Of a stretch of 63,947 nt of DNA, positions 1 to 63,947 are shown piece by piece; the stretch's first letter is position 1, and the number at the start of each line of letters is the position of its first letter. The notes under the pieces are model-generated. The model saw nothing but the letters and a program-made list of their open reading frames with translations, ran no database searches and had not been told where the DNA came from. Both the position numbers and the translations under genes were made by a program. Source of the stretch: Nitrospirota bacterium (GTDB taxonomy: Bacteria; Nitrospirota; Nitrospiria; SBBL01; JAADHI01); the NCBI GenBank assembly GCA_029261135.1, contig JAJDBX010000064.1, positions 1-63,947 on the forward strand, read 5' to 3'.

Positions 1-164
1 CGATAGATTTTTCCACCCAAGGCCTCCAAGCGTTCTGTCCGCTCAGAGCTGTTGGCATCTGAGCCTGTCACGTGGAATTGCATGTTCAAAAGAATCTCTG
101 CGATGCCGCTCATCCCTGCACCACCGATCCCTGTAAAATGAATATGCTGTACTTTTCTGAACAT
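1..164 (-). CDS. murC: UDP-N-acetylmuramate--L-alanine ligase MurC (N-terminal fragment, cut by window edge)
   Basis: Only the first 54 codons are in the window and the rest lies beyond base 1. The translation opens [20 protein letters not shown], the Rossmann-like nucleotide-binding start typical of MurC (GIGGAGMSG), followed by a [13 protein letters not shown] stretch that is also usual for the family. MurC is the cytoplasmic ligase that adds L-alanine to UDP-MurNAc in peptidoglycan precursor synthesis. The ATG at 164 lies 9 bases after the murG stop on the same strand, so it is the downstream gene of the same operon. The identification is firm despite the truncation because this N-terminal motif is diagnostic and the context is the dcw cluster. 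Confidence 0.93.
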
Positions 165-173
165 AGTTTTTGT

Positions 174-1256
174 TTAAATCCTTCTATCTGTCGCAAGTGC
201 GATACACTGAGTCACAATTTCTTCTGCTGCTTTGGGTTTTCCCTGTGTTTTGGCTGCAAGCGCCATATTCTCAAGCCTGACTGACTCGGAAAGCAGAGAT
301 AAAATCAAAGCGGCCAATCTTTCCCCCCTCAAGTCCTGATCAAGCACCATGACTGCGGCGCCGATTGCGACAAAAGCTTTTGCATTTTCGATTTGATGTC
401 CCCCCGCGTAGGGAAATGGGATGAGCAGTGCGGGTTTACCCACCACGCCAATTTCAGAAAGGGTTCCGGCACCGGCACGGCTGATAATGAGATCCGCTTC
501 GCTGTAAGCACTTGCCATGTCATCAATAAACGGGCTGACTTTTGCATTAAATTTGGCTTGGTCATATTCTGTTTGTATGCTTTCAAAGTCCGATTTTCCT
601 GTTTGATGAATAATGGATAATTGCGATTTTTTTTCTGCTAAAAAGGGAAGGCTTTCAATCATGGCACGATTGATGGATTTTGCCCCTTGGCTTCCGCCTA
701 AAATGAGAAGCGTTTGAATGTCTTCTTTTTGTCGGGGTGGTTTTGCTTGTGTGATCTCCGGACGGACGGGAATACCCAGCCGCTGGATCTTGGTGCTGTA
801 AAGCTTGTCATTTGATGCTTCAAAAGCGGTAACAACGAGATGGCAGAGTGGTGCGACCATTTTATTGACCAAGCCAGGAACCACGTTGGGCTCAAGAATG
901 ACACGTTTGATGCGCAATAAGGTGGCGGCAAGCATGACGGGCACAGCGACATACCCGCCAATGCCGATGACCAGTTGCGGCCCGAAGTTTTTTAATATCT
1001 TGAGTGCTTGTAAAAGACCGATAGGAATCGCTCCGATGGCTTTGACCCGTGCAAGAATTCCTTTTCCGACGAAACCCGTTGCTGCAACCGTCTCAAAAAG
1101 AAATCCTTTTTTGGGAATGGGGCTTGACCCGATACCCTGTGAAGTGCCGATAAACAATATCTGTGTCTCCGCCTGCAATTTTAAAAAGGTTTCTGCCAAA
1201 GCAATGCCGGGGTAAAGATGTCCCCCTGTCCCTCCGCCTGCAATCACGACTTTCAT
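174..1256 (-). CDS. murG: UDP-GlcNAc:lipid I N-acetylglucosaminyltransferase MurG
   Basis: This 360-residue protein is the membrane-associated glycosyltransferase that turns lipid I into lipid II at the cytoplasmic face. The N terminus MKVVIAGGGTGGHLYPG carries the family's glycine-rich loop. The C-terminal half has the donor-sugar site pattern ISRAGAGTLSE followed by PALLIPFPYAGGHQ. The frame is open upstream to 1508, but that stretch runs through ftsW in another frame. The ATG at 1256 gives the normal family length and overlaps the ftsW stop by four bases (ATGA), which points to translational coupling. No key motif is missing. Confidence 0.97.
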   Translation of the reverse strand: MKVVIAGGGTGGHLYPGIALAETFLKLQAETQILFIGTSQGIGSSPIPKKGFLFETVAATGFVGKGILARVKAIGAIPIGLLQALKILKNFGPQLVIGIGGYVAVPVMLAATLLRIKRVILEPNVVPGLVNKMVAPLCHLVVTAFEASNDKLYSTKIQRLGIPVRPEITQAKPPRQKEDIQTLLILGGSQGAKSINRAMIESLPFLAEKKSQLSIIHQTGKSDFESIQTEYDQAKFNAKVSPFIDDMASAYSEADLIISRAGAGTLSEIGVVGKPALLIPFPYAGGHQIENAKAFVAIGAAVMVLDQDLRGERLAALILSLLSESVRLENMALAAKTQGKPKAAEEIVTQCIALATDRRI

Positions 1257-2455
1257 CTGCGCCTGTGCTCGGGAGATAGATCGACCTGCCTGGAAATATT
1301 GTAAAGAAAGCCGATGGCCATGCAGTTTGTTAGAAGGGACGATCCCCCATAACTCATGAAAGGCAGAGGCAAGCCTTTTGTGGGAAGCAGTCCGGTGACG
1401 ACCCCCATGTTGAGCAGGGCCGGAAGCACGACCACCAGTGTCATGCCGATCGCGATCATCCGCTGATAAGGGGATCCTGCTTTGAGGGCCGTACGTGTGC
1501 CTCGCCATAAAATCACGGAAAAAAGGAAAATAATGAGCATTGTCCCCATGAGCCCGAAGGCTTCCCCAAATACAGAAAAAATAAAGTCAGTGTGGGGTTC
1601 CGGCAAGAAAAAAAGAACCTGTTTAACTCCGGACAAGCCGGTACCGGTATAACCACCGCTACCCAATGCCACTTGAGATTGGATGATTTGGAAACCGCTG
1701 GTCAGTTTGTTTTCCCAAGGGTTGAGGAAGGCAAAAATACGCTTCATCCGATAGGGGGATGTGACGATCCAATAGACAAAAAATGGGACAACGACACTGA
1801 CCATGAGGCCGAGTTGTTTGAGGGGGACACCGCCTAAGAAAAGGAGTAGCACTGTGATCAATAGAATCACGACGGTAGTGCCAAAATCGGGCTCTAGCAG
1901 AATGAGCATGGCCATGGACCCGATGACGATGAGGGCAGGCACAGCTCCTTCAAGGAAATCCTGAAGCTGATCTCCCTTTTTATCAATATAGTGTGCGAGA
2001 TAGATGACCGAAAATAACTTGGCAAGTTCTGAAGGCTGAAAGGAGAAACCCCCGATCTGGATCCAACGGCGCGCACCATTGGTTTCAACGCCAAAAATGA
2101 GTACAAATAAGAGGAGTGAAAATAGGATGCCTGCCATCGGGATGATCCAATTTCGAAGCCGATCGACCTTGATGCTTGAGGTTATCAAAAACGCAATGAT
2201 GCCAAGAAAAAACCACAGGAGTTGTTTTTTGATGAAATAAAATGAGTCATGATATGTTTTTTGTCCGATGAGGCTACTTGCATTGTAAACCATGATGAGC
2301 CCCGTTACTGCGATGAAAAGAACGATACAGAGCAAGAGCCAGTCGCCTGAAGGAAGCGCCCATTTTCTTTGGTATCCGTCCCTCTGGCGCGTAGAGATAC
2401 TGGAGCTAAAGCGAAGAGACATCTGCGAGGAATTGTTTGTTTTTGCATGCTTCAT
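1253..2455 (-). CDS. ftsW: Lipid II polymerase / division protein FtsW (SEDS family)
   Basis: The protein has 400 residues and many hydrophobic segments, as expected for the ten-helix SEDS glycosyltransferases that polymerise septal glycan with FtsI. The first 30 or so residues are polar and cytoplasmic. The C-terminal signature PLPFMSYGGSSLL is present, as is the NPWENKLTSGFQIIQSQVAL block seen in FtsW/RodA proteins. Position between murD and murG in a dcw cluster favours FtsW over RodA. It overlaps murD upstream and murG downstream by four bases each, so all three are probably translated in a coupled way. Confidence 0.95.
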   Translation of the reverse strand: MKHAKTNNSSQMSLRFSSSISTRQRDGYQRKWALPSGDWLLLCIVLFIAVTGLIMVYNASSLIGQKTYHDSFYFIKKQLLWFFLGIIAFLITSSIKVDRLRNWIIPMAGILFSLLLFVLIFGVETNGARRWIQIGGFSFQPSELAKLFSVIYLAHYIDKKGDQLQDFLEGAVPALIVIGSMAMLILLEPDFGTTVVILLITVLLLFLGGVPLKQLGLMVSVVVPFFVYWIVTSPYRMKRIFAFLNPWENKLTSGFQIIQSQVALGSGGYTGTGLSGVKQVLFFLPEPHTDFIFSVFGEAFGLMGTMLIIFLFSVILWRGTRTALKAGSPYQRMIAIGMTLVVVLPALLNMGVVTGLLPTKGLPLPFMSYGGSSLLTNCMAIGFLYNISRQVDLSPEHRRR

Positions 2456-3792
2456 GAGAGTCCGTTCACGATTTTTTTAAACGTTTCACCGCGTTCCTGG
2501 TAATTTAGAAACAGATCGAAACTGGCGCAAGCCGGTGACAACAAGATCGTTTCTCCTGGGTTTGCGGTTTTTGTCGCGCGAATTACGGCAGTTTCCAGTG
2601 CTTCAAAGCCATTCGTGGATTGGATCATTTCAATCGAAGGGTGGTCTGAAAAGCAGCGTGCCATTTTCTCCCGTGCTTCTCCGAATAAAATCAGATGTTT
2701 GACTTTATCGCGTATCGTCGTTTTGAGTGGTGAAAAATCAGTCGCTTTGTCTCGTCCACCGGCAATCAAAATCACGGGTTTATTCTGTCCCTCGAGAGAT
2801 CGCATTAAGGCCCCCGTATTGGTGCCTTTTGAATCATTTAAGTATTGCACGCCAGAAACCGAACGAACGAATTCCATGCGATGCGGCAGACCTTGATAAC
2901 TGCGCAATGTTTTAGCAATGCCTTCAAGCGAACATCCGCAAAGTTGTGTGATGGCCGTTGCGGCAAGAATATTTTCGATGTAGTAGGCCGCACCTTTTCC
3001 CAAATCTTTCACATGGCAGACCGATTCTTCTTCTCCCCAGATCGTGGACTGAATCATGTCATTACGAAGGTATACGCCTCGCTCAACGCGCTTATTTTTG
3101 CTAAAGAAAATCACTTCACCTTTCGTGCTGGGTGGAAGGGTGAGGGGGTCATCAAAATTACAAACGGCATGATCTTCTTTTTGTTGGTTTTCAAAAATAC
3201 GCCATTTTGTTTTCTGATATGCATCGAGATCTTTGTAGCGGTCGAGGTGGTCCGGGGTAATATTTAAAAGTGCTGCGATGCGTGGCCGAAAATGCGTGAT
3301 GGTTTCCAGTTGAAACGAACTGAGTTCCGCGACGATAAAATCCCAATGCGAAGAGACTGCTTCAGAAAGCGGAAGTCCTAAGTTGCCGCCCACAAAAGTG
3401 GTTAAACCCCAATTGTGGAGGATTTGCCCAACAAGTGTGGTGGTTGTACTTTTGCCGTTGGTTCCTGTAATGCCGATTAATGGCGATGAAATAAAAGAGG
3501 ACGCGAGTTCAATTTCACTAATGACTGTAACATTAGAGGATTTGAGCAAGGCTATGGGCAGCTTTGAAATGGGGACTCCCGGGCTAAGGACAATCAAATC
3601 TGCTTCGCATAAGTCTCTTTCGTCCCAGGCTCCCAGTTTGACTTGAATCCGCGAGGGAAGGGCCAAAGGCGGTTTTTGTTGCTGATCATCGATCAGTAGG
3701 GGGATTGCCCCTTTTTGGGAAAGTAAGGTGGCTGCGGATAAGCCACTTTTTCCCATGCCGATGACGGTGACCTTTTTTCCTTTTACGTCCAT
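2452..3792 (-). CDS. murD: UDP-N-acetylmuramoylalanine--D-glutamate ligase MurD
   Basis: This is a cytoplasmic Mur ligase of 446 residues that adds D-glutamate to UDP-MurNAc-L-Ala. It opens with a Rossmann fold (KVTVIGMGKSGLSAA) and has the ATP-binding loop GITGTNGKSTTTTL near residue 110. The central domain has the LNITPDHLDRY motif, and the C-terminal domain carries YLNDSKGTN and the VILIAGGRDK region typical of MurD. Length is normal. The ATG at 3792 is 19 bases after mraY. The stop overlaps the ftsW start. Confidence 0.96.
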   Translation of the reverse strand: MDVKGKKVTVIGMGKSGLSAATLLSQKGAIPLLIDDQQQKPPLALPSRIQVKLGAWDERDLCEADLIVLSPGVPISKLPIALLKSSNVTVISEIELASSFISSPLIGITGTNGKSTTTTLVGQILHNWGLTTFVGGNLGLPLSEAVSSHWDFIVAELSSFQLETITHFRPRIAALLNITPDHLDRYKDLDAYQKTKWRIFENQQKEDHAVCNFDDPLTLPPSTKGEVIFFSKNKRVERGVYLRNDMIQSTIWGEEESVCHVKDLGKGAAYYIENILAATAITQLCGCSLEGIAKTLRSYQGLPHRMEFVRSVSGVQYLNDSKGTNTGALMRSLEGQNKPVILIAGGRDKATDFSPLKTTIRDKVKHLILFGEAREKMARCFSDHPSIEMIQSTNGFEALETAVIRATKTANPGETILLSPACASFDLFLNYQERGETFKKIVNGLS

Positions 3793-3811
3793 TTCTTTCC
3801 CTTGTTTCTCT

Positions 3812-4888
3812 CTACCTTAATTTTAAAGTACTTAAGCTAATCAGCCCTAAAATAATGGCGATGATCCAAAATCGAACCACTATTTTGGGTTCCTTCCATC
3901 CTTTAAGTTCATAATGATGATGAATGGGGGCCATTAAAAAGACCCTTTTCCCTCGTGATTTGTAAGAAGTCACCTGTACGATGACGGAGAGTGCTTCAAC
4001 GACAAAAATTCCGCCCACCAATGCCAAGAGGAGTTCATGTTTTGAAATGACCGCGACCGTGCCCAGTGCACCCCCCAAAGGTAGAGAGCCGATATCTCCC
4101 ATAAAAATAGTGGCGGGGTAGGCATTAAACCAAAGAAAACCTAAAGCTGCGCCAAGCATCGAGCCACAGAATACGGCAAGTTCCCCTGCGCCTTTGATAT
4201 GCGGAATGAGGAGGTATTCGGAGAAATCCGCATGTCCGCTCACGTAGGAAACAATCAGGTAGGCGACGGCTGCGACCATGACCGGGCCGACCGCCAATCC
4301 ATCGAGTCCATCCGTCAAATTGACCGCGTTGGAAGCGCCGACAATGACTAAAATGGTGAAGGGGATATAAAAGACACCGAGGTCGGGTGTCACATTTTTA
4401 AAAAAAGGAACGGACAAGATCGTTGAGTAGGCGGGTGAGGTGTAGAGTCCGAGGGCTACAATAAGGGCGATGACAATTTGAAGCGAAAATTTATATCGAG
4501 GCAGAAGGCCTTTTGGGTTTTTTTTGATACATTTCAGGTAGTCATCCCAAAATCCAATGAGTCCAAATCCGGTGGTTGCGCAGAGGCTCAGCCAAACATA
4601 ACGGTTTGTCATGTCAGCCCAAAGCAATGTCGAAGAGATGATGGCGACCAGGATCATGAGTCCGCCCATAGTGGGTGTTCCTGTTTTTGAAAGATGTGAT
4701 TTGGGTCCATCCTCTCGAATGGCTTGGCCCATTTGGCGACGTGTGAGTAGATTGGTAATCCATGGCCCGATCAAAAAAGAAATCACCAAAGCTGTGACGA
4801 CGGCATACACGGTTCTGAAGGTAATGTAGCGAAAAACATTCAAAAAAGAAAAAGTGGTATGGAGTGGATAGAGAAGATTGTAAACCAT
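3812..4888 (-). CDS. mraY: Phospho-N-acetylmuramoyl-pentapeptide transferase MraY
   Basis: This integral membrane enzyme moves phospho-MurNAc-pentapeptide onto undecaprenyl phosphate to make lipid I. The 358-residue length and the run of hydrophobic segments are normal. Family landmarks are visible: GTPTMGG near residue 70, the aspartate-rich [17 protein letters not shown], the FMGDIGSL motif and the APIHHHYE loop near the C terminus. The start codon shares one base with the murF stop (TAATG), so translation is probably coupled to murF. Confidence 0.97.
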
Positions 4889-6324
4889 TAAATACTTTCC
4901 TCTTGTCCCGATTCTGTAAGCCCGAAACAGGGTAGGAGTCGTTCCATTTTCATGACACGTGAGCCTTTAATGAGCACTGTATCCCCCGGGTTAATTTTGT
5001 CCTCCAATACGGGCTTGATGTCTAAAAAGTCTGTATGGACTGAAATCTTATCGGTGGACATGCCTTCCGAGATCGCACCGGCTGCGGTTTGATTCGCCGA
5101 TTTTCCGATGACGATCAGAAGGTCAATGCCATGTGATGCAACTGTTTTCCCAAGCTGTCTGTGGGCCGCATCGGAATAGTCGCCCAATTCCAGCATGTCT
5201 CCTAAAAGTGCGATGCGCTTTCCTTTGCCATGAGTCGATGTCGCAAGCAGGTCGAGCGCGGCTTTTACGGAGGCTGGATTTGCGTTGTAGGCGTCGAAAA
5301 GAATGGTGATGCCCTTTGCTTGAAGTTTCTCTATCCGTTGAGACAGACCTTTTATTTTGGAAAGCCCTTTAGAAATGGCTTCGATTGGAATATCGAGTGA
5401 GGCTGCGACAGCGGATGCGCCGAGTGCATTTAATACCTGATGCTGTCCTGGTATCGGGAGCATAATGTCGATTGATTTCATGGAACGATTTTGATGGAGT
5501 TTAAAGCTCGTATTGTCATTTTTTGCGACAATGTTATCTGCAGTGATGTGAGCCGTTTCGGGTGTTTGTTGAAGGCCAAAAGTCCATGCATCGGGGATTT
5601 GATTTTCCCAGGGTTGTAAGAAGGGATCGTCCCGGTTAATGATCGCGGTGCCACATTTTTTCACGGATTGAAAAAGGTGAGACTTCTCTTGTTCAACGCC
5701 TTCCAAACTTCCGAGCCCCTCCAGGTGCGCCGGGCCGATGTTTGTAATTAAGCCAGTTGTCGGCTGGGAGATGTCGCAAAGATGAGCCATTTCTTTTTTC
5801 TTGCTGATCCCCATTTCAATCACTGCGCTGTCATGTGTTTTATTAAGACGGAGTAATGTCAGGGGGAGACCGATATGGTTATTCAGGTTGCCTTCTGTTT
5901 TCAACACATTTCCTTGATGGAATAAGATTGAGGCGAGCATCTCTTTTGTGCTTGTTTTTCCATTACTTCCGGTGATGCCCACCACGGGCAATGTAAATTG
6001 TTTCCGATGCCATTTTGCAAGATCCTGAAGGGCGCAAAGGGGATCTTCAACGAGAATGAAAAAGAATCTGGGATTCTGTCGAAGCCATTTTTCTTTGTAT
6101 TGATTAAAAACATGCTTCGCAACGACGGCACCCTGTCCTCTTTTTTGAATCGCTTGTTCCACAAAGCGATGCCCATCGAAATGAGGGCCAGAGAGTGCGA
6201 AAAAAAGGTTGTTTTCCTGGATCGTTCGGGTATCAATTGAAAATCCCTCGAAGGGTCTTTCCCGAGAACTCTCTCCTTCACATTGTCCTTTGCAGCCTTC
6301 CAGTACATGATCTACAGTCCACAT
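4888..6324 (-). CDS. murF: UDP-MurNAc-tripeptide--D-alanyl-D-alanine ligase MurF
   Basis: MurF adds the D-Ala-D-Ala dipeptide to complete the cytoplasmic pentapeptide precursor. The protein has 478 residues, with an N-terminal domain containing FSIDTRTIQ and the Mur-ligase ATP loop [15 protein letters not shown]. The middle carries [13 protein letters not shown] and [11 protein letters not shown]. The C-terminal domain has [10 protein letters not shown] and [10 protein letters not shown], both characteristic of MurF rather than MurC, D or E. It lies 2 bases downstream of murE and touches mraY. Confidence 0.96.
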
Positions 6325-6326
6325 TA

Positions 6327-7862
6327 TTATTTTGAGTCGATCGAATGAATCGTTTCGCTCCGTCGCCTTTTTTCTGCCAGAACTTGTCGGACAACCTCGC
6401 GATCATCAAAAGGCAGTGTTCTGTCCTCAATGAGCTGATTTGTTTCGTGTCCTTTTCCAGCAATGACTACAATATCGCCTTCTTTTGCGTGATTAATGAT
6501 TTCCCAAATGGCCTGGCCCCGGTCAGGAACAATTTCATAATCAATGGCTGCCTCTTTATGTTCCCTTTTGTAGGAAAGAATTCCGGCTTCTATCTCTTTG
6601 ATAATGGCTAAAGGAGGTTCGTTTCTCGGATTGTCTGAAGTCAGTATGATTTTTTGGCTAAAAGCTGCAGTGGCATATCCCATCTGAGGCCGTTTCCCGC
6701 GATCCCGGTCTCCTCCGCAGCCGAAGAGGGTCAGAATTTGTTTGGGAGACAATTCCGCAATGGACTGGAGGAGTCTATCCAGTGCATCTGGCGTATGGGC
6801 ATAATCGACAATTACGGTAAACCCTTCTTCGCATGCGATCTTTTCAAAACGGCCGGGCACCTCTTTAAGGGCTGAAATCCCTGCCGAGATCTCTTCTTTT
6901 GTGAGTCTTTGTAAGATCGCAACGCCGATTGCCGCAAGAATGTTGTACACATTGTGACGACCGACAAGGGAAGAGCTGACTTCGATATTCCCAATGGGTG
7001 TTTTGGCAATCATCCAAATGCCATTCAGGCTTGATCTAAACTGAATGGGATAAAGATCTTTTTTCTGCTCAATGCCGTAAGCCCAGACCTTATTCTGTGC
7101 TTCTTGTTGGAGTCGTTTTCCCCAGGGGTCGTCGATGTTAATGATGGACTCGCCCTTTGTTTGAGAAAATAAGATTTTTTTGGATTCAAAATAAGCGTCC
7201 ATCGACCCGTGATAATCGAGATGATCTTGTGTCAGATTTGTAAAAACAGCATTTTTAAAGACACAGCCGGCCACGCGTCCTTGCTCGAGTGCATGAGAGG
7301 AAACCTCCATGACGACGTGTGTCATTTCGCTTTTTTGCATATTGGAAAAGTTTCTTTGTAACTCAAGCAGGCCGGGCGTGGTGTTTTTGGCTTTTGTCGT
7401 GTGTTTGCCATAGCGATAGGCAATGGTACTGAGCATGCCGCACTTCCTTCCGGCTTGGTTCAATAAAGCGTCAATTAAATAGGTTGTTGTTGTTTTGCCA
7501 TTTGTGCCTGTAATCCCGATAAGCTGAAGTTTTGTTGCAGGATAATCAAAAAAGAAAGACACAAGGTGCTGGAGTGCTTCCCGCGTGTCGGAGACACGAA
7601 TCAGGGGTACAGATGAATGAGAATTATGTGGACTTTTCATCGAGGTCTCTTCATCGATCAGCACTGCAGCGGCACCTCTTTGGATGGCTTCATCGATATA
7701 ATTGTGACCATCGTGTCGGGATCCTTTTAAGGCCACAAAAAGGGTTCCTGGAAAAACATCGTTGGAGTCGATCGCGATGTCGTTTATGTTGATATTCTCA
7801 TTGCCAAGAAGCTCGAGCATGGGCTGATCTTTTATTTTGTTTTGCTCATTTAATGTTTTCAT
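6327..7862 (-). CDS. murE: UDP-MurNAc-L-Ala-D-Glu--meso-diaminopimelate ligase MurE
   Basis: MurE adds the third stem-peptide residue. The ATP loop GITGTNGKTTTTYL, the NLTQDHLDYHG motif and the C-terminal SDNPRNEPP are present. DNPR marks enzymes that use meso-diaminopimelate, so the peptidoglycan is inferred to be the DAP type. Two starts compete: a GTG at 7880 that overlaps the ftsI stop, and an ATG at 7862 preceded by AGAGG at 5-base spacing. The ATG (511 residues) is preferred because only it has a ribosome binding site. The choice changes only six residues. Confidence 0.95.
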   Translation of the reverse strand: MKTLNEQNKIKDQPMLELLGNENININDIAIDSNDVFPGTLFVALKGSRHDGHNYIDEAIQRGAAAVLIDEETSMKSPHNSHSSVPLIRVSDTREALQHLVSFFFDYPATKLQLIGITGTNGKTTTTYLIDALLNQAGRKCGMLSTIAYRYGKHTTKAKNTTPGLLELQRNFSNMQKSEMTHVVMEVSSHALEQGRVAGCVFKNAVFTNLTQDHLDYHGSMDAYFESKKILFSQTKGESIINIDDPWGKRLQQEAQNKVWAYGIEQKKDLYPIQFRSSLNGIWMIAKTPIGNIEVSSSLVGRHNVYNILAAIGVAILQRLTKEEISAGISALKEVPGRFEKIACEEGFTVIVDYAHTPDALDRLLQSIAELSPKQILTLFGCGGDRDRGKRPQMGYATAAFSQKIILTSDNPRNEPPLAIIKEIEAGILSYKREHKEAAIDYEIVPDRGQAIWEIINHAKEGDIVVIAGKGHETNQLIEDRTLPFDDREVVRQVLAEKRRRSETIHSIDSK

Positions 7863-7876
7863 CAAAACCTCTAAGT

Positions 7877-9694
7877 TCACCTAGATGGGCCAATCTCATA
7901 AAAGGCATCTTTGACGACCAATTCATTTTGATGCCGGGTGTTGCTGGTCTTTATGGCATAGTTTGTGCTCTGATCTGGCAAAGAGATAGAAGGTGTAGGT
8001 GTTTTGGGAGGTACTTTGAGATAATAGAGCACTTCTTTTGCGATATTAGAGAAAACAGGGGCTGCGATTTCACCACCCCATCCCTTTCCTTCGGGTTCGT
8101 CGACCATGACTAAGATCGTGACGACAGGATCTTCCGCCGGGACAAAGCCCACAAAGGAACTCACAAACTTATCTCGTGAATACCGTTTTGTTTCAGGGTC
8201 GATTTTTTGAGCTGTTCCTGTTTTGCCTGCAACGGCATAACCCGAAACGGCAGCCCGTCGGGCGGTTCCTGCATCTGAGACAACCATTTTTAATATTTCG
8301 GTTACTTCATTTGCTGTTTTTTCCGTCAGCACCCGTCGTTTGATTGTGGGTGCGCGAGAGTCCTTTCCATTTTTACCTCGGACTTCTCGGATGATTTGGG
8401 GCGTCATCAGGTATCCGCCGTTTGCGATGACCGATGTTGCTGTGATCATTTGTAAGGGGGTCACGCCAATTTCTTGGCCAATCGCAATGGAGGCAAGCGA
8501 CCTTCCAGACCAACGAGAGGTATCGCGGAGCAAGCCGGGTGATTCTCCTGTCAGGTCGATGCCCAGGCGTTTTCCGAAACCAAAAGCACGGACATACGAA
8601 GCGAGCCTTTCTTGTCCCAATACTTCTGCCACTTTGATGGTTCCGATGTTACTTGAGTGCGCAATGACTTGACGGAAGGGAATGACGCCAAAAGGGTCGT
8701 GGTCGTGAATGGTCGTTCCTTTGACGCGATAGCTTCCTTCTTCACAATCGATGAGATCGTCAGGGGTCACAAGATTCTCTTCTAGTGCAGCTGCAGTTGT
8801 CACAATTTTAAATGTGGATCCGGGTTCATAAAAGTCAGCGATGGTCCTGTTCCGCCATTGTGCTGGGCTTGATGTGCGAACCTTGTTCGGATTAAATTTG
8901 GGTCGAACCGCCATTGAGAGAATCTCGCCGGTCCAGGGATCCATGACGAGGACTGTCCCTCCTTTCGCCCCTGTTTCTTTGACGACACGATCCAGTTCCC
9001 GTTCACTCACATGTTGAATGCGTTCATCAACAGTCAGATGCAGATCTTTTCCTGGCGAGGCTTCGATGTATTTCAGGTCTTTTGGAAAAACTGAATTCCC
9101 GTAAGCATCCCGTTCAAGAATGATTGCACCTTCTGTTCCGCTGAGCGTGGAATCCTGTTTTTGTTCAATGCCCTCTAATCCCTGATTGTCGAGCCCCACA
9201 AAACCAATCAAATGTCCAAAGAGTGCACCTCTCGGATAGATTCTTTGGCTTTCCATGACGGCACGGATTCCTTTGATTTTCAGGGTTTCTATTTGCGACA
9301 TTTGTTCCGGGCTAATTTTTCTTTTCAACCAAACGAAGTTTGATTTTTTTGTGAGTCTGTGACGTAGCGTCGCTTGAGAGAGTCCTAAAATCATAGAAAG
9401 TTTTTTAGAAGTTGCAGCGGGTGCTTCAATATCAGATGGGATGGCGTAAACAGAGGGACGATCACGATTCATGGCCAGAATATTGCCATTGCGATCATAA
9501 ATGACGCCACGATCACCCTCTATTTTTAGATTCTTTTCCTGAGCCAGGTTTGCGCGTTTTCGCCATTGATCCTGTTCCATCCCTTGAATGAAAATGAGGC
9601 GAGCCGTCACAAGAAGAAAACCGACGATCAATACACAAAAAACGACATAAAAAGATGAGGGTTTCACTTGTTCTATTTTTTGTTTTTGCGCCAT
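7877..9694 (-). CDS. ftsI: Septal peptidoglycan transpeptidase FtsI (PBP3, class B penicillin-binding protein)
   Basis: This 605-residue protein is a bitopic division transpeptidase. It has one N-terminal membrane segment (residues about 15-35), a dimerisation domain opening near the GDRGVIYDRNGNILA box, and a C-terminal penicillin-binding domain. The catalytic motifs are visible: PGSTFKIVT (serine and lysine of SxxK), the SSN triad in AHSSNIG, and KTGTAQK (KTG). It acts with FtsW at the septum. No PASTA repeats are seen at the C terminus. It lies 46 bases downstream of ftsL and its stop abuts murE. Confidence 0.95.
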   Translation of the reverse strand: MAQKQKIEQVKPSSFYVVFCVLIVGFLLVTARLIFIQGMEQDQWRKRANLAQEKNLKIEGDRGVIYDRNGNILAMNRDRPSVYAIPSDIEAPAATSKKLSMILGLSQATLRHRLTKKSNFVWLKRKISPEQMSQIETLKIKGIRAVMESQRIYPRGALFGHLIGFVGLDNQGLEGIEQKQDSTLSGTEGAIILERDAYGNSVFPKDLKYIEASPGKDLHLTVDERIQHVSERELDRVVKETGAKGGTVLVMDPWTGEILSMAVRPKFNPNKVRTSSPAQWRNRTIADFYEPGSTFKIVTTAAALEENLVTPDDLIDCEEGSYRVKGTTIHDHDPFGVIPFRQVIAHSSNIGTIKVAEVLGQERLASYVRAFGFGKRLGIDLTGESPGLLRDTSRWSGRSLASIAIGQEIGVTPLQMITATSVIANGGYLMTPQIIREVRGKNGKDSRAPTIKRRVLTEKTANEVTEILKMVVSDAGTARRAAVSGYAVAGKTGTAQKIDPETKRYSRDKFVSSFVGFVPAEDPVVTILVMVDEPEGKGWGGEIAAPVFSNIAKEVLYYLKVPPKTPTPSISLPDQSTNYAIKTSNTRHQNELVVKDAFYEIGPSR

Positions 9695-9740
9695 GTAAGC
9701 TTCCTCTCAGGCTTGGTGTTAACTGAGTGGATTAGACCAA

Positions 9741-10037
9741 TTAGTTCTTGTTTAGCCTGTTGTTTAGCGCCTGTGCTGTGATGAAAACCCGTTGTTCAGG
9801 TTCGGGGTGTTGCATGCCGATCTGTTCAAGGGCGATCTGCTCAATGCGATCGAGCGCACTCAGGCGCTCGACTTCTACGAGCAGCTCTTTCTGATGACGA
9901 AGAAGCGCACTTTTTTGTTTTTGAATGGTTCCCGTTTCATAACCCGCACGAACCATTTCATTCCTTTGCCAAACAGCGAGAAAAGAAATCACGACAATAG
10001 GAATAATCATTAATAATAGAACAATAAAACGGGACAT
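9741..10037 (-). CDS. ftsL: Cell division protein FtsL-like
   Basis: A 98-residue single-pass membrane protein starts MSRFIVLLLMIIPIVVISFL, with the hydrophobic segment right at the N terminus. A heptad-like extracytoplasmic stretch rich in Glu, Gln and Leu follows (residues about 40-80). This is the layout of FtsL, the small coiled-coil subunit of the FtsQLB complex that activates FtsWI. Sequence conservation in FtsL is low, so the call rests on size, topology and its place between rsmH and ftsI, where ftsL nearly always lies. Confidence 0.85.
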   Translation of the reverse strand: MSRFIVLLLMIIPIVVISFLAVWQRNEMVRAGYETGTIQKQKSALLRHQKELLVEVERLSALDRIEQIALEQIGMQHPEPEQRVFITAQALNNRLNKN

Positions 10038-10047
10038 TGTTTTTTCT

Positions 10048-11025
10048 CTAGGCGGCTCGTTCTAGGGCACGAAGCTTGGCGCTTCTAGAGCGCCGATTGA
10101 CTTCAGTTTCCTTGAGGCTGGCCACGATGGGCTTTTTGTAAAGGTTGATAAACCTTTTCTCCTTGCTATATTTTGTTTCTTTTTCCAGTTCTCTAAAGGT
10201 TTGTTTCACACAGCGATCTTCGAGAGAATGAAAGGAGATGACGACTAGGCGACCGCCTCTACCCAAAAGAGAGACTGCTGTGGCGAGTCCTGATTCAATC
10301 TGTTCGATTTCTCGATTGACGACGATTCTGAGTGCTTGAAAGGTTCGAGTTGCGGGATGAATTTTTCCATGTCGGAATTTAGCAGGGGTTGCATGCCAGA
10401 TGATATTTTCAAGCTCCTCTGTCCGTTTAATCTCTCCTTTTTCCGCACGATAACGGAGAATGCCGGAGGCAATGCGCATTGCCCATCGTTCTTCACCAAA
10501 CGTTTTGATGAGGTTCACCAGTTCGGATTTTGAGAGCCGGTTCACGAGATCTGCCGCAGTTTCTCCCGATTCTGAATCCATCCGCATATCGAGTGGTCCT
10601 GCATTCTTGAACGAAAACCCACGCTCGGGTGTATCCAGCTGATAAGAAGAAATCCCGAAATCGAAAAGAATACCATCAACTTTTTCATAATGAAGATCTG
10701 AGAGTATTTGCTGTATTTCATTAAAAGAGCCTTGTCGAAGGGTTAAGCGTTTGCTTTGGCTGGCCAGCCGTTTTTCTGCCATACGCAGTGCGAGACGGTC
10801 TCTGTCTATCCCAATGACTTTTCCATTCGGAGCAGTCGCTTTTAATATTGCCGCGGTGTGACCGCCCATTCCAAGGGTACAGTCGATATAGACTTTGCCA
10901 GAACCCATCTCCCTTGTTTCTGTTTTGCAAGCCAGCCCTGTCAATACTTCATCAACCATGACGGGCTGATGTAAGTTTTCTGTGTGGCGCTCGGGTGTTT
11001 GTGAAATTTCCAAATGTTCTTCCAT
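10048..11025 (-). CDS. rsmH: 16S rRNA (cytosine-1402-N4)-methyltransferase RsmH (MraW)
   Basis: RsmH methylates C1402 of 16S rRNA using S-adenosylmethionine. From the ATG at 11025 the protein has 325 residues, the usual family size. It shows HQPVMVDEVL at the N terminus, the SAM site YIDCTLGMGGHT, FDFGISSYQLD and the C-terminal VISFHSLEDR motif, all diagnostic. The frame is open to 11175, but the added 50 residues would run inside mraZ and have no family counterpart. The gene starts 4 bases after the mraZ stop with only a weak ribosome binding site, so it probably depends on translation of mraZ. Confidence 0.96.
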   Translation of the reverse strand: MEEHLEISQTPERHTENLHQPVMVDEVLTGLACKTETREMGSGKVYIDCTLGMGGHTAAILKATAPNGKVIGIDRDRLALRMAEKRLASQSKRLTLRQGSFNEIQQILSDLHYEKVDGILFDFGISSYQLDTPERGFSFKNAGPLDMRMDSESGETAADLVNRLSKSELVNLIKTFGEERWAMRIASGILRYRAEKGEIKRTEELENIIWHATPAKFRHGKIHPATRTFQALRIVVNREIEQIESGLATAVSLLGRGGRLVVISFHSLEDRCVKQTFRELEKETKYSKEKRFINLYKKPIVASLKETEVNRRSRSAKLRALERAA

Positions 11026-11029
11026 GTTG

Positions 11030-11473
11030 TCACATGCCCAGTTTTGCAAGCTCATCCTGAATTGCTTCTGCATCTTCTGTGGCGCGAGATTCTGCTTCTT
11101 CCCATCTTCTGGGATTCCAAATCTCGATTTTGTTGTCGTTCCCGACAAGATAAGTATCTCCTTCAAGTCCGGCATAATCTCGAAGCTTCTGAGGGATAAG
11201 AATCCTTCCCTGTTTGTCGAGACTACATTCGCTTGCGCGGGAAAACAGTAAACGTCGAAAGTTTTTCACGCCGGTGTTCATCACAGGTAAATTTTTAACT
11301 TTTTCCAGTAGAAGATTCCATTCGGAAAGCGTGTAGGCTACAATACAGGGGTCGAGTTCGGTGGTGATGAATACGGTTCCATTTGAATCGACATTGATAG
11401 GTTCTCGAAATTTAACAGGGATGCTTAAACGTCCCTTGGTATCGATTGTGTGGGTGAAATTTCCCAGAAACAA
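11030..11473 (-). CDS. mraZ: Transcriptional regulator MraZ, first gene of the dcw operon
   Basis: MraZ is a DNA-binding protein that represses its own dcw operon. The 147 residues contain two AbrB-like swapped-hairpin halves, seen as DTKGRLSIP near residue 12 and DKQGRILIP near residue 90. The start is a TTG at 11473, preceded at 7-base spacing by GAGAGGG. The resulting N terminus MFLGNFTHTID matches the conserved MFxG opening of the family, so the rare start codon is well supported. Its predicted binding repeats and promoter lie just upstream. Confidence 0.96.
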   Translation of the reverse strand: MFLGNFTHTIDTKGRLSIPVKFREPINVDSNGTVFITTELDPCIVAYTLSEWNLLLEKVKNLPVMNTGVKNFRRLLFSRASECSLDKQGRILIPQKLRDYAGLEGDTYLVGNDNKIEIWNPRRWEEAESRATEDAEAIQDELAKLGM

Positions 11474-11501
11474 ACTTAAACCCTCTCAAAGCCGTCCAGA
11501 T

Positions 11502-11538
11502 GATCCATTATTTTCCATTTCTAACCACTAATCCCCAC
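11502..11538 (-). promoter_or_regulatory. MraZ operator: four TGG direct repeats at 10-bp spacing
   Basis: On the minus strand four TGG units (TGGGG, TGGTT, TGGAA, TGGAT) recur at exactly 10-base intervals; their CCA complements start at 11505, 11515, 11525 and 11535. MraZ is known to bind short TGG-type repeats spaced one helical turn apart upstream of its own gene. The array lies between the -10 box and the mraZ ribosome binding site, a position suited to autorepression. The assignment is from sequence pattern and family knowledge. Confidence 0.85.
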
Positions 11539-11547
11539 TTTTTATAA

Positions 11548-11575
11548 ATTATATAGTAGTAATAGGGAAAGTCAA
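11548..11575 (-). promoter_or_regulatory. Sigma-70 promoter of the mraZ-murC operon
   Basis: Reading the minus strand, TTGACT (11575-11570) is followed after 16 bases by a perfect TATAAT (11553-11548). The expected start of transcription would fall inside or at the edge of the MraZ repeats. This is the only strong promoter seen ahead of the eleven tightly packed dcw genes, so it probably drives them all. Confidence 0.85.
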
Positions 11576-11656
11576 GCCTTAATGGTCGAAAAATAAGGAA
11601 AATAAATTTTGAATTTTTGAGGAAAATCGTCGAATTAAAACGACTGAATAGCGATT

Positions 11657-12577
11657 TTAGCTTGAAAGTTTTTCGATATCGTCTTTTGAAAACCCCAGGA
11701 GATAGAGCACGGTCAGGAGGCTTTTTTGATTAATGCAGTGGCGGGCTGCTGAGCGAACGGCTGGTTTTGCATTAAATGCGATGCCGAGTCCGGCGAGATG
11801 AATCATGGGGAGGTCGTTTGCACCATCTCCAATGGCGATGACTTGGTCGAGTGAAATGTTTTCTTTCTTTGCAATCTCTTGGGTGAGGGCAGCTTTTTTC
11901 TCACCATCGACAATTTCGCCGATGACTTCCCCAGTCAAGAGACCATCTTTAACGACGAGGGGGTTTGAGTAGGCGTAGTCGAGTTGCAATGTTGTTTTGA
12001 CCCGAGAGGTGAAATAATCGAATCCGCCCGAGAGAAGCGCTGTTTTGCATCCGAGTTTTTGAAGAACTGAGAGGAGCTGTTCTGCGCCAAGCGTGAAGGG
12101 GATGCGATTATAGACTGTTTCTAGGACTTCAACTGGGAGCTTCTTTAAAAGGCCGACACGTTCTCGTAATGATGCTTTAAACGAAAGTTCGCCGTTCATT
12201 GCGCGTCGGGTGATTGAAGAGACTTTATCGCCGATATTTGCTTCTTTTGCCAATTCGTCAATCACCTCAACTTGGATTAAAGTTGAATCCATGTCCATCA
12301 CTATGAGTCGTTTATCCCGGCGCTTTGGCGTATCCTCCTGGATAATAATGTCAATTCCAAGGGGTGTGGTGTGTCGAAGCAGTTTTTTTGTGAGCGCATC
12401 TAAATCGAAGATTGTATTCGAGGTGACTGCGATTTCAATGCATTCAGGATTTTCTGTTGAGAGGGTTTTAATTTTTAAGCGATTGATGTGTTCTGCTGCC
12501 AACAATTGCTTGATTTTACGGAGTCCTCTTGGATTGAGCGATGGGCCGAGGCAGGTCATGACAAAATTTTGAAGCAT
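11657..12577 (-). CDS. serB: Phosphoserine phosphatase SerB
   Basis: SerB removes phosphate from L-phosphoserine in the last step of serine synthesis. The 306-residue protein has an N-terminal ACT-like region (residues about 1-90) and a HAD phosphatase domain. The catalytic aspartates are seen in VMDMDSTLI, the Thr/Ser motif in ALLSGGFDYF, and the C-terminal acidic motif in AIGDGANDLPM. Length agrees with two-domain SerB enzymes. It lies about 180 bases upstream of mraZ on the same strand and has no tight operon link to it. Confidence 0.95.
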   Translation of the reverse strand: MLQNFVMTCLGPSLNPRGLRKIKQLLAAEHINRLKIKTLSTENPECIEIAVTSNTIFDLDALTKKLLRHTTPLGIDIIIQEDTPKRRDKRLIVMDMDSTLIQVEVIDELAKEANIGDKVSSITRRAMNGELSFKASLRERVGLLKKLPVEVLETVYNRIPFTLGAEQLLSVLQKLGCKTALLSGGFDYFTSRVKTTLQLDYAYSNPLVVKDGLLTGEVIGEIVDGEKKAALTQEIAKKENISLDQVIAIGDGANDLPMIHLAGLGIAFNAKPAVRSAARHCINQKSLLTVLYLLGFSKDDIEKLSS

Positions 12578-12937
12578 TTAAACCCTTTGCTGAGCCGATT
12601 TAATATCCCGGTTCCATGAAAACCACCACTATGATGAAGTGTCAGGCGCTTGTTTCAGGGGTTCAGCTTATACAGCAAAGTGAGATACGAGACAAGTTGA
12701 ATTTTTGGAAGGGAATTCCTTCAAGTCATATTGAGAACCTTCCACCTCAGTCCGGGCTCGCCTCGATTTCTTGACATGCAACCTGAGTTATTTTATCATC
12801 ACAGGCTATTCATTCTTTAGATAAAAAGAGAATTCTATCATGCTGTTTTATCGGAAATAGATCTCCTCAAAAAGTATTTTAGCACTAAAATATTTCAGAG
12901 ATGTTTTGTTTAATCCCTAGATGTAAGGCTTGAGATA
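12578..12937 (+). promoter_or_regulatory. 360-bp divergent intergenic region with a strong promoter (12771-12799)
   Basis: No gene is seen here. A near-consensus promoter for the rightward gene is visible: TTGACA at 12771-12776, a 17-base spacer, and TATCAT at 12794-12799. This predicts a leader of about 130 bases before the GTG at 12938. No known riboswitch could be recognised in that leader. The leftward promoter of serB is not clear by eye. Confidence 0.7.
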
Positions 12938-14926
12938 GTGCATTTAAAGATCTTTATTATTGTTTGGAGCTTGGCCCTTTTGTTCTGGGTTCCGAGTGCT
13001 ATGGCACAGAAAATCAACGTGAACCCGAAGGAACAAGAAACCTTCCCCTCTTCAGAAGGACCCCCTTCTGAAGAGGGGTTTCAAACAGAGGGGACTCCTT
13101 TGCAACTTGAGGCAGTGCCGCCCGAGGAACGCGCTATCTTTTTGCAAGCAAAAACCTTTTTTGAGCAGGGAAACCACGAGATCTCCCGCGCATCTTTGGA
13201 AGATTTTCTATTGCATTATCCTGAGAGCCTCATTTTAGCGGATGCCTATCTCTTGCTCAGCGACGTCTACATAGAGAGAAACGAATTTAACCGTGCAACA
13301 GAATTAATGGAGATCTTTCTTGATTTATTTCCTGAAGAGAATCGGATTAAACGGGTGCAGCATCGTCTGACTGAAATATATTTTAATCTGGGCCATTTTA
13401 AAAAAGTGCTCAACCTATGGGATGAGATCACAAGTGATGACGATTCCAAGCTCAGTATTTATGAAAGATTGACGACAAACTTTTTGTCCCGGGATGAGAT
13501 CCTCAAAGCACTCCATGTGATGTTAAAAAAAAGGGATTTACGCTCTGATTTGGTTAACACAGCCTTAGTAGAGCAAGACATTATTGCCTTAATAGAAGCG
13601 CGTCTGGATGAAGAAGCCCTTCAATCGGTTGTGGCTGAGTTTGGCGCAGATTTTCCTGCTGATAAAGCGATGATTCACTTGATCAAGTTATATGACCGCA
13701 AGGAGGATTATTATCATGAAGAGCAGGAGGCGATTCGATTCCTAGACCGATTTCCATCCGACAATTTTGCATCACAGGTACGTCAAATGCTCGCTCAAAT
13801 TAAGTGGAAAATTAAAAAAAGCCGCTATTTGATTGCTGTGATCCTCCCTTTATCTGGAAAGCTAGCCGTCTTTGGACAAAATGCCTTGTACGGGGTAGAG
13901 CTTGCGCTCCAGATTTTTAAAGAATCATTACCTGGGGCTTCAGTGGGCCTTGTTGTGAGGGATTCGGTCGGTGATCCTTCTCGTTTGAGACTGACTTTAA
14001 AGGAATGGTTGGATGAATATGAGCCCATTGCGATTGTCGGGCCGCTCCTGAGCAAAGAAGTGAATCGCGTGGCTCAGATCTCTTTAAAAGCGGATCTCCC
14101 TCTGATTTCTCCGGGTGCGACGGCGCGTCGCCTTTTATCCCTAGGCAACACGGTTTTTAGAAACGCGGTGACCAACCGTTATTTATGTCATGCCATTGCC
14201 GAATATGCGGTGTTACAGCTGGAGGTCGAGCGTTTTGCTGTTTTTTATCCAGACGGACAACAAGGACACCTTTGGGTCGATTGTTTTTCCAAGGGGGTTG
14301 AAAAATTGGGAGCAGAAGTTGTGGTCACAGAACAGTATCCCTTAGATAATACTGATTTCTCCAGATCGATTCTCCGCTTAAAAAGAGCGGATTTAGAGCA
14401 AGAAGGTTTTATAGACGATGTGGAGAATGAAGATGGGGAGATTGAGCCGCTTTATACTCCTGGCTTTGAAGCGATTTTCTTGCCGGCAGACGCGGTGAGA
14501 GCGGGTTTGATTATCCCCCAACTTTTATTTCATGAGTATGATGAAGTCAATGTGATTGGAACAAATTCTTGGAATTCTCCTGAGTTTTTAAAGCTGACTG
14601 AACCCTATGCTGAGGGGGTGATCTTTGTTGATGGGTTCTTTAAAGAGAGTTCGGATCCTGTGGTCAAGACTTTCGTCAAAGCGTACCGAAATCGTTTTCA
14701 TCAAGAACCCGACTTGTTTTCGGCACAGTCCTATGATGCAATGCGACTCATTTTTTCTGCAATGAGAAAGGGTGCACTTACGCCAAGTGCCATCAAAACC
14801 GCGATTGGCGAAACGATTGATTTTCCCGGGGCATCCGGCTTTATTTACGAGGTGCTTAACGGAGAATTCGTGAAAGAGCCTTTTTATATTGGGGTCGAGG
14901 ATGGCAAGTTTGTTCAGGTAAACTGA
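12938..14926 (+). CDS. Exported TPR / periplasmic-binding-fold protein (penicillin-binding protein activator-like)
   Basis: The 662-residue product starts at a GTG with AAGG upstream and opens with a signal peptide ending near PSAMA (residue 22). Residues about 60-270 form helical TPR-like repeats (AKTFFEQGNHEISRASLEDF and following). From about 295 a type I periplasmic-binding fold begins with IAVILPLSGKLAVFGQ and continues with PLISPGATARRL and FIDDVENEDGEIEPLYTPGF. The combination of a TPR domain and a Peripla_BP_6 domain is that of LpoA-like activators and related ligand-binding proteins. A role in activating a peptidoglycan synthase or sensing a periplasmic ligand is inference. It is a separate unit from the dcw cluster. 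Confidence 0.75.
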   Translation: MHLKIFIIVWSLALLFWVPSAMAQKINVNPKEQETFPSSEGPPSEEGFQTEGTPLQLEAVPPEERAIFLQAKTFFEQGNHEISRASLEDFLLHYPESLILADAYLLLSDVYIERNEFNRATELMEIFLDLFPEENRIKRVQHRLTEIYFNLGHFKKVLNLWDEITSDDDSKLSIYERLTTNFLSRDEILKALHVMLKKRDLRSDLVNTALVEQDIIALIEARLDEEALQSVVAEFGADFPADKAMIHLIKLYDRKEDYYHEEQEAIRFLDRFPSDNFASQVRQMLAQIKWKIKKSRYLIAVILPLSGKLAVFGQNALYGVELALQIFKESLPGASVGLVVRDSVGDPSRLRLTLKEWLDEYEPIAIVGPLLSKEVNRVAQISLKADLPLISPGATARRLLSLGNTVFRNAVTNRYLCHAIAEYAVLQLEVERFAVFYPDGQQGHLWVDCFSKGVEKLGAEVVVTEQYPLDNTDFSRSILRLKRADLEQEGFIDDVENEDGEIEPLYTPGFEAIFLPADAVRAGLIIPQLLFHEYDEVNVIGTNSWNSPEFLKLTEPYAEGVIFVDGFFKESSDPVVKTFVKAYRNRFHQEPDLFSAQSYDAMRLIFSAMRKGALTPSAIKTAIGETIDFPGASGFIYEVLNGEFVKEPFYIGVEDGKFVQVN

Positions 14927-14991
14927 GACTTCGCGGGGAGATCGTCATTTCATAAAGGTTTCGCTTATTAGAGTTAGAGAGAGAAGGATAT

Positions 14992-16413
14992 ATGTTTAAA
15001 AAGGTATTGATCGCAAACCGTGGAGAGATTGCTTTACGCATTATTCGCGCGTGCAAAGAATTAGATGTCGCGACGGTCGCCATTCACTCCGAAGTGGATG
15101 CGGCATCTTTGCATGTGAAATATGCGGATGAAGCCTACTTGGTCGAGCCGGGGCCGATCGAAGGATATCTCAGTATTTATCGAATTATCGATTTGGCCAA
15201 ACAAAAAGGAGTGGATGCCATTCACCCCGGTTATGGTTTCCTGTCTGAGAATGCCGAGTTAGCCGATGCCTGTGAGGCCAACGGCATCACATTTATTGGC
15301 CCCCCTGCGAACGCCATTCGGACCATGGGGGACAAAATCTCTGCACGCCGAAAAATGATTGAAGCGGGCGTCCCGATTGTTCCGGGCCTGACTGATCCAA
15401 TTTCCTCGGTTGATGACGCGCAGCGCTTCGCAGATAAAATCGGCTATCCTGTAATGTTGAAGGCTTCTGCTGGAGGCGGGGGTAAAGGGATTCGCGTTTG
15501 TCAAAATAGAGGAGAATTAAAATCTCTTTTTGAACTCACGAAGGCAGAAGCAAAAGCGGCCTTTGGTAATGGGACCATCTATATCGAAAAAAATATAACT
15601 TCACCCCACCACATTGAAATTCAAATCCTTGCCGACAAACATGGGAACATGGTTCACCTTGGGGAACGTGACTGTTCTATTCAGAGACGGCATCAGAAGC
15701 TCATTGAAATTGCGCCCTCTCTCTTGCTGGACGAAGAACTCCGACATAAAATGGGGCAATCGGCTCTTACTGCAGCCCGTTCTGTGAACTACGTGAGTGC
15801 CGGTACGGTTGAATTTTTACTGGATGCAGACAAAAATTATTATTTTCTTGAAATGAATACGCGGGTTCAGGTTGAGCACACGGTCACTGAAGAAGTCTCT
15901 GGAATTGATATTGTTAAAGAAATGATCCGCATTGCAGCGGGGAACTCGATTTCAGAGCGACAAGAGGACATCTTGTTGCGTGGGCATTCAATTGAATGTC
16001 GAATTAATGCCGAAGATCCAAAAAATAACTTTATGCCAACGCCGGGAGAAATTACGTCCTATTATTCTCCAGGAGGGATTGGTGTACGCATAGATGGTAA
16101 TATCTATAAAGGCTACGTCGTGTCCCCCTATTATGATCCTTTGCTTGCCAAATTGATTGTGAGGGCGAAGACCTGGTCGGGTGCCGTTCAACGAATGAGT
16201 CGGGCGCTTGATGAATATGTGATCCGAGGGGTGAAGACAACGATCCCATTTTTAAAGCAGGTGATGGAAGATATCGATTTTCAAAGTGGTAATTTCGATA
16301 CAAACTATATTGCAACACATCTCGATAAATTGAATGTGGCAACACCTGTAAACGAGATGGATAAGGTTGTCGCGATTGCGGCGGTCATCGCTGCGCATTC
16401 TAGAAGACAATAA
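14992..16413 (+). CDS. pycA: Pyruvate carboxylase subunit A (biotin carboxylase)
   Basis: This 473-residue ATP-grasp enzyme carboxylates biotin using ATP and bicarbonate. It opens KKVLIANRGEIALRIIRACK and has the HPGYGFLSENAE block, the glycine-rich ATP loop KASAGGGGKGIR and HHIEIQILADKHGN. The catalytic region carries GERDCSIQRRHQK and EMNTRVQVEH. The same fold serves acetyl-CoA carboxylase (AccC), but the next gene is a carboxyltransferase/BCCP subunit of the pyruvate carboxylase type, so PycA is preferred. A dual role is possible. AGAAGGA stands just before the ATG. Confidence 0.88.
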   Translation: MFKKVLIANRGEIALRIIRACKELDVATVAIHSEVDAASLHVKYADEAYLVEPGPIEGYLSIYRIIDLAKQKGVDAIHPGYGFLSENAELADACEANGITFIGPPANAIRTMGDKISARRKMIEAGVPIVPGLTDPISSVDDAQRFADKIGYPVMLKASAGGGGKGIRVCQNRGELKSLFELTKAEAKAAFGNGTIYIEKNITSPHHIEIQILADKHGNMVHLGERDCSIQRRHQKLIEIAPSLLLDEELRHKMGQSALTAARSVNYVSAGTVEFLLDADKNYYFLEMNTRVQVEHTVTEEVSGIDIVKEMIRIAAGNSISERQEDILLRGHSIECRINAEDPKNNFMPTPGEITSYYSPGGIGVRIDGNIYKGYVVSPYYDPLLAKLIVRAKTWSGAVQRMSRALDEYVIRGVKTTIPFLKQVMEDIDFQSGNFDTNYIATHLDKLNVATPVNEMDKVVAIAAVIAAHSRRQ

Positions 16414-16459
16414 AAAAATTAGAATCGTTTAGAATAAAGAGATAAATGAGGGAGGATGG

Positions 16460-18337
16460 GTGTCGAGTTCAAGTAAAAAAAACAATTTAACCCCCAATGA
16501 AGCGCCGGTTCAATTTATGGATACGACGTTTCGGGACGCGCATCAGTCACATCTGGCCACACGACTTAAGTTAGAGGACATGCTTCCCATTGCTGAAAAA
16601 ATTGACCAGGCCGGGTATGCCTTTATTGAAATGTGGGGCGGTGCAACCTTTGATTCTGCGGTGCGTTATTTAAAAGAAGATCCCTGGGAACGGATTCGTC
16701 AGCTCAAAAAGGTGATGCCGAATACCCCTTTTCAAATGCTGCTCCGTGGACAGAACTTGGTCGGTTATCGTCACTATGCCGATGATGTTGTGGAGCGCTT
16801 TATTGATCGCGCGATTTTAAATGGGATGAATGTACTCCGTATTTTTGATGCTTTGAATGATCTAAGAAACTTGAAAACCTCTTTTCGGGCGACAATGAAG
16901 TACGGTGGAAAGGTGCAGGGTGCTTTTTGTTACACGGTGAGCCAGTTTCACAATAATGATCTTTTTGTGGATTTGGCAAAACGTTTGGAGGACATGGGCT
17001 CTGATTCGATTTGTGTGAAAGATATGGCAGGACTGCTCTCGCCCTATAATGCCTTTGATCTGATTCGAAAGCTCAAGGCTGAGATTACCGTGCCGATTCA
17101 CTTGCACACGCATGATACTAGTGGCATGGCTGTGGCAACCTATGTCAAAGCTATTGAAGCTGGCGTGGATGTGATTGATACAGCGATCTCTTCAATGGCA
17201 TCAGGAACTTCGCAGCCCCCCGTGGAGACCCTCGTAAAAATTCTAGAGGGTGAGCCACGTGATCCAAAATTAGAGATGACCCCGCTGACTGAGATTGCAG
17301 ATTATTTTACCGTTGTTCGAAAAAAATACAGTGCATTTGAATCCGATTACACGGGTGTTGATCCACGTGTGCTGACTTATCAGATTCCGGGTGGAATGAC
17401 TTCAAACCTTGCGCTCCAGCTTTCTGAACAGCAAGCATTGGATCGCATGAAAGAAGTATTGGATGAGGTGCCAAGGGTACGGGAAGATTTTGGTTTTCCG
17501 CCTTTGGTGACGCCAGCCAGTCAGATTGTTGGTACGCAAGCAACGCTTAACGTGCTGACAGGGGAGAGATACAAGGTTATTACGTCCGAAACCAGCAATT
17601 ACCTCAAGGGACTTTATGGAAAGCCTGTGGGTCCGATCAACGAAGAGATTCAGAAAAAAGCGATTGGGGATGGTGTGCTGGTGACTTGTCGTCCGGCTGA
17701 TTTAATTGAGCCAGAAATGGATCAAGCCAAAAAAGAGTTAGAAGAAGCCCTCGGGAAGGCCGTGGATAATGTAGAGGACGTGCTGACTTATGTCTTGTTC
17801 CCGAAAGTGGCCTTAGATTTTTTTAATCATAAAGGTCAAGCGGTCGAGGAAAAACCGTCCGATGATGTTTCGGATGGTATTGGACAAGCGCCCTTGATTG
17901 CACCCAGTGAATTTCATGTGAAGATTCATGGCGAGACTTTTGATGTGAAAGTGGGCGGTGTGGGGCATCCGGGTGAGGGTGGAAGACCTTATTTTATTTA
18001 TATCAATGGGCATTTGGAAGAGGTCATGGTTGAATCTCTGATGGAGGTGATGCCTTCGGCGGAGGGCAGAATTGAGTCTCATGCGGGGGGGCGATCCATT
18101 CGGCCCAAGGTGGCAAATGATGGTGATGTTACGACGCCAATGCCGGGTGCTGTTGTGAATGTTAAAGTGAAACTTGGGGAAAAAGTGAAGGCAGGAGCTG
18201 TTATCCTTATTATTGAAGCCATGAAAATGCAAAGTGAAGTACACACTGCAATTGATGGTGTCGTCAAAGCGATTCATGTTTCGGAAGGGGATCGTGTGAA
18301 CCCTGATGAAGTCTTGGTGGAAGTCAGATCAGCGTGA
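16460..18337 (+). CDS. pycB: Pyruvate carboxylase subunit B (carboxyltransferase plus biotin carrier)
   Basis: The 625-residue protein transfers carboxyl groups from biotin to pyruvate, giving oxaloacetate. The HMGL-like carboxyltransferase domain opens with FMDTTFRDAHQSHLATR and continues through MLLRGQNLVGYRHY and HLHTHDTSGMA. The C-terminal biotinyl domain carries EAMKMQSEV, whose lysine is the biotin site. The same architecture occurs in oxaloacetate decarboxylase alpha subunits, but no beta or gamma subunit gene is near while the biotin carboxylase gene is directly upstream. It starts at GTG with GGAGG four bases before it. Confidence 0.87.
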   Translation: MSSSSKKNNLTPNEAPVQFMDTTFRDAHQSHLATRLKLEDMLPIAEKIDQAGYAFIEMWGGATFDSAVRYLKEDPWERIRQLKKVMPNTPFQMLLRGQNLVGYRHYADDVVERFIDRAILNGMNVLRIFDALNDLRNLKTSFRATMKYGGKVQGAFCYTVSQFHNNDLFVDLAKRLEDMGSDSICVKDMAGLLSPYNAFDLIRKLKAEITVPIHLHTHDTSGMAVATYVKAIEAGVDVIDTAISSMASGTSQPPVETLVKILEGEPRDPKLEMTPLTEIADYFTVVRKKYSAFESDYTGVDPRVLTYQIPGGMTSNLALQLSEQQALDRMKEVLDEVPRVREDFGFPPLVTPASQIVGTQATLNVLTGERYKVITSETSNYLKGLYGKPVGPINEEIQKKAIGDGVLVTCRPADLIEPEMDQAKKELEEALGKAVDNVEDVLTYVLFPKVALDFFNHKGQAVEEKPSDDVSDGIGQAPLIAPSEFHVKIHGETFDVKVGGVGHPGEGGRPYFIYINGHLEEVMVESLMEVMPSAEGRIESHAGGRSIRPKVANDGDVTTPMPGAVVNVKVKLGEKVKAGAVILIIEAMKMQSEVHTAIDGVVKAIHVSEGDRVNPDEVLVEVRSA

Positions 18338-18347
18338 TAAATAAAAT

Positions 18348-19046
18348 ATGAGTGAAATGATTCATCAGATCAGTATTATGGCGCTCCCGCTTATTTTTGC
18401 GGTGACTTTACACGAAGCGGCTCATGCCTGGGTCGCCGATAAAAAAGGAGATCCGACCGCACGCCAGTTGGGCAGAATTACCCTCAATCCCCTCGCACAT
18501 ATCGATCCTTTTGGTACCGTCATCATTCCAATTATGCTTTTTGTCTCAACGGGCTTTATTTTCGGATATGCCAAACCTGTCCCAGTGAATCCTTTTAATC
18601 TCCGGCGGCCTAAAGAAGACATGGCCTGGGTTGCTGCTGCCGGTCCAGGGATGAACCTTGTCTTGGCCATCATCAGTGGAATTTTCTACCGATTTCTTTC
18701 TAATCCAATCTTTCTAGGTGGTGGGTCACTTTTTTCAGATGTGGGCGGGACGGTTTCCTTTTTTTTGCTGCCACTTCGCGAGATGTTTCAGTTTTCAGTG
18801 ATGATTAATGTGGTGCTGATGGTATTTAACTTGATCCCAATCCCGCCCTTAGACGGGGGGAGGGTACTGGTCGGGTTTTTACCCAGGGAACAATCGAGGT
18901 GGGTTAGCAAAATTGAACCTTACGGCATGCTGCTTTTAGTCTTTATTGTGTTTTTTGACCCCTTTAAATTTGGTTTGATGCAAAGGGTGGTCTGGCCATT
19001 GGTGTCCTTTGTTTCTCGTTATATCTTTGGTGATGTGATTATTTAG
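18348..19046 (+). CDS. Site-2 protease family zinc metalloprotease (M50)
   Basis: The 232-residue membrane protein has the zinc-binding HEAAH motif at residues 22-26 inside its first hydrophobic segment. The second metal motif is NLIPIPPLDGGR, near residue 165. Several hydrophobic segments surround both sites. This is the compact SpoIVFB-like branch of site-2 proteases, which cleave substrates within the membrane. No PDZ domain is present, unlike RseP. It begins 10 bases after pycB and may be co-transcribed. Its substrate cannot be told from the sequence. Confidence 0.88.
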   Translation: MSEMIHQISIMALPLIFAVTLHEAAHAWVADKKGDPTARQLGRITLNPLAHIDPFGTVIIPIMLFVSTGFIFGYAKPVPVNPFNLRRPKEDMAWVAAAGPGMNLVLAIISGIFYRFLSNPIFLGGGSLFSDVGGTVSFFLLPLREMFQFSVMINVVLMVFNLIPIPPLDGGRVLVGFLPREQSRWVSKIEPYGMLLLVFIVFFDPFKFGLMQRVVWPLVSFVSRYIFGDVII

Positions 19047-19057
19047 TTCCCTCCTCC

Positions 19058-19234
19058 TTAATCTCGCTCTGGTTCGGCTGATCCATGACGATGAACAATT
19101 TTGTCTTCATCGAAAATTTCTTGCATTTCTTCTTCAAGGCTTTCTGTTTCATTCGGAATCAATCGAAGCGGAATTTTCAATTCAGTTTTTTTATTTTCTT
19201 TTTTTTCAGCATCTTTTTTAATTTTATCTGACAT
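19058..19234 (-). CDS. Small charged protein, 58 residues, unknown function
   Basis: A complete short reading frame on the minus strand runs from ATG at 19234 to TAA at 19058. AAGGAG precedes the start at 8-base spacing, an optimal ribosome binding site. The product begins MSDKIKKDAEKKENKK and is rich in Lys and Glu, with an acidic middle (ESLEEEMQEIFDED) and no Cys or hydrophobic segment, so it would be soluble. It is convergent with the site-2 protease gene, ending 11 bases from that stop, and divergent from moaA. I do not recognise the family. Coding nature is supported by the ribosome binding site and the intact frame only. Confidence 0.6.
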   Translation of the reverse strand: MSDKIKKDAEKKENKKTELKIPLRLIPNETESLEEEMQEIFDEDKIVHRHGSAEPERD

Positions 19235-19348
19235 CTGTTTTTCTCCTTATTAGTCGGAATTTAGATTGCAATGTATCATATACTGTGTTTAAATGCGAAA
19301 GTAATGGGGAATTGCCTTCTATTTTACTAGATAATTTAGGGTGAGTCC

Positions 19349-19377
19349 TTGACAGCTTGTTACTTATTTTGTAATAT
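19349..19377 (+). promoter_or_regulatory. Sigma-70 promoter of moaA
   Basis: A perfect TTGACA (19349-19354) and TAATAT (19372-19377) are separated by 17 bases. The predicted leader to the moaA ATG at 19432 is about 48 bases. That is too short for a molybdenum cofactor riboswitch, and none is seen. Confidence 0.8.
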
Positions 19378-19431
19378 TATATATATATTTAGTGATTTAA
19401 AAGATTCATTCATACGTTTTAAGGAGGAAAA

Positions 19432-20427
19432 ATGACCTCATTAGTTGATCCATATCAAAGATCTATCTCATATATGAGAGTTTCTATTACAGATCGTTGT
19501 AATTTAAGGTGCGTTTATTGTATGCCTGAGGAAGGGCTGAATTGGACCCCTAAAGATGAAATATTATCTTTTGATGAGTTGACGCGTATTATTGAAGTGG
19601 CTGCAAAAAGGGGACTGAGAAAAGTTCGAATTACCGGTGGTGAACCTCTTGTTCGGAAAGGCGTCATTGGTTTTATTGATCGCTTGAACCATATTCCTGG
19701 TATTGATGAGTTGGCGCTGACGACGAACGCAGTGTTCCTAAAACAAATGGCAGCGGATCTCTATAAAGCCGGCTTGAGAAAAATCAATATTAGCCTTGAT
19801 TCTCTAAACCCGAAAACCTTTGCAGAAGTGGTTCGGCGGGACATTTTTGACATGGTTTGGGAAGGGATTGAAGAAGCAGAGCGAGTGGGTTTTACCCCCC
19901 TGAAAATTAATGTGGTGCTTCAGCAGGGAGTCAATGATCACGAAGTAGTTGATTTTGTGAATTTGACACGCCGGAAACCTTACCATGTTCGTTTTATTGA
20001 GTATATGCCTTGTGCTGATTGGGACACTTGGGTCAAGACCTACAAACCCTTTCAAACGGTGGTTGAAGAAGTTGAAAAGGAATTTGGGCAATTGATTCCT
20101 CTGAACGGTGCAAATGAGAACAATTCTGGTCCGGCTGAAAATTTTAGATTACCAGGTGCGCCGGGGGTTGTCGGATTTATTCATGCTGTGAGCCACGATT
20201 TTTGTGATACTTGCAACCGTGTTCGCCTTACTGCGGATGGTCAGATTCGTCCATGTCTTTTCTCTGAGATTGCAGTGGATTTTCGTGATGCGCTTCGCAA
20301 TGGCTGCGGTGATGAAGAAATTTCAGGATTGCTTGATCAGGTTTTATATGTGAAGCCTGAATATCACGAGTTGGATATGATTGCAGAAGAGAAAAAGTTG
20401 TCCAATATGGTGAGTATTGGTGGGTAG
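19432..20427 (+). CDS. moaA: GTP 3',8-cyclase MoaA (molybdenum cofactor synthesis)
   Basis: MoaA is a radical-SAM enzyme that starts molybdopterin synthesis from GTP. The 331-residue protein has the N-terminal cluster motif CNLRCVYC at residues 24-31 and the RITGGEPL motif. The C-terminal second iron-sulfur site is CDTCNRVRLTADGQIRPC. It ends in the conserved Gly-Gly (SIGG). AAGGAGG lies seven bases before the ATG. It stands alone with its own promoter and terminator; no other moa gene is within the window. Confidence 0.97.
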   Translation: MTSLVDPYQRSISYMRVSITDRCNLRCVYCMPEEGLNWTPKDEILSFDELTRIIEVAAKRGLRKVRITGGEPLVRKGVIGFIDRLNHIPGIDELALTTNAVFLKQMAADLYKAGLRKINISLDSLNPKTFAEVVRRDIFDMVWEGIEEAERVGFTPLKINVVLQQGVNDHEVVDFVNLTRRKPYHVRFIEYMPCADWDTWVKTYKPFQTVVEEVEKEFGQLIPLNGANENNSGPAENFRLPGAPGVVGFIHAVSHDFCDTCNRVRLTADGQIRPCLFSEIAVDFRDALRNGCGDEEISGLLDQVLYVKPEYHELDMIAEEKKLSNMVSIGG

Positions 20428-20463
20428 ACCCTTCTGATTAAATTTAGAACTCTGAGGGATTTC

Positions 20464-20497
20464 AAAAAAAGAGGAGCATTTGCTCCTCTTTTTTTTT
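20464..20497 (+). terminator. Rho-independent terminator after moaA
   Basis: A 9-bp perfect stem, AGAGGAGCA paired with TGCTCCTCT around a two-base loop (20470-20489), is followed by a run of T. An A-run on the other side lets it work in both directions. Confidence 0.9.
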
Positions 20498-20584
20498 GAC
20501 AACATTTAAAAATCTATCCCTTAAACCTGGAAAATGATCGCCAGAAAGGATTTCCTTAGTTCATTTAAAAGGTTTCTCGTGGTG

Positions 20585-20613
20585 TTGCAAAGCCATAGGC
20601 AATTGGTTATATT
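20585..20613 (+). promoter_or_regulatory. Probable sigma-70 promoter of the SUMF1-like gene
   Basis: TTGCAA (20585-20590) and TATATT (20608-20613) are 17 bases apart, upstream of the ATG at 20667. Both boxes deviate from consensus but the spacing is ideal. Confidence 0.55.
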
Positions 20614-20666
20614 GAAACCCCTTTGATCCAAGTGAGTCTTTCCCTGTATCTTCATGGAGTGGTGTG

Positions 20667-21572
20667 ATGAGTCGAAAGGGTATTTTGATTGTTTCTGGTT
20701 TTATGGTTTTTTTCTCAATATTAATTGGGATTGCTCTGGTTGTAGAGTCTGTAAAATCTCAACGGATTCAGGCATCTCTAAAATCTCTAAAGGTTAAACC
20801 CAAGGTCTTAATTCGTGAGAAAAAGATTGATTATAGTAAATTCGAGACTATCCTTGGCGGTGATTCTAGGGAGATGGTGTTGATCCCTTCAGGCTCATTT
20901 ACGATGGGTGGAGGAGCAGAAGGCGATTTTGATGAACAGCCTCAGCGTGTGATTTACCTTGATGCTTTTTATATTGATAAATATGAAGTCACCAATGAAA
21001 ATTACGGGCGTTTTACAAAAATGCTGGAACGAAGGCCTCCGATGATTCCTGTTTTTGAAGATGATGTCAATCTTCTAAAAGGGGAAAAACAACCCGTTGT
21101 TGGCGTTGCATGGCTCGACGCCTTAGCTTATTGTAAATGGGCAGGTAATCGACTTCCTACTGAAGCAGAATGGGAAAAAGCAGCCCGTGGGCCAGATGGT
21201 GAGAAATGGCCTTGGGGAGAGACTTGGCATGTCAGTCGTGCCAATGGCAGGGGAGATGAAGATGGTTATAAGTATTCGGCCCCTGTTGGGAGTTTTGAGT
21301 CCGGTCGGAGCCCATATGGGCTTTATGATATGGCTGGTAATGTCTCAGAGTGGGTTTTGGATTGGTATGATCAATTTTATTATAAAGATGCCCCTTTTAA
21401 AAATCCGACTGGTCCGGAAGATCCTGGTATTATCCAGGTGCTTTCTTATCGAGGCGGTTCCTTTAACAACACCTCTCATGATTTGCGGGCTTCAAAACGT
21501 TTTGGTGGTGCTCATCCGGAAAGAGGGGAGAGTAGTGTTGGTATCCGATGCGCGAGAGATTATGACAGTTGA
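20667..21572 (+). CDS. Membrane-anchored SUMF1/EgtB-type (FGE-sulfatase fold) protein, probably non-catalytic
   Basis: The 301-residue protein has one N-terminal membrane segment (residues about 5-27) and then an FGE-sulfatase domain. That domain opens MVLIPSGSFTMGGG and continues with AFYIDKYEVTNENY, NRLPTEAEWEKAARG, YDMAGNVSEWVLDWYD and a C-terminal GIRCARD. In true formylglycine-generating enzymes two cysteines sit in the stretch before the last motif; here that stretch reads DLRASKRFGGAHPER and lacks them. A binding or structural role outside the membrane is more likely than sulfatase maturation. The ATG at 20667 is preferred over a GTG three bases earlier because GGAG lies 7 bases upstream. 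Confidence 0.82.
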   Translation: MSRKGILIVSGFMVFFSILIGIALVVESVKSQRIQASLKSLKVKPKVLIREKKIDYSKFETILGGDSREMVLIPSGSFTMGGGAEGDFDEQPQRVIYLDAFYIDKYEVTNENYGRFTKMLERRPPMIPVFEDDVNLLKGEKQPVVGVAWLDALAYCKWAGNRLPTEAEWEKAARGPDGEKWPWGETWHVSRANGRGDEDGYKYSAPVGSFESGRSPYGLYDMAGNVSEWVLDWYDQFYYKDAPFKNPTGPEDPGIIQVLSYRGGSFNNTSHDLRASKRFGGAHPERGESSVGIRCARDYDS

Positions 21573-21823
21573 ACGATGAATAAGGGTTTTGAAAAACTCT
21601 AGAGGGTTCATCTCTCCCTCTGTAATTCAGGAAAGAGTACAAGCCCTATTGGCGCAGATTAAGTGTCGTCAAGCTTAGGTAAAATTTATTCTAAAATAGA
21701 GATAGTGATTTTAAATGGGAAATGTTATTTTGGTTCTAACAATGGTTTTCCTCCTTTTTTTTGCGGCATTGTCCGTAAAACCGCCCAAAGACTAAAGACG
21801 CGCTTTCATGTTTATCCTATAAA

Positions 21824-23644
21824 ATGGCCTCATTGCAAACAGTTACTCCAAAAAATAATATTAGAAATTTTTCTATTGTCGCTCATATTGATCATGGAAA
21901 ATCAACCTTAGCAGACCGCTTGCTTGAGTTTTCAGGGGCGATTACTTCACGAGAATCAAAAGATCAGCTTCTTGATGATATGGAATTGGAGCGTGAGCGA
22001 GGTATTACTATTAAGGCCCGCGCCGTTCGACTTCATTACGAAGCCAAAGATGGGATCCGTTATACCTTCCACTTGATTGATACACCGGGACATGTTGATT
22101 TTTCCTATGAAGTCTCTCGTAGCCTTGCGGCATGCGAAGGCGCGCTTCTTGTTGTGGATGCTTCACAGGGCGTTGAAGCACAAACCATCTCAAATGCGTA
22201 TTTGGCCATTGATGCCAATCTTGAAATCATCCCCGTCATTAATAAAGTTGACCTTCCCAGTGCAGATATTGAAAATACGCGGGAGCAAATAGAAGAAGTT
22301 CTGGGGCTCGATGCGTCTCAGGCGATTCCAAGCAGTGCGAAGGAAGGGATTGGCATTGAGGAAATCATGGAGGCAATCGTCCAACATGTGCCTCCGCCCA
22401 GTGGAGATCCTGAAGCGCCACTCCAAGGATTAATTATTGATTCCTGGTTTGACAATTACCAGGGCGCTGTTGTCCTCGTAAAAATAGTCAATGGTGGTGT
22501 CAAAAAAGGTATGCAGATTCGTTTGATGTCGACGCAAAAAGACCACGAAGTTTTATCTCTGGGGGTTTTTTCCCCGAAGCCCGAGGAGGTTGAGATTCTT
22601 TCAGTTGGTGATGTGGGTTATATTGTCGCGGGTATTCGTGATGTGGGTGAGACGAAAATAGGGGATACGGTAACAGAAACCGCACGACCGACACCAAGCT
22701 CCATTGAAGGTTATAAAGAAGTGAAACCGATGGTCTTTTGTGGCCTTTATACTATTGACACCGACCGTTTTGAGGACCTTCGGGATGCCCTTGAAAAGCT
22801 ACGTCTCAACGACTCGTCGTTTCAGTTTGAACCTGAAACATCACTCGCCTTAGGTTTTGGTTTTCGCTGCGGATTTTTAGGCTTGCTTCATATGGAAATT
22901 ATCAAAGAGCGACTTGAGCGGGAATACCGTCTTTCGCTGATCGGAACAGCACCCACGGTAATTTATCATGTCACCACACAAAATGGGGAGGTATTTAACA
23001 TCGACAATCCGGCACAACTTCCTCCCATGAATAAAATTGCTTCATTTCAAGAGCCCTTTATTCAGGGGGTGATTATTACCCGGAGTGAATTCTTAGGCGC
23101 CATTTTGAAACTTTGTCAGGATCGCCGGGGAACGCAGCAAGATTTAAAATACCTTGATGCTAACCGTGTCATGTTGACCTATGAATTGCCGCTGAATGAG
23201 GTTGTGTTAGACTTCTACGATCGATTAAAATCCCTATCAAAAGGATATGCCTCGTTTGACTATGAACTGACGGGTTATCATGATGCAGACCTGGTGAAAG
23301 TAGACTTAATGTTGAACGGGGAAGCCGTGGATGCACTTTCGTTTATTACAGATCGTAAAAAGTCTTATCTCCGGGCACGGCAACTGGCGGAGAAAATGAA
23401 AACCATTATTCCACGACAAATGTTTGAGGTGGCGATTCAAGCGGCGATTGGTGCCAAAATTATTGCAAGAGAAACTGTGAGCGCGCTTAAAAAAAATGTG
23501 ACCGCGAAGTGTTATGGTGGTGATATTACGCGAAAAAGGAAACTATGGGAAAAACAGAAGGAAGGGAAGAAGCGGATGAAACAGGTGGGCCGGGTCGAAA
23601 TTCCTCAAGAGGCCTTTCTGGCAGTGCTGAAGGTTCAGGAGTAA
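21824..23644 (+). CDS. lepA: Elongation factor 4 (LepA), ribosome-associated GTPase
   Basis: LepA is a translational GTPase that acts on stalled or back-translocated ribosomes. The 606 residues show the G1 loop [10 protein letters not shown], the effector region [17 protein letters not shown] (G3) and NKVDLPS (G4). The LepA-specific C-terminal part includes [16 protein letters not shown] and the end [20 protein letters not shown]. Length is normal. The start is the first ATG of the conserved frame. It runs straight into lepB, with only 2 bases between stop and start. Confidence 0.97.
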
Positions 23645-23646
23645 GT

Positions 23647-24288
23647 TTGAAAGACGGTAAGGATGAGAAGTCCACTTTTCGGGAATATGCAGAAACCCTT
23701 GTTATTGCAATTGTTCTAGCTCTTTTTATCCGGACTTTTGTTGTGCAGGCCTTTAAGATTCCATCGGGTTCTATGATCCCCACTTTACAAATCGGGGATC
23801 ATATTCTGGTGAGCAAGTTTATCTATGGTGTCCGTGTTCCTTTTACCGATTTTGTTTTAATCCCGATTACACGTCCTGGGCGAGGCGATGTGATTGTTTT
23901 TCGCTTTCCAAAGGATGAGAAAAAAGATTTTATTAAACGGGTCGTCGGTATTCCCGGTGACAAAATAGAACTGAAAGATAAAGTGCTCTTTGTGAATGGT
24001 GTAAAGCAAAGTGAATCGTATACCAATCATGAAGATGGTCAAGATTTGTTTCGCATAGTTCCTGAAAGAGACAACTTTGGGCCGGTGCTTGTCCCCGAGA
24101 ACGCTTATTTTGTGATGGGCGATAATCGTGACCACAGCCTTGACTCCCGTTTTTGGGGTTTTGTTGATTTTTCAAAAATTAAAGGGGAAGCCTTTATGAT
24201 CTATTGGTCCTGGGATAAGGAGGCCTCGGTGGTGGATTTGTTCCGTGGCTGGGGGCGTTGGGGCCGAATTGGAAAAGTGATCCGATAG
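23647..24288 (+). CDS. lepB: Signal peptidase I (LepB)
   Basis: LepB removes signal peptides at the outer face of the inner membrane. One N-terminal membrane segment (residues about 15-35) precedes the catalytic serine in IPSGSMIPTL (Ser42). The general-base lysine is in FIKRVVGIPGD, and the MGDNRDHSLDSR box is present. The start is taken as a TTG at 23647, with AGGAG five bases before it, giving 213 residues. An ATG at 23545 is in frame, but its extra 34 residues lie inside conserved lepA sequence and look non-native. Coupling with lepA is conserved in many bacteria. Confidence 0.92.
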   Translation: MKDGKDEKSTFREYAETLVIAIVLALFIRTFVVQAFKIPSGSMIPTLQIGDHILVSKFIYGVRVPFTDFVLIPITRPGRGDVIVFRFPKDEKKDFIKRVVGIPGDKIELKDKVLFVNGVKQSESYTNHEDGQDLFRIVPERDNFGPVLVPENAYFVMGDNRDHSLDSRFWGFVDFSKIKGEAFMIYWSWDKEASVVDLFRGWGRWGRIGKVIR

Positions 24289-25274
24289 TGAGTCCTCAAA
24301 GAAAACAATTTAAAAAGATCTTAAACCAGTTCTCGAAGCGAAAAGTCCTTGTGATTGGGGATTTGATGTTAGATCATTATATATGGGGAACGGTGAAAAG
24401 AATTTCCCCAGAGGCCCCGGTTCCTGTGGTCAATGTGAATTCAGAATCCGTTCGTCTGGGGGGTGCGGGAAATGTGGTAAACAACATCCTTGGATTGGGC
24501 GGAAAAGTCTCCTTCTGTAGTGTCATTGGCTCGGACAGTGCGGGGGCTTGGATTCAAGAGCGGGTTCAATCCAAAGGGATTAACTTGGATGGACTCATTG
24601 TTGAAGAAAATCGTCCCACGACGAAAAAAACACGGATTATTGCGCATCAACAGCAAGTTGTTCGATTTGATCATGAAGAACGCAGTGATCTTCAAGTCAA
24701 AACAAAAAGGCGCTTGATCGACTATATTCTTGGTGAACTTCCTCAGGTCGATTGCCTTGCGATTTCCGATTATTCAAAAGGCGTCGTTACAAAGCAGTTG
24801 CTCAAAATGGTTCTTCCGCTGGCAATTAAACAGGGTGTTCCGATCGTGGTTGACCCTAAGGTGAGCCATTTTCCACTTTATAAGAAAGTCACCTTAGTCA
24901 CGCCAAATAACCTTGAAGCCTCACAAGCTTCTGGGGTAGAAATTGAAGATGAATCTTCTTTACTCAAAGCCGGAAAAACTCTTCTTAAAAAACTATCTTG
25001 TGAAGCCGTATTGATTACCCGAGGAGAGCATGGCATGAGCCTCTTTGAAAAAAGTGGGGATATTACCCATATCCCTACCGAAGCAAAAGAAGTATTTGAT
25101 GTAACCGGGGCGGGAGATACGGTTTTAAGTACTTTGGCTCTTGCGATTGCAGTGGGTACGTCCTTGCCGGATGCGGCGAAATTGGCCAATATTTCTGCGG
25201 GGATTGTGGTGGGAATCGTCGGGACTGCAGCGATTGAAAAAGAGATGCTTCAAAACGTATTATCAAAGGTCTGA
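24288..25274 (+). CDS. rfaE1: D-glycero-beta-D-manno-heptose-7-phosphate kinase (RfaE1/HldA)
   Basis: This PfkB-family sugar kinase adds a phosphate to heptose 7-phosphate in making ADP-heptose for LPS inner core. The 328-residue protein has VLVIGDLMLDHYIWG and the substrate block RISPEAPVPVVNV. The glycine pair LGGAGNVVNN and the catalytic DVTGAGDTV near residue 275 are also present. It lacks the nucleotidyltransferase half found in fused HldE, so an RfaE2 partner should exist elsewhere. The GTG at 24288 overlaps the lepB stop (TAGTG); a TTG ten codons earlier is possible. Confidence 0.92.
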   Translation: MSPQRKQFKKILNQFSKRKVLVIGDLMLDHYIWGTVKRISPEAPVPVVNVNSESVRLGGAGNVVNNILGLGGKVSFCSVIGSDSAGAWIQERVQSKGINLDGLIVEENRPTTKKTRIIAHQQQVVRFDHEERSDLQVKTKRRLIDYILGELPQVDCLAISDYSKGVVTKQLLKMVLPLAIKQGVPIVVDPKVSHFPLYKKVTLVTPNNLEASQASGVEIEDESSLLKAGKTLLKKLSCEAVLITRGEHGMSLFEKSGDITHIPTEAKEVFDVTGAGDTVLSTLALAIAVGTSLPDAAKLANISAGIVVGIVGTAAIEKEMLQNVLSKV

Positions 25275-25280
25275 TCATAA

Positions 25281-25455
25281 GGGTTTTCCTCGCCCAATAT
25301 CAAGATTCTTGTGATTTCAGGTGGAGGCATGGGCTGCAACGTCGAGACTTATCTCTCATTCACAGATAAAATTGGGAGGTGATTCAAGACTGAGAAAATC
25401 GTTTGAAAAACAAGAATTGTTAGCATCTGTACAAAAAATATTTATGGAAAAGTAA
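25281..25455 (+). pseudogene. Remnant of a response-regulator receiver domain (C-terminal end, frameshifted)
   Basis: Between rfaE1 and the NSS transporter, the plus strand encodes NIKILVISGGGMGCNVETYL up to a TGA. It then continues in another frame as SRLRKSFEKQELLASVQKIF to a TAA at 25453. Together these match the last beta-alpha units of CheY-like receivers (ISGGG, then R-K-P/S-F followed by ELLxxV). The phosphoacceptor half is absent and no start codon serves it. It looks like the stub of a lost gene rather than a working protein. Confidence 0.6.
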
Positions 25456-25461
25456 AACTGC

Positions 25462-26937
25462 CTAGGGTACTTCTTTCTCCCAAGGGCTTTTACTGAGGAA
25501 GAGCGCTAGAAGCAAGGTTAAAACAAGCCAGTCTACCCCAATAAAAATCAGTGCCTGCCAGGAATAACCCTCATAAGGTTTTTTGAACGCATTGATCAAA
25601 TCACCGACAATAATGATGGTTAAGATCGCAGGGATAAAATATTTAATCAAAAATGACCACCACGCGCCCACCTTCATTTCAGAGACGGTATTGATATGTT
25701 TTCTCATCGCCTCAATCGGATAGAACCAACTCACGACGATGGCTTCTAATAGTCCAACCATAATTAAGCCAAAATGGGTTAAAAAATGATCGACGATGTC
25801 GAGCCAGAAGAGCCCCCCATTGGTCGAGAAGACCACGCTTCCGGCCAGACCAAGCAGTGAAATGATGGTGACGATTCGTTTTCTATTCCACGGAAATTTG
25901 TCCACTGCAGCAGAAGAGAATGCTTCGATGATGGAAACCGATGAAGACAGCCCCGCAACCACTAGAGAGGTAAAGAAGAGCACCCCGAAGAGGGCGCCCC
26001 CTGGTAGAAGGCTTAAAGCCGCCGGATAGGCTACAAATGCCAATCCGATGCTCTGTTTCACGACTTCTTCAATGGGTTTATGTGTTTCAACAGACATGTA
26101 ACCCAAAATCGAAAAAACAGCGAGGCCAGAGAAAATTGAAAAGCCGCAGTTGAGTATTGCCGTAATGAAGGCGTTTCGGGTTAAATTTGCTCTTTCGGGA
26201 AGGTAGCTTGCATAAGCGATCATGATGCCGAAGCCTAAGCTTAAAGTGAAAAAGATTTGACTAAAGGCGTCGACCCACACTTTTGGTTTTGAGAGCACAG
26301 AAAAATCGGGTGTGAGGTAGGCGCGGAGACCGACATTTGAACCCTCTAAAGTCATACTCCAAAAGACGAGAATAGTGGTTAAGATCAATAAGAGTGGCAT
26401 GAAGATTTTATTGGCGATTTCGATGCCGTCTTGAACACCTCTGTGGACAATCACCCAGTTGAGAAACCAGATGACGGCGAGTCCCAATAAAATCGGGATT
26501 TGAACCGAGCCGAGCTCTCCGGGGCCTTTTGAGAGCCCAAGAAATTCTCCAAAGAAGTAGCTCCCCGGGTCATTACCCCAAGCAAGTGTGAATGAAAGAA
26601 AGAGGTAATTCAAGCACCATGAAATGATCACGGAATAATAAAGGACAATGCCGAACATGACAAAGGTGACTGCCCACCATCCGAGCCACTCCCACCGTCG
26701 GTTCAATTTAAAAAAAGCAAGGGGAGCACTCGCGATAAATCGATGTCCGAGAGAAAATTCCAAAATCATTAAGGGGATGCCGACCGTGAAAAGTGCAATG
26801 AGATAGGGGATGAGAAAGGCTCCGCCACCGTTTTCATAGGTCATATATGAAAAACGCCAGATATTCCCTAGCCCGACGGCAGAACCGACAGCGGCTAAGA
26901 TAAAGCCAAACTGGTTTTTCCAAACTTCGCGTGCCAT
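25462..26937 (-). CDS. Sodium-dependent neurotransmitter-symporter family (NSS/SNF) transporter
   Basis: The 491-residue protein has about 12 hydrophobic segments and the LeuT-type first helix AAVGSAVGLGNIWRFSYM. It continues with NGGGAFLIPYLIALF and the ILEFSLGHR block of the NSS family. These secondary transporters couple sodium entry to uptake of amino acids or similar solutes. The substrate cannot be read from the sequence. It is transcribed alone on the minus strand, with AGGAT ahead of the ATG. Confidence 0.93.
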   Translation of the reverse strand: MAREVWKNQFGFILAAVGSAVGLGNIWRFSYMTYENGGGAFLIPYLIALFTVGIPLMILEFSLGHRFIASAPLAFFKLNRRWEWLGWWAVTFVMFGIVLYYSVIISWCLNYLFLSFTLAWGNDPGSYFFGEFLGLSKGPGELGSVQIPILLGLAVIWFLNWVIVHRGVQDGIEIANKIFMPLLLILTTILVFWSMTLEGSNVGLRAYLTPDFSVLSKPKVWVDAFSQIFFTLSLGFGIMIAYASYLPERANLTRNAFITAILNCGFSIFSGLAVFSILGYMSVETHKPIEEVVKQSIGLAFVAYPAALSLLPGGALFGVLFFTSLVVAGLSSSVSIIEAFSSAAVDKFPWNRKRIVTIISLLGLAGSVVFSTNGGLFWLDIVDHFLTHFGLIMVGLLEAIVVSWFYPIEAMRKHINTVSEMKVGAWWSFLIKYFIPAILTIIIVGDLINAFKKPYEGYSWQALIFIGVDWLVLTLLLALFLSKSPWEKEVP

Positions 26938-27084
26938 TTAGGGATATCCTACCATGCGGATCTTTATCTGTCTCGGTTGTGTCTAATGATTTTCATCCTT
27001 ATCGGGAAAGGGCTTATTGGGTGAGCAATAAGATGAAGGTGTCTTCAGTATAGGTTATCTGTGGTGTCTTTTCTGAGGAAGAAA

Positions 27085-27118
27085 AAAAAAGAGCCCTCTT
27101 TTGAGGGCTCTTTTTTTT
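27085..27118. terminator. Bidirectional intrinsic terminator
   Basis: GAGCCCTC and GAGGGCTC form a perfect 8-bp stem around TTTT, flanked by an A-run and a T-run. It directly follows the stop of the minus-strand gene ending at 27120. Confidence 0.9.
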
Positions 27119-27119
27119 C

Positions 27120-27779
27120 TTATGGTCTTGAGACTTGATGAATGGGAGGGGGTGCTATATTTAGATTGACAGCTTTTGATGCATCCATCGTAGGTTTTTG
27201 ATCTTTTAGTTTTTCTTCTATAGCCCTGAGAAGGACTTCGACTGAATATCCGGCCTTCTCTTTATCAGGATTACCTTTATCCCATTTTCGTGTTGCGTCA
27301 TTATGAACCAGGAATTTACGTTTAATCGAAACCTTCACCTTTGTGATCGTGGGGACAAGGGGGGGTGTTGCTTCTGCAATCGCAGCTTCAGCTCCCTCTC
27401 CCGGCTTTGCAGCGGCCTCTTCTTTTTTTTCGGTTGCAGGTTGAGGAACCTCTATTTCAAGCGCTTTCACTTTAATCTTGTATGAATCTTTGTACTGTTT
27501 TTCAATCACAGGTTGGGCTGACCATATTTTAAAGTAGCGCCATTCTGGTGTTTTGATGCGTCCTTTTTCTTTCTTAATCTTCCATTTTTTATGGGGATGA
27601 TTTGAGAACCCTTTTTCTGTAATGACGGCGGTCGTCGCATCCCAGACCCGATCATAATCCGCATCAAAAAGTTGCTCACCCTTTTTTAGCTTTGGCATAG
27701 CCTCAGCCGAAAATGCGGCAGAGTGTGTTGTAAACACCACTGAAATTAGAAAAAGAAATACGAAAAGTTTTCTGGCCAT
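27120..27779 (-). CDS. Exported hypothetical protein
   Basis: The 219-residue protein starts at an ATG with a strong GGAGGAG site. It opens with a signal peptide (MARKLFVFLFLISVVFTTHS, cleavage near residue 25). The first mature part, LFDADYDRVWDATTAVITEK, has a 'RVWDAT..VI..KGF' pattern seen in small lipid-binding or BamC-like periplasmic proteins. That resemblance is weak. The middle (residues about 110-145) is low-complexity, rich in Ala, Glu, Lys and Pro. There is no lipobox. It is a single-gene unit with its own promoter and terminator. Function unknown. Confidence 0.7.
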   Translation of the reverse strand: MARKLFVFLFLISVVFTTHSAAFSAEAMPKLKKGEQLFDADYDRVWDATTAVITEKGFSNHPHKKWKIKKEKGRIKTPEWRYFKIWSAQPVIEKQYKDSYKIKVKALEIEVPQPATEKKEEAAAKPGEGAEAAIAEATPPLVPTITKVKVSIKRKFLVHNDATRKWDKGNPDKEKAGYSVEVLLRAIEEKLKDQKPTMDASKAVNLNIAPPPIHQVSRP

Positions 27780-27812
27780 TATCTCCTCCGAGAATCATAT
27801 ACGATGTGCCTA

Positions 27813-27841
27813 TTTCTAGACGGTTTTCTTGTCTCTGTCAA
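27813..27841 (-). promoter_or_regulatory. Sigma-70 promoter of the exported hypothetical gene
   Basis: On the minus strand TTGACA (27841-27836) and TAGAAA (27818-27813) are 17 bases apart. The leader is about 27 bases, and GGAGGAG stands before the ATG at 27779. Confidence 0.75.
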
Positions 27842-27913
27842 GAGAAAATCCATCCTTCGTTTTAAGGCATAAGTGTTTTAGCCTGATGGCCTTATCCCAT
27901 AGGGGGGACGTGC

Positions 27914-27942
27914 TTTACTCGCTTTCACCATTATGGTACTTT
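27914..27942 (+). promoter_or_regulatory. Possible promoter of the lpt operon
   Basis: TTTACT (27914-27919) and TACTTT (27937-27942) are separated by 17 bases. The -10 box ends only 5 bases before the lptC ATG at 27948, and no ribosome binding site is visible, so this transcript may be leaderless. The boxes match consensus only partly. Confidence 0.4.
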
Positions 27943-27947
27943 AATGT

Positions 27948-28514
27948 ATGCATTTATTCCGGAAATACTCAAGATTTGTTCTTCCGGTATTTATTACGGG
28001 GTTTTTGATGTTTCTTGTTATTTCGCTGTATTCCGGATTGAAAAAAAAGGAAATCAAAGGCTTTTTTGAAGATGTTGCGAAGCAGACCGAGGTGACAATT
28101 AAAGACCTCTCTTTTGTGCAAACAGAGACAGGTGTGCTTTCGTGGGTCCTCAACGCGAAGGGGGCTGTCTCGTCCGAAGCGGGTGGAAAAACCATGCTAG
28201 AAAACGTTTCCGTTACCATTCCCTATGGTGATGCAGCGCAACTTCATTTGGAAGGCGACGAGGGTCTTGTTGATACGACAAAGAAGGAATTTTCTCTTAG
28301 GAAGAAATCGGGTCTGATGACGGTTGATCTCGGAAATGGTTTTACAATAGAGACGCAAGGTTTTATTTGGAACGAGTCCCATCGAGAAATTGTCTCGGAG
28401 GGAAAAGCGTCTATTTATGGATCGCAAATCAATATAGATGGAGATGTTCTTCGGGTTGATGTTGATACGCAGGAGATGACTGTTATTGGTGATGTTAAGG
28501 CCTTGGTTTATTAA
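27948..28514 (+). CDS. lptC: LPS export protein LptC
   Basis: LptC is the bitopic inner-membrane part of the LPS transport bridge and receives LPS from LptB2FG. The 188-residue protein has one N-terminal membrane helix (residues about 10-28), then beta-strand-rich sequence. The core has 'GVLSWVLNAKGAV' and 'LHLEGDEGLVDTTKKEFSL', typical of the beta-jellyroll repeats of this family. The identification is strengthened by lptA and lptB directly downstream. Its last 23 bases overlap lptA. Confidence 0.88.
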   Translation: MHLFRKYSRFVLPVFITGFLMFLVISLYSGLKKKEIKGFFEDVAKQTEVTIKDLSFVQTETGVLSWVLNAKGAVSSEAGGKTMLENVSVTIPYGDAAQLHLEGDEGLVDTTKKEFSLRKKSGLMTVDLGNGFTIETQGFIWNESHREIVSEGKASIYGSQINIDGDVLRVDVDTQEMTVIGDVKALVY

Positions 28515-29064
28515 TAAGAAATTCCCTTCCTTTCTGTTCCTCCTTTCCCTGATACTTGGGATCTTGGTATTCGATCTCAATCTCTTAGCAGCGAAAAACC
28601 GTTTCCCAGGTCACTCGGATGAATCAATTTCTATTTCTTCAGAAAAAATGGTGTTAAAGAATCTTGAAAATAAAGTTATTTTTGAAGGCTCTGTTTTGAT
28701 CAAGCGAGGGGAAATGACGCTGAATTCAGATTGGGCAGAAGTGATTTTATCAAAACCAGATGAGTCTGCTTCTCTTTTGACCGAATCGAAGAAAGATGAG
28801 CGGGAAGTGACACAAATTATCACCTCTGGAAATGTAAGAATGCGCCGTGGCTTACAACGAGCAAAAGGAGACAAAGGCGTTTACAAAAAAGATGGGGCGG
28901 TCTTTATTTTAACCGGTCATGCAGAGGCCTGGGACAATGATTTTCATGTGAAGGGAAAAGTCATTACCCTTTTTCTTGACGAGGAGAGAACCGTTGTCTC
29001 TGAAAGCCAAATGGTGATTCAAAAGAAGAAAAAGGCTTCGAGTGAGAATAAGTCGTTAAATTGA
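28492..29064 (+). CDS. lptA: Periplasmic LPS-binding bridge protein LptA
   Basis: The 190-residue product has an N-terminal hydrophobic signal (residues about 9-28, ending LNLLAA). Its OstA-like repeats read [30 protein letters not shown] in outline, with DWAEVIL and SGNVRMRRG further on. LptA forms the periplasmic filament carrying LPS to the outer membrane. The ATG at 28492 is used; a GTG and a TTG lie just upstream in frame. It overlaps lptC, so translation is probably coupled. Confidence 0.88.
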
Positions 29065-29125
29065 TCGCCTTATTAAGGCCGTTCTCTTTTCCCTTTATGG
29101 TGGGTTTTTTTGTCGAAAAGTTGTT

Positions 29126-29875
29126 ATGCTTGAAGCATCCAGTTTAGAGAAAACTTATAATGGCCGAAAGGTGGTTCGTGGTGTGAGCCTTCAAGTCAAG
29201 CGCGGAGAAATTGTCGGGCTATTGGGGCCAAATGGCGCAGGTAAGACAACCATGTTTTACATGATTGTGGGTCTGACACAACCGACTTGTGGAGAGGTCT
29301 TTGTGAATGGAGATCAAATTACGACGATGCCGATGTATAAACGTGCGCGGCAAGGCGTGAGTTACCTGCCTCAAGAGCCTTCTATTTTTAGAAAATTATC
29401 TGTTGAGGATAATATTAATATCGTGCTTGAAACACTGGATTTGACGACTTCGGAGCGGGCGTCCCGTCTCGAAAGTCTATTATCTGAACTGAGTATCAGC
29501 CATTTAGCCAAGAGCAAAGCCTATACCTTGTCAGGCGGGGAACGTCGTCGGCTTGAGATTACAAGAGCGCTCGTGCTTTCTCCGAAATTTATTCTTTTGG
29601 ATGAACCTTTTGCAGGCATTGACCCCATTATTGTGCTTGAACTTCAAAAAGTGATTCGTCATCTGAAGGAGAAAGGGATTGGCGTACTTATTACTGACCA
29701 TAATGTGCAAGAGACACTGGCCATAACAGATCGCGCTTATATTATTCATGAGGGTGAAATTTTAATATCCGGTACGCCGTCTGAAATTGCGGATGATCCG
29801 AAAGCGAAAGCGCTTTACCTTGGGGATCGTTTTCGCTGGGAGAGCGAACAAGACCAAAGGGTGCGTTATTTATGA
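29126..29875 (+). CDS. lptB: LPS export ABC transporter ATPase LptB
   Basis: LptB powers LPS extraction from the inner membrane together with LptF and LptG, which are not in this window. The 249-residue protein has Walker A GPNGAGKT, the Q-loop YLPQEPS, the signature LSGGERRR and Walker [11 protein letters not shown]. The LptB-specific stretch [12 protein letters not shown] is present. It lies 61 bases after lptA and 9 bases before rpoN, the usual order in many Gram-negative groups. Confidence 0.96.
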
Positions 29876-29884
29876 GGGAAATCA

Positions 29885-31351
29885 ATGTCCTGGTCTGATG
29901 GAGGGATGAAGCCGAGGCTCGAATTAAAGCTGTCACAGAAGCTGGTGATGACCCCACAGCTTCAACAGGCCATTAAACTACTTCAGCTTTCCCGCCTTGA
30001 ATTAGAAGAAGTGGTCAATGAGGAAATGGTGGAAAACCCTGTTCTTGAAGAAGGGGAAAATGAGCCCACGGATGGCGAAGAGTTTAGAGCAGAACCTTCT
30101 GAGACGGAAGGTGCTCAAAAGGAACCTGAAGGAGACCTGACTGAAACGAAGGAGGGCTTTGATTCTAAATGGGAAGACTATTACCTCGATGAAGGACGTG
30201 ATGAGGGTTGGACTGCATCAAATGCAGCCCCTGATGATGAGCGTCCCTCTTTTGAGCAGACGCTCGCAAAAGCCACATCACTTGTGGATCATCTCTTATG
30301 GCAGTTAGGGCTTTCTCCTATTTCAGAAAGAGAAAAAGAAATTGGGACGGCAATCATTGGAGAAATTGATGATAATGGTTACCTGAAAACACCCACGCAA
30401 GAGATCGCGGTTATTGTCAATACCTCTCTTGAATCCGTAGAAGCACTCTTAAAGGTGATTCAAGGGTTTGATCCTTCAGGTGTGGGCGCAAAAGATCTCG
30501 AAGAGTGTCTATTGATACAAATTGTACAACTTGATCTCTCAGGATCCCTGGTTGAGACGATCATTAAAAATCATTTACTCGATTTAGAAAAAAAACGCTA
30601 TCAAAATATTGCAAAAGCATGTGCGTGCTCAATAGAGGAAGTGGTTGAGTCGTCTCAGATTATTGAACATTTGGAACCCAAACCGGGCCGACCCTTTTTT
30701 TTATCAGATAATGTATATATCACCCCTGATATTTACGTTGTGAAATCAGAAGGAAAGTATGTTGTTGCACTTAATGAAGATGGTTTGCCTAAATTGAAAA
30801 TTAGCCCTTTTTATCGCTCATTACTACGGTCGAAAGGGAAGATGGCAGATGTTACGAAATCATATTTGGAAGAAAAATTTAGATCAGCATTATGGCTTGT
30901 TCGGAGTATTGAGCAGAGAAATCGGACGATTCAGTTGGTGGGGGAGAGTATTGTCAAGTTTCAACAAGCGTTTATGGAGAAGGGCGTGAGTCAGCTGAAA
31001 CCTTTAATCCTAAGACAAGTGGCCGATGATATTGAGATGCATGAATCGACGGTAAGCCGGGTCACCACAAATAAATACATGCATACCCCTCAGGGAATCT
31101 ATGAATTAAAGTTCTTCTTTAATGGGAGTTTGCCACGCGTTGGAAATCAATCGGACAATTTATCCTCGATTGCAGTACGGGAAATGATTCGTAAGATGGT
31201 TGAGGAAGAAGATACGACCCGTCCCTTAAAAGATCAGGAGATTGTTTCCCGATTAAGAGAAGAAGGGACTGAGATTGCCAGAAGAACTGTCAGTAAATAT
31301 CGATCATGGCTTAAGATCCCCCCGGCAAACCGCCGGAAACGACCTTTCTAG
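29885..31351 (+). CDS. rpoN: RNA polymerase sigma-54 factor RpoN
   Basis: The 488-residue protein begins with the glutamine-rich activator-interacting region (LVMTPQLQQAIKLLQLSRLEL). An acidic linker follows (residues about 45-115), then the core-binding domain. The helix-turn-helix QVADDIEMHESTVSRVT and the C-terminal RpoN box ARRTVSKYR are both present, so it should be functional. The ATG at 29885, with GAGGG upstream, is preferred over an ATG seven codons later. Sigma-54 often drives pilus and envelope genes, but I could not point to a convincing -24/-12 site in this window. Confidence 0.97.
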   Translation: MSWSDGGMKPRLELKLSQKLVMTPQLQQAIKLLQLSRLELEEVVNEEMVENPVLEEGENEPTDGEEFRAEPSETEGAQKEPEGDLTETKEGFDSKWEDYYLDEGRDEGWTASNAAPDDERPSFEQTLAKATSLVDHLLWQLGLSPISEREKEIGTAIIGEIDDNGYLKTPTQEIAVIVNTSLESVEALLKVIQGFDPSGVGAKDLEECLLIQIVQLDLSGSLVETIIKNHLLDLEKKRYQNIAKACACSIEEVVESSQIIEHLEPKPGRPFFLSDNVYITPDIYVVKSEGKYVVALNEDGLPKLKISPFYRSLLRSKGKMADVTKSYLEEKFRSALWLVRSIEQRNRTIQLVGESIVKFQQAFMEKGVSQLKPLILRQVADDIEMHESTVSRVTTNKYMHTPQGIYELKFFFNGSLPRVGNQSDNLSSIAVREMIRKMVEEEDTTRPLKDQEIVSRLREEGTEIARRTVSKYRSWLKIPPANRRKRPF

Positions 31352-31394
31352 TATGACGATTATCCCTTTGTGTTAATAAATTCAGGAGGTGTTT

Positions 31395-31919
31395 ATGGAT
31401 GTAATGATTACTGGAAAACAACTGGAAGTGACCCCTGCATTAAAGCAGTATGTTGAATCACGTGTTAAAAAAATCGAAAAATATTCCAGAGATGTTTCTC
31501 AAGCCATTTTTACCCTTAAGGTTGAAAAGTACCGGCATATGGCAGAAGTGTTGGTCAAGGTGAATGGATTTATTTTGCAATCCGAGCAAGAAACCAATGA
31601 AATGTATGCTTCTGTTGATAAAGCCATGTCCAAAATTGAGCGACAATTGAAAAAGCATCAAGAGAAACTTCACTCTCACAGAGTCCAACATAATGCGACA
31701 GGGCAAAAAGAGATGCCGGAACCCGCCGACTGGGCGGATATAAACATCAAGAAGCGCAAGCAATTTTCTATTGAAACAATGAGTGTTGAAGAGGCCGCTT
31801 TACAAATGGAGCTTCTTGAAAATGATTTTTTCTTATTTGAAAATTATGAAAGTAAACAGATCAATGTCTTATACAAAAGGAAAGATGGCGGTTTGGGTTT
31901 GATTGAGCGCATTTCCTAG
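31395..31919 (+). CDS. hpf: Ribosome hibernation promoting factor HPF (long form)
   Basis: HPF binds the 30S decoding region and, in its long form, dimerises 70S ribosomes in stationary phase. The 174-residue protein has the N-terminal ribosome-binding domain (MDVMITGKQLEVTPALKQYV). A charged linker follows, then a C-terminal dimerisation domain (IETMSVEEAALQMELLENDF and NVLYKRKDGGLGLI). The ATG at 31395 sits 5 bases after a perfect AGGAGG; the GTG two codons upstream overlaps that site and is rejected. Placement after rpoN is widespread. Confidence 0.95.
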   Translation: MDVMITGKQLEVTPALKQYVESRVKKIEKYSRDVSQAIFTLKVEKYRHMAEVLVKVNGFILQSEQETNEMYASVDKAMSKIERQLKKHQEKLHSHRVQHNATGQKEMPEPADWADINIKKRKQFSIETMSVEEAALQMELLENDFFLFENYESKQINVLYKRKDGGLGLIERIS

Positions 31920-31941
31920 ACTCTCAGAATTGGTACTGTCG

Positions 31942-32823
31942 ATGGATGTATCAGGAAAGGGGCTTCGTCTTGTTGTTATCAGTGGATTTTCTGGATCTGG
32001 AAAAAGCTGTGCCATAAAATGTTTTGAAGACCTCGGGTTTTTCTGTGTCGACAACCTGCCGCCACAATTGCTTCCCCCGTTTGTGAGTCTTTGCAGGAAA
32101 TCCGGTAATGTGATTTCAAAAGCGGCCATTGGTATTGATATTCGAGAGCGATCTTTTCTAGAAAATTTTTTGAAGGTTTTTGATCGTTTTGTTGAAAAAG
32201 GCTACGTAATTGAATTACTTTTTTTGCAGGCGCGCGACGAAATTTTACAGAGGCGCTTTTCAGAATCACGTCGTCCCCATCCGTTGGCGAAAGAAGACAC
32301 TGTTTTAGATGGGATTCACCGCGAGAAAAAAATCTTGGAAAATCTCAGAAGCCGCGCAGACCGCGTGATCGATACCTCTGATTACCCGGTTCATCGCTTA
32401 AAAGAAGTGATTGCACATTACTATTTAGAGAAGAGAACTGACCGGCGTTTGAATCTCTCATTTACCTCTTTTGGGTATAAATACGGTACCCCGTATGATC
32501 TGGATCTCCTTTTTGATGTCCGCTTTATCGAGAATCCTTTTTTTGTTGAAGCTTTAAGGCCTTTAACTGGAAATGATCTCCCTGTTAAAAATTTCATCAT
32601 TAATCTTCCCGAGACTAAAGCGTTTCTTGAAAAACTTTTTAGTTTTCTCGATTTTCTCCTGCCACTTTATGAGAAGGAAGGGAAAAGTTACCTTAATGTG
32701 GGGGTTGGATGCACAGGAGGGAAGCACCGTTCTGTTGCGATTGTGAATCAACTCAAGGATTATTTTCATGAGAAAGGTGTGGCGATTCATTGTCGGCACC
32801 GTGACATTGTCTTAGATGCCTAG
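31942..32823 (+). CDS. rapZ: RNase adapter protein RapZ (P-loop nucleotide-binding)
   Basis: RapZ family proteins bind nucleotides and, in enterobacteria, guide an RNase to a small RNA that controls amino-sugar synthesis. The 293-residue product has Walker A ISGFSGSGKS and CVDNLPPQLL. The middle has RRFSESRRPHPLA, and the C-terminal domain has NVGVGCTGGKHRSVAIV. The ATG at 31942 gives the usual size; an upstream TTG at 31903 would overlap hpf. The common companions ptsN and hprK are missing from this cluster, so its regulatory target here is unknown. Confidence 0.93.
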   Translation: MDVSGKGLRLVVISGFSGSGKSCAIKCFEDLGFFCVDNLPPQLLPPFVSLCRKSGNVISKAAIGIDIRERSFLENFLKVFDRFVEKGYVIELLFLQARDEILQRRFSESRRPHPLAKEDTVLDGIHREKKILENLRSRADRVIDTSDYPVHRLKEVIAHYYLEKRTDRRLNLSFTSFGYKYGTPYDLDLLFDVRFIENPFFVEALRPLTGNDLPVKNFIINLPETKAFLEKLFSFLDFLLPLYEKEGKSYLNVGVGCTGGKHRSVAIVNQLKDYFHEKGVAIHCRHRDIVLDA

Positions 32824-32830
32824 GTAGGCT

Positions 32831-33427
32831 ATGGCGAGTTATGTTATAGGAATTTCAGGTGCCAGTGGTGCTGTTTATGGTGTGACACTTCTGGAGCATC
32901 TTTTGAAGGAAAACCATCAGATCTATCTGATCCTTTCGCGCTCAGCGCGATTGATTATTCGGGAGGAATTGGGGCGGGAATGGGGGAAGAATTATTCAGA
33001 GACTTCGGCAGTGCTTAATGAAACATATCGTGGCAGTCGACTTGTCTATTGTGATGAAAATGATATGACCGCTGCGGTGGCCAGCGGCTCTGTTCCAACC
33101 GCCGGGATGATTGTGGCACCTTGTTCCATGAAGACACTTGCGGGTATTGCACACGGGTTTTCAGAGAACTTGATCGGGCGGGCTGCAGATGTCACTCTGA
33201 AAGAGAAGCGGCCTTTAGTCCTTATTCCGCGCGAGACGCCGCTAAATCGTATCCACCTCAAAAATATGCTTTCTCTTGCTGAGATGGGTGCGACCTTGCT
33301 TCCGGCCATGCCCGCTTTTTATCATCATCCCCAATCGATCGATGATCTTGTGCGGTTTATTGTCGCCAGGGCACTTGATCTCATTGGGGTTCAAAATAAG
33401 CTCTCTCCACGGTGGACTGAATCATGA
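32831..33427 (+). CDS. ubiX: Flavin prenyltransferase UbiX
   Basis: UbiX prenylates FMN to make the cofactor of UbiD decarboxylases in quinone synthesis. The 198-residue protein has IGISGASGAVYGV at the N terminus, and SGSVPTAGMIVAPCSMKTLA and LIPRETPLNRIHLKNM, all characteristic. The last part, LPAMPAFYHHPQSIDDLV, completes the family pattern. It starts 7 bases after rapZ and overlaps the following lipoprotein gene by four bases (ATGA). No ubiD gene lies nearby. Confidence 0.95.
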   Translation: MASYVIGISGASGAVYGVTLLEHLLKENHQIYLILSRSARLIIREELGREWGKNYSETSAVLNETYRGSRLVYCDENDMTAAVASGSVPTAGMIVAPCSMKTLAGIAHGFSENLIGRAADVTLKEKRPLVLIPRETPLNRIHLKNMLSLAEMGATLLPAMPAFYHHPQSIDDLVRFIVARALDLIGVQNKLSPRWTES

Positions 33428-33897
33428 TTGCTATTCTTCATGTCAAAAATGTTTTGTTTGTGTTGTTTTGCTCGCTTGTCCTTTTATCGTGTCGGTCTGC
33501 CCAGATTGATGAAGGGCATAAAGATTGGGGAAATATGACGCTCCATGCCACTGGTTTTGGAGGGATTGACAAAAACTGGTCTATTTCGGAAAGGGTGCAA
33601 GCGATTCAAAAAGCGAAAGTAGATGCTTACACGCAATTAGAAGCCAAAATTATGATGTTGAAGACTGCTTCGATGACGAAGGTTTCATCTCTTGTCGCGG
33701 AGGATGACACTTTGCAAAAAAAAATTGCCGCATTTGTCCGCGGGGCTAAGATTATTCGTACAGAAAACAATGATGAAGGTGTTAAGGTTGTGACCGAATT
33801 ATTTCTGGGAGGCAGTTTCAAGGCCACAATGGGTTTAAGTCAAAATAGGCCAAAATCACCGTCTAACCTACAACGCGGCGGGGAAAGGCCCCGTTAG
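33424..33897 (+). CDS. LPP20-like lipoprotein
   Basis: The 157-residue protein has a lipoprotein signal peptide ending in LVLLSC (Cys near residue 23). The mature part has LHATGFGGIDKNWSIS and then a helix AIQKAKVDAYTQLEAKIM. This 'ATG.G...A...A..DA...L' pattern is that of LPP20-type lipoproteins. The later strand AFVRGAKIIRTENNDEGVKVV also fits. It would be anchored to an envelope membrane. Function unknown. It is the last gene of the lpt-rpoN run. Confidence 0.7.
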   Translation: MIAILHVKNVLFVLFCSLVLLSCRSAQIDEGHKDWGNMTLHATGFGGIDKNWSISERVQAIQKAKVDAYTQLEAKIMMLKTASMTKVSSLVAEDDTLQKKIAAFVRGAKIIRTENNDEGVKVVTELFLGGSFKATMGLSQNRPKSPSNLQRGGERPR

Positions 33898-34257
33898 TCT
33901 CTTCTTTTAATTCACTTTTTTCTGTTTATCAAAACTAACAGTTTTTAAAAAAAATCAATGAAAATGGTAGTTTATTCGTGTTTCTTGACATGGGTGTAAG
34001 TCTAAGTATACTTAGGGTTATTACTTTTTTCCGGTATCTGCTGAATGGATTTATTGGTATTCTTTATTGAGAAAATAGTCTTAAAATCCCCATTGATTTG
34101 TACCTGAAATCACTGAATTGATATGAGTTTTTCCGAAGAAATGATCTGACTTTTATCGTTTTAGACGGTTTTGGTGGGAAAATGTTGGGAATAGTTGTGG
34201 AGCATTGCAATAAGATGAGTGATTTGTTTACGTTGTTGGAAAAGGAATAAAAGCCTG
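33898..34257 (+). promoter_or_regulatory. 360-bp intergenic region with the pil operon promoter (33985-34012)
   Basis: No gene is seen. A good promoter has TTGACA (33985-33990), a 16-base spacer and TATACT (34007-34012). The inferred leader to pilM is about 240 bases. It contains no riboswitch I can recognise, but its length leaves room for regulation. Confidence 0.65.
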
Positions 34258-35334
34258 ATGTCATTTTCTTTGTTCTCACGTCCGAAAAATCTGATTGGTC
34301 TTGATATTGGTTCAGGTGCGATCAAATTGGTGCAATTGAGTAAAAAGAAAGGCGGGGATGGGTACCTGTTGAAGCATTTTGGCGTAAGGACACTTGAATC
34401 TGAGTTGATTGTTGATGGCACCATTATGGATGCTGAACAGGTTATTTCTGTGGTGAGGGAACTCATTGAAGAGGAATCAATTAAAGAGACTGAGGTTGCT
34501 TTTTCTGTGTCTGGACATTCTGTGATTGTCAAAAAAATCCAATTACCCCAGATGTCTGAAGAAGATTTAGATGAATCCATTAACTGGGAAGCCGAGCAGT
34601 ATATCCCCTTTGATATTAATGACGTCAACATTGATTTTCACATACTCGATGCGATGGATGACGAACCGAGAGACCAAATGGATGTTTTGCTCGTCGCAGT
34701 CAAAAAGGAAAAACTGACTGAATATACAGGTGTGGTCACGGAAGCCGGGTTGAATCCTGTGATCGTTGATGTGGATGCTTTTACGCTTGAGAATATGTTT
34801 GCGATCAATTACGAAATCATGGATGGAGAGATTGTGGCTTTGGTTGATATTGGTGCGAGTGTGATGAATATCAATATCATTAAAGGCGGTGCTTTTGCTT
34901 TTACTCGTGATATCTCGATTGGAGGAAACCGATATACAGAGACGATTCAACGAGAATGTAATGTCAGTTTCGAGCAAGCAGAACAGGCAAAGCGTGGTGA
35001 AAGTGTTGAAGGGATTGATCCCGAGATGCTTTCTAGCATTATTAACCTTATGAATGACAAGATTGTTGCTGAGGTCATTCGCTCTTTTGACTACTTTAAG
35101 ACCACGTCAAATAATGAAGATATCAGTCGTATTCTGGTCAGCGGAGGAGGAGCGAAGATCTCGAATCTCTCAGCTCGTCTTGAAGAAAAATCAGGTTTCC
35201 CGGTAGAAATGGTGAATCCATTCAAAAATGTTGAAATACCAGAAGGGCTTTTTGACATCGATTTTATTAAGGAAATGGCACCATTGGCCTCTGTGGGTGT
35301 GGGATTAGCGCTTCGGGAAGTGGGAGATAGGTAA
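34258..35334 (+). CDS. pilM: Type IV pilus assembly ATPase-fold protein PilM
   Basis: PilM is an actin-like cytoplasmic protein that binds the N-terminal tail of PilN. The 358 residues show the actin-family phosphate loops IGLDIGSGAIKLVQL at the start and ALVDIGASVMNINI in the middle. The ISRILVSGGGAKISNL site lies near the C terminus. The ATG at 34258 follows AAGGA and gives the usual MSFSLF(S/G) opening; the open frame upstream has no family counterpart. It is first in pilMNOPQ. Confidence 0.94.
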   Translation: MSFSLFSRPKNLIGLDIGSGAIKLVQLSKKKGGDGYLLKHFGVRTLESELIVDGTIMDAEQVISVVRELIEEESIKETEVAFSVSGHSVIVKKIQLPQMSEEDLDESINWEAEQYIPFDINDVNIDFHILDAMDDEPRDQMDVLLVAVKKEKLTEYTGVVTEAGLNPVIVDVDAFTLENMFAINYEIMDGEIVALVDIGASVMNINIIKGGAFAFTRDISIGGNRYTETIQRECNVSFEQAEQAKRGESVEGIDPEMLSSIINLMNDKIVAEVIRSFDYFKTTSNNEDISRILVSGGGAKISNLSARLEEKSGFPVEMVNPFKNVEIPEGLFDIDFIKEMAPLASVGVGLALREVGDR

Positions 35335-35337
35335 TAC

Positions 35338-35886
35338 ATGATCCGAATTAATCTTTTATATGCCCAGAAAACAAAGAAAAAGAAAAAAAAGGTTCAAGTT
35401 GAGACTCAGTTGATTTGGGTGGGACTGCTTGCCGTGATTTTGGCCGTCAGTTGGTTTATAGGCTGGCGTAGTTTAGAGCAGAAGGTAAACCGTCTCAATA
35501 CGGTAGAAAGCGGTTTATCTGAGGAGTTAACTTCCCTTAAAGCGGAATTGAAGTCGGTTGAAAATTTTGAAGATCATAAAAAAATTGTTCAAGGAAAAAT
35601 TAAACTGATTCAACAACTTAGAAAAAACCAGTCGATCCCAGTCGCATTGTTGAGTGAAATTAGCGAACGCTTACCTAGTCGTGTCTGGCTCCTAAGCTTG
35701 ACCCAGCGATCAGGGGGCATTGAGCTGAGTGGAAAAGCAACAACAAATAGTGAAATCGTCGATTTTATTAATAACTTAAAGAGCGTCCCTTTATTTCAGA
35801 ATATCAGAATACTTGAGTCACGAAAGAATCAGGAAGGAAGCATTAGTGTGTATTCTTTCCGTCTGCAATGGGATATTGTTATTTAA
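35338..35886 (+). CDS. pilN: Type IV pilus alignment protein PilN
   Basis: The 182-residue bitopic protein begins MIRINLLYAQ, the conserved INLL motif that docks into PilM. A lysine-rich patch follows, then one membrane helix (residues about 25-43). A periplasmic coiled coil and a ferredoxin-like domain (VWLLSLTQRSGGIELSGKAT) complete it. It starts 3 bases after the pilM stop. With PilO and PilP it forms the inner-membrane alignment complex. Confidence 0.92.
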   Translation: MIRINLLYAQKTKKKKKKVQVETQLIWVGLLAVILAVSWFIGWRSLEQKVNRLNTVESGLSEELTSLKAELKSVENFEDHKKIVQGKIKLIQQLRKNQSIPVALLSEISERLPSRVWLLSLTQRSGGIELSGKATTNSEIVDFINNLKSVPLFQNIRILESRKNQEGSISVYSFRLQWDIVI

Positions 35887-35907
35887 CATGGTGTAGGATC
35901 ACGAACA

Positions 35908-36507
35908 ATGGCGATTGATGTTGATACACTAAAAAACCTAAGCAATAAGCAGAAGTTGTTAGCCTTGTTGGGTTTATCTGTTGCGGCTGTTGCTGCTTTT
36001 ATTTGGTTTGTTTTTATCCCAAAAAATGAAGATATTCACAAACTGGATCAAAAGATTTCGACCTTAAATAATGAAATTAATGTGCTTCGTGTCAAAGTTC
36101 GCCGATTGCCCGAGTTAAAAAAAGAGGATTTAATTCTCAAAAATGAACTTAAGATCATGAAAGAACAGCTCCCATCTGAGGGAGAGATTGATTCTCTTTT
36201 GAAACTGGTTTCTGACTTAGGTGGAAGGAGTGGTTTGGATTTTAAACTTTGGAGGCCTTCAGCAAAGAAGCTGAATTCTTCTGGATTATACAGTGAGATT
36301 CCAGTCAATGTTGAGGTGGAAGGGGGGTATCACTCTGTCGGTGTCTTTTTTGATAAAATCAGTAAAATGCGGCGCATTATTAATATATCCAATATCAGGA
36401 TGTCTTCGCCTAATATCGTGAGCAATCGCATTATGATTCAGACGAGTTTTTCTGCAACCGCATTTGCTTCTGCGGATGACACCTCATCTCTTGGGGAGGG
36501 TGGATGA
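35908..36507 (+). CDS. pilO: Type IV pilus alignment protein PilO
   Basis: The 199-residue protein has a short cytoplasmic start (LSNKQKLLALLG) and one membrane helix (residues about 18-38). A coiled coil (HKLDQKISTLNNEINVLRVK) and a C-terminal domain with GGYHSVGVFFDKISKMRRI follow, the usual PilO pattern. It pairs with PilN. Its stop overlaps the pilP start by four bases. Confidence 0.92.
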   Translation: MAIDVDTLKNLSNKQKLLALLGLSVAAVAAFIWFVFIPKNEDIHKLDQKISTLNNEINVLRVKVRRLPELKKEDLILKNELKIMKEQLPSEGEIDSLLKLVSDLGGRSGLDFKLWRPSAKKLNSSGLYSEIPVNVEVEGGYHSVGVFFDKISKMRRIINISNIRMSSPNIVSNRIMIQTSFSATAFASADDTSSLGEGG

Positions 36508-37037
36508 ACAATATGAATATCCCTTTTCCAACATATATTTTGTTTTTATGTTTTTTTGTTGTTGCGTGTAGCGATGGCGCAAATGTGAACTCAAATATAT
36601 CCGATCCTGCACCGGTCGCCGCTGTGCCTATTGTAAGAAATAGCGAAACGATTGTTCCTGCACCATCAGAAAAAATTGAGCCGCCTTTATTTTCTTATAA
36701 TGCCGTTGGGAGACGTGATCCTTTTAGATCGATTGTGGCACAAACTGCGAATCGTCAAAATTCAGTGAAGTCTCTTCCTCCACTTCAGCGAAATTCGGTC
36801 ACTGATTTAAGACTTCAGGGCATTATATGGGGATCATATGGCCCAAGAGCCGTTGTCAATACGCCTGATGGAAAGGGGTATACGGTTCATCTCGGGACAA
36901 AAATTGGTCCTAATGGTGGTGTCATCAGCAGTATTACCCAAAAAAAAGTCGTGGTTGAGGAAACCCTTGTGAATGTTTTTGGTGAATCGAAGAAAAGGGA
37001 AGTCTACATGGAACTTCATCCCCAAAAGGAGGGATAA
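36504..37037 (+). CDS. pilP: Type IV pilus lipoprotein PilP
   Basis: A lipoprotein signal peptide ends FFVVAC (Cys near residue 22). The mature part has a disordered Pro/Ala stretch and then the typical NAVGRRDPFRSIV motif. A beta-sandwich follows (LRLQGIIWGSYGPRAVVN, GYTVHLGTKIGPNGG). PilP links the PilNO complex to the PilQ secretin. Length (177) is normal. It overlaps pilO by 4 bases and ends 4 bases before pilQ. Confidence 0.92.
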   Translation: MNNMNIPFPTYILFLCFFVVACSDGANVNSNISDPAPVAAVPIVRNSETIVPAPSEKIEPPLFSYNAVGRRDPFRSIVAQTANRQNSVKSLPPLQRNSVTDLRLQGIIWGSYGPRAVVNTPDGKGYTVHLGTKIGPNGGVISSITQKKVVVEETLVNVFGESKKREVYMELHPQKEG

Positions 37038-37041
37038 TAGA

Positions 37042-40014
37042 ATGGTTGGCCCAATGATCCGGCATTTCCTGTTGACTCAGGTTTTCCGAATTACTCAGAT
37101 AACGGCAATGATATTTATCTCAGGAATGATGTTGTCCTGCTCAATGAATCGATTAGGGCCAACGTTACCCCCTACAGCTTCAATCCAAGATATTCGTGTT
37201 GCGGAAGGAACTGAAAAAACAGTGGTTGAGGTTGAAGCGGAAGAACCCATGATATATACCACATTTCACCTTTCTAACCCTGACCGTCTTGTGATTGATC
37301 TGGCCGAGGTGAGTCTGGCTCAATTTTCGGATGAAATCCAACTCGCAGAAGGGCCAATTCGCGCCATTCGTCCGGGAACAGGGGGGGGAAGAAATGTGTC
37401 CCGCCTTGAATTTGAATTATCCGGACAGGTCGAAACGGATGTGAGAACCGAGGGGGTCAATCTTGTTGTTGAAGTCACGCAACTCGGCGTGAGACCTAAA
37501 GGGTTTATCTTTTTTGAAGATAAGGTTGTTTCTATGCCAGAAGTTTCTCCTGAAGAGACTGATGTTGCCACTGTTTCAGACAATCTCGCTGATAAAACGG
37601 GCGAAATATCGTCGTCGGATACAGGAATGGCACTCGATCTTGGTGTTGAGCCGATCTCTCCTCCACCATTAATCCCAAATATGGTGGGTTCAATGGCGTC
37701 AGATGAAGCCTTACTAGAAGGATCTGAGCGAAGAGAGGATGTTTCTGCCAATGAACAAAATCCAATGCTTGAGCCTCTTGGCAAGCCAGAATCAGAGAAA
37801 CCCCCCTTACAAAATGTCGAAGTTTTAGAAAACGAAAAAGGTGTTGGGTCTCCCTTCCCCTTGCTTGTTGAGGATGAAAACCCACTTCCGCCCGCCAAAA
37901 AAGTCGCAAGTGTTCGCTTTGAACCCGGAGACCCCTTAAAACTGATTGTTCGTTCTGATGGTCATTTATCTCCTCGACCGTTTTTTATTGGTCTGGGTCG
38001 TAAAAGAAGGTTGGTGATTGATCTTCCGGGGGTGACAATGCCTTCTCTAAAAAGTCGTATTCCTGTTGCTGATCCCCGGGTGAAGCGGGTTCGGGTGGGA
38101 CAACACAAGAAAAAGTTACGACTTGTCTTGGATTTAATTGCTCCTATTTCGTATTCCCTCCAACAAGGTCGTGGGGAGTTGCGGGTGGTGATCCATGACC
38201 CATCAGCGCCCAAAGAAGAGATGATTGAATCTCCAACTTCCAAGAGCGATGTGCTTGGTTCTGAAGATTCAGGGGGCGTAGGAAATAAAGGAAATGAGGC
38301 CCTGGGTGGCAATGACCCTATTAATACAGATGTTGCAAGTGAAGATTCCGGAATGAATGAAAAGTCACTTACAGCAATAGTTCCGAATCCTGATCTTGCT
38401 TCAGCGGCGGAATTTCCCTCGGCACTCCCCATCCCTGTTCTAGAAGCGGAGGTGGATACAGATACAGATGTGGATACCAATGTCGTTACCACTACAGATA
38501 CTGAACCCGATACTGAAGTTGAAAACCTTCCTCAAGAAGAGCCTACGATGAAGGCTAAAGCTGAAGAACCAGGGACCGCAGAGACCCCGTTCCCTATCCC
38601 TACTGAGGATGCCTCTGTCGAAAAGCCGATGTCTGAAAGTGAAGACATGATTTCGGAAATAGAAAAAGAAAATAAAGAGAATAAAAGAAAGGTTTTTCTT
38701 CGAGAAAAGCGTCGTGAAGCGGCAAAGGCGAAACGGGATGCGCTTGAATTAGTGAGTACTGCCTCGGCGGAAAAAGAAGATGAAATTCCGGATAAGTATA
38801 AGGGAAGAAAAATATCTTTAGATTTTCAAGATGCAGAAGTGACCAATGTGATTCGTCTGCTTGCAGATGTGAGTGGTCTTAATTTTGTGATGGGGGAAGA
38901 TGTCAAGGGAAAGATCACGATCAAGATGAATGATGTTCCATGGGATCAGGCACTAGAACTGATCTTAGAGATCCGAAACTTAGGGATGGTTCATTCTGGA
39001 GATATTATTCGCATTGCAACCTTGGCGAATCTGACCCAACAGCGGAACGAAAAGGCCCTCGCAAAAGAAACAGAGATTAAAGCTGAAACCCTCTTGACTC
39101 GGGTTGTTTATATTAACTACGCAAAAGCCGATCAGATGAGAAACCTCCTTTTAAAATTATTGTCTTCTCGAGGAGAGATCATGGTGGCCACACGCATCAA
39201 TGCACTTGTAGTAAAAGATATTGAGGAGAACCTCGGCCAAATTGAGCAAATGGCGGATAAACTGGATACAAAAACGCCTCAAGTTCTAATTGAGGCACGT
39301 ATTGTAGAAGTTCAGCCAACCTTTAAACGGAGTTTGGGGGTGAGGTGGGGAGCTGACTTTAAAACAAACAGTGGCGGAAATCGTATCGGGATTGGGAATG
39401 CCCTGCCCGGAAGCGGTGTGTTTGGACAGGCACCGGATTTTTCTGTCAATGTGCCTGCGGCCAGCCCTCTTGGCGGAATCGGGTTTAGTTTTGGTCGGTT
39501 TACCGAAAGTCCCTTTCAGTTAGATCTTCGCATCTCGGCCGGTGAAAGCCAGGAAATGACGCGTATCGTTTCAACGCCAAAAATCATGGTCTTGGATAAC
39601 AACGAAGCCACAATCAAGCAGGGTTCTCAGATTCCTTTCGCGTCCCAGTCTGCGAATGGTGGGACAAACGTTCAGTTGGTTGATGCCAGTTTACAGTTGA
39701 AGGTGATCCCTCATATTTCGTCAGACGGGGGGATCTTGTTGGAACTGGATTTGACAAAAAATGAACCGGGTCCGCAGCTTGCGGGTTCAGAAAACCCCTC
39801 CATTTTTGAGAAAGAGGTCAAGACTCAAGTCTTACTCATGGACGGTGAGACCATGGTGATTGGGGGTATTTATGAGACAAAAAATACAGAATCAGAAAGT
39901 GGGATTCCTTTGTTGAAGGATATTCCCGGTTTAGGGTGGTTGTTTAAGAATAAGGAAAAGAGTACATCGACGACCGAACTTCTCATTTTTCTCACCCCAA
40001 CGATTATGGAGTAG
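37042..40014 (+). CDS. pilQ: Type IV pilus secretin PilQ
   Basis: PilQ forms the outer-membrane channel for the pilus. The 990-residue product has a signal peptide with a lipobox-like MMLSC. Two AMIN domains follow: ASIQDIRVAEGTEKTVVEVE, and VRFEPGDPLKLIVRSDG ending LVIDLPGV. A long disordered Glu/Thr/Asp-rich linker covers residues about 390-570. Then come an STN/N0 domain (KISLDFQDAEVTNVIRLLAD), an N1 domain, and the secretin core ending with PLLKDIPGLGWLFKN. The family is usually about 700 residues; the linkers explain the extra length. The ATG at 37042 has GGAGG 9 bases upstream. Confidence 0.95.
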   Translation: MVGPMIRHFLLTQVFRITQITAMIFISGMMLSCSMNRLGPTLPPTASIQDIRVAEGTEKTVVEVEAEEPMIYTTFHLSNPDRLVIDLAEVSLAQFSDEIQLAEGPIRAIRPGTGGGRNVSRLEFELSGQVETDVRTEGVNLVVEVTQLGVRPKGFIFFEDKVVSMPEVSPEETDVATVSDNLADKTGEISSSDTGMALDLGVEPISPPPLIPNMVGSMASDEALLEGSERREDVSANEQNPMLEPLGKPESEKPPLQNVEVLENEKGVGSPFPLLVEDENPLPPAKKVASVRFEPGDPLKLIVRSDGHLSPRPFFIGLGRKRRLVIDLPGVTMPSLKSRIPVADPRVKRVRVGQHKKKLRLVLDLIAPISYSLQQGRGELRVVIHDPSAPKEEMIESPTSKSDVLGSEDSGGVGNKGNEALGGNDPINTDVASEDSGMNEKSLTAIVPNPDLASAAEFPSALPIPVLEAEVDTDTDVDTNVVTTTDTEPDTEVENLPQEEPTMKAKAEEPGTAETPFPIPTEDASVEKPMSESEDMISEIEKENKENKRKVFLREKRREAAKAKRDALELVSTASAEKEDEIPDKYKGRKISLDFQDAEVTNVIRLLADVSGLNFVMGEDVKGKITIKMNDVPWDQALELILEIRNLGMVHSGDIIRIATLANLTQQRNEKALAKETEIKAETLLTRVVYINYAKADQMRNLLLKLLSSRGEIMVATRINALVVKDIEENLGQIEQMADKLDTKTPQVLIEARIVEVQPTFKRSLGVRWGADFKTNSGGNRIGIGNALPGSGVFGQAPDFSVNVPAASPLGGIGFSFGRFTESPFQLDLRISAGESQEMTRIVSTPKIMVLDNNEATIKQGSQIPFASQSANGGTNVQLVDASLQLKVIPHISSDGGILLELDLTKNEPGPQLAGSENPSIFEKEVKTQVLLMDGETMVIGGIYETKNTESESGIPLLKDIPGLGWLFKNKEKSTSTTELLIFLTPTIME

Positions 40015-40035
40015 GGCTTTTTTTAAGGCATCGGA

Positions 40036-40560
40036 TTGAAGAACATTGTACTTTTTGGGTTTATGGGTACGGGAAAGAGCATTATTGGTCGACGTTTGGC
40101 AATAGAACTCCGTTGCCGGTTTGTGGATACGGATCATCTCATCGAGAAAATGGCCAAAAAACGCATCCCTGAGATTTTCTCAGAAGAAGGAGAAAGTCAT
40201 TTTAGGGCATTGGAAGAGAAAGTTGTGGCCGAAGTTGCAGCCTGGGAAGGTTATGTGATCTCGACGGGAGGGGGGGTTCCTTTGAATCCGTCCAATATGG
40301 AGGTCTTGGGGAAGAATGGTATCTTTGTTGCTCTCACCGCGCGTCCGGAGGTGATTTTGAAAAGAGTCCAAAGGCGGGCAGGAGAACGACCTCTCTTGCA
40401 AGGGCCGGATCCCTTGGGAAACATTGCGAAGCTCATGGCAGAACGTGAACAATTTTATAGTCGATCAGAGGTCAAAATTGATACCTCTGATATTAAAATC
40501 GAAGAGAGTGTGCATCGCATCGTCGCACAAATCTCACAACACACAGGAGCCACTTCTTAA
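40036..40560 (+). CDS. aroK: Shikimate kinase AroK
   Basis: AroK phosphorylates shikimate in aromatic amino acid synthesis. The 174-residue protein starts at TTG and opens MKNIVLFGFMGTGKS, with the Walker A loop at the usual place, so the rare start codon is well supported. Substrate residues are seen in FVDTDHLIE and STGGGVPL, and the lid region in RRAGERPLLQG. The location right after pilQ and before aroB is a known conserved arrangement. Confidence 0.95.
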   Translation: MKNIVLFGFMGTGKSIIGRRLAIELRCRFVDTDHLIEKMAKKRIPEIFSEEGESHFRALEEKVVAEVAAWEGYVISTGGGVPLNPSNMEVLGKNGIFVALTARPEVILKRVQRRAGERPLLQGPDPLGNIAKLMAEREQFYSRSEVKIDTSDIKIEESVHRIVAQISQHTGATS

Positions 40561-40564
40561 TTTT

Positions 40565-41662
40565 ATGGCACAGAAGGAAGCGATACATCTCGATCTCGGG
40601 AAAAACAGTTACAATATTTACATTGCACAGGGCGAAATAGATCAACTGGGTTTAAAACTTAAAAAAATGTCATTTAAAGGGCAGGTTGCAGTGATCACGA
40701 ATCCGAAGATAGAGAAACTCTATGGTAACCGCGTCAGGAAAGGTTTGCGGCAATCGGGCTATCGCCCCCTTGTCATTCAAATTCCGGCGGGAGAGCGCTA
40801 TAAAACACTCAAACAAATTGGACGGATTTATGACGTGCTTGTTGCCAATCACTTCGAACGGAACGATCTTCTGATTGCCTTGGGTGGTGGGGTCATCGGT
40901 GATATGGCGGGTTTTACCGCAGCGACATTTTTGAGAGGAATTCCCTTTGTCCAATGCCCGACGACCGTTGTGGCGCAAGTCGATGCCAGTATCGGGGGAA
41001 AGACCGGAGTTGATCACCCCGATGGAAAAAATCTGATCGGGGCTTTTCATCAACCGCGTTTTGTGAGTACGGATCCGGCGGTACTGCGTACGCTTCCAAA
41101 ACGGGAATATTTGTCTGGTTTGGCTGAAGTGGTGAAATATGGTGTGATTTATGACGAAAGGTTTTTTAGCTATCTTGAACAAAATAGCCGTGCCATTCGC
41201 AATCTTGATTTGGAAAAAGTAAGCTATTGTATTGAGCGTTCTTCCGCAATTAAGGCCGAGATTGTTCAATCGGATGAGCGGGAGTCCGGTCTTCGTAAGA
41301 TTTTAAACTATGGCCATACCATCGGACATGCCGTTGAAACACTCACCGGTTACCGTAAAGTCAAACACGGTGAAGCGGTGGCCATGGGCATGGTGGCAGC
41401 AAGCCGTTTGTCGGTTCGCTTAGGTCTATTACAGAAGGCGGCGCTGAAGCGGCAGGTTGCGCTTTTAGAGGCCTTCGGACTTCCGAGCGAATTGCCGGAT
41501 TTAGATTCTGGGGATATACTCAAGGTGATGGCGGGTGATAAAAAAGTCGTGGGTGGAGAAATCTATTTTGTGCTCCCGAAAAAAATTGGATCGGTAGAAA
41601 TTATGAAAGTAGACAAAAAAATTCTAAGAGGCTTTTTAAAAGCCCTGCCAACAGATATATAG
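40565..41662 (+). CDS. aroB: 3-dehydroquinate synthase AroB
   Basis: AroB makes 3-dehydroquinate from DAHP with NAD and zinc. The 365-residue protein has the NAD-binding LIALGGGVIGDMAGF and the PTTVVAQVDASIGGKTG motif. The metal-site regions VKYGVIYDERFF, LNYGHTIGHAVE and KHGEAVAMGM are also present. The ATG at 40565 lies 5 bases after aroK and gives the usual size; the open frame further up lies within aroK. It completes an aroK-aroB pair with the pil operon. Confidence 0.96.
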   Translation: MAQKEAIHLDLGKNSYNIYIAQGEIDQLGLKLKKMSFKGQVAVITNPKIEKLYGNRVRKGLRQSGYRPLVIQIPAGERYKTLKQIGRIYDVLVANHFERNDLLIALGGGVIGDMAGFTAATFLRGIPFVQCPTTVVAQVDASIGGKTGVDHPDGKNLIGAFHQPRFVSTDPAVLRTLPKREYLSGLAEVVKYGVIYDERFFSYLEQNSRAIRNLDLEKVSYCIERSSAIKAEIVQSDERESGLRKILNYGHTIGHAVETLTGYRKVKHGEAVAMGMVAASRLSVRLGLLQKAALKRQVALLEAFGLPSELPDLDSGDILKVMAGDKKVVGGEIYFVLPKKIGSVEIMKVDKKILRGFLKALPTDI

Positions 41663-41671
41663 GAGTTTCTG

Positions 41672-42100
41672 ATGAGACGAGGTGCCGTACTATTTTCCCT
41701 ATTAATTCTGATGTATGGTTGTGGTGATAAAGCGCCTGATACTGCAGTTGTCACTGGGCCAAGCAATAGTTCCACAGCGCTTGACTCAGCGGTACCTATT
41801 ATATACCGTGCTCTTGACTTTACAGTAGCAAATGTAAGTGGAGATCCTCTTCCGGATGTTGAGATTGAATTTTTTGCTGGAGGGATTGGTATTTTGACTG
41901 ATCTGAATGGGGTTACTCTTGGGACTGGGGTCATTTACAAAACAACGACCGATGAGCGTGGTGTCGCAAGGGTTTCGTATTCGATCTCTATCGCCGCTTG
42001 TTCGGGGACAGAAGATCAAGTAACTGTAGGATCAGTGCATGGAACGGTTGCAAGTGCAGATCACCTTTGGACCACGACGATTACTTTATCATGTTCATAG
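41672..42100 (+). CDS. Small lipoprotein with an Ig-like (bacterial Ig) domain
   Basis: The 142-residue protein has a lipoprotein signal peptide ending LILMYGC (Cys17) and a GGAG site before its ATG. The mature region ALDFTVANVSGDPLPDVEIE followed by TTDERGVARVSYS is the strand pattern of Big_1/invasin-like or carboxypeptidase-regulatory-like domains. Two cysteines (near residues 115 and 141) may pair. It starts 9 bases after aroB, so it probably shares that transcript. Function unknown. Confidence 0.72.
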   Translation: MRRGAVLFSLLILMYGCGDKAPDTAVVTGPSNSSTALDSAVPIIYRALDFTVANVSGDPLPDVEIEFFAGGIGILTDLNGVTLGTGVIYKTTTDERGVARVSYSISIAACSGTEDQVTVGSVHGTVASADHLWTTTITLSCS

Positions 42101-42255
42101 GTTTTGTTTCTGATCGAAAGCTTTTTTCAGTCATGCATATATTTTCATTAAACCCTTCCTGAAACCTCAAATTTGTTTCATCTGAATCGTTTAAAATATG
42201 TTACACTCAATGTTTTTCGGATGAGATTGATGCAGTCTTTGAAGAGTATGATTCA

Positions 42256-44031
42256 GTGAGTCTTCGCACGAAACGCTTCCTCCTGCGTTCACGGAAATCC
42301 AGTTTCAATTTCATCAATTTGGTGACCCTTTCAGAAGAGCGGACACTCATGCTGCTCGCCGTGGTTATCGGACTCTCTTCCGGTATAAGTGCCTTTTTGT
42401 TTAAACACATGATTGACGGCGTTCACCATTTCTGTTGTGAGTCCGGGGGGACCGGGAATTTTCTTTCCGGCCGATGGTACCGCATTTTTTTTCCCGCCAT
42501 TGGCGGACTGCTTGGCGGATTGGTGATTTATTATCTTGCGAAAGGCGCCAGCGGGCATGGTGTGGCGGAGTCCATTTATGCCTTAAGACGCAAGGGAGGG
42601 CGAAGCAAAGCCCGTGTTGTCATCGCCAAATCAATCGCAAGTGCTTTTACGATCGGAACAGGCGGCTCTGCGGGAACGGAAGGGCCGACGATTCAAATCG
42701 GTTCAGCTGTGGGTTCCATTATCTGTCAATGGTTTAAGGTTTCAAACACCTATTTGAAAACCTTAACCGCAGCCGGTGCTGCTGCTGGATTGGCTGCGGT
42801 TTTTAATGCGCCGATCGGGGCGGTTATTTTTGCGATGGAGGTCTTACTGCGCGAATTTACAACACAAGCCTTCTCTGTTGTTGTCTTTTCATCTGTCATC
42901 GGTGCGGTCACATCACATATTTTACTTGGAGACAACACTTTTTTACCGACGCCGTCTTTTGGTATTGAACACCCGGCGGAATTGGGACTCTATTTTCTTC
43001 TCGGTATTGTGGCGGCCTTGGTTTCCACTGGATTTATTAAGAATTTGTTGTGGACTGAGGAATTTTTTGAGAAGTTAAAAAAGATACCTGCGCCGTTGAA
43101 GCCGATGATCGGAGGGTTGCTGGTGGGTCTCATGGGGTTTTTTGTCCCGAAGGTTTTAGGCGCGGGATATTTTGAAGTGACGGATATTCTTTTGCCGGAT
43201 CGTGACCTGCACCCCTGGGGGATGGGGCTTCTCTTATTGCTGATCGTTGGAAAGATCATTGCGACCTCTCTAACTCTGGGTTCTGGAGGTTCCGGAGGAG
43301 ACCTTTTGCCCTCCCTTTTTATTGGCGCAATGATGGGAAGTCTCTTCGGTCAAGTTGCACAGACCATTTTCCCGAATATTGCTCCAACGGGCGCTTATGC
43401 CCTCGTCGGGATGGGGCTTGTTTTTGCGGTTGTGGCCAGTGCGCCCTTTACGGCCATCGTCATGATGTTTGAGATTACCCAAGATTACCGGGTTGTACTG
43501 CCGCTGATGTTTTCCGTGACGGTCGCCATGATTATGTCCCGTCAGATGGGGGAGATTGGCCTTTATGGCCGTGTTCTTTTAAAACGAGGTGTGAATCTGG
43601 CCGGGGGAGATGTGCATGATCCGGTTATGAGCGTCACGGCAAAAGAAGTTATGGTTAAAAATGTTGAGATTGTCGGGCAAAACATGACCGTTGAGAAATT
43701 GTCACAAATCATCGATCAAAGCCATCATACGGGTTTTCCTGTGGTGAATGGCCAGGGGGAACTGAGCGGAATGGTGACCTATGTGGAAATCCATAAAGCC
43801 CATATGGATAAGCTTGAACTCAAAAACACCTTCATCGAACAGATAATGCGGAAGGATCTTCCGGTTTCCTTTCCAGATGACGTGCTTGTGGATGTCGTCA
43901 GGCAGATGCAAGAATCGAAGACAGACCGTGTGACTGTGGTGGAGCCGGATAATATAAAGCGTATTGTCGGGTTAATCACGCGCGCGAATATTATGACGGC
44001 CTACCATACCTCGTTTAAAAGGACGGATTAA
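42256..44031 (+). CDS. ClC-family chloride channel/antiporter with C-terminal CBS pair
   Basis: The 591-residue membrane protein has the ClC pore region with TGGSAGTEGPTIQIGSAVGS; the gating glutamate is present, but the usual Arg or Lys before it is Thr. The helix N region GSGGSGGDLLPSLFIGAMMG is also typical. The first selectivity segment reads ASGHGVAES rather than GSGIP, so selectivity may differ from classic chloride exchangers. Two CBS domains follow (VMSVTAKEVMVKNVEIVGQN onward, and IMRKDLPVSFPDDVL), which often bind adenosyl ligands. The start is a GTG. Confidence 0.92.
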   Translation: MSLRTKRFLLRSRKSSFNFINLVTLSEERTLMLLAVVIGLSSGISAFLFKHMIDGVHHFCCESGGTGNFLSGRWYRIFFPAIGGLLGGLVIYYLAKGASGHGVAESIYALRRKGGRSKARVVIAKSIASAFTIGTGGSAGTEGPTIQIGSAVGSIICQWFKVSNTYLKTLTAAGAAAGLAAVFNAPIGAVIFAMEVLLREFTTQAFSVVVFSSVIGAVTSHILLGDNTFLPTPSFGIEHPAELGLYFLLGIVAALVSTGFIKNLLWTEEFFEKLKKIPAPLKPMIGGLLVGLMGFFVPKVLGAGYFEVTDILLPDRDLHPWGMGLLLLLIVGKIIATSLTLGSGGSGGDLLPSLFIGAMMGSLFGQVAQTIFPNIAPTGAYALVGMGLVFAVVASAPFTAIVMMFEITQDYRVVLPLMFSVTVAMIMSRQMGEIGLYGRVLLKRGVNLAGGDVHDPVMSVTAKEVMVKNVEIVGQNMTVEKLSQIIDQSHHTGFPVVNGQGELSGMVTYVEIHKAHMDKLELKNTFIEQIMRKDLPVSFPDDVLVDVVRQMQESKTDRVTVVEPDNIKRIVGLITRANIMTAYHTSFKRTD

Positions 44032-44137
44032 CCCTTTATTCCCCACGGTTTTCTGGGTAAGTTCCAAATTCACCGGTTTCCGGCGCTTTTCTCTCTGTGT
44101 TATGATGATTCCTTCTTTTTTTTAGGTGGAACGCCTC

Positions 44138-45472
44138 GTGTTAAAAATTGTTCTCAAAAGCAAGCTGCGTGTCATTGGCAGGACCATGACCCACGATTGG
44201 CCGACCTATTTTATTTTAGGCCCTGTGATGATGGGGGTGGCCTTTTTATTAGGTCGGCGTATTTTTAAGGATTTTGCTTCTGAAGTGGGTCGTATTCAAC
44301 CTGTCTCCATTTCAGAAGAAACCGCCGTACGGCTTGCTTTTGCCTTTCTTGCTTTAAAAGTATTTTTTAATTTTTTGCCCTTGGCAAGACGACTTTACCC
44401 CACAGAACGCGCTTTGACTGTGGACGACCTTCTTCCGATCAATTATAGAATCCGTTATCAAGTGTTTTATCTTGAACAGCTTTTCCGGGATCTTCCTTTT
44501 TTTGTGGTCGGCAGCATGATCCTGCTCTTTTTTGGACAGACGCAAATGCTGCTTTGGCCTTTTACGATCTGGCTTTTTTTACCGGGGATTGAAATTGGTT
44601 TTACGCTCACTTGGATTCATTTTTGGTCTCCGGATCGCAGGCAGCTGGCAGGGGTGCTCTTCGTCATGGCTTTCTTTCTTTCAGTGCTTCCCGTCGTTCA
44701 GTTTAGCTGGTGGGCCGATTTCTTTACCCTGCTGTTGATGCCCTTGGGTTATTATAGAGGGTTCAAAATCTGGCGTTATCAAGATATGGGGCGTGTTGAG
44801 CAGTTTATGGTGCGTCATCAAAATCATAAAAATAAGACGGCTGCATCCGATTTGATTCATCGCTTGTGCCAAGTTGTTCCAAAAAGCATTCGTCCCTTAC
44901 TTCGGCGTGATTTGATTTTAACCGCCAGAAATTTTGTGCCCCATGTTTGGCGAAACATGACGCTGCTCTTCTTGGTTTTACTGGCGATGACCACCAGAGG
45001 TACGATCTCTCCCGCCGTTTACTGTGCGCTTGGGGCATTTATTATGGCTTCGACTGTTTCGCCGCTTTTTTCATTGCAGCGTCCATTTCGTCCGATGGAT
45101 CGTGCCTTGCCTCTTTCTGCTGAACAGGTTTGGCGGGCAAAGTTATACTATGCACGGCTTCTTGCGCTTCCCGTTCCCTTTTTAGTTTTCGGGTTTGAAA
45201 TGATGCTCCGGCCGCTTCCAATGAATGAAGGGGCTGTTCTATGCTTTACCTTGTTTTTGGTCGGGCTTGCCGTCGCTTCGCTTGTGGGGGGCAGTATTTG
45301 TGAGGGGGATCAACGGCCCGTGCTTCAATACATCGTTTCGGCATTTATGTCTATTCTGGCCACTCTGTTTATTGCGATTTTCAACCCAGTGATGTACCTG
45401 CTGATTTTCCCTGTTTTATCGAGCTTAAAAGATTCTGCAATCACCCGTCTTGAAAATGAAGAGGTACTCTAA
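44138..45472 (+). CDS. ABC transporter permease-like membrane protein
   Basis: The 444-residue protein has about ten hydrophobic segments and no recognisable soluble domain. The GTG at 44138 with AGGTGG 8 bases upstream is preferred to a GTG four codons earlier. Its stop is 1 base before the start of an ABC ATPase gene, so the two form an exporter of the ABC-2-like type in which permease and ATPase are separate proteins. The substrate is unknown. A TATGAT box at 44101-44106 may be its promoter. Confidence 0.75.
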   Translation: MLKIVLKSKLRVIGRTMTHDWPTYFILGPVMMGVAFLLGRRIFKDFASEVGRIQPVSISEETAVRLAFAFLALKVFFNFLPLARRLYPTERALTVDDLLPINYRIRYQVFYLEQLFRDLPFFVVGSMILLFFGQTQMLLWPFTIWLFLPGIEIGFTLTWIHFWSPDRRQLAGVLFVMAFFLSVLPVVQFSWWADFFTLLLMPLGYYRGFKIWRYQDMGRVEQFMVRHQNHKNKTAASDLIHRLCQVVPKSIRPLLRRDLILTARNFVPHVWRNMTLLFLVLLAMTTRGTISPAVYCALGAFIMASTVSPLFSLQRPFRPMDRALPLSAEQVWRAKLYYARLLALPVPFLVFGFEMMLRPLPMNEGAVLCFTLFLVGLAVASLVGGSICEGDQRPVLQYIVSAFMSILATLFIAIFNPVMYLLIFPVLSSLKDSAITRLENEEVL

Positions 45473-45473
45473 C

Positions 45474-46193
45474 ATGCGGCTTTCTATCTCTAATGTCACG
45501 AAACGCTATGACCAACTCATCGCACTTCATCCTTTTAGCATGGAACTTGAAGGAGAAATTTGCGGTCTGATTGGAAACAATGGAGCAGGGAAATCCACCT
45601 TGATGAAAATGATCGTGGGTTTGATTTCTCCCGGGAAAAAAGGCCAGATTTTGCTTGATGAAATCAACGCGAAAAATACACCGGAAGAACTCAAAAAACA
45701 TATCGGTTACCTCCCGGAATCCCCCTTGTTGTACCCGAGGCTCAGCCCTGAAGAATTCCTTCACTACGTCGCAGAAGTCAGAGAAATCCCAGACCCAAAA
45801 GAGGAGATTGAATCTTGGTTCAATATTTTTGGTTTGTCTGAAAAACGGAATGCCCTTTTAAATGACTTGTCTTACGGGATGAAGAAAAAAATATCCATCT
45901 CCGCTGCACTGATCGGGTCACCGCCACTCTTGATTTTAGATGAGCCCTTTAACGGCTTGGATGTGGCCACGATGGAATCGCTTTCCAAAATTATAAGAGA
46001 GCGACACAGGGAAGGAGCGACGATTCTCATTTCAAGTCATCTTATGGCCTATATCGATCGGCTCTGTCATCGGGTGATCATCTTAAAAGAAGGAAAAATC
46101 GTCGGGCAGGGTATGCCGGATGATCTAAAAAAAGAAGCCGATCAAGGCACATTTCACGATACCTTCCTCCATTTTACGCGCGATTTTGAATAA
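45474..46193 (+). CDS. ABC transporter ATP-binding protein
   Basis: The 239-residue ATPase has Walker A GNNGAGKST and the Q-loop region IGYLPESPLLY. The signature LSYGMKKKISI and Walker B LLILDEPFNGLD are also present. The 'ENLR/YGM' type signature is that of ABC-2 export ATPases (CcmA/YhaQ-like). It pairs with the permease directly upstream. The ATG at 45474 is preceded by GAGG and gives the family's usual N terminus MRLSISNVTKRY. Confidence 0.92.
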   Translation: MRLSISNVTKRYDQLIALHPFSMELEGEICGLIGNNGAGKSTLMKMIVGLISPGKKGQILLDEINAKNTPEELKKHIGYLPESPLLYPRLSPEEFLHYVAEVREIPDPKEEIESWFNIFGLSEKRNALLNDLSYGMKKKISISAALIGSPPLLILDEPFNGLDVATMESLSKIIRERHREGATILISSHLMAYIDRLCHRVIILKEGKIVGQGMPDDLKKEADQGTFHDTFLHFTRDFE

Positions 46194-46434
46194 ATATTTA
46201 TCCCAGACTTCATCCGATTTTTTTTGCATTAAACTCCAATATCCCTTTAAATCTTTTTAATCTGAACCCTCTTATTCTTCTTTGTCATTAAATCTGATGG
46301 GGATGTCTTGTCGGCTCAAGTGATCTTATTGTTTCTATTTGATCTGGCTCATCGACCGATTTGCATCCTTTTAAAGTTTATATGGTACCCTTCTTAAAGG
46401 GGACTCTCTTTTTGTCTTATCTTAAGGAAAGGTG

Positions 46435-47058
46435 ATGAAGCTACTACAATTACCCACAGATGACCAATACAATGAAGATCGTATTAGAGATCTAAAATTT
46501 TTACTTGAGCAACCCTCTTTTCAAGAGCTTCGTCCCTGTCCGGGTTGTAATAAGCTCTGCCCTTGTAGTACTTCGCCGATTTGCACCTGCATGTGTCGTC
46601 CTGATTGTGATCATGCAAAGAGTTTCCTGTCTTCCGAGGGTGAGAACTACCCCATTGATGATAAAATTGTGACCTTGGTCTTTGGCTTGAATTGCTTAAG
46701 GGTCTGTACGCCATACTGATCCTGTGAAGGACATCGCTTCGTAAATGGCGAACTGCATCGCATCCCACAGGTCTGGTTTTATGCAAGGTCGATTATTTAT
46801 CCAAAAATGATCGGAGAAGTGGTCTCTCATTTGCAATTTGAAAAAAAAATTCAGAATCCCTGGCATGTGTGTATTGTTTACGCGGAGGATAGTCTCGAAA
46901 CAGGGTTTAGTATTGAGCCCAACACCAAAAATACCAATACGCCAAATCTTGAATCTATGCAAAATGATGCACAGGGTATTTCTGATCATCTCGTCTCTGG
47001 GATACGCCATTTGGCCAAGAAATATATTGAAAAATATCAACATCCCCCCTCACGATGA
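46435..47058 (+). pseudogene. Cys-rich protein gene interrupted by one in-frame TGA
   Basis: A reading frame of 208 codons from ATG at 46435 to TGA at 47056 is broken only by TGA at 46717-46719. Before it lies a cysteine-rich block (CPGCNKLCPC, then CTCMCRPDCDHA). The interruption falls in NCLRVCTPY-stop-SCEGHRF. After it the frame stays open for 112 codons and looks protein-like (IPQVWFYARSIIYPK, NPWHVCIVYAEDS, HLVSGIRHLAKKYIE). A Trp codon (TGG) turned TGA is the simplest reading; selenocysteine is a remote alternative. AAGGAAAGG precedes the ATG. The family is not recognised, but the cysteines suggest metal binding. Confidence 0.65.
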
Positions 47059-47180
47059 TCACTTCATCCACTGTTTTGATGAAAAAAAGGGTCTCGATTC
47101 ATCTGAGCCTTACCTTTTAGAAATTGCGTGATATAATTTAGAAAATGAGTTTTTTTACAATAAAATATTGAGGAAAGCGC

Positions 47181-48260
47181 GTGGGTCTTTTTTCAAAAAA
47201 TAAATCAAAAACCCCTCTCTCTGGAGAAAGCGCTCATACGCGCTCTGAAAAAGAACGCCTGTATCTGCAGGTCATTCCCATTTTATTGCAGTATATGAAA
47301 TCGTTTACTTTTGATTTGAAGGAAATAAATGCGGATGCATTTAAGGAACAATTGACAGCCTTAGCAGCGCTATTTGAAAACGAAGAAGACATCCAAAGGA
47401 TGGGACGTCACTTTGAAGCCAACAAGTCTGAAATTTCTGAATTCATCGATAAGGAAAAAAATTATTTTGTTAACAAAGAATTCGAATTAAAAGATATTAT
47501 CACTATTCTCTCCACAGGACTTTCGACGGTTAACAGTCAAAATCAGCGATTTAATGCATTGATTCATGAAGAAACACTCAAATTAGAAGATATTACGAAA
47601 CTCGATGACATTCGAAAGATTAAAGAGGAATTGACTTTAAAAATAGACACACTAAAAAAATCCATTCAGAAAAAACAGAGCCAAGATGCTGAACACCTCG
47701 AAATATTATCCAGTAAAGTCGAAACGCTTAAAGTTGAACTAGAAGAGACAAAAAGTGCCTCGATGACGGATGGGCTCACCGGTGCTTTCAACCGACTGGC
47801 CCTTGATACAAAACTGATTAAACTTGTTAAAGAAAATAAACGTAGTTTTTCTCTCTTGATGCTGGATATTGACAACTTTAAGTTAATTAATGACTCTTAT
47901 GGTCATCAGGTTGGAGATCGCGTCTTGGTCGCACTCGTCCAAAAATGTCAGAACCTGATTCGTGAAGGAGATTATTTTGCGCGATATGGTGGCGAGGAGT
48001 TTATGATTGTCTTGCCCGCCACTTCCTTAAAAAATGCGCTTAAAAAGGCGGAGCTTCTCTGCAGTAAAATTGCTGAGACTGAATATGCGGTAGATGAAAA
48101 AAATGGCACAAAACCACTCTCTTTTACAGTAAGTATTGGTGCCAGCTCACGCCAACGTGGCGATACGCTTGAATCATTGACCGCCCGAACCGACAGGGCG
48201 CTCTACGAGGCAAAACATCGCGGGAAAAATCAGGTCGTGAGTGAAAAAGAGATCGATTAG
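47181..48260 (+). CDS. Diguanylate cyclase (GGDEF domain) with helical N-terminal region
   Basis: The 359-residue cytoplasmic protein would make c-di-GMP from two GTP. Residues about 20-190 are helical and charged with a coiled coil just before the enzyme domain. The domain opens DGLTGAFNRLALD and has the active-site motif YGGEEF with the product-inhibition I-site RxxD (REGD) five residues before it, so it should be active and feedback-regulated. The GTG start follows AGGA at 6-base spacing. No receiver or known sensor domain is seen; the helical region may sense an unknown signal. Confidence 0.93.
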   Translation: MGLFSKNKSKTPLSGESAHTRSEKERLYLQVIPILLQYMKSFTFDLKEINADAFKEQLTALAALFENEEDIQRMGRHFEANKSEISEFIDKEKNYFVNKEFELKDIITILSTGLSTVNSQNQRFNALIHEETLKLEDITKLDDIRKIKEELTLKIDTLKKSIQKKQSQDAEHLEILSSKVETLKVELEETKSASMTDGLTGAFNRLALDTKLIKLVKENKRSFSLLMLDIDNFKLINDSYGHQVGDRVLVALVQKCQNLIREGDYFARYGGEEFMIVLPATSLKNALKKAELLCSKIAETEYAVDEKNGTKPLSFTVSIGASSRQRGDTLESLTARTDRALYEAKHRGKNQVVSEKEID

Positions 48261-48281
48261 TCCGCCGGTATTTCATGTCAA

Positions 48282-48311
48282 TTGACACCTTCCTTTGCTT
48301 GTCTGTAGAAT
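48282..48311 (+). promoter_or_regulatory. Sigma-70 promoter giving a probable leaderless chaN transcript
   Basis: TTGACA (48282-48287) and TAGAAT (48306-48311) are 18 bases apart. The -10 box ends 6 bases before the ATG at 48318, so transcription should begin at or next to the start codon. No ribosome binding site is present. Confidence 0.7.
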
Positions 48312-48317
48312 GAATTC

Positions 48318-49616
48318 ATGAAAAATTTTGACACACGGCTCAAAATTCTGGGCACTTTTTTATTCCTCTTTTTAATCATGGGCTGTACCGCCCGGAAGCA
48401 GGGTGCTTTCATATTGAATCCACACACTGAGACAGTCGGCACAGAAAACCATGACCCTGATTCGGAATCTGCACAGGAAAGTTCAGGTTCTTCTGAGTCC
48501 CCTTATCAGGATATTACTCAGATCGAAGAAGGAAAGATTGTTCACCTTCGCACAGGCCTTACTGTGTCCGAATTACAGCTCATGAACCACCTGGCCCCTG
48601 CGCGCATTATTTATGCCGGAGAGGTGCACGACAGTATCGAGGATCATCGTGTCCAGCTTAAAATCCTCAAAGCCTTGCTTGAACGCTTTCCCGGGAAAAT
48701 TGTGGTCGGTATGGAAATGTTTCGCCGTTCATCACAGTCCTTTCTGGATCAATGGATCAAAGGGGAGGCTGATGATAAAGCCTTTCTTAAGCGATGGTAC
48801 GAAGATTGGAGTCACAACGATGCCTACTACAAAGCACTGCTCGCCTTTATCAAAGAAAATAAAATTCCGATCATCGCCTTGAGGCCCACGGGAGAAATGT
48901 CTTTTAAAATGCGGGACGAGGGGCGCGAGGGCCTTTCCTTTAATGATCAAAAAAAGTTGCCTGAAATCGATGCAGATGATCCCTATCATCGCGATGCGGT
49001 GCAATCTATTTTTAGAGGCCACGGCCCCGGGGCTTCCAAGCAGTTTGATTCTTTTTATGGCATGATGCTGTTTTGGGAAGAGACCATGGCAGAAACGATT
49101 GCGGACTATCTTTCCTCACCGGAGGGGCAAGATAAAAAAATGTTGGTCATGGCAGGGGGTTTTCATGTGGGTTACGGTTATGGTCTTCCCCGCCGGACCT
49201 TTCGGCGCCTACCGGAGCCTTACCAAGTCGTGATTGCGCACTCCCAAGATTTCCCGGATGAAAAGAAAATGTTGAATGTCAAAGCGCCTAATTTACCTTT
49301 GCCGCTTGCCGATTTTGTTTGGGGAGTGGGCTACCAAGATCTCACCGAAAAGAAGGTACGCTTGGGCGTGATGCTGGAACAATTTCAATCGGGTGTGCGT
49401 ATCAGTGATGTTTTCCCAAAATCTCCGGCAGCCTTATCTGGTATCGAAAAAGGAGATATTATTACTGACTTCGATGGGATACCCATTCATGAGCGTTTTG
49501 ACATCATTTATCGACTTCAGAGTAAAAAACCGGGCGACAAAGTCACACTAAAAATCATTCGAGATGGGAAAATCATCGAAACGGAAGCCGTGATGGCCGT
49601 TTCAGGTCATCCTTGA
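48318..49616 (+). CDS. ChaN-domain lipoprotein fused to a PDZ domain
   Basis: The 432-residue product has a lipoprotein signal peptide ending LFLIMGC (Cys near residue 23). A disordered Ser/Glu-rich stretch follows, then a ChaN domain (residues about 80-320). That domain shows IIYAGEVHDS, VVGMEMFRRSSQ and MLVMAGGFHVGYG. ChaN proteins bind heme and are linked to iron handling. A C-terminal PDZ domain (residues about 345-425) reads VRLGVMLEQ, SPAALSGIEKGDIITDFDG. The fusion suggests that it binds a protein partner as well as heme. The stop overlaps the methyltransferase start. Confidence 0.88.
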   Translation: MKNFDTRLKILGTFLFLFLIMGCTARKQGAFILNPHTETVGTENHDPDSESAQESSGSSESPYQDITQIEEGKIVHLRTGLTVSELQLMNHLAPARIIYAGEVHDSIEDHRVQLKILKALLERFPGKIVVGMEMFRRSSQSFLDQWIKGEADDKAFLKRWYEDWSHNDAYYKALLAFIKENKIPIIALRPTGEMSFKMRDEGREGLSFNDQKKLPEIDADDPYHRDAVQSIFRGHGPGASKQFDSFYGMMLFWEETMAETIADYLSSPEGQDKKMLVMAGGFHVGYGYGLPRRTFRRLPEPYQVVIAHSQDFPDEKKMLNVKAPNLPLPLADFVWGVGYQDLTEKKVRLGVMLEQFQSGVRISDVFPKSPAALSGIEKGDIITDFDGIPIHERFDIIYRLQSKKPGDKVTLKIIRDGKIIETEAVMAVSGHP

Positions 49617-50167
49617 TGGAACACCGGTCTCAATCTCCAGCGCCTCTGCTTCTTCGGTTTCTCCCGCGTTTACCGAAAGGCAAAGCCCTTGATTTTGCAT
49701 CGGGATATGGGCGCAATGCTTTTTTTCTCGCGTCGAATGGATACGCGGTTGAGGGCTTTGATCGAAATGACGCCGCCATTGCATTTTGTAATGAAAAAGC
49801 AAGAAAAGAAGGACATTCCTTTACAGCGCACTTTACCGACCTCGAAAAGGAGGTGCCGTCTAAAGAAGAAACTTACGATGTCGCAACCTGCTTTTATTAT
49901 CTGGATCGAAAGATCATTTCAAAACTCAAGCAGAGTTTAAAAATTGGCGGGATGATTGTTTACGAAACATTTCTCATTGACCAACACCGCCAATATGGCA
50001 AACCCTCCCGCACCGAATTTTGTTGGGAATACAATGAACTGCTGCATCATTTCTCAGATTTTCGTATCCTGTTTTACCATGAAGGGATGATTCCTCCCGA
50101 GGATGAAAATACCCCTTCTGAAAACGGTACCTGGGTTGCACAATTGATCGCCGAACGCCTTATATAA
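49616..50167 (+). CDS. Class I SAM-dependent methyltransferase (TehB-like)
   Basis: The 183-residue protein has the SAM-binding motif ALDFASGYGRNAFFLASNGY with the acidic residue in VEGFDRN. Later motifs YDVATCFYYLDR and LKIGGMIVYETF fit the Methyltransf_25/TehB group. The substrate is unknown. The ATG shares one base with the chaN stop (TGATG), so it is probably translated together with chaN. Cells often use such enzymes in tellurite or thiol detoxification, but that is not shown here. Confidence 0.85.
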   Translation: MEHRSQSPAPLLLRFLPRLPKGKALDFASGYGRNAFFLASNGYAVEGFDRNDAAIAFCNEKARKEGHSFTAHFTDLEKEVPSKEETYDVATCFYYLDRKIISKLKQSLKIGGMIVYETFLIDQHRQYGKPSRTEFCWEYNELLHHFSDFRILFYHEGMIPPEDENTPSENGTWVAQLIAERLI

Positions 50168-50183
50168 ATCAACGAACAGGGTG

Positions 50184-50567
50184 ATGGGAAAAATCTTCAT
50201 TATTGGCTTGGGTGGATTTCTCGGAGCCGTGCTCCGATACCTCATCGGGGGATGGGTGCAGGGTTTTTCCGGCAGCGGAAGCTTTCCCTACGGGACACTT
50301 TCGGTCAACTTGATCGGTTGTTTACTCATCGGTTTACTCTCTCAACTCGTAGAAACAGAGCAGTTTTTTACACCGGAAACCCGTCTTTTTCTACTGATAG
50401 GGCTACTGGGTGCCTTCACGACTTTTTCAACCTTTGGGAACGAAACCATAAACCTGTTCCGAGATGGGCAAGCCTTTCTTTCGCTGATAAACATTGGCGC
50501 GCACATTTTCTTGGGTCTCACCGCTGTTTGGGTGGGGCATCGTTTCGGATTTCTGATTTGGAGATAG
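50184..50567 (+). CDS. crcB: Fluoride exporter CrcB (Fluc channel)
   Basis: CrcB dimers export fluoride passively. The 127-residue protein has four hydrophobic segments, GGFLGAVLRYLIGG at the start, and the conserved YGTLSVNLIGCLLIG. The FTTFSTFGNET motif provides the phenylalanine track. All expected residues appear intact. No fluoride riboswitch is seen ahead of it; it follows the methyltransferase gene by 16 bases. The next gene, DUF190, which often accompanies crcB, is decayed. Confidence 0.94.
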   Translation: MGKIFIIGLGGFLGAVLRYLIGGWVQGFSGSGSFPYGTLSVNLIGCLLIGLLSQLVETEQFFTPETRLFLLIGLLGAFTTFSTFGNETINLFRDGQAFLSLINIGAHIFLGLTAVWVGHRFGFLIWR

Positions 50568-50568
50568 G

Positions 50569-50934
50569 ATGATGAAACGACCTGAAGAGAGTTTACTGTT
50601 TCGAATTTTTGTCGATGAAAGCGATAAACATGAGGCGAAGCCGCTCTAGAGTGGATTGTGTTGAAGGATCGCGAAGCGGGTTTAGCGGGCGGGCGCAACA
50701 GCAATTCGAGGTTTACTCGGATATGGCAGAAGCAGTCGCATTCACTCAGCGAAAATTCTTCGACTCTCTGACGATCTCCCCATCATTGTAGAAATCGTTG
50801 ATACTGAAGGAGCACTTGAAGACTTCCTTAAAGAAATTGAGCCCCCGTTTCAGAAGGCCTGGCCACCCTTGAAAAAGCTTAGATCCGATTCTATCGTGGC
50901 AGAGAAGCGACTTAAATCTACTACTATTTTTTGA
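50569..50934 (+). pseudogene. Decayed DUF190 family gene
   Basis: Three reading frames in a row carry one DUF190 protein. The first encodes LLFRIFVDESDKHEAKPL and hits TAG. The second has WIVLKDREAGLAGG. The third runs IRGLLGYGRSSRIHSAKILR and DDLPIIVEIVDTEGALEDF to TGA at 50932. DUF190 proteins are small and often lie beside crcB, probably with a regulatory or fluoride-related role. At least two frameshifts are needed to join the pieces, so the gene is dead unless the assembly is wrong. Confidence 0.82.
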
Positions 50935-50971
50935 AACCTTATGCTTGTTTTGAATGTTAGGCAATCCCCGC

Positions 50972-51425
50972 ATGGAAGCATTTGAATTCATAGACGTGAT
51001 TGCAGCAGGTGATGTGGCCTTGGTTGCACATGGAGACTCACTCGAAGGCCTCTTTCGCGCCGCACACTTGGGATTTTTGAAGTCATGCTGGAAACAAAAG
51101 ACCTCTGCCCACTGATGAAAAAAATATCTCCCTGATGGCTGATAGTATCGATTTTTTTCTCTGCCAATGGCTGGCAGAACTTGTCTTTCTTAAAGACGCT
51201 TCCGTTCTATTATTGAAGTATTTCAAGGTTCGGATCGAGCAAAATACATCATTTCAGCTGGAAGACACGGTATTTGGAGAAGAAATCGATCCAACACGTT
51301 ATCAACTCACAAATGACGTCAAAATAGTCACGCTCCACCCGTTTAAGATCGAAAAAAAACAAGAGATGGAAGGCAAGGGTGATCTTCGATATTTAATCCC
51401 CCATCATGAAAATTGTACAAATTGA
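50972..51425 (+). pseudogene. Decayed archease gene (RtcB partner)
   Basis: The N-terminal part MEAFEFIDVIAAGDVALVAH and DSLEGLFRAAHLGF is in one frame. FEVMLETKDL follows in a second. Then ISLMADSIDFFLCQWLAELV, FLKDASVLL, FGEEIDPTRYQL and DVKIVTLHPFKIE are in a third. In order these match the whole of archease, which helps RtcB perform RNA guanylylation and multiple turnover. Two frameshifts break it. The end overlaps the start of an rtcB remnant, as in intact archease-rtcB operons. Confidence 0.8.
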
Positions 51426-51767
51426 CGACTCCCTTTGGGAAGTTCCGCCATCCGAAAAAAAAGGGATGCGCGTCCCCCCGCAATTTTACGCCAGCAAGGG
51501 ATTCAAACGGTTCCACGATCCACGGCGCGGGCCGTGGATTGTCTCATTCGGGCGGCAAAAAAGAAAATTCGAGGCCGCGATTTTTTGAATCAGATGGCGG
51601 CCCACGGCATCATGGTATGTCCCGCCTCGCTTTCCAGTTTGGCCGAGGCGGGTAAAAGCACAGGCATCGCTTACAAAAATATCTCTGAGGTGGTCAATAC
51701 GGTCGATGGTGCAGGTATTTCAAAGGAAGTTGCCGCTTTCCGACCCATTGGAAATATCAAGGGATAA
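51406..51767 (+). pseudogene. rtcB: RNA ligase RtcB remnant lacking the catalytic middle
   Basis: The first about 40 residues (MKIVQIDDSLWEVPPSEKKG and MRVPPQFYASKGF) are a normal RtcB N terminus. In another frame the C terminus follows: SRT-like PRSTARAVDCLIRAAKKKI, then MAAHGIMVCPASLSSLAE, IAYKNISEVVNTVDGAG and FRPIGNIKG to TAA. Some 350 residues between them, including the manganese-binding residues and the guanylylated histidine, are gone. RtcB joins 2',3'-cyclic phosphate and 5'-OH RNA ends. This copy cannot work. Confidence 0.82.
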
Positions 51768-51929
51768 ATTCTCTAGAGAAAATACTCAGAAAGAAAGAAT
51801 CTCTTCATATCCTTCCTCATTATTTGGGGGTAATTCCCGACAAATATGATTCATTTCTAAATAAATGAGTGTGAATTCCTGCTGATCCAATTTTCTAAAG
51901 AATTTCAGCTATAATTATGAAAAGAGTTG

Positions 51930-53072
51930 ACGTGGGTTTTACTCTCTATTGGTTGATCGACCGGTGCTATCTTGGGTTTTTTCATTACACGTTCTGTCAC
52001 AGATCTGATGAAAGCCGCACTTGATGTGGATGTTGATCTTGAGGATTCGACAGAAATAAGGCAGTTGGGTGCTGCCCTTGCCGATATGAGGCTTTCCCTG
52101 AAAGAGACGGCTCAAGCCGCTAAAACCGTCGCTTCCGGGAAGATGGATGTGACGGTAAAGATTAAAGGGAAGAGGATCTCCTGGCCATTTCTATGAATAA
52201 AATGATCGAAACGATCCAATTTGCATCCGGACAATCTGAGCAGAAAATGGCCAAGTTATCGGAAAATCAAGAATATTCAAAGAAAATCGTAAACTTGATG
52301 ATCGATGGTTTGAACACGATACCTATTTAAAACGTTATCAAGAAACAGGGAAACGGAAGATTATTGGCATAGGTCGTGAAGTGGAAGGAAAACATGGTAT
52401 TACATTCCCACTTGAACTTGGCGTCAATGAAGTCGGGATTGGCGGGGCCACGATGTATGTGGGAACACTATGTGATATTAGTGAAAAAAAAGACGTGGAA
52501 GCAAAGCTCGCGGACGAATGTCAGAAGCTGATCTCCGAGGATTGCTTAAAATGACTGATGCGGTTTCTGGCCTGCGAAGCCTGAATTAGTTAGCCGAGAC
52601 CATACTATCGACATTGATTCCCGCAGTCGAAGGGCAGCTGGGGGGGTATATTGTGGATAACTTCGAGGAAGTACTTGGTTCATATTCAGGAGCAGGACTT
52701 ACACTATTGTTAATTGCATCCTATCCCTATAAAAAGAGAAAAGGTCTGAATCAATCCCAGCTCGGTGAAGGACTTGTTGGAGAACATGCTGTCGAAAAAT
52801 TTTGTGAAGGTCAGTATGACCTTATTTTTATGGATATGCAGATGCCCGTCATGGATGGCTATGCCGCCACTTGGAAAATCCGAAAGATGGAGGAGGTCGA
52901 AAATCGTAATCCAACACCGATCATCGCACTCAGTACATTTCTCTTAAAAGAAGAAGAGAATAAAAGTCTTGGTGCTGGTTGCGATGTCCACCTCACAAAA
53001 CCGATCAAAAAAGCCGCATTTTTGGATACGGTTCAAAAATACGGGGAAAAAATAACCGGCCCTTCGCGCTAG
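51930..53072 (+). pseudogene. Decayed HAMP-PAS-receiver sensor gene (hybrid histidine kinase or similar)
   Basis: Pieces of one signalling protein lie in different frames. A membrane/HAMP region reads GFFITRSVTDLMKAALDV, then LGAALADMRLSL and AAKTVASGKMDV. A PAS region has YLKRYQETGKRKIIGIGREV and FPLELGVNEVGIGG ending YVGTLCDISEKKDVEAKL. A receiver end (from about 52770) has YDLIFMDMQMPVMDGYAA and DVHLTKPIKKAAFLDTV. The histidine-kinase core and the first part of the receiver are missing. The receiver frame is open from 52614 to 53072, but its upstream part does not match the family. Confidence 0.72.
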
Positions 53073-53218
53073 TGGGGAGAGCTTCCGATAGAACAGGAAA
53101 TACTAAAATATTGGAGACACTCGATATTGAAGAGAAAAGATACCTTATGGAGACCCTTTCCGGTTGCGAAAGGGTTTTGTCTGTTTTTCACGATTGTTTT
53201 TTTAAAGAGCTTTTATTC

Positions 53219-54856
53219 ATGAAAGTTACTTGGATCACCTTTTTGATGTTCCTGTTGTTATTCGTCACGGTCCTTTCGGTGAACTTCAGTTATGCCGATA
53301 GTCAAGCCGAGATGGACAACACGGGTGTTTCCTTGGGAAAGGTTAATTTTCATATTTCATGTTCTCCATCCGTACATGGCGCGTTTAATCACGGCCTCTC
53401 ATTGCTCCATCACATGATGTATCAACAAGCTGAAGCGGTATTCCAGTCTATTGCGAAAGAGGATCCACGCTGTGCCATGGCTCATTGGGGCATTGCCATG
53501 ACTCAGTTTCATCCCCTTTGGGCTCCCCCGAACGAAACCGCATTAGCAAAAGGTTTGCAAGCGATAGAAAAGGCCCATGTTTTGAATCCGACGAGCCCTC
53601 GGGAGCAGGCTTATATTAAAGCCCTCAGATTTTTTTTCAAGAACTGGAAGGTGGTCAGGCATTCAAGGCGTATTTCGGCCTGGGATGTCGCTCAAAAAAA
53701 GGTCTATAAATCCTTTCCTGATGATATCGATGCGGGGGCTTTTTATGCCCTTTCTCATCTTTCCACCGCAGAAAAAGGGGATCAAGAGTATACCCATCAA
53801 AAATTGATGGGGCTTATGATGGAAAAACTGCGGGTAAAGGCGCCTGAACACCCGGGTCTGTTCCATTACATGATTCACGCTTACGACAATCCTTTACATG
53901 CACATCGCGCTGTTAAAGTGGCACGAGATTATTTGAAGCTCGTACCCGATATCCCTCATGCTCTACATATGCCGAGCCATATCTTTGTTCGCTTGGGTTT
54001 ATGGTCTGATGTCATCGCCTGGAATACCCGTTCTGCTGCCAAAGCGCTTAAAGAATCTGAAGGGAAGATGACCTCGCTTCACTACATCCATGCGATTGAT
54101 TACCTGATGTATGCCTATCTGCAACAAGGCCAAGACAAAGAAGCTCGCAACCTTCTGATCGCAATCAACAAGAGAGAAGATTATCAGGACAACTTTGCCT
54201 CCGCCTACGGTATTGCCGCGGCACAGTCTCGTTATGCCCTTGAACGGGGTGCGTGGGGTGATGCTGCGACACAAGCACTTCGCACACACAAGTCTTTTCC
54301 ATGGGATAAATACCCTTGGCATGAAGCGATCCTTTATTTTTCTCGAGGCCTGGGAGCTGCGCGAAGTGGAGATACCGCCGGAGCAGTGCAAGCCATCAAG
54401 AGACTTGATACCGTTCTTCAGGTTTCTAAGAAGGTAGGTGAAGACTATTGGGAGGTTCAGGTGCTTATCCAACGCTTAACCTTGTCTGCCTGGGTGGCTT
54501 TCTCGGAAGGGAAGAAGGGTCAGGCTTTAAAGAAGATGCGCCAGGCGGCAAATATTGAAGACTCGATTGATAAACACCCTGTCACACCTGGTGCTGTTTT
54601 GCCAGCACGGGATCTTTTTGGAGACATGCTCGTTCTCATGAAAAAATTCCCCGAAGCGCTCGAAGCCTATGAGGCCAGCCTTAAAATTTCTCCCAATCGT
54701 TTCAACAGCTTATACGGTGCGGGCCACGCTGCGGAACAAGCGGGGAATCTAGAGAAGGCGAAGGCTTATTATGCGAAACTGGTCAAACTCACGGAGAAGG
54801 GAGAAGGGGAAAGACCAAGAATAAAACAAGCGAAAGCATTCCTAAATAAAAATTGA
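53219..54856 (+). CDS. Exported tetratricopeptide-repeat protein
   Basis: The 545-residue protein starts with a signal peptide (MKVTWITFLMFLLLFVTVLS, cleavage near FSYA). Helical TPR-type repeats cover the rest (NHGLSLLHHMMYQQAEAVFQ, AMAHWGIAMTQ, and C-terminal ALEAYEASLKISPNRFNSLYGAGHAAEQ). Family members with HGLxLLHxFxY and AMAHWGIAM are common exported TPR proteins of unknown function. Conserved His and Trp residues (HMPSHIFVRLGLW) may bind metal; that is a guess. The open frame upstream to 52979 runs into the receiver remnant, so the ATG at 53219 is used. Confidence 0.83.
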   Translation: MKVTWITFLMFLLLFVTVLSVNFSYADSQAEMDNTGVSLGKVNFHISCSPSVHGAFNHGLSLLHHMMYQQAEAVFQSIAKEDPRCAMAHWGIAMTQFHPLWAPPNETALAKGLQAIEKAHVLNPTSPREQAYIKALRFFFKNWKVVRHSRRISAWDVAQKKVYKSFPDDIDAGAFYALSHLSTAEKGDQEYTHQKLMGLMMEKLRVKAPEHPGLFHYMIHAYDNPLHAHRAVKVARDYLKLVPDIPHALHMPSHIFVRLGLWSDVIAWNTRSAAKALKESEGKMTSLHYIHAIDYLMYAYLQQGQDKEARNLLIAINKREDYQDNFASAYGIAAAQSRYALERGAWGDAATQALRTHKSFPWDKYPWHEAILYFSRGLGAARSGDTAGAVQAIKRLDTVLQVSKKVGEDYWEVQVLIQRLTLSAWVAFSEGKKGQALKKMRQAANIEDSIDKHPVTPGAVLPARDLFGDMLVLMKKFPEALEAYEASLKISPNRFNSLYGAGHAAEQAGNLEKAKAYYAKLVKLTEKGEGERPRIKQAKAFLNKN

Positions 54857-55052
54857 GAACAGGATTTACCCCATTAAATTTCGAATCATCCCTTCCGCTC
54901 CCCCCCAATTCCATTTGTAATGCTGTAAGAGTAGAGAGGAATTAAATGCCTCTAAAACTGGAAGTATTTGTGGGTGGGAGAGGCTTCTTAGAAGTCGATA
55001 CAAATCGAAACTTAAAAATTCATTGAACAGGCCTACAATTCATCAAAAGAAT
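54857..55052. other. Non-coding stretch at the left of a 676-bp gene-poor region
   Basis: I see no gene, promoter or repeat here. Short open frames exist but have no ribosome binding site or recognisable protein. The rest of the gap, to 55532, holds an inverted repeat, a lipoprotein remnant, and a riboswitch with terminator. Confidence 0.5.
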
Positions 55053-55100
55053 GAACTCCGCGTAAGGCTCACCCCAAGGAGCGGTTCTTACGCGGAGTTC
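55053..55100 (-). terminator. Perfect 14-bp inverted repeat, possible terminator for the minus-strand lipoprotein remnant
   Basis: GAACTCCGCGTAAG (55053-55066) and its exact complement (55087-55100) flank a 20-base loop. On the minus strand the stem is followed by ATTCTTTTG, a weak T-run, and it lies just beyond the FN3 lipoprotein remnant. A terminator is the likeliest role; a protein-binding palindrome or a mobile-element relic is also possible. Confidence 0.5.
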
Positions 55101-55134
55101 GCTTGGAGGATATTCTTTGTTCACCCTTTTTATT

Positions 55135-55318
55135 TATTAGGTTGTCACTTCGAGTTTCACTCTTGCTTGAGTCTCCCGTTTCATCATCCGCAACCATCTA
55201 TCCAATGATAGGTCGTCCCTGGTTTTAAACCGGACACAGTTTTTGTGGTATCGGCAGTTTGATTTTCACCGCCACAACAGGCTGGAATGAATAAAAGGAA
55301 AGCTATGCGCCTAAGTTC
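55135..55318 (-). pseudogene. Remnant of a lipoprotein with a fibronectin type III domain
   Basis: On the minus strand the sequence reads RRIAFLLFIPACCGGENQ, a lipoprotein signal with lipobox IPAC, then TVSGLKPGTTYHW, the hallmark of an FN3 strand pair. A frame change leads to MVADDETGDSSKSETRSDN, the expected continuation. No proper start codon stands before the signal peptide, and stop codons follow at 55184 and 55181. The gene appears to be a dead surface lipoprotein that lay under control of the riboswitch directly upstream. Confidence 0.62.
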
Positions 55319-55336
55319 TAAAAGTGTTCTCGACTT

Positions 55337-55394
55337 AATAAAAATGCCGAGCTACCAAAAGGACATTATCTTATTGTCATCTCGGCAACTCGGC
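55337..55394 (-). terminator. Intrinsic terminator overlapping the riboswitch 3' half (expression platform)
   Basis: On the minus strand GCCGAGTTGCC (55394-55384) can pair with GGTAGCTCGGC (55356-55346), allowing G-U pairs. An inner GACA/TGTC helix extends it, and ATTTTTATT follows. The upstream arm is part of the conserved 3' end of the aptamer, so aptamer and terminator should exclude each other. That predicts that ligand turns expression on. Confidence 0.62.
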
Positions 55395-55463
55395 TATCTA
55401 AAAAAGACCCGTAGTTTTGCGCCATGCTATTACAAGCACTTGGCCATGATGGAAGGTGTTACT
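55378..55463 (-). promoter_or_regulatory. Candidate cyclic di-GMP-I (GEMM) riboswitch aptamer
   Basis: Reading the minus strand, the region shows the GEMM-I order of motifs. A GGCCAA (family GGCAAA-like) comes first. A P2 hairpin GTGCT/AGCAT with a GTAA tetraloop follows. The invariant CGCAAA (plus 55421-55416) is next, then CTACGGGTCT, and the 3' strand AGATAGCCGAGTTGCC. A CATC/GATG pair can close P1. Deviations (GGCCAA, a mismatch below the tetraloop) suggest divergence or decay. It lies ahead of an FN3 lipoprotein remnant; GEMM riboswitches often control extracellular proteins. The call is by eye, without a covariance search. Confidence 0.62.
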
Positions 55464-55532
55464 TTAAACCATTGTTCTATCCACTGAGATTTTTTGCAAT
55501 AGAGCTGTCTATAATGGCTTCGAGGTTCATTC

Positions 55533-57098
55533 ATGACGGACTTAAAAGAAAAACAGCAACCCCCGCTCATTTCCGCATTCATGAATCCGGACATTTATGA
55601 TCATGTGGTTGAAGAGATTTCTCTGATTGAAACGCATATCTCTTGGGTGATATTGACCGGGCCCTATGCCTACAAAATTAAAAAACCATTGAACCTGGGC
55701 TTTCTCGATTTTTCGACTTTGGAAAAGCGAGGGTTTTTTTGTAAAGAAGAGCTTCGACTCAATGCCAGGTGGGCTGCAGCCCTGTACTTGGAAATGATTC
55801 CCATTACCGGTACCTTAGAAAAACCGGAACTCAAGGGTGAGGGAGAAGTCATCGAATATGCTGTAAAAATGCGACAGTTCCCACAGGAAGCCCAACTGGA
55901 TAAGCTGCTTCTTGCCGGGGAGGTCAATGGTGAAAAAATAGATGCGATTGCTCACATGGTTTCCATATTCCATCAGCAGGCGGATATTGCGGCAGCCGAA
56001 GTTCCCTATGGCGATCCTGAAAAGGTCTACCGCCCGATGCGTGAGAACTTCAGTCAGATCCGGGCCTTGATTTCTGACGATAAGCAACTCGAACGGCTCA
56101 CTGGGCTGGAGCAATTGAGTCAATCCTATTTCGATGTACTCTCTCCCCTATTAAAGCAACGAAAAGAGAAGGGGAAGGTTCGTGAATGTCACGGCGATTT
56201 GCATCTACGAAATCTTGCATGGATTCAGGGCAGTCCAGTGGCCTTCGATTGTATTGAGTTTAATCCGACCCTACGCTGGATCGATACCATGAGTGAAGTG
56301 GCTTTTCTCTACACGGATTTGCAATCTCGTGATCAGGGAGTGCTCGCACAAAGATTCATAAACGCTTATTTGGAGGATTCCGGTGATTATGCCGGTCTGG
56401 TGGTATTTCGTTTTTATCTTATTTACAGAGCTCTTGTTCGTGCCAAGGTGGCGGCTATTCGGGCGAGTCAATCGAAAGAGCATGAGAAGGAAATCATAGA
56501 ATCGGAATTCGCAACTTACCTCAAATTGGCCAATACATATACGCAACAAGCGTTCCCGAAATTGATCCTTACCCGTGGGGTTTCGGCCTCAGGTAAAAGC
56601 ACCATCACACAATCCTTGCTGCAAGAGATGAATGCGATTCGTATTCGTTCCGATGTGGAAAGGAAACGCTTGTTTGGATTAACAGTTGATTCCGATGGAC
56701 GGAAGGTCATTCGGAACGAACTCTATTCAAGTGATACCTCCTTACGAACCTACAATCAATTGGAGCGCTATGCGGCGTCTATTTTGGATGCGGGGTGGTC
56801 GGTGATTGTGGATGCGGTTTTTTTATATTACGATCAACGTGCAACCTTCCAAAAATTGGCTGAGAAAAAAGGCCTGTCTTATATAATTCTTGAATTCAGT
56901 GCGTCACCTTCAAGCTTGCGCCGACGGATCCAGGCCCGAGAACAGGGTGTCTCCGATGCCGATCTTTCCGTACTCGAATTTCAACTGGCACATTGGGAAG
57001 TGCTTCAAGAAAATGAGCTGAAGTATTGTGTACGAGTCGATACTGAAAATGCGCTTGAAGTGTCTGATTTGGCGAATCAGATTCAGAAACGCTCATAA
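55533..57098 (+). CDS. Bifunctional aminoglycoside phosphotransferase-like / P-loop ATPase protein
   Basis: The 521-residue fusion has an N-terminal APH-type kinase domain (residues about 25-330). It shows GPYAYKIKKPLNLGFLDFST, the catalytic loop ECHGDLHLRNLAW and the metal-binding AFDCIEFNPTLRWID. A C-terminal zeta-toxin/AAA-like kinase domain has Walker A RGVSASGKST and IRSDVERKRLFG. Such two-domain proteins are widespread, and their substrates are unknown; drug resistance should not be assumed. A TATAAT at 55510-55515 and GAGG before the ATG indicate its own promoter. Confidence 0.88.
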   Translation: MTDLKEKQQPPLISAFMNPDIYDHVVEEISLIETHISWVILTGPYAYKIKKPLNLGFLDFSTLEKRGFFCKEELRLNARWAAALYLEMIPITGTLEKPELKGEGEVIEYAVKMRQFPQEAQLDKLLLAGEVNGEKIDAIAHMVSIFHQQADIAAAEVPYGDPEKVYRPMRENFSQIRALISDDKQLERLTGLEQLSQSYFDVLSPLLKQRKEKGKVRECHGDLHLRNLAWIQGSPVAFDCIEFNPTLRWIDTMSEVAFLYTDLQSRDQGVLAQRFINAYLEDSGDYAGLVVFRFYLIYRALVRAKVAAIRASQSKEHEKEIIESEFATYLKLANTYTQQAFPKLILTRGVSASGKSTITQSLLQEMNAIRIRSDVERKRLFGLTVDSDGRKVIRNELYSSDTSLRTYNQLERYAASILDAGWSVIVDAVFLYYDQRATFQKLAEKKGLSYIILEFSASPSSLRRRIQAREQGVSDADLSVLEFQLAHWEVLQENELKYCVRVDTENALEVSDLANQIQKRS

Positions 57099-57294
57099 AT
57101 CGTGGCAGAAGCGTTGACCTGATTGAATAGAAAAGACAATCTCGACCAACGACTACTTGAAATCATCGAAGAAGAAGGTATAACACACAGCCCGAGCGAT
57201 ACTTTGAATTGTACCCAGGTTCTCATTTTTCAAGGATTTCTTTAGGGATGATTTTCTTCAGATTTTTTAGACCATCGGTCGCGCAGGCTTTGGT

Positions 57295-57810
57295 TTAAAA
57301 AAGAAGCTTTCTATATTCCCGCTCTATTTTCTCATTAAAACAAACAAAGAAGACTTTTTTGATTTGGCTGTGATTTTCCAAAAAAGTGCTTACCTTATGA
57401 GAGGCTATTTGACAGGCCTCTGTGATGGGAAAGTGATAGACCCCGCAGCTGATCGCGGGAAAGGCAAGGGTCTGCACCCCGTTTTCGAGCGCCAAGTGAA
57501 GCGTATTTTGATAACAGGAAGCCAGTAAATGCGCTTCATCTTTTTCTCCACCAGACCAAACGGGGCCAACGGTGTGAATGACATATTTTGCGGGAAGCCG
57601 ATAACCTGGGGTGATTTTCGCATTGCCGGTTTCGCATCCGCCAAGCGTTCGGCAGGCTTCGAGTAAGGCTTTTCCCGCAGCACGATGAATCGCCCCATCA
57701 ACGCCGCCACCACCGAGTAGGCTTGTGTTTGCGGCGTTCACAATCGCATCGACTTTGCGTTGCGTGATATCTCCAAAGATGACTTCAATTTTTTCCATAA
57801 AGAAACCCAT
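57295..57810 (-). CDS. Macrodomain protein (O-acetyl-ADP-ribose deacetylase type)
   Basis: The 171-residue protein is a stand-alone macrodomain of the MacroD/YmdB class, which hydrolyses ADP-ribose esters. The signature GDITQRKVDAIVNAANTSLL and GGGGVDGAIHRAAG (the catalytic asparagine and aspartate regions) are intact, as are VIHTVGPVW and AISCGVYHFP. The ATG at 57810 has GAAGAG upstream; an ATG four codons later is possible. It is divergent from the SMC-like ATPase gene across 180 bases. No ADP-ribosyltransferase gene is seen in the window. Confidence 0.93.
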   Translation of the reverse strand: MGFFMEKIEVIFGDITQRKVDAIVNAANTSLLGGGGVDGAIHRAAGKALLEACRTLGGCETGNAKITPGYRLPAKYVIHTVGPVWSGGEKDEAHLLASCYQNTLHLALENGVQTLAFPAISCGVYHFPITEACQIASHKVSTFLENHSQIKKVFFVCFNEKIEREYRKLLF

Positions 57811-57990
57811 AGATTATTCTCTTCAATAATGGATAGAGTTAATGCTTCGTTATTGTAGCCCTCTTCGTCTAAGTCCATCAAGCGTCCGATCTTTGTTTGA
57901 TGGACTTGTTTTAAGCGCCTTTTTTTTATCTTCTGCTATACTTTATTCCAGAAATTTGTTCAAAAATGAATCCTTATCTGGTAGCCGATT

Positions 57991-59937
57991 ATGATTCTTT
58001 TAGCGATTGATCTTTATGGTATTCGCCCTTTTGAAAAGCCAAAACGGATCTCGTTTAAAGCAGGGTTTAATACCATTGTTGGGCAAAATGGTTCTGGCAA
58101 AACAATGGTTTATCAAGTCCTTTCTTCTATATTCTTCAATACGCCCGTTGATGAAATTGCATTCATTTCAAATGAAACGAGACAAGCGGCGGTAACATTC
58201 CAGACCAAGGATGCTGTGATTTATCGTATCGCCAGAGATTACCAAAAAGAAGCCTGGAACCTTTCTAAATTAGAGGGTCATACAAAAAAATTCACTGGGA
58301 TCGAAAGCGATCAGAGGAAAATTTTTGAGTGGTTGCAACAAACGACTGGCGGGCTTGGTGAAAATGAACGCTCCCTTCTTTTTATGATTGATCGTTTTAG
58401 ACTGCCGTCACACATGCCACATGCTGCTAAAAGTGCGATACTACCACTTCCAGCGCATATGGTTCCCAACCGAAACGGCAATGGCAATGGGAATGGCAAT
58501 GGCAATGCTGCGCCGAACCGTGAACCCTCAGATCCTTTTGGGCAAGAGGATCGGGCGAAAGAAGCTGTGGGCAGGTCGAGATCCGGAGTCGATGGGGAGA
58601 AAGCAAAAAAGGAAGAAGCACTCAAAAATCTTGAAAAAGAGCTTGATATGATGACTGAAGTCGAAGATGAAATGCTTCGGAAGCGAGATGAGGCGGCTGC
58701 TGTTGTCAAGCAAATCGAAACATTGAAAGAGACTGAACAGAAAATTGGAAAAATGGAAGAAGTGATGGCCGAGAAATATGTTGTTTTTTCCCAAGAGGGG
58801 ACGGTGAGACCAGAACAGGAAAGGGCTTACGAAGAAGGTGATCGTATATTGGATGTTGCTTTTGAAGAAATGGAAGTGGAAGCGCAGTCTCTTGAGGCAA
58901 CGCTGATTCTTAAGAAACAGGAAGTAGAGAAAAAAAAACCGATGATGATGATCGGACTGGTCGTTGGGGGTATTTCATTGTTGCTTCCTTTTGTGGCCAC
59001 GTTGACAGGTTATTTCCGATATCTCTTTTTGGCCGGAGTTTTAGGGGGAACGGGCTTGTCGACCTCTACCTTTTTTAAACGTTCGGGACTTATGGCCGGG
59101 ATCAAAGCTGCGGAGTCCCGTTTATCCGTCTTGAAGAAAAAAGGCGGACAACTTGAGAATCATTTTGAAAAGGAGCATTCTGAAATCATTAATCTCATCA
59201 AAAAAATCGGGGTAAAGGATCTGTCAGAATTACAATCTGTTCAGAAGGTCTATTTGAATTTGCTTCAAAAAAAAGAGGCCGCATCCAAAAAAATGACAGA
59301 ACTCTTAGCGGATGAAACGGTCGACTCACTGACCGAAAAGTCTGAGACCCTCTATCAAGAAGGATCCATTTTACAAGATAAACTTTCAGGCCATCAAAAA
59401 ATTTCTGAAGAAGTCTATCGTCTGCAAGAAATGATTCGTTCATATGAAACAAAGCAAGAAAGTCCGGATATGTCCTTTGCCGACTTACCTGAGCTTGAGT
59501 CGCCGGATTCAGCGCCTGCTTCCTCCTTTTTATCGGCCATTCTTGATATTGGGGGATTGAGTGTTGATGAACGACGTGAGCGTCTCGAAAACCATGCGGG
59601 CATTTTGTTCCGTCGCTTTCACCCTGAACATTCGGACGCCATTCAAGTGAAGGCGCAAGGAGATATCATGCTCGGGGAAATACCGATCAATCAGTTGAGT
59701 GCAGGTTTGGCCGACCAGGTCTACCTTTCTTTGGCCCTTTCTGCGATCAGTCAATTTTCTGAAGTGGATTTTCCTGTTTTTTTGGATGATCCTTTCACGG
59801 CCTTAGATCATTTTTCCAATGAAGCCGCGATCAAAATTCTTCAAATTATTTCAAAAAAAAGGCAAGTGATTCTTTTTACGGTCGATTTTGAATTGTCTGA
59901 AGTCGGTCATCGCACCGAACTTGTGGCTCATTCTTAA
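57991..59937 (+). CDS. SMC/Rad50-like ATPase with a transmembrane pair in the coiled-coil region
   Basis: The 648-residue protein has a split ABC-type ATPase. Walker A VGQNGSGKT is near residue 35. The C-terminal half has the signature QLSAGLADQVYLSLAL and Walker B FPVFLDDPFTALDHF. Between them lie a low-complexity Asn-Gly repeat (residues about 160-172) and coiled coil. A hydrophobic stretch (residues about 313-350, MMMIGLVVGGISLLLPF and YLFLAGVLGG) would cross the membrane twice, and more coiled coil follows. This is the plan of YhaN-like AAA_27 proteins, usually partnered by an SbcD-type nuclease. No nuclease gene is next to it. Role in DNA repair or defence is possible but unproven. Confidence 0.82.
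   Translation: MILLAIDLYGIRPFEKPKRISFKAGFNTIVGQNGSGKTMVYQVLSSIFFNTPVDEIAFISNETRQAAVTFQTKDAVIYRIARDYQKEAWNLSKLEGHTKKFTGIESDQRKIFEWLQQTTGGLGENERSLLFMIDRFRLPSHMPHAAKSAILPLPAHMVPNRNGNGNGNGNGNAAPNREPSDPFGQEDRAKEAVGRSRSGVDGEKAKKEEALKNLEKELDMMTEVEDEMLRKRDEAAAVVKQIETLKETEQKIGKMEEVMAEKYVVFSQEGTVRPEQERAYEEGDRILDVAFEEMEVEAQSLEATLILKKQEVEKKKPMMMIGLVVGGISLLLPFVATLTGYFRYLFLAGVLGGTGLSTSTFFKRSGLMAGIKAAESRLSVLKKKGGQLENHFEKEHSEIINLIKKIGVKDLSELQSVQKVYLNLLQKKEAASKKMTELLADETVDSLTEKSETLYQEGSILQDKLSGHQKISEEVYRLQEMIRSYETKQESPDMSFADLPELESPDSAPASSFLSAILDIGGLSVDERRERLENHAGILFRRFHPEHSDAIQVKAQGDIMLGEIPINQLSAGLADQVYLSLALSAISQFSEVDFPVFLDDPFTALDHFSNEAAIKILQIISKKRQVILFTVDFELSEVGHRTELVAHS
58477..58506 (+). repeat. Hexanucleotide repeat GGCAAT x5 inside the SMC-like ATPase gene
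   Basis: Four GGCAAT units and one GGGAAT variant run in tandem and encode Asn-Gly repeats. Unit length is a multiple of three, so copy-number change would lengthen a flexible linker without shifting the frame. Confidence 0.85.
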
Positions 59938-59987
59938 AATATTGATAGTCATTCTATCTTATAACGACTTTTTCTTGCTCTGTCTTT

Positions 59988-60013
59988 CTTTAACCTCAGA
60001 AAGCAGGTTAAAG
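59988..60013 (+). repeat. 9-bp inverted repeat between the ATPase and RCC1-like genes
   Basis: CTTTAACCT and AGGTTAAAG enclose an 8-base loop. No clear T-run follows on either side, so it is only a weak candidate terminator or a protein-binding site. Confidence 0.5.
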
Positions 60014-60069
60014 TTCGTCTTCCCGTATTTTTAACGCCGCGGTGTCTGTTTCTTGCGGGAGCGTTTATT

Positions 60070-61245
60070 ATGCTTTTTTTTCAAAAAAAGCCAGCCTGGT
60101 TTGTGTGCCTCTTTTTGGGGATATTCACGGTGGTGGGTCTCGTCTGGGGTATTTTAGATTCAAACTCAAAACAAGGCGACAAGAATGCCATTCCCCTTCA
60201 GATTTCGGCGGGTGCCTACCATACCTGCGGCCTCTTTTCTGATCACACACTGAAATGCTGGGGACGCAATGGCAATGGCCAGCTTGGAAATGAAAGCTTT
60301 CGAGGCAGTCTTGTGCCTGTGGATGTTTCAGCCATCAGCTCTGCACACGCGGTTTCAGCCAGTGGGTTTCATACCTGTGCGCTCTTGTCCGCCGGAAAAG
60401 TAAGTTGTTGGGGGGCCAATGACAGCGGACAGATTGTGGATGGAGATTTTAGTGGAGCCAATGAACCGAAGGAAATTTCTCATATAGATCAGGCCATCGA
60501 TCTCTCCGCCGGTGCACGACACACTTGCGCGGTGCTTTCTGATGGCACAGCGCAATGCTGGGGAAGCAATGAGTATGGTGCATTAGGGGTCAAGCCCACT
60601 CTTTTGTCTTCTTCTGTCCCGATGGCTGTCCCGAAAATCACAAAGGCCAAGGCCATTTCAGCTGGTGGGCGTCATACCTGTGTTCTCCTTTTGAGTGAGA
60701 GTATTGCCTGTTGGGGAGGTAATGACACGGGTGCGTTGGGGAGAGGGGCGTTCAGCGATGTTGGTGAACCCTGGGTGGTCTTCCAAATTAAAAATGCCAT
60801 TGATTTGGCTGCAGGAGGGGATCATAGCTGTGCCGTCTTGTCTGATGGGAGGGTGCGATGTTGGGGGGATAACAGCAGCAAGCAGTTGGGACGAGATCGT
60901 TTTAAAAAATCCAGTGTCCCTTTGGAAGTTCCCGGTATTAAAAATGCGATTGCTGTGACTGCCGGGGCATTCCATTCCTGTGTGCTTTTAAAAGACGGCA
61001 CGATCAAGTGCTGGGGGCGCGGGATTAACGGCCAACTCGGACTCAGCAGAATTAAAAATGTATCCGAACCCATTGTAGTTCCTGGGATTAAGAATGCGAT
61101 CGCGGTGACTGCCGGGGCTTTTCATACCTGTGCTTTGGATATCGAAGAAAGGATAGAATGTTGGGGGACAAACAATAGCGGACAATTGGGGACGGGCGGC
61201 TCGATGGGTCACGCGCCAGCACGGGGATATGTAAAATTACACTAA
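60070..61245 (+). CDS. Exported or membrane-anchored RCC1-repeat (beta-propeller) protein
   Basis: The 391-residue protein has an N-terminal hydrophobic segment (residues about 8-30) and then seven RCC1-type repeats of about 50 residues. Each reads like AGAYHTCGLFSDHTLKCWG followed by N..GQLG. Seven blades would close one propeller. Every repeat has a Cys in 'HTC' and one in 'CWG', which can form a disulfide outside the cytoplasm. Such proteins serve as binding scaffolds. It follows the ATPase by 132 bases on the same strand; a functional link is not shown. Confidence 0.87.
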   Translation: MLFFQKKPAWFVCLFLGIFTVVGLVWGILDSNSKQGDKNAIPLQISAGAYHTCGLFSDHTLKCWGRNGNGQLGNESFRGSLVPVDVSAISSAHAVSASGFHTCALLSAGKVSCWGANDSGQIVDGDFSGANEPKEISHIDQAIDLSAGARHTCAVLSDGTAQCWGSNEYGALGVKPTLLSSSVPMAVPKITKAKAISAGGRHTCVLLLSESIACWGGNDTGALGRGAFSDVGEPWVVFQIKNAIDLAAGGDHSCAVLSDGRVRCWGDNSSKQLGRDRFKKSSVPLEVPGIKNAIAVTAGAFHSCVLLKDGTIKCWGRGINGQLGLSRIKNVSEPIVVPGIKNAIAVTAGAFHTCALDIEERIECWGTNNSGQLGTGGSMGHAPARGYVKLH

Positions 61246-61540
61246 GGTGAAATAAGGAATAGGGTAGAGATTAACCATGGTTGGAGATGTGGGGTTTGAA
61301 CCCGGAACCTTCTCCCGTGTGGAAGGGATAAGGGGTGGAAGGTGTGTTCGAAACTTACATGGGAAGTTTTTGAAATGAGTGTTCCAATTTCGGACCGACT
61401 TTCAGTATGAGTGATATTTAAACATCTCCTAAAAATAAAAGGTTTCAATTGTGATTTGTTATTTGACTAAAACAATATTTTATGGATATATCGAAATATA
61501 AGCAGATCCTGAATTGAAAGGCTTGATCTTGTCTGTCTTG
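61246..61540. other. Gene-free stretch with a tRNA T-arm-like fragment
   Basis: No gene is recognised. On the minus strand GGTTCAAACCC-like sequence (about 61306-61289) is followed by an acceptor-like ATCTCC and ACCA (to 61274). This resembles the 3' end of a tRNA, but the T-stem pairs poorly and no 5' half is visible. It could be a chance match or the scar of an old integration. Confidence 0.3.
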
Positions 61541-61900
61541 CTACTTTCTCATTATCTCGTCGAATTCTTTCAAAGTCCTTTCTAGGACATCACGATTCAT
61601 TTTCTCCATTTTGACCAATATCTCACCAATCGGCTGAACCCCCTTTTTTTGGATATCCAAGAGTTCCTGTACGTGTAATTTATCTATATACCCCAGCTCA
61701 ATGGCAACTTCTCCAAAACTTTTTTCCGTTTCTGACGAAACATTCAAAATCTCAAATACTTGCTTCATTGTAAGCAGAGATTCTTGTAGGGCGAGTTTCC
61801 CTACTGGAATTTTTTGACTCATTTGGACATTCAATGCTTCATAGACTGTTGCTTCATCAACAATTCCAAGTTCGATGAGGTATTGCCCATACATGTTCAT
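61541..61900 (-). CDS. Small protein resembling the MshEN / GspE N-terminal domain
   Basis: The 119-residue protein begins MNMYGQYLIELGIVDEATVY and contains two related units. One is GQYLIELGIVDEATVYEALN. The other is GEVAIELGYIDKLHVQELLD followed by PIGEILVKMEKM. This 'LGxhLhxxGhhxxxxhxxALxxQ' pattern is that of the N-terminal domain of type II secretion/pilus ATPases, where the MshEN form binds c-di-GMP. Here it stands alone with no ATPase domain. The ATG at 61900 is used; the frame is open further upstream but without similarity. AAGGA lies 12 bases before it. Confidence 0.62.
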   Translation of the reverse strand: MNMYGQYLIELGIVDEATVYEALNVQMSQKIPVGKLALQESLLTMKQVFEILNVSSETEKSFGEVAIELGYIDKLHVQELLDIQKKGVQPIGEILVKMEKMNRDVLERTLKEFDEIMRK

Positions 61901-61984
61901 AGTCGTGTCTTTTCCTTCAGTGAGATGAGTATGTCTAAATCTAATATTACGATCAGCTCTGTGAAATTTCAACTTTAAAAACAA

Positions 61985-62294
61985 ATTGACGTGTTTCTCT
62001 TGAAGGACGTCATTAAGTTTAGCATATCAGCTTGCCATTAACCCCACTCAAAGATGATGGCTTAATCAAGCCACCCCAAATTAAACTTTACCAATTAGGA
62101 TCCTGCCTCTCATCTTCTTCCAGTAAGTCTCACTTTGTAATTTTCTTAAAACATCGGAGGTTTCTACTCGAAATCCTCAGATCCAGAGATATTTTGTTTC
62201 TCAAGAATATCTCAAAAGTCTCAAATCTAAAAATTATCAAATACGCCTACAATTCCACGAGTATGAGAATTGGTGATTTTGAAGCGAAGCAGAT
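61985..62294. other. Gene-free stretch left of the IS3 element
   Basis: A plus-strand open frame (62032-62298) is present, but it has a TTG start, no ribosome binding site and no recognisable protein. I see no promoter or repeat that I can support. Confidence 0.4.
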
Positions 62295-62309
62295 GTAATC
62301 CTCCCATTA

Positions 62310-63168
62310 TTAACAGGGGTTTGGAGTAGAAGGTGTTGATTGTTTCACCTGTTCCAGTCTCATGACTGGGGTAATGCCACCGATAGCCATATTAGGTCGT
62401 TCATTATTATAAGTCCATAGCCATTTTGTTGCCTCTTCTTGTGCGTGGCTGATGGATCTAAGTTCATGCATTTTGAGCCATTCATGTCGAACTGTTTGGT
62501 TACATCTTTCAATATAAGTGTTCTGTTGAGGATTCCCTGGCTGGATGAAAAGTAGATTGATCCCATGCATTTTAGCCCATTGCTCTAGGATCTCACTGAT
62601 ATATTCCGGTCCATTGTCACAACGGATTGTTTTCGGTTTGCCCCGCTATTCAATAATACGATCCAGTGTACAGACGACACGCTCAGATGGAAGTGAGATA
62701 TCGACTTCGATACCAAGTCCTTCTCTGTTAAAGTCATCCAGCACGTTAAATGTCCGAAACTTTCTGCCGTTACTCAGACGGTCTGACATGAAATCCATTG
62801 ACCAGGTCTCATTTACTGTTTCTGGCACTGAAAGATTGTCGGGGTTTTTTTCGCTCTAATCTACGGCGAGGTTTGATTCTTAAATTGAGTTCCAGCTCGC
62901 GATAAATCCGATAGACGCGTTTATGATTCCACACAAAACCTTTGATGTTCCGCAAGTAAAGAAAGCAGAGTCCGAAACCCCAACGTTTGTGACAGGTGAT
63001 CAAATGGAATAACCAGTAGACTATCCGCTTGTTTTCATTACTCAAAAGCGGTTTATAGCGATAGCAGGTCTGACTGATGCCAAAGGTGTGACAGGCTAAA
63101 CGGATGCTCAGGTGTTTCTCTGTCACCGCCCACTTGGCGATTGTCTTTCGACAAGCGGGCTTTACCAC
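62310..63168 (-). pseudogene. IS3-family transposase OrfB (DDE integrase core), broken
   Basis: The N-terminal HTH_21-like part reads CHTFGISQTCYRYKPL and GLCFLYLRNIKGFVWNHKRV. The frame is lost in an A/C run near 62850. The integrase core continues as [18 protein letters not shown] and [16 protein letters not shown], with the first two catalytic aspartates. A TAG at 62646 replaces the Trp codon in IIE-stop-RGKPK. The third part has RCDNGPEYISEILEQW and PGNPQQNTYIERCNQTVRHE (catalytic Glu region). One frameshift and one nonsense mutation make it inactive. Confidence 0.88.
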
Positions 63169-63426
63169 TTTTTCCCAAGGGCCTCCTTGAGAAAATCATT
63201 TTGCAGCTGGCTTTCTGCAAACAGGCGCTTCAATCGTTTGTTCTCTTCTGACAGAGATTTCATCTCGGATATTATGGTATGCCTCCATGCCGCCATATTT
63301 GCTGCGCCATTTATAAAAACTAGTACTACTCATCCCATGTTCTCGGCATAATTCTGCGACGGTTTGGCCGCTCTCGGATTGTTTCAAAATACTGATGATC
63401 TGACTTTCACTGAATCGCTGCTTCAT
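63162..63426 (-). pseudogene. IS3-family transposase OrfA (helix-turn-helix), frameshifted
   Basis: The N terminus MKQRFSESQIISILKQSESG and GMSSTSFYKWRSKYGGMEA is a typical HTH_Tnp_1 domain. After GGMEA the frame shifts; the true continuation ISEMKSLSEENKRLKRLFAE and LQNDFLKEALGKKW is the leucine-zipper end, stopping at TAA 63162. It overlaps orfB, as in normal IS3 elements where a programmed shift fuses the two. Confidence 0.85.
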
Positions 63427-63495
63427 TGTAAAATCCTCCTCAAAAAATGATAGAAAATTCTACTCACAAACACTACTATTTTTTGGGGGGATTAC

Positions 63496-63829
63496 CCAGA
63501 GAATATAGTTGTTTCTATTTTTATCGGAGAAAGGTTTGTATCCCGGAGACAAAATCTTTGAGAATAGAGACTGGACTTATTTTATTTTGAAGTCATGGAG
63601 CAGAACGGGGGATACACCCACCTCCTTGAGGAAAATAGACTGGCAAGGGTGAGATTAATAATATCAAGGCGAGCTCAAAATAGAAGTGCAATCCTATGCC
63701 ATTAGGCCATAAGCACTTATGTTTGTTTTGAGCTAAAATTTTGACTGTCTATTTTTGGTGCAAAGCAGTTTATCAAATTATACTTCAAGGGCATTAAGAA
63801 GATCCTTAGCTGTTAAGTCCCACAGTCTT
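63496..63829. other. Gene-free stretch between two mobile elements, with a long imperfect hairpin (63672-63734)
   Basis: No gene is recognised. Bases 63672-63734 form an interrupted palindrome: AGCTCAAAA/TTTTGAGCT outside, AAGTGC/GCACTT in the middle, CCTA/TAGG around the tip. The upper-strand frame after the transposase stop could encode RLWDLTAKDLLNALEV on the minus strand, possibly a shifted extension of the partial transposase. Confidence 0.55.
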
Positions 63830-63947
63830 CTAGTTTGGATTAAAATAAAAAAGTTTAGGGTGTTGTTGATATTTTTGGAGAATGATGTCATAGGGTGATT
63901 TGAATTTCAAGGCTTTCAGTGGACGTTGAAAATTATAGGCAAGTAAG
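63830..63947 (-). CDS. Partial transposase (C-terminal end), cut by window edge
   Basis: Only the last 38 or so residues are in the window, ending at TAG 63830. They read AYNFQRPLKALKFKSPYDII and then a QKYQQHPKLFYFNPN tail. The 'YNFQRPL.AL...SPY' pattern is the end of the DDE integrase core in several insertion-sequence families (IS481- or IS3-like). The exact family cannot be named from this piece. The rest lies beyond the right edge. Confidence 0.65.
   Translation of the reverse strand, partial: LLAYNFQRPLKALKFKSPYDIILQKYQQHPKLFYFNPN

Follow-up and report, generated by a model that had tools for sequence, protein, structure and literature searches.

The window, that is, the whole stretch of 63,947 nucleotides of a Nitrospirota bacterium analysed here, carries on its minus strand a c-di-GMP-I (GEMM-I) riboswitch aptamer, a predicted terminator hairpin that shares a strand with it and, behind both, the broken tail of a surface-protein gene. 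A TPR gene (52979-54856, plus strand) converges on the locus from the other side. The features are as follows, all on the minus strand.

55381-55455: c-di-GMP-I (GEMM-I) riboswitch aptamer, 75 nt, with a short P3 (cmscan, RF01051)
55387-55416: aptamer P3, AACU (55416-55413) with AGUU (55390-55387), then CGG/CCG and GUC/GAU (cmscan alignment)
55346-55394: strong predicted terminator hairpin (folds, and covariation over 18 leaders)
55394-55380: terminator 5' arm, GCCGAGUUGCCGAGA, the same strand as the aptamer 3' strand, containing the ligand-pairing C
55378-55375 with 55365-55362: terminator inner stem, GACA/UGUC (folds)
55360-55346: terminator 3' arm, UUUUGGUAGCUCGGC (folds)
55337-55345: U-rich tract of the terminator, AUUUUUAUU (sequence)
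55139-55330: pseudogene remnant, C-terminal tail of a surface protein (reading frames, and matches to the tails of relatives)
54986-55257: DNA homologous to a surface-protein gene of the relative G007 (contig C81), at its 3' end and in the 3' flank (blastn, 72% over 276 bp, E 1e-34)

The aptamer and its ligand contacts

Comparison of the whole window with Rfam by cmscan gave RF01051 as the sole match above cut-off, at 55381-55455 (minus strand), with 54.2 bits against a gathering cut-off of 35 bits, an E-value of 8.3e-8 and coverage of the full model (positions 1-87). The original prediction, read from the letters, had proposed a c-di-GMP-I aptamer at this place; the search agrees with it, the GEMM-I motifs that it quoted are all found on the minus strand in the order given, and the ligand-contact positions are intact in the alignment. 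The element is a structurally intact c-di-GMP-I riboswitch by family membership. Its P2 is capped by a GUAA loop of the GNRA type, with one U-U mismatch below the loop, docking of P2 being a tertiary contact, and its P1 differs from the consensus CACCUU/GAGGUG by a single C-A mismatch (GAGAUG). It resembles the members of RF01051, for instance Vibrio cholerae Vc2, in sequence and structure, ligand-contact bases included, but its P3 is short and lacks a large hairpin extension, so that 75 nt stand against a model of 87 positions.

In what we take to be the Vc2 numbering, A18 corresponds to 55447, G20 to 55445, A47 to 55418 and C92 to 55385. In Vibrio Vc2, A18 is presumably the stacking base and G20, A47 and C92 further bases in contact with c-di-GMP, and the equivalents of all four are intact in the window copy. 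The base at position 20 is a G (55445), the cGAMP-type A20 of GEMM-Ib being absent. Since a cGAMP-selective GEMM-Ib riboswitch of Geobacter becomes selective for c-di-GMP on the change A20G (PMC6456294), the G at this position indicates that the window copy is of the c-di-GMP type.

Terminator pairing and related leaders

The segment GCCGAGTTGCC (55394-55384) is complementary to GGTAGCTCGGC (55356-55346) at a spacing of exactly 27 bases and ATTTTTATT comes next, which is the downstream pairing and T-rich tract that had been pointed out at first reading. Because the 3' strand of the aptamer is the 5' arm of the terminator, the two structures are mutually exclusive, as had also been proposed: they overlap by 14 nt, both folds were computed, and the terminator helix covaries among homologous leaders. 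The tetranucleotide AGUU (55390-55387) is a strand of P3 whose alternative partner, in a three-way pairing table, lies in the 3' arm of the terminator, and the C at 55385, which we take to be the ligand-pairing C92, is paired inside the terminator fold. The minimum free energy of the leader, -42.4 kcal/mol, lies below that of all 200 shuffled sequences (mean -28.7, z -3.9), and the structure having this energy is the terminator fold; the isolated hairpin reaches -27.5 kcal/mol. In folds of the growing transcript the most stable structure is aptamer-like until about 106 nt, and the terminator is dominant from 110-114 nt. A simple terminator scanner did not call the hairpin 55394-55346, as its loop limit is 3-8 nt.

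The genome of the window has nine GEMM-I copies and its family about 39, of which a few score below the cut-off. The copies closest to the window type are those on contigs C32 and C37 of the relative G007 (Nitrospirota MAG OFTM308; 86% identity over the leader) and on its contig C61 (81%), together with one on contig C73 of the window's own genome (G000); the three G007 copies came from a pattern scan of the whole collection, in which other phyla were also matched. A covariance model built on the window leader matched six further genomes (G019, G021, G023, G026, G030 and G032) with E-values of at most 1e-9 and a seventh, G028, at 1e-7, and these matches sit in other families of the class (Nitrospirota). 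Searches for the locus itself gave no match among plasmids and no orthologous locus at the genus level, and beside the neighbouring kinase of G002 there is neither riboswitch nor remnant.

The homologous leaders allowed the alternative pairings to be followed. Among the four closest copies the aptamer helices covary, but covariation of the terminator in those four alone is too weak to count and the analysis was repeated with 18 leaders. In these, 89.4% of the cells of the terminator helix are paired and 7 of the 20 pairs show changes on both sides; none of 500 shuffles attained either value, and pairing falls to 32-55% when the partners are slid. Paired covariation, whose absence from relatives the original prediction had named as one of two refuting outcomes, is therefore present. 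In the window the shared strand AGUU fits both its P3 partner, AACU (pairs U-A, C-G, A-U and A-U), and its terminator partner (A-U, G-C, U-G and U-A); in another leader, L154, the shared strand is AACU and both alternative partners follow the A,A. Thus, in at least two leaders, a change of the shared strand went together with changes of both strands with which it can pair.

The genes downstream of the leaders of the class include those for PilZ-domain proteins and for an RCC1-repeat surface protein. At two loci (L139 and L160) the window leader type precedes PilZ-domain proteins, which are c-di-GMP receptors; there, the receptor genes would be under the control of the messenger itself. The third copy of the relative G007, on C61 (L071:4258-4900), has no clear gene for several hundred bases behind it and is perhaps another orphan.

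The broken gene behind the switch

No minus-strand open reading frame of at least 60 codons was found behind the riboswitch; only the frame-broken remnant follows, in agreement with the proposal that the switch is without a working gene. The remnant contains a second hydrophobic segment with an internal lipobox ('...RRIAFLLFIPACCGG') and then an FN3-like stretch ('TVSGLKPGTTYHW ... VADDETGDSSKSETRS'), and its frames read '...RRIAFLLFIPACCGGENQTADTTKTVSGLKPGTTYHW' and, past a frameshift, 'VADDETGDSSKSETRSD'. The frameshift is accompanied by stops and there is no usable start, it being noted that in a draft assembly single frameshifts could be errors. In the corresponding tails of relatives, an internal lipobox (LSACGGGG) and then the last FN3-like strands follow a hydrophobic pair that has a basic loop, and the homology with the C81 gene end includes an inverted repeat at 55053-55100. 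Judged from these matches, the remnant is shown to come from the end of a surface-protein gene and to comprise its C-terminal lipo-invert/FN3-like tail and 3' flank. The copies in relatives resemble the NCBIfam family NF058595 'lipo-invert', with one copy near or over the cut-off and others below, whereas the window keeps the last part alone and frame-broken; this family gives weak matches in 11 of 14 control genomes and lone weak matches were discounted as evidence.

The gene had at first been described as a decayed surface lipoprotein gene. That it is a broken surface-protein gene holds, but the stretch is a gene end interrupted by a frameshift and stops, and its lipobox is internal and does not mark the start of a lipoprotein gene. 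An N-terminal lipoprotein gene was likewise rejected as the target of the switch, no open reading frame with such a start being present and the lipobox being internal in the C-terminal tails of relatives. In four surface proteins with tails of this kind (L104:1486-2082, L106:16-1647, L105:1507-2496 and L103:1492-1773) the last FN3-like domain is seemingly split by the hydrophobic hairpin with its internal lipobox; if the protein were cut there, the C-terminal half would become a separate lipidated piece.

The relative G007 has both the C81 gene tail and leaders of the window type. Its leaders on C32 and C37 read out of contig ends that share an exact 141-mer, and its tails on C81 and C82 read in from contig ends that share another exact 141-mer. 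These two pairs (L075 and L074; L103 and L117) look like the traces of a large surface-protein gene that was duplicated recently and is itself absent from the assembly; a single long gene present twice and collapsed by the assembler would be expected to leave such paired 141-nt ends on either side. The window leader type would therefore head a lipo-invert surface-protein gene in G007, the intervening gene being missing from that assembly, and the former target of the window switch was probably a large surface-protein gene with a lipo-invert/FN3-like C-terminal anchor. In the simplest history, the body of the gene would have been deleted and the leader thereby joined to the tail near 55340-55310.

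The second copy of the window leader type in the same genome (G000:C73, L008:1501-3075) precedes a lipoprotein gene that is interrupted by several stops; an intact paralogue, of 590 aa, is located at G000:C40:50631-52148.

Proposed mechanism and competing readings

With a probability of roughly 0.8, the locus is a transcriptional c-di-GMP ON switch that was orphaned by the deletion of its gene body; its response to the ligand and its ON polarity are what we infer from the layout. RNA polymerase would make the aptamer before the 3' arm of the terminator. If c-di-GMP were bound at an RNA length of about 80-106 nt, the shared strand 55394-55380 would be held in P3 and P1, the terminator would be blocked and transcription would go on. 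In the absence of ligand, the emerging 3' arm (55360-55346) would capture the shared strand, ligand-pairing C included, and transcription would stop at the U tract. The leader, formerly heading a large surface-protein gene, would have been joined to the last codons and 3' flank by loss of the body, and the orphan switch would now control no intact protein. The genome has 33 GGDEF matches. A GGDEF domain, of the diguanylate cyclase family, is encoded at 47763-48233 (plus strand), about 7 kb from the riboswitch.

The closest known system is the pilM riboswitch of Geobacter metallireducens (GEMM-Ib), an ON switch with a class I aptamer: ligand relieves termination, either the aptamer or the terminator can form, the terminator captures the ligand-pairing C, and the decision falls at a transcript length of about 100 nt (PMC9262584). 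The same layout is present in the window, where one strand serves as the 3' side of the aptamer and as the 5' arm of the terminator and the ligand-pairing C is sequestered; by this likeness, an ON response and a decision point at about 100 nt are predicted for the window, and the earlier expectation that c-di-GMP relieves termination is supported. Unlike the window copy, with its G20 and no intact gene, pilM responds to cGAMP and governs a functioning pilus operon. The Cd1 c-di-GMP-I riboswitch of Clostridioides difficile shares the aptamer family and the transcriptional control predicted here, but it works as an OFF switch, has a separate antiterminator and allows aptamer and terminator to coexist (PMC9262584).

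A minority possibility, although one to be taken seriously, is that the element is a fully decaying relic whose promoter is already lost and whose aptamer has been short of time to mutate. The scan upstream of the switch found no strong promoter-like site (best score 8.0, equalled in 10% of shuffles), while TTGACA boxes lie upstream of most other GEMM-I copies in the genome; the P1 mismatch and the dead gene downstream fit such decay, as does the C73 copy: its aptamer scores low, it lacks a promoter-like site and its gene, too, is broken. However, several GEMM-I copies ahead of open genes are also without a clear promoter in the same scan, the ligand-contact bases and both alternative helices of the window copy are all intact, and the joint change of its shared strand with both partners points to selection at least until recently. 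Present expression of the switch, presumed in our reading, is uncertain because no strong promoter was found.

It is unlikely that the switch is still used, c-di-GMP-dependent read-through producing a non-coding RNA that approaches the convergent TPR gene from its 3' side, with antisense or interference effects. Aptamer and terminator are both intact, the TPR gene ends at 54856, some 480 bases past the terminator, and the window is 86% identical to the G007 leader and just 72% to the G007 gene tail. Against this, the lack of a strong promoter counts again, and the transcript may be stopped by the inverted repeat 55053-55100, which lies in the part common with the gene end of the relative. Moreover, only one other family member has a protein clearly related to the TPR protein (36% identity), so that no conserved arrangement backs the antisense reading. 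That the ON switch was kept working after the deletion because its read-through RNA has a job, such as c-di-GMP-gated antisense to the TPR gene, is distinctly improbable. Pseudogenes adjoining antisense-acting riboswitches have been reported, in a geometry unlike that of the window (PMC9943018).

A ligand other than c-di-GMP, namely 3',3'-cGAMP, is very improbable: A20, the cGAMP-type base, occurs in other GEMM-I copies of the same genome, but the window copy has G20, the c-di-GMP-type base (PMC6456294). Chance resemblance, or a mere ordinary terminator, has only the small P3 stem in its favour and is negligible in view of the E-value over the window, the class-wide homologues and the covariation.

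As a switch the element is of an ordinary, known kind; what is mildly curious is that this copy is stranded. It would be a clean natural case of a riboswitch that outlived its deleted gene. Its homologues make up a leader type found across Nitrospirota, one RNA strand of which has co-evolved with two alternative partners. A literature search for GEMM-I in Nitrospirota, or for riboswitches before deleted genes, found nothing direct, and no c-di-GMP riboswitch regulon in Nitrospirota is described in the literature searched; the predicted pilM-type ON mechanism is now testable in a lineage rich in c-di-GMP genes.

A second GEMM-I type was observed in the family, on contigs C4, C40, C72 and C50 of the window's genome (L002-L005) and in L077, L030 and L076. 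It mostly has A20, the cGAMP-type base, the exception being C71/L076 with G20. In this type the 5' strand of the aptamer (CGATAAGAG) is exactly complementary, over 7-9 bases, to the terminator loop (CTCTTATCG), and in the C4 copy the pairing follows a change, GATAAAAG with CTTTTATC. Such complementarity points to an antiterminator made by the 5' strand, with opposite polarity, and to possible cGAMP signalling in Nitrospirota.
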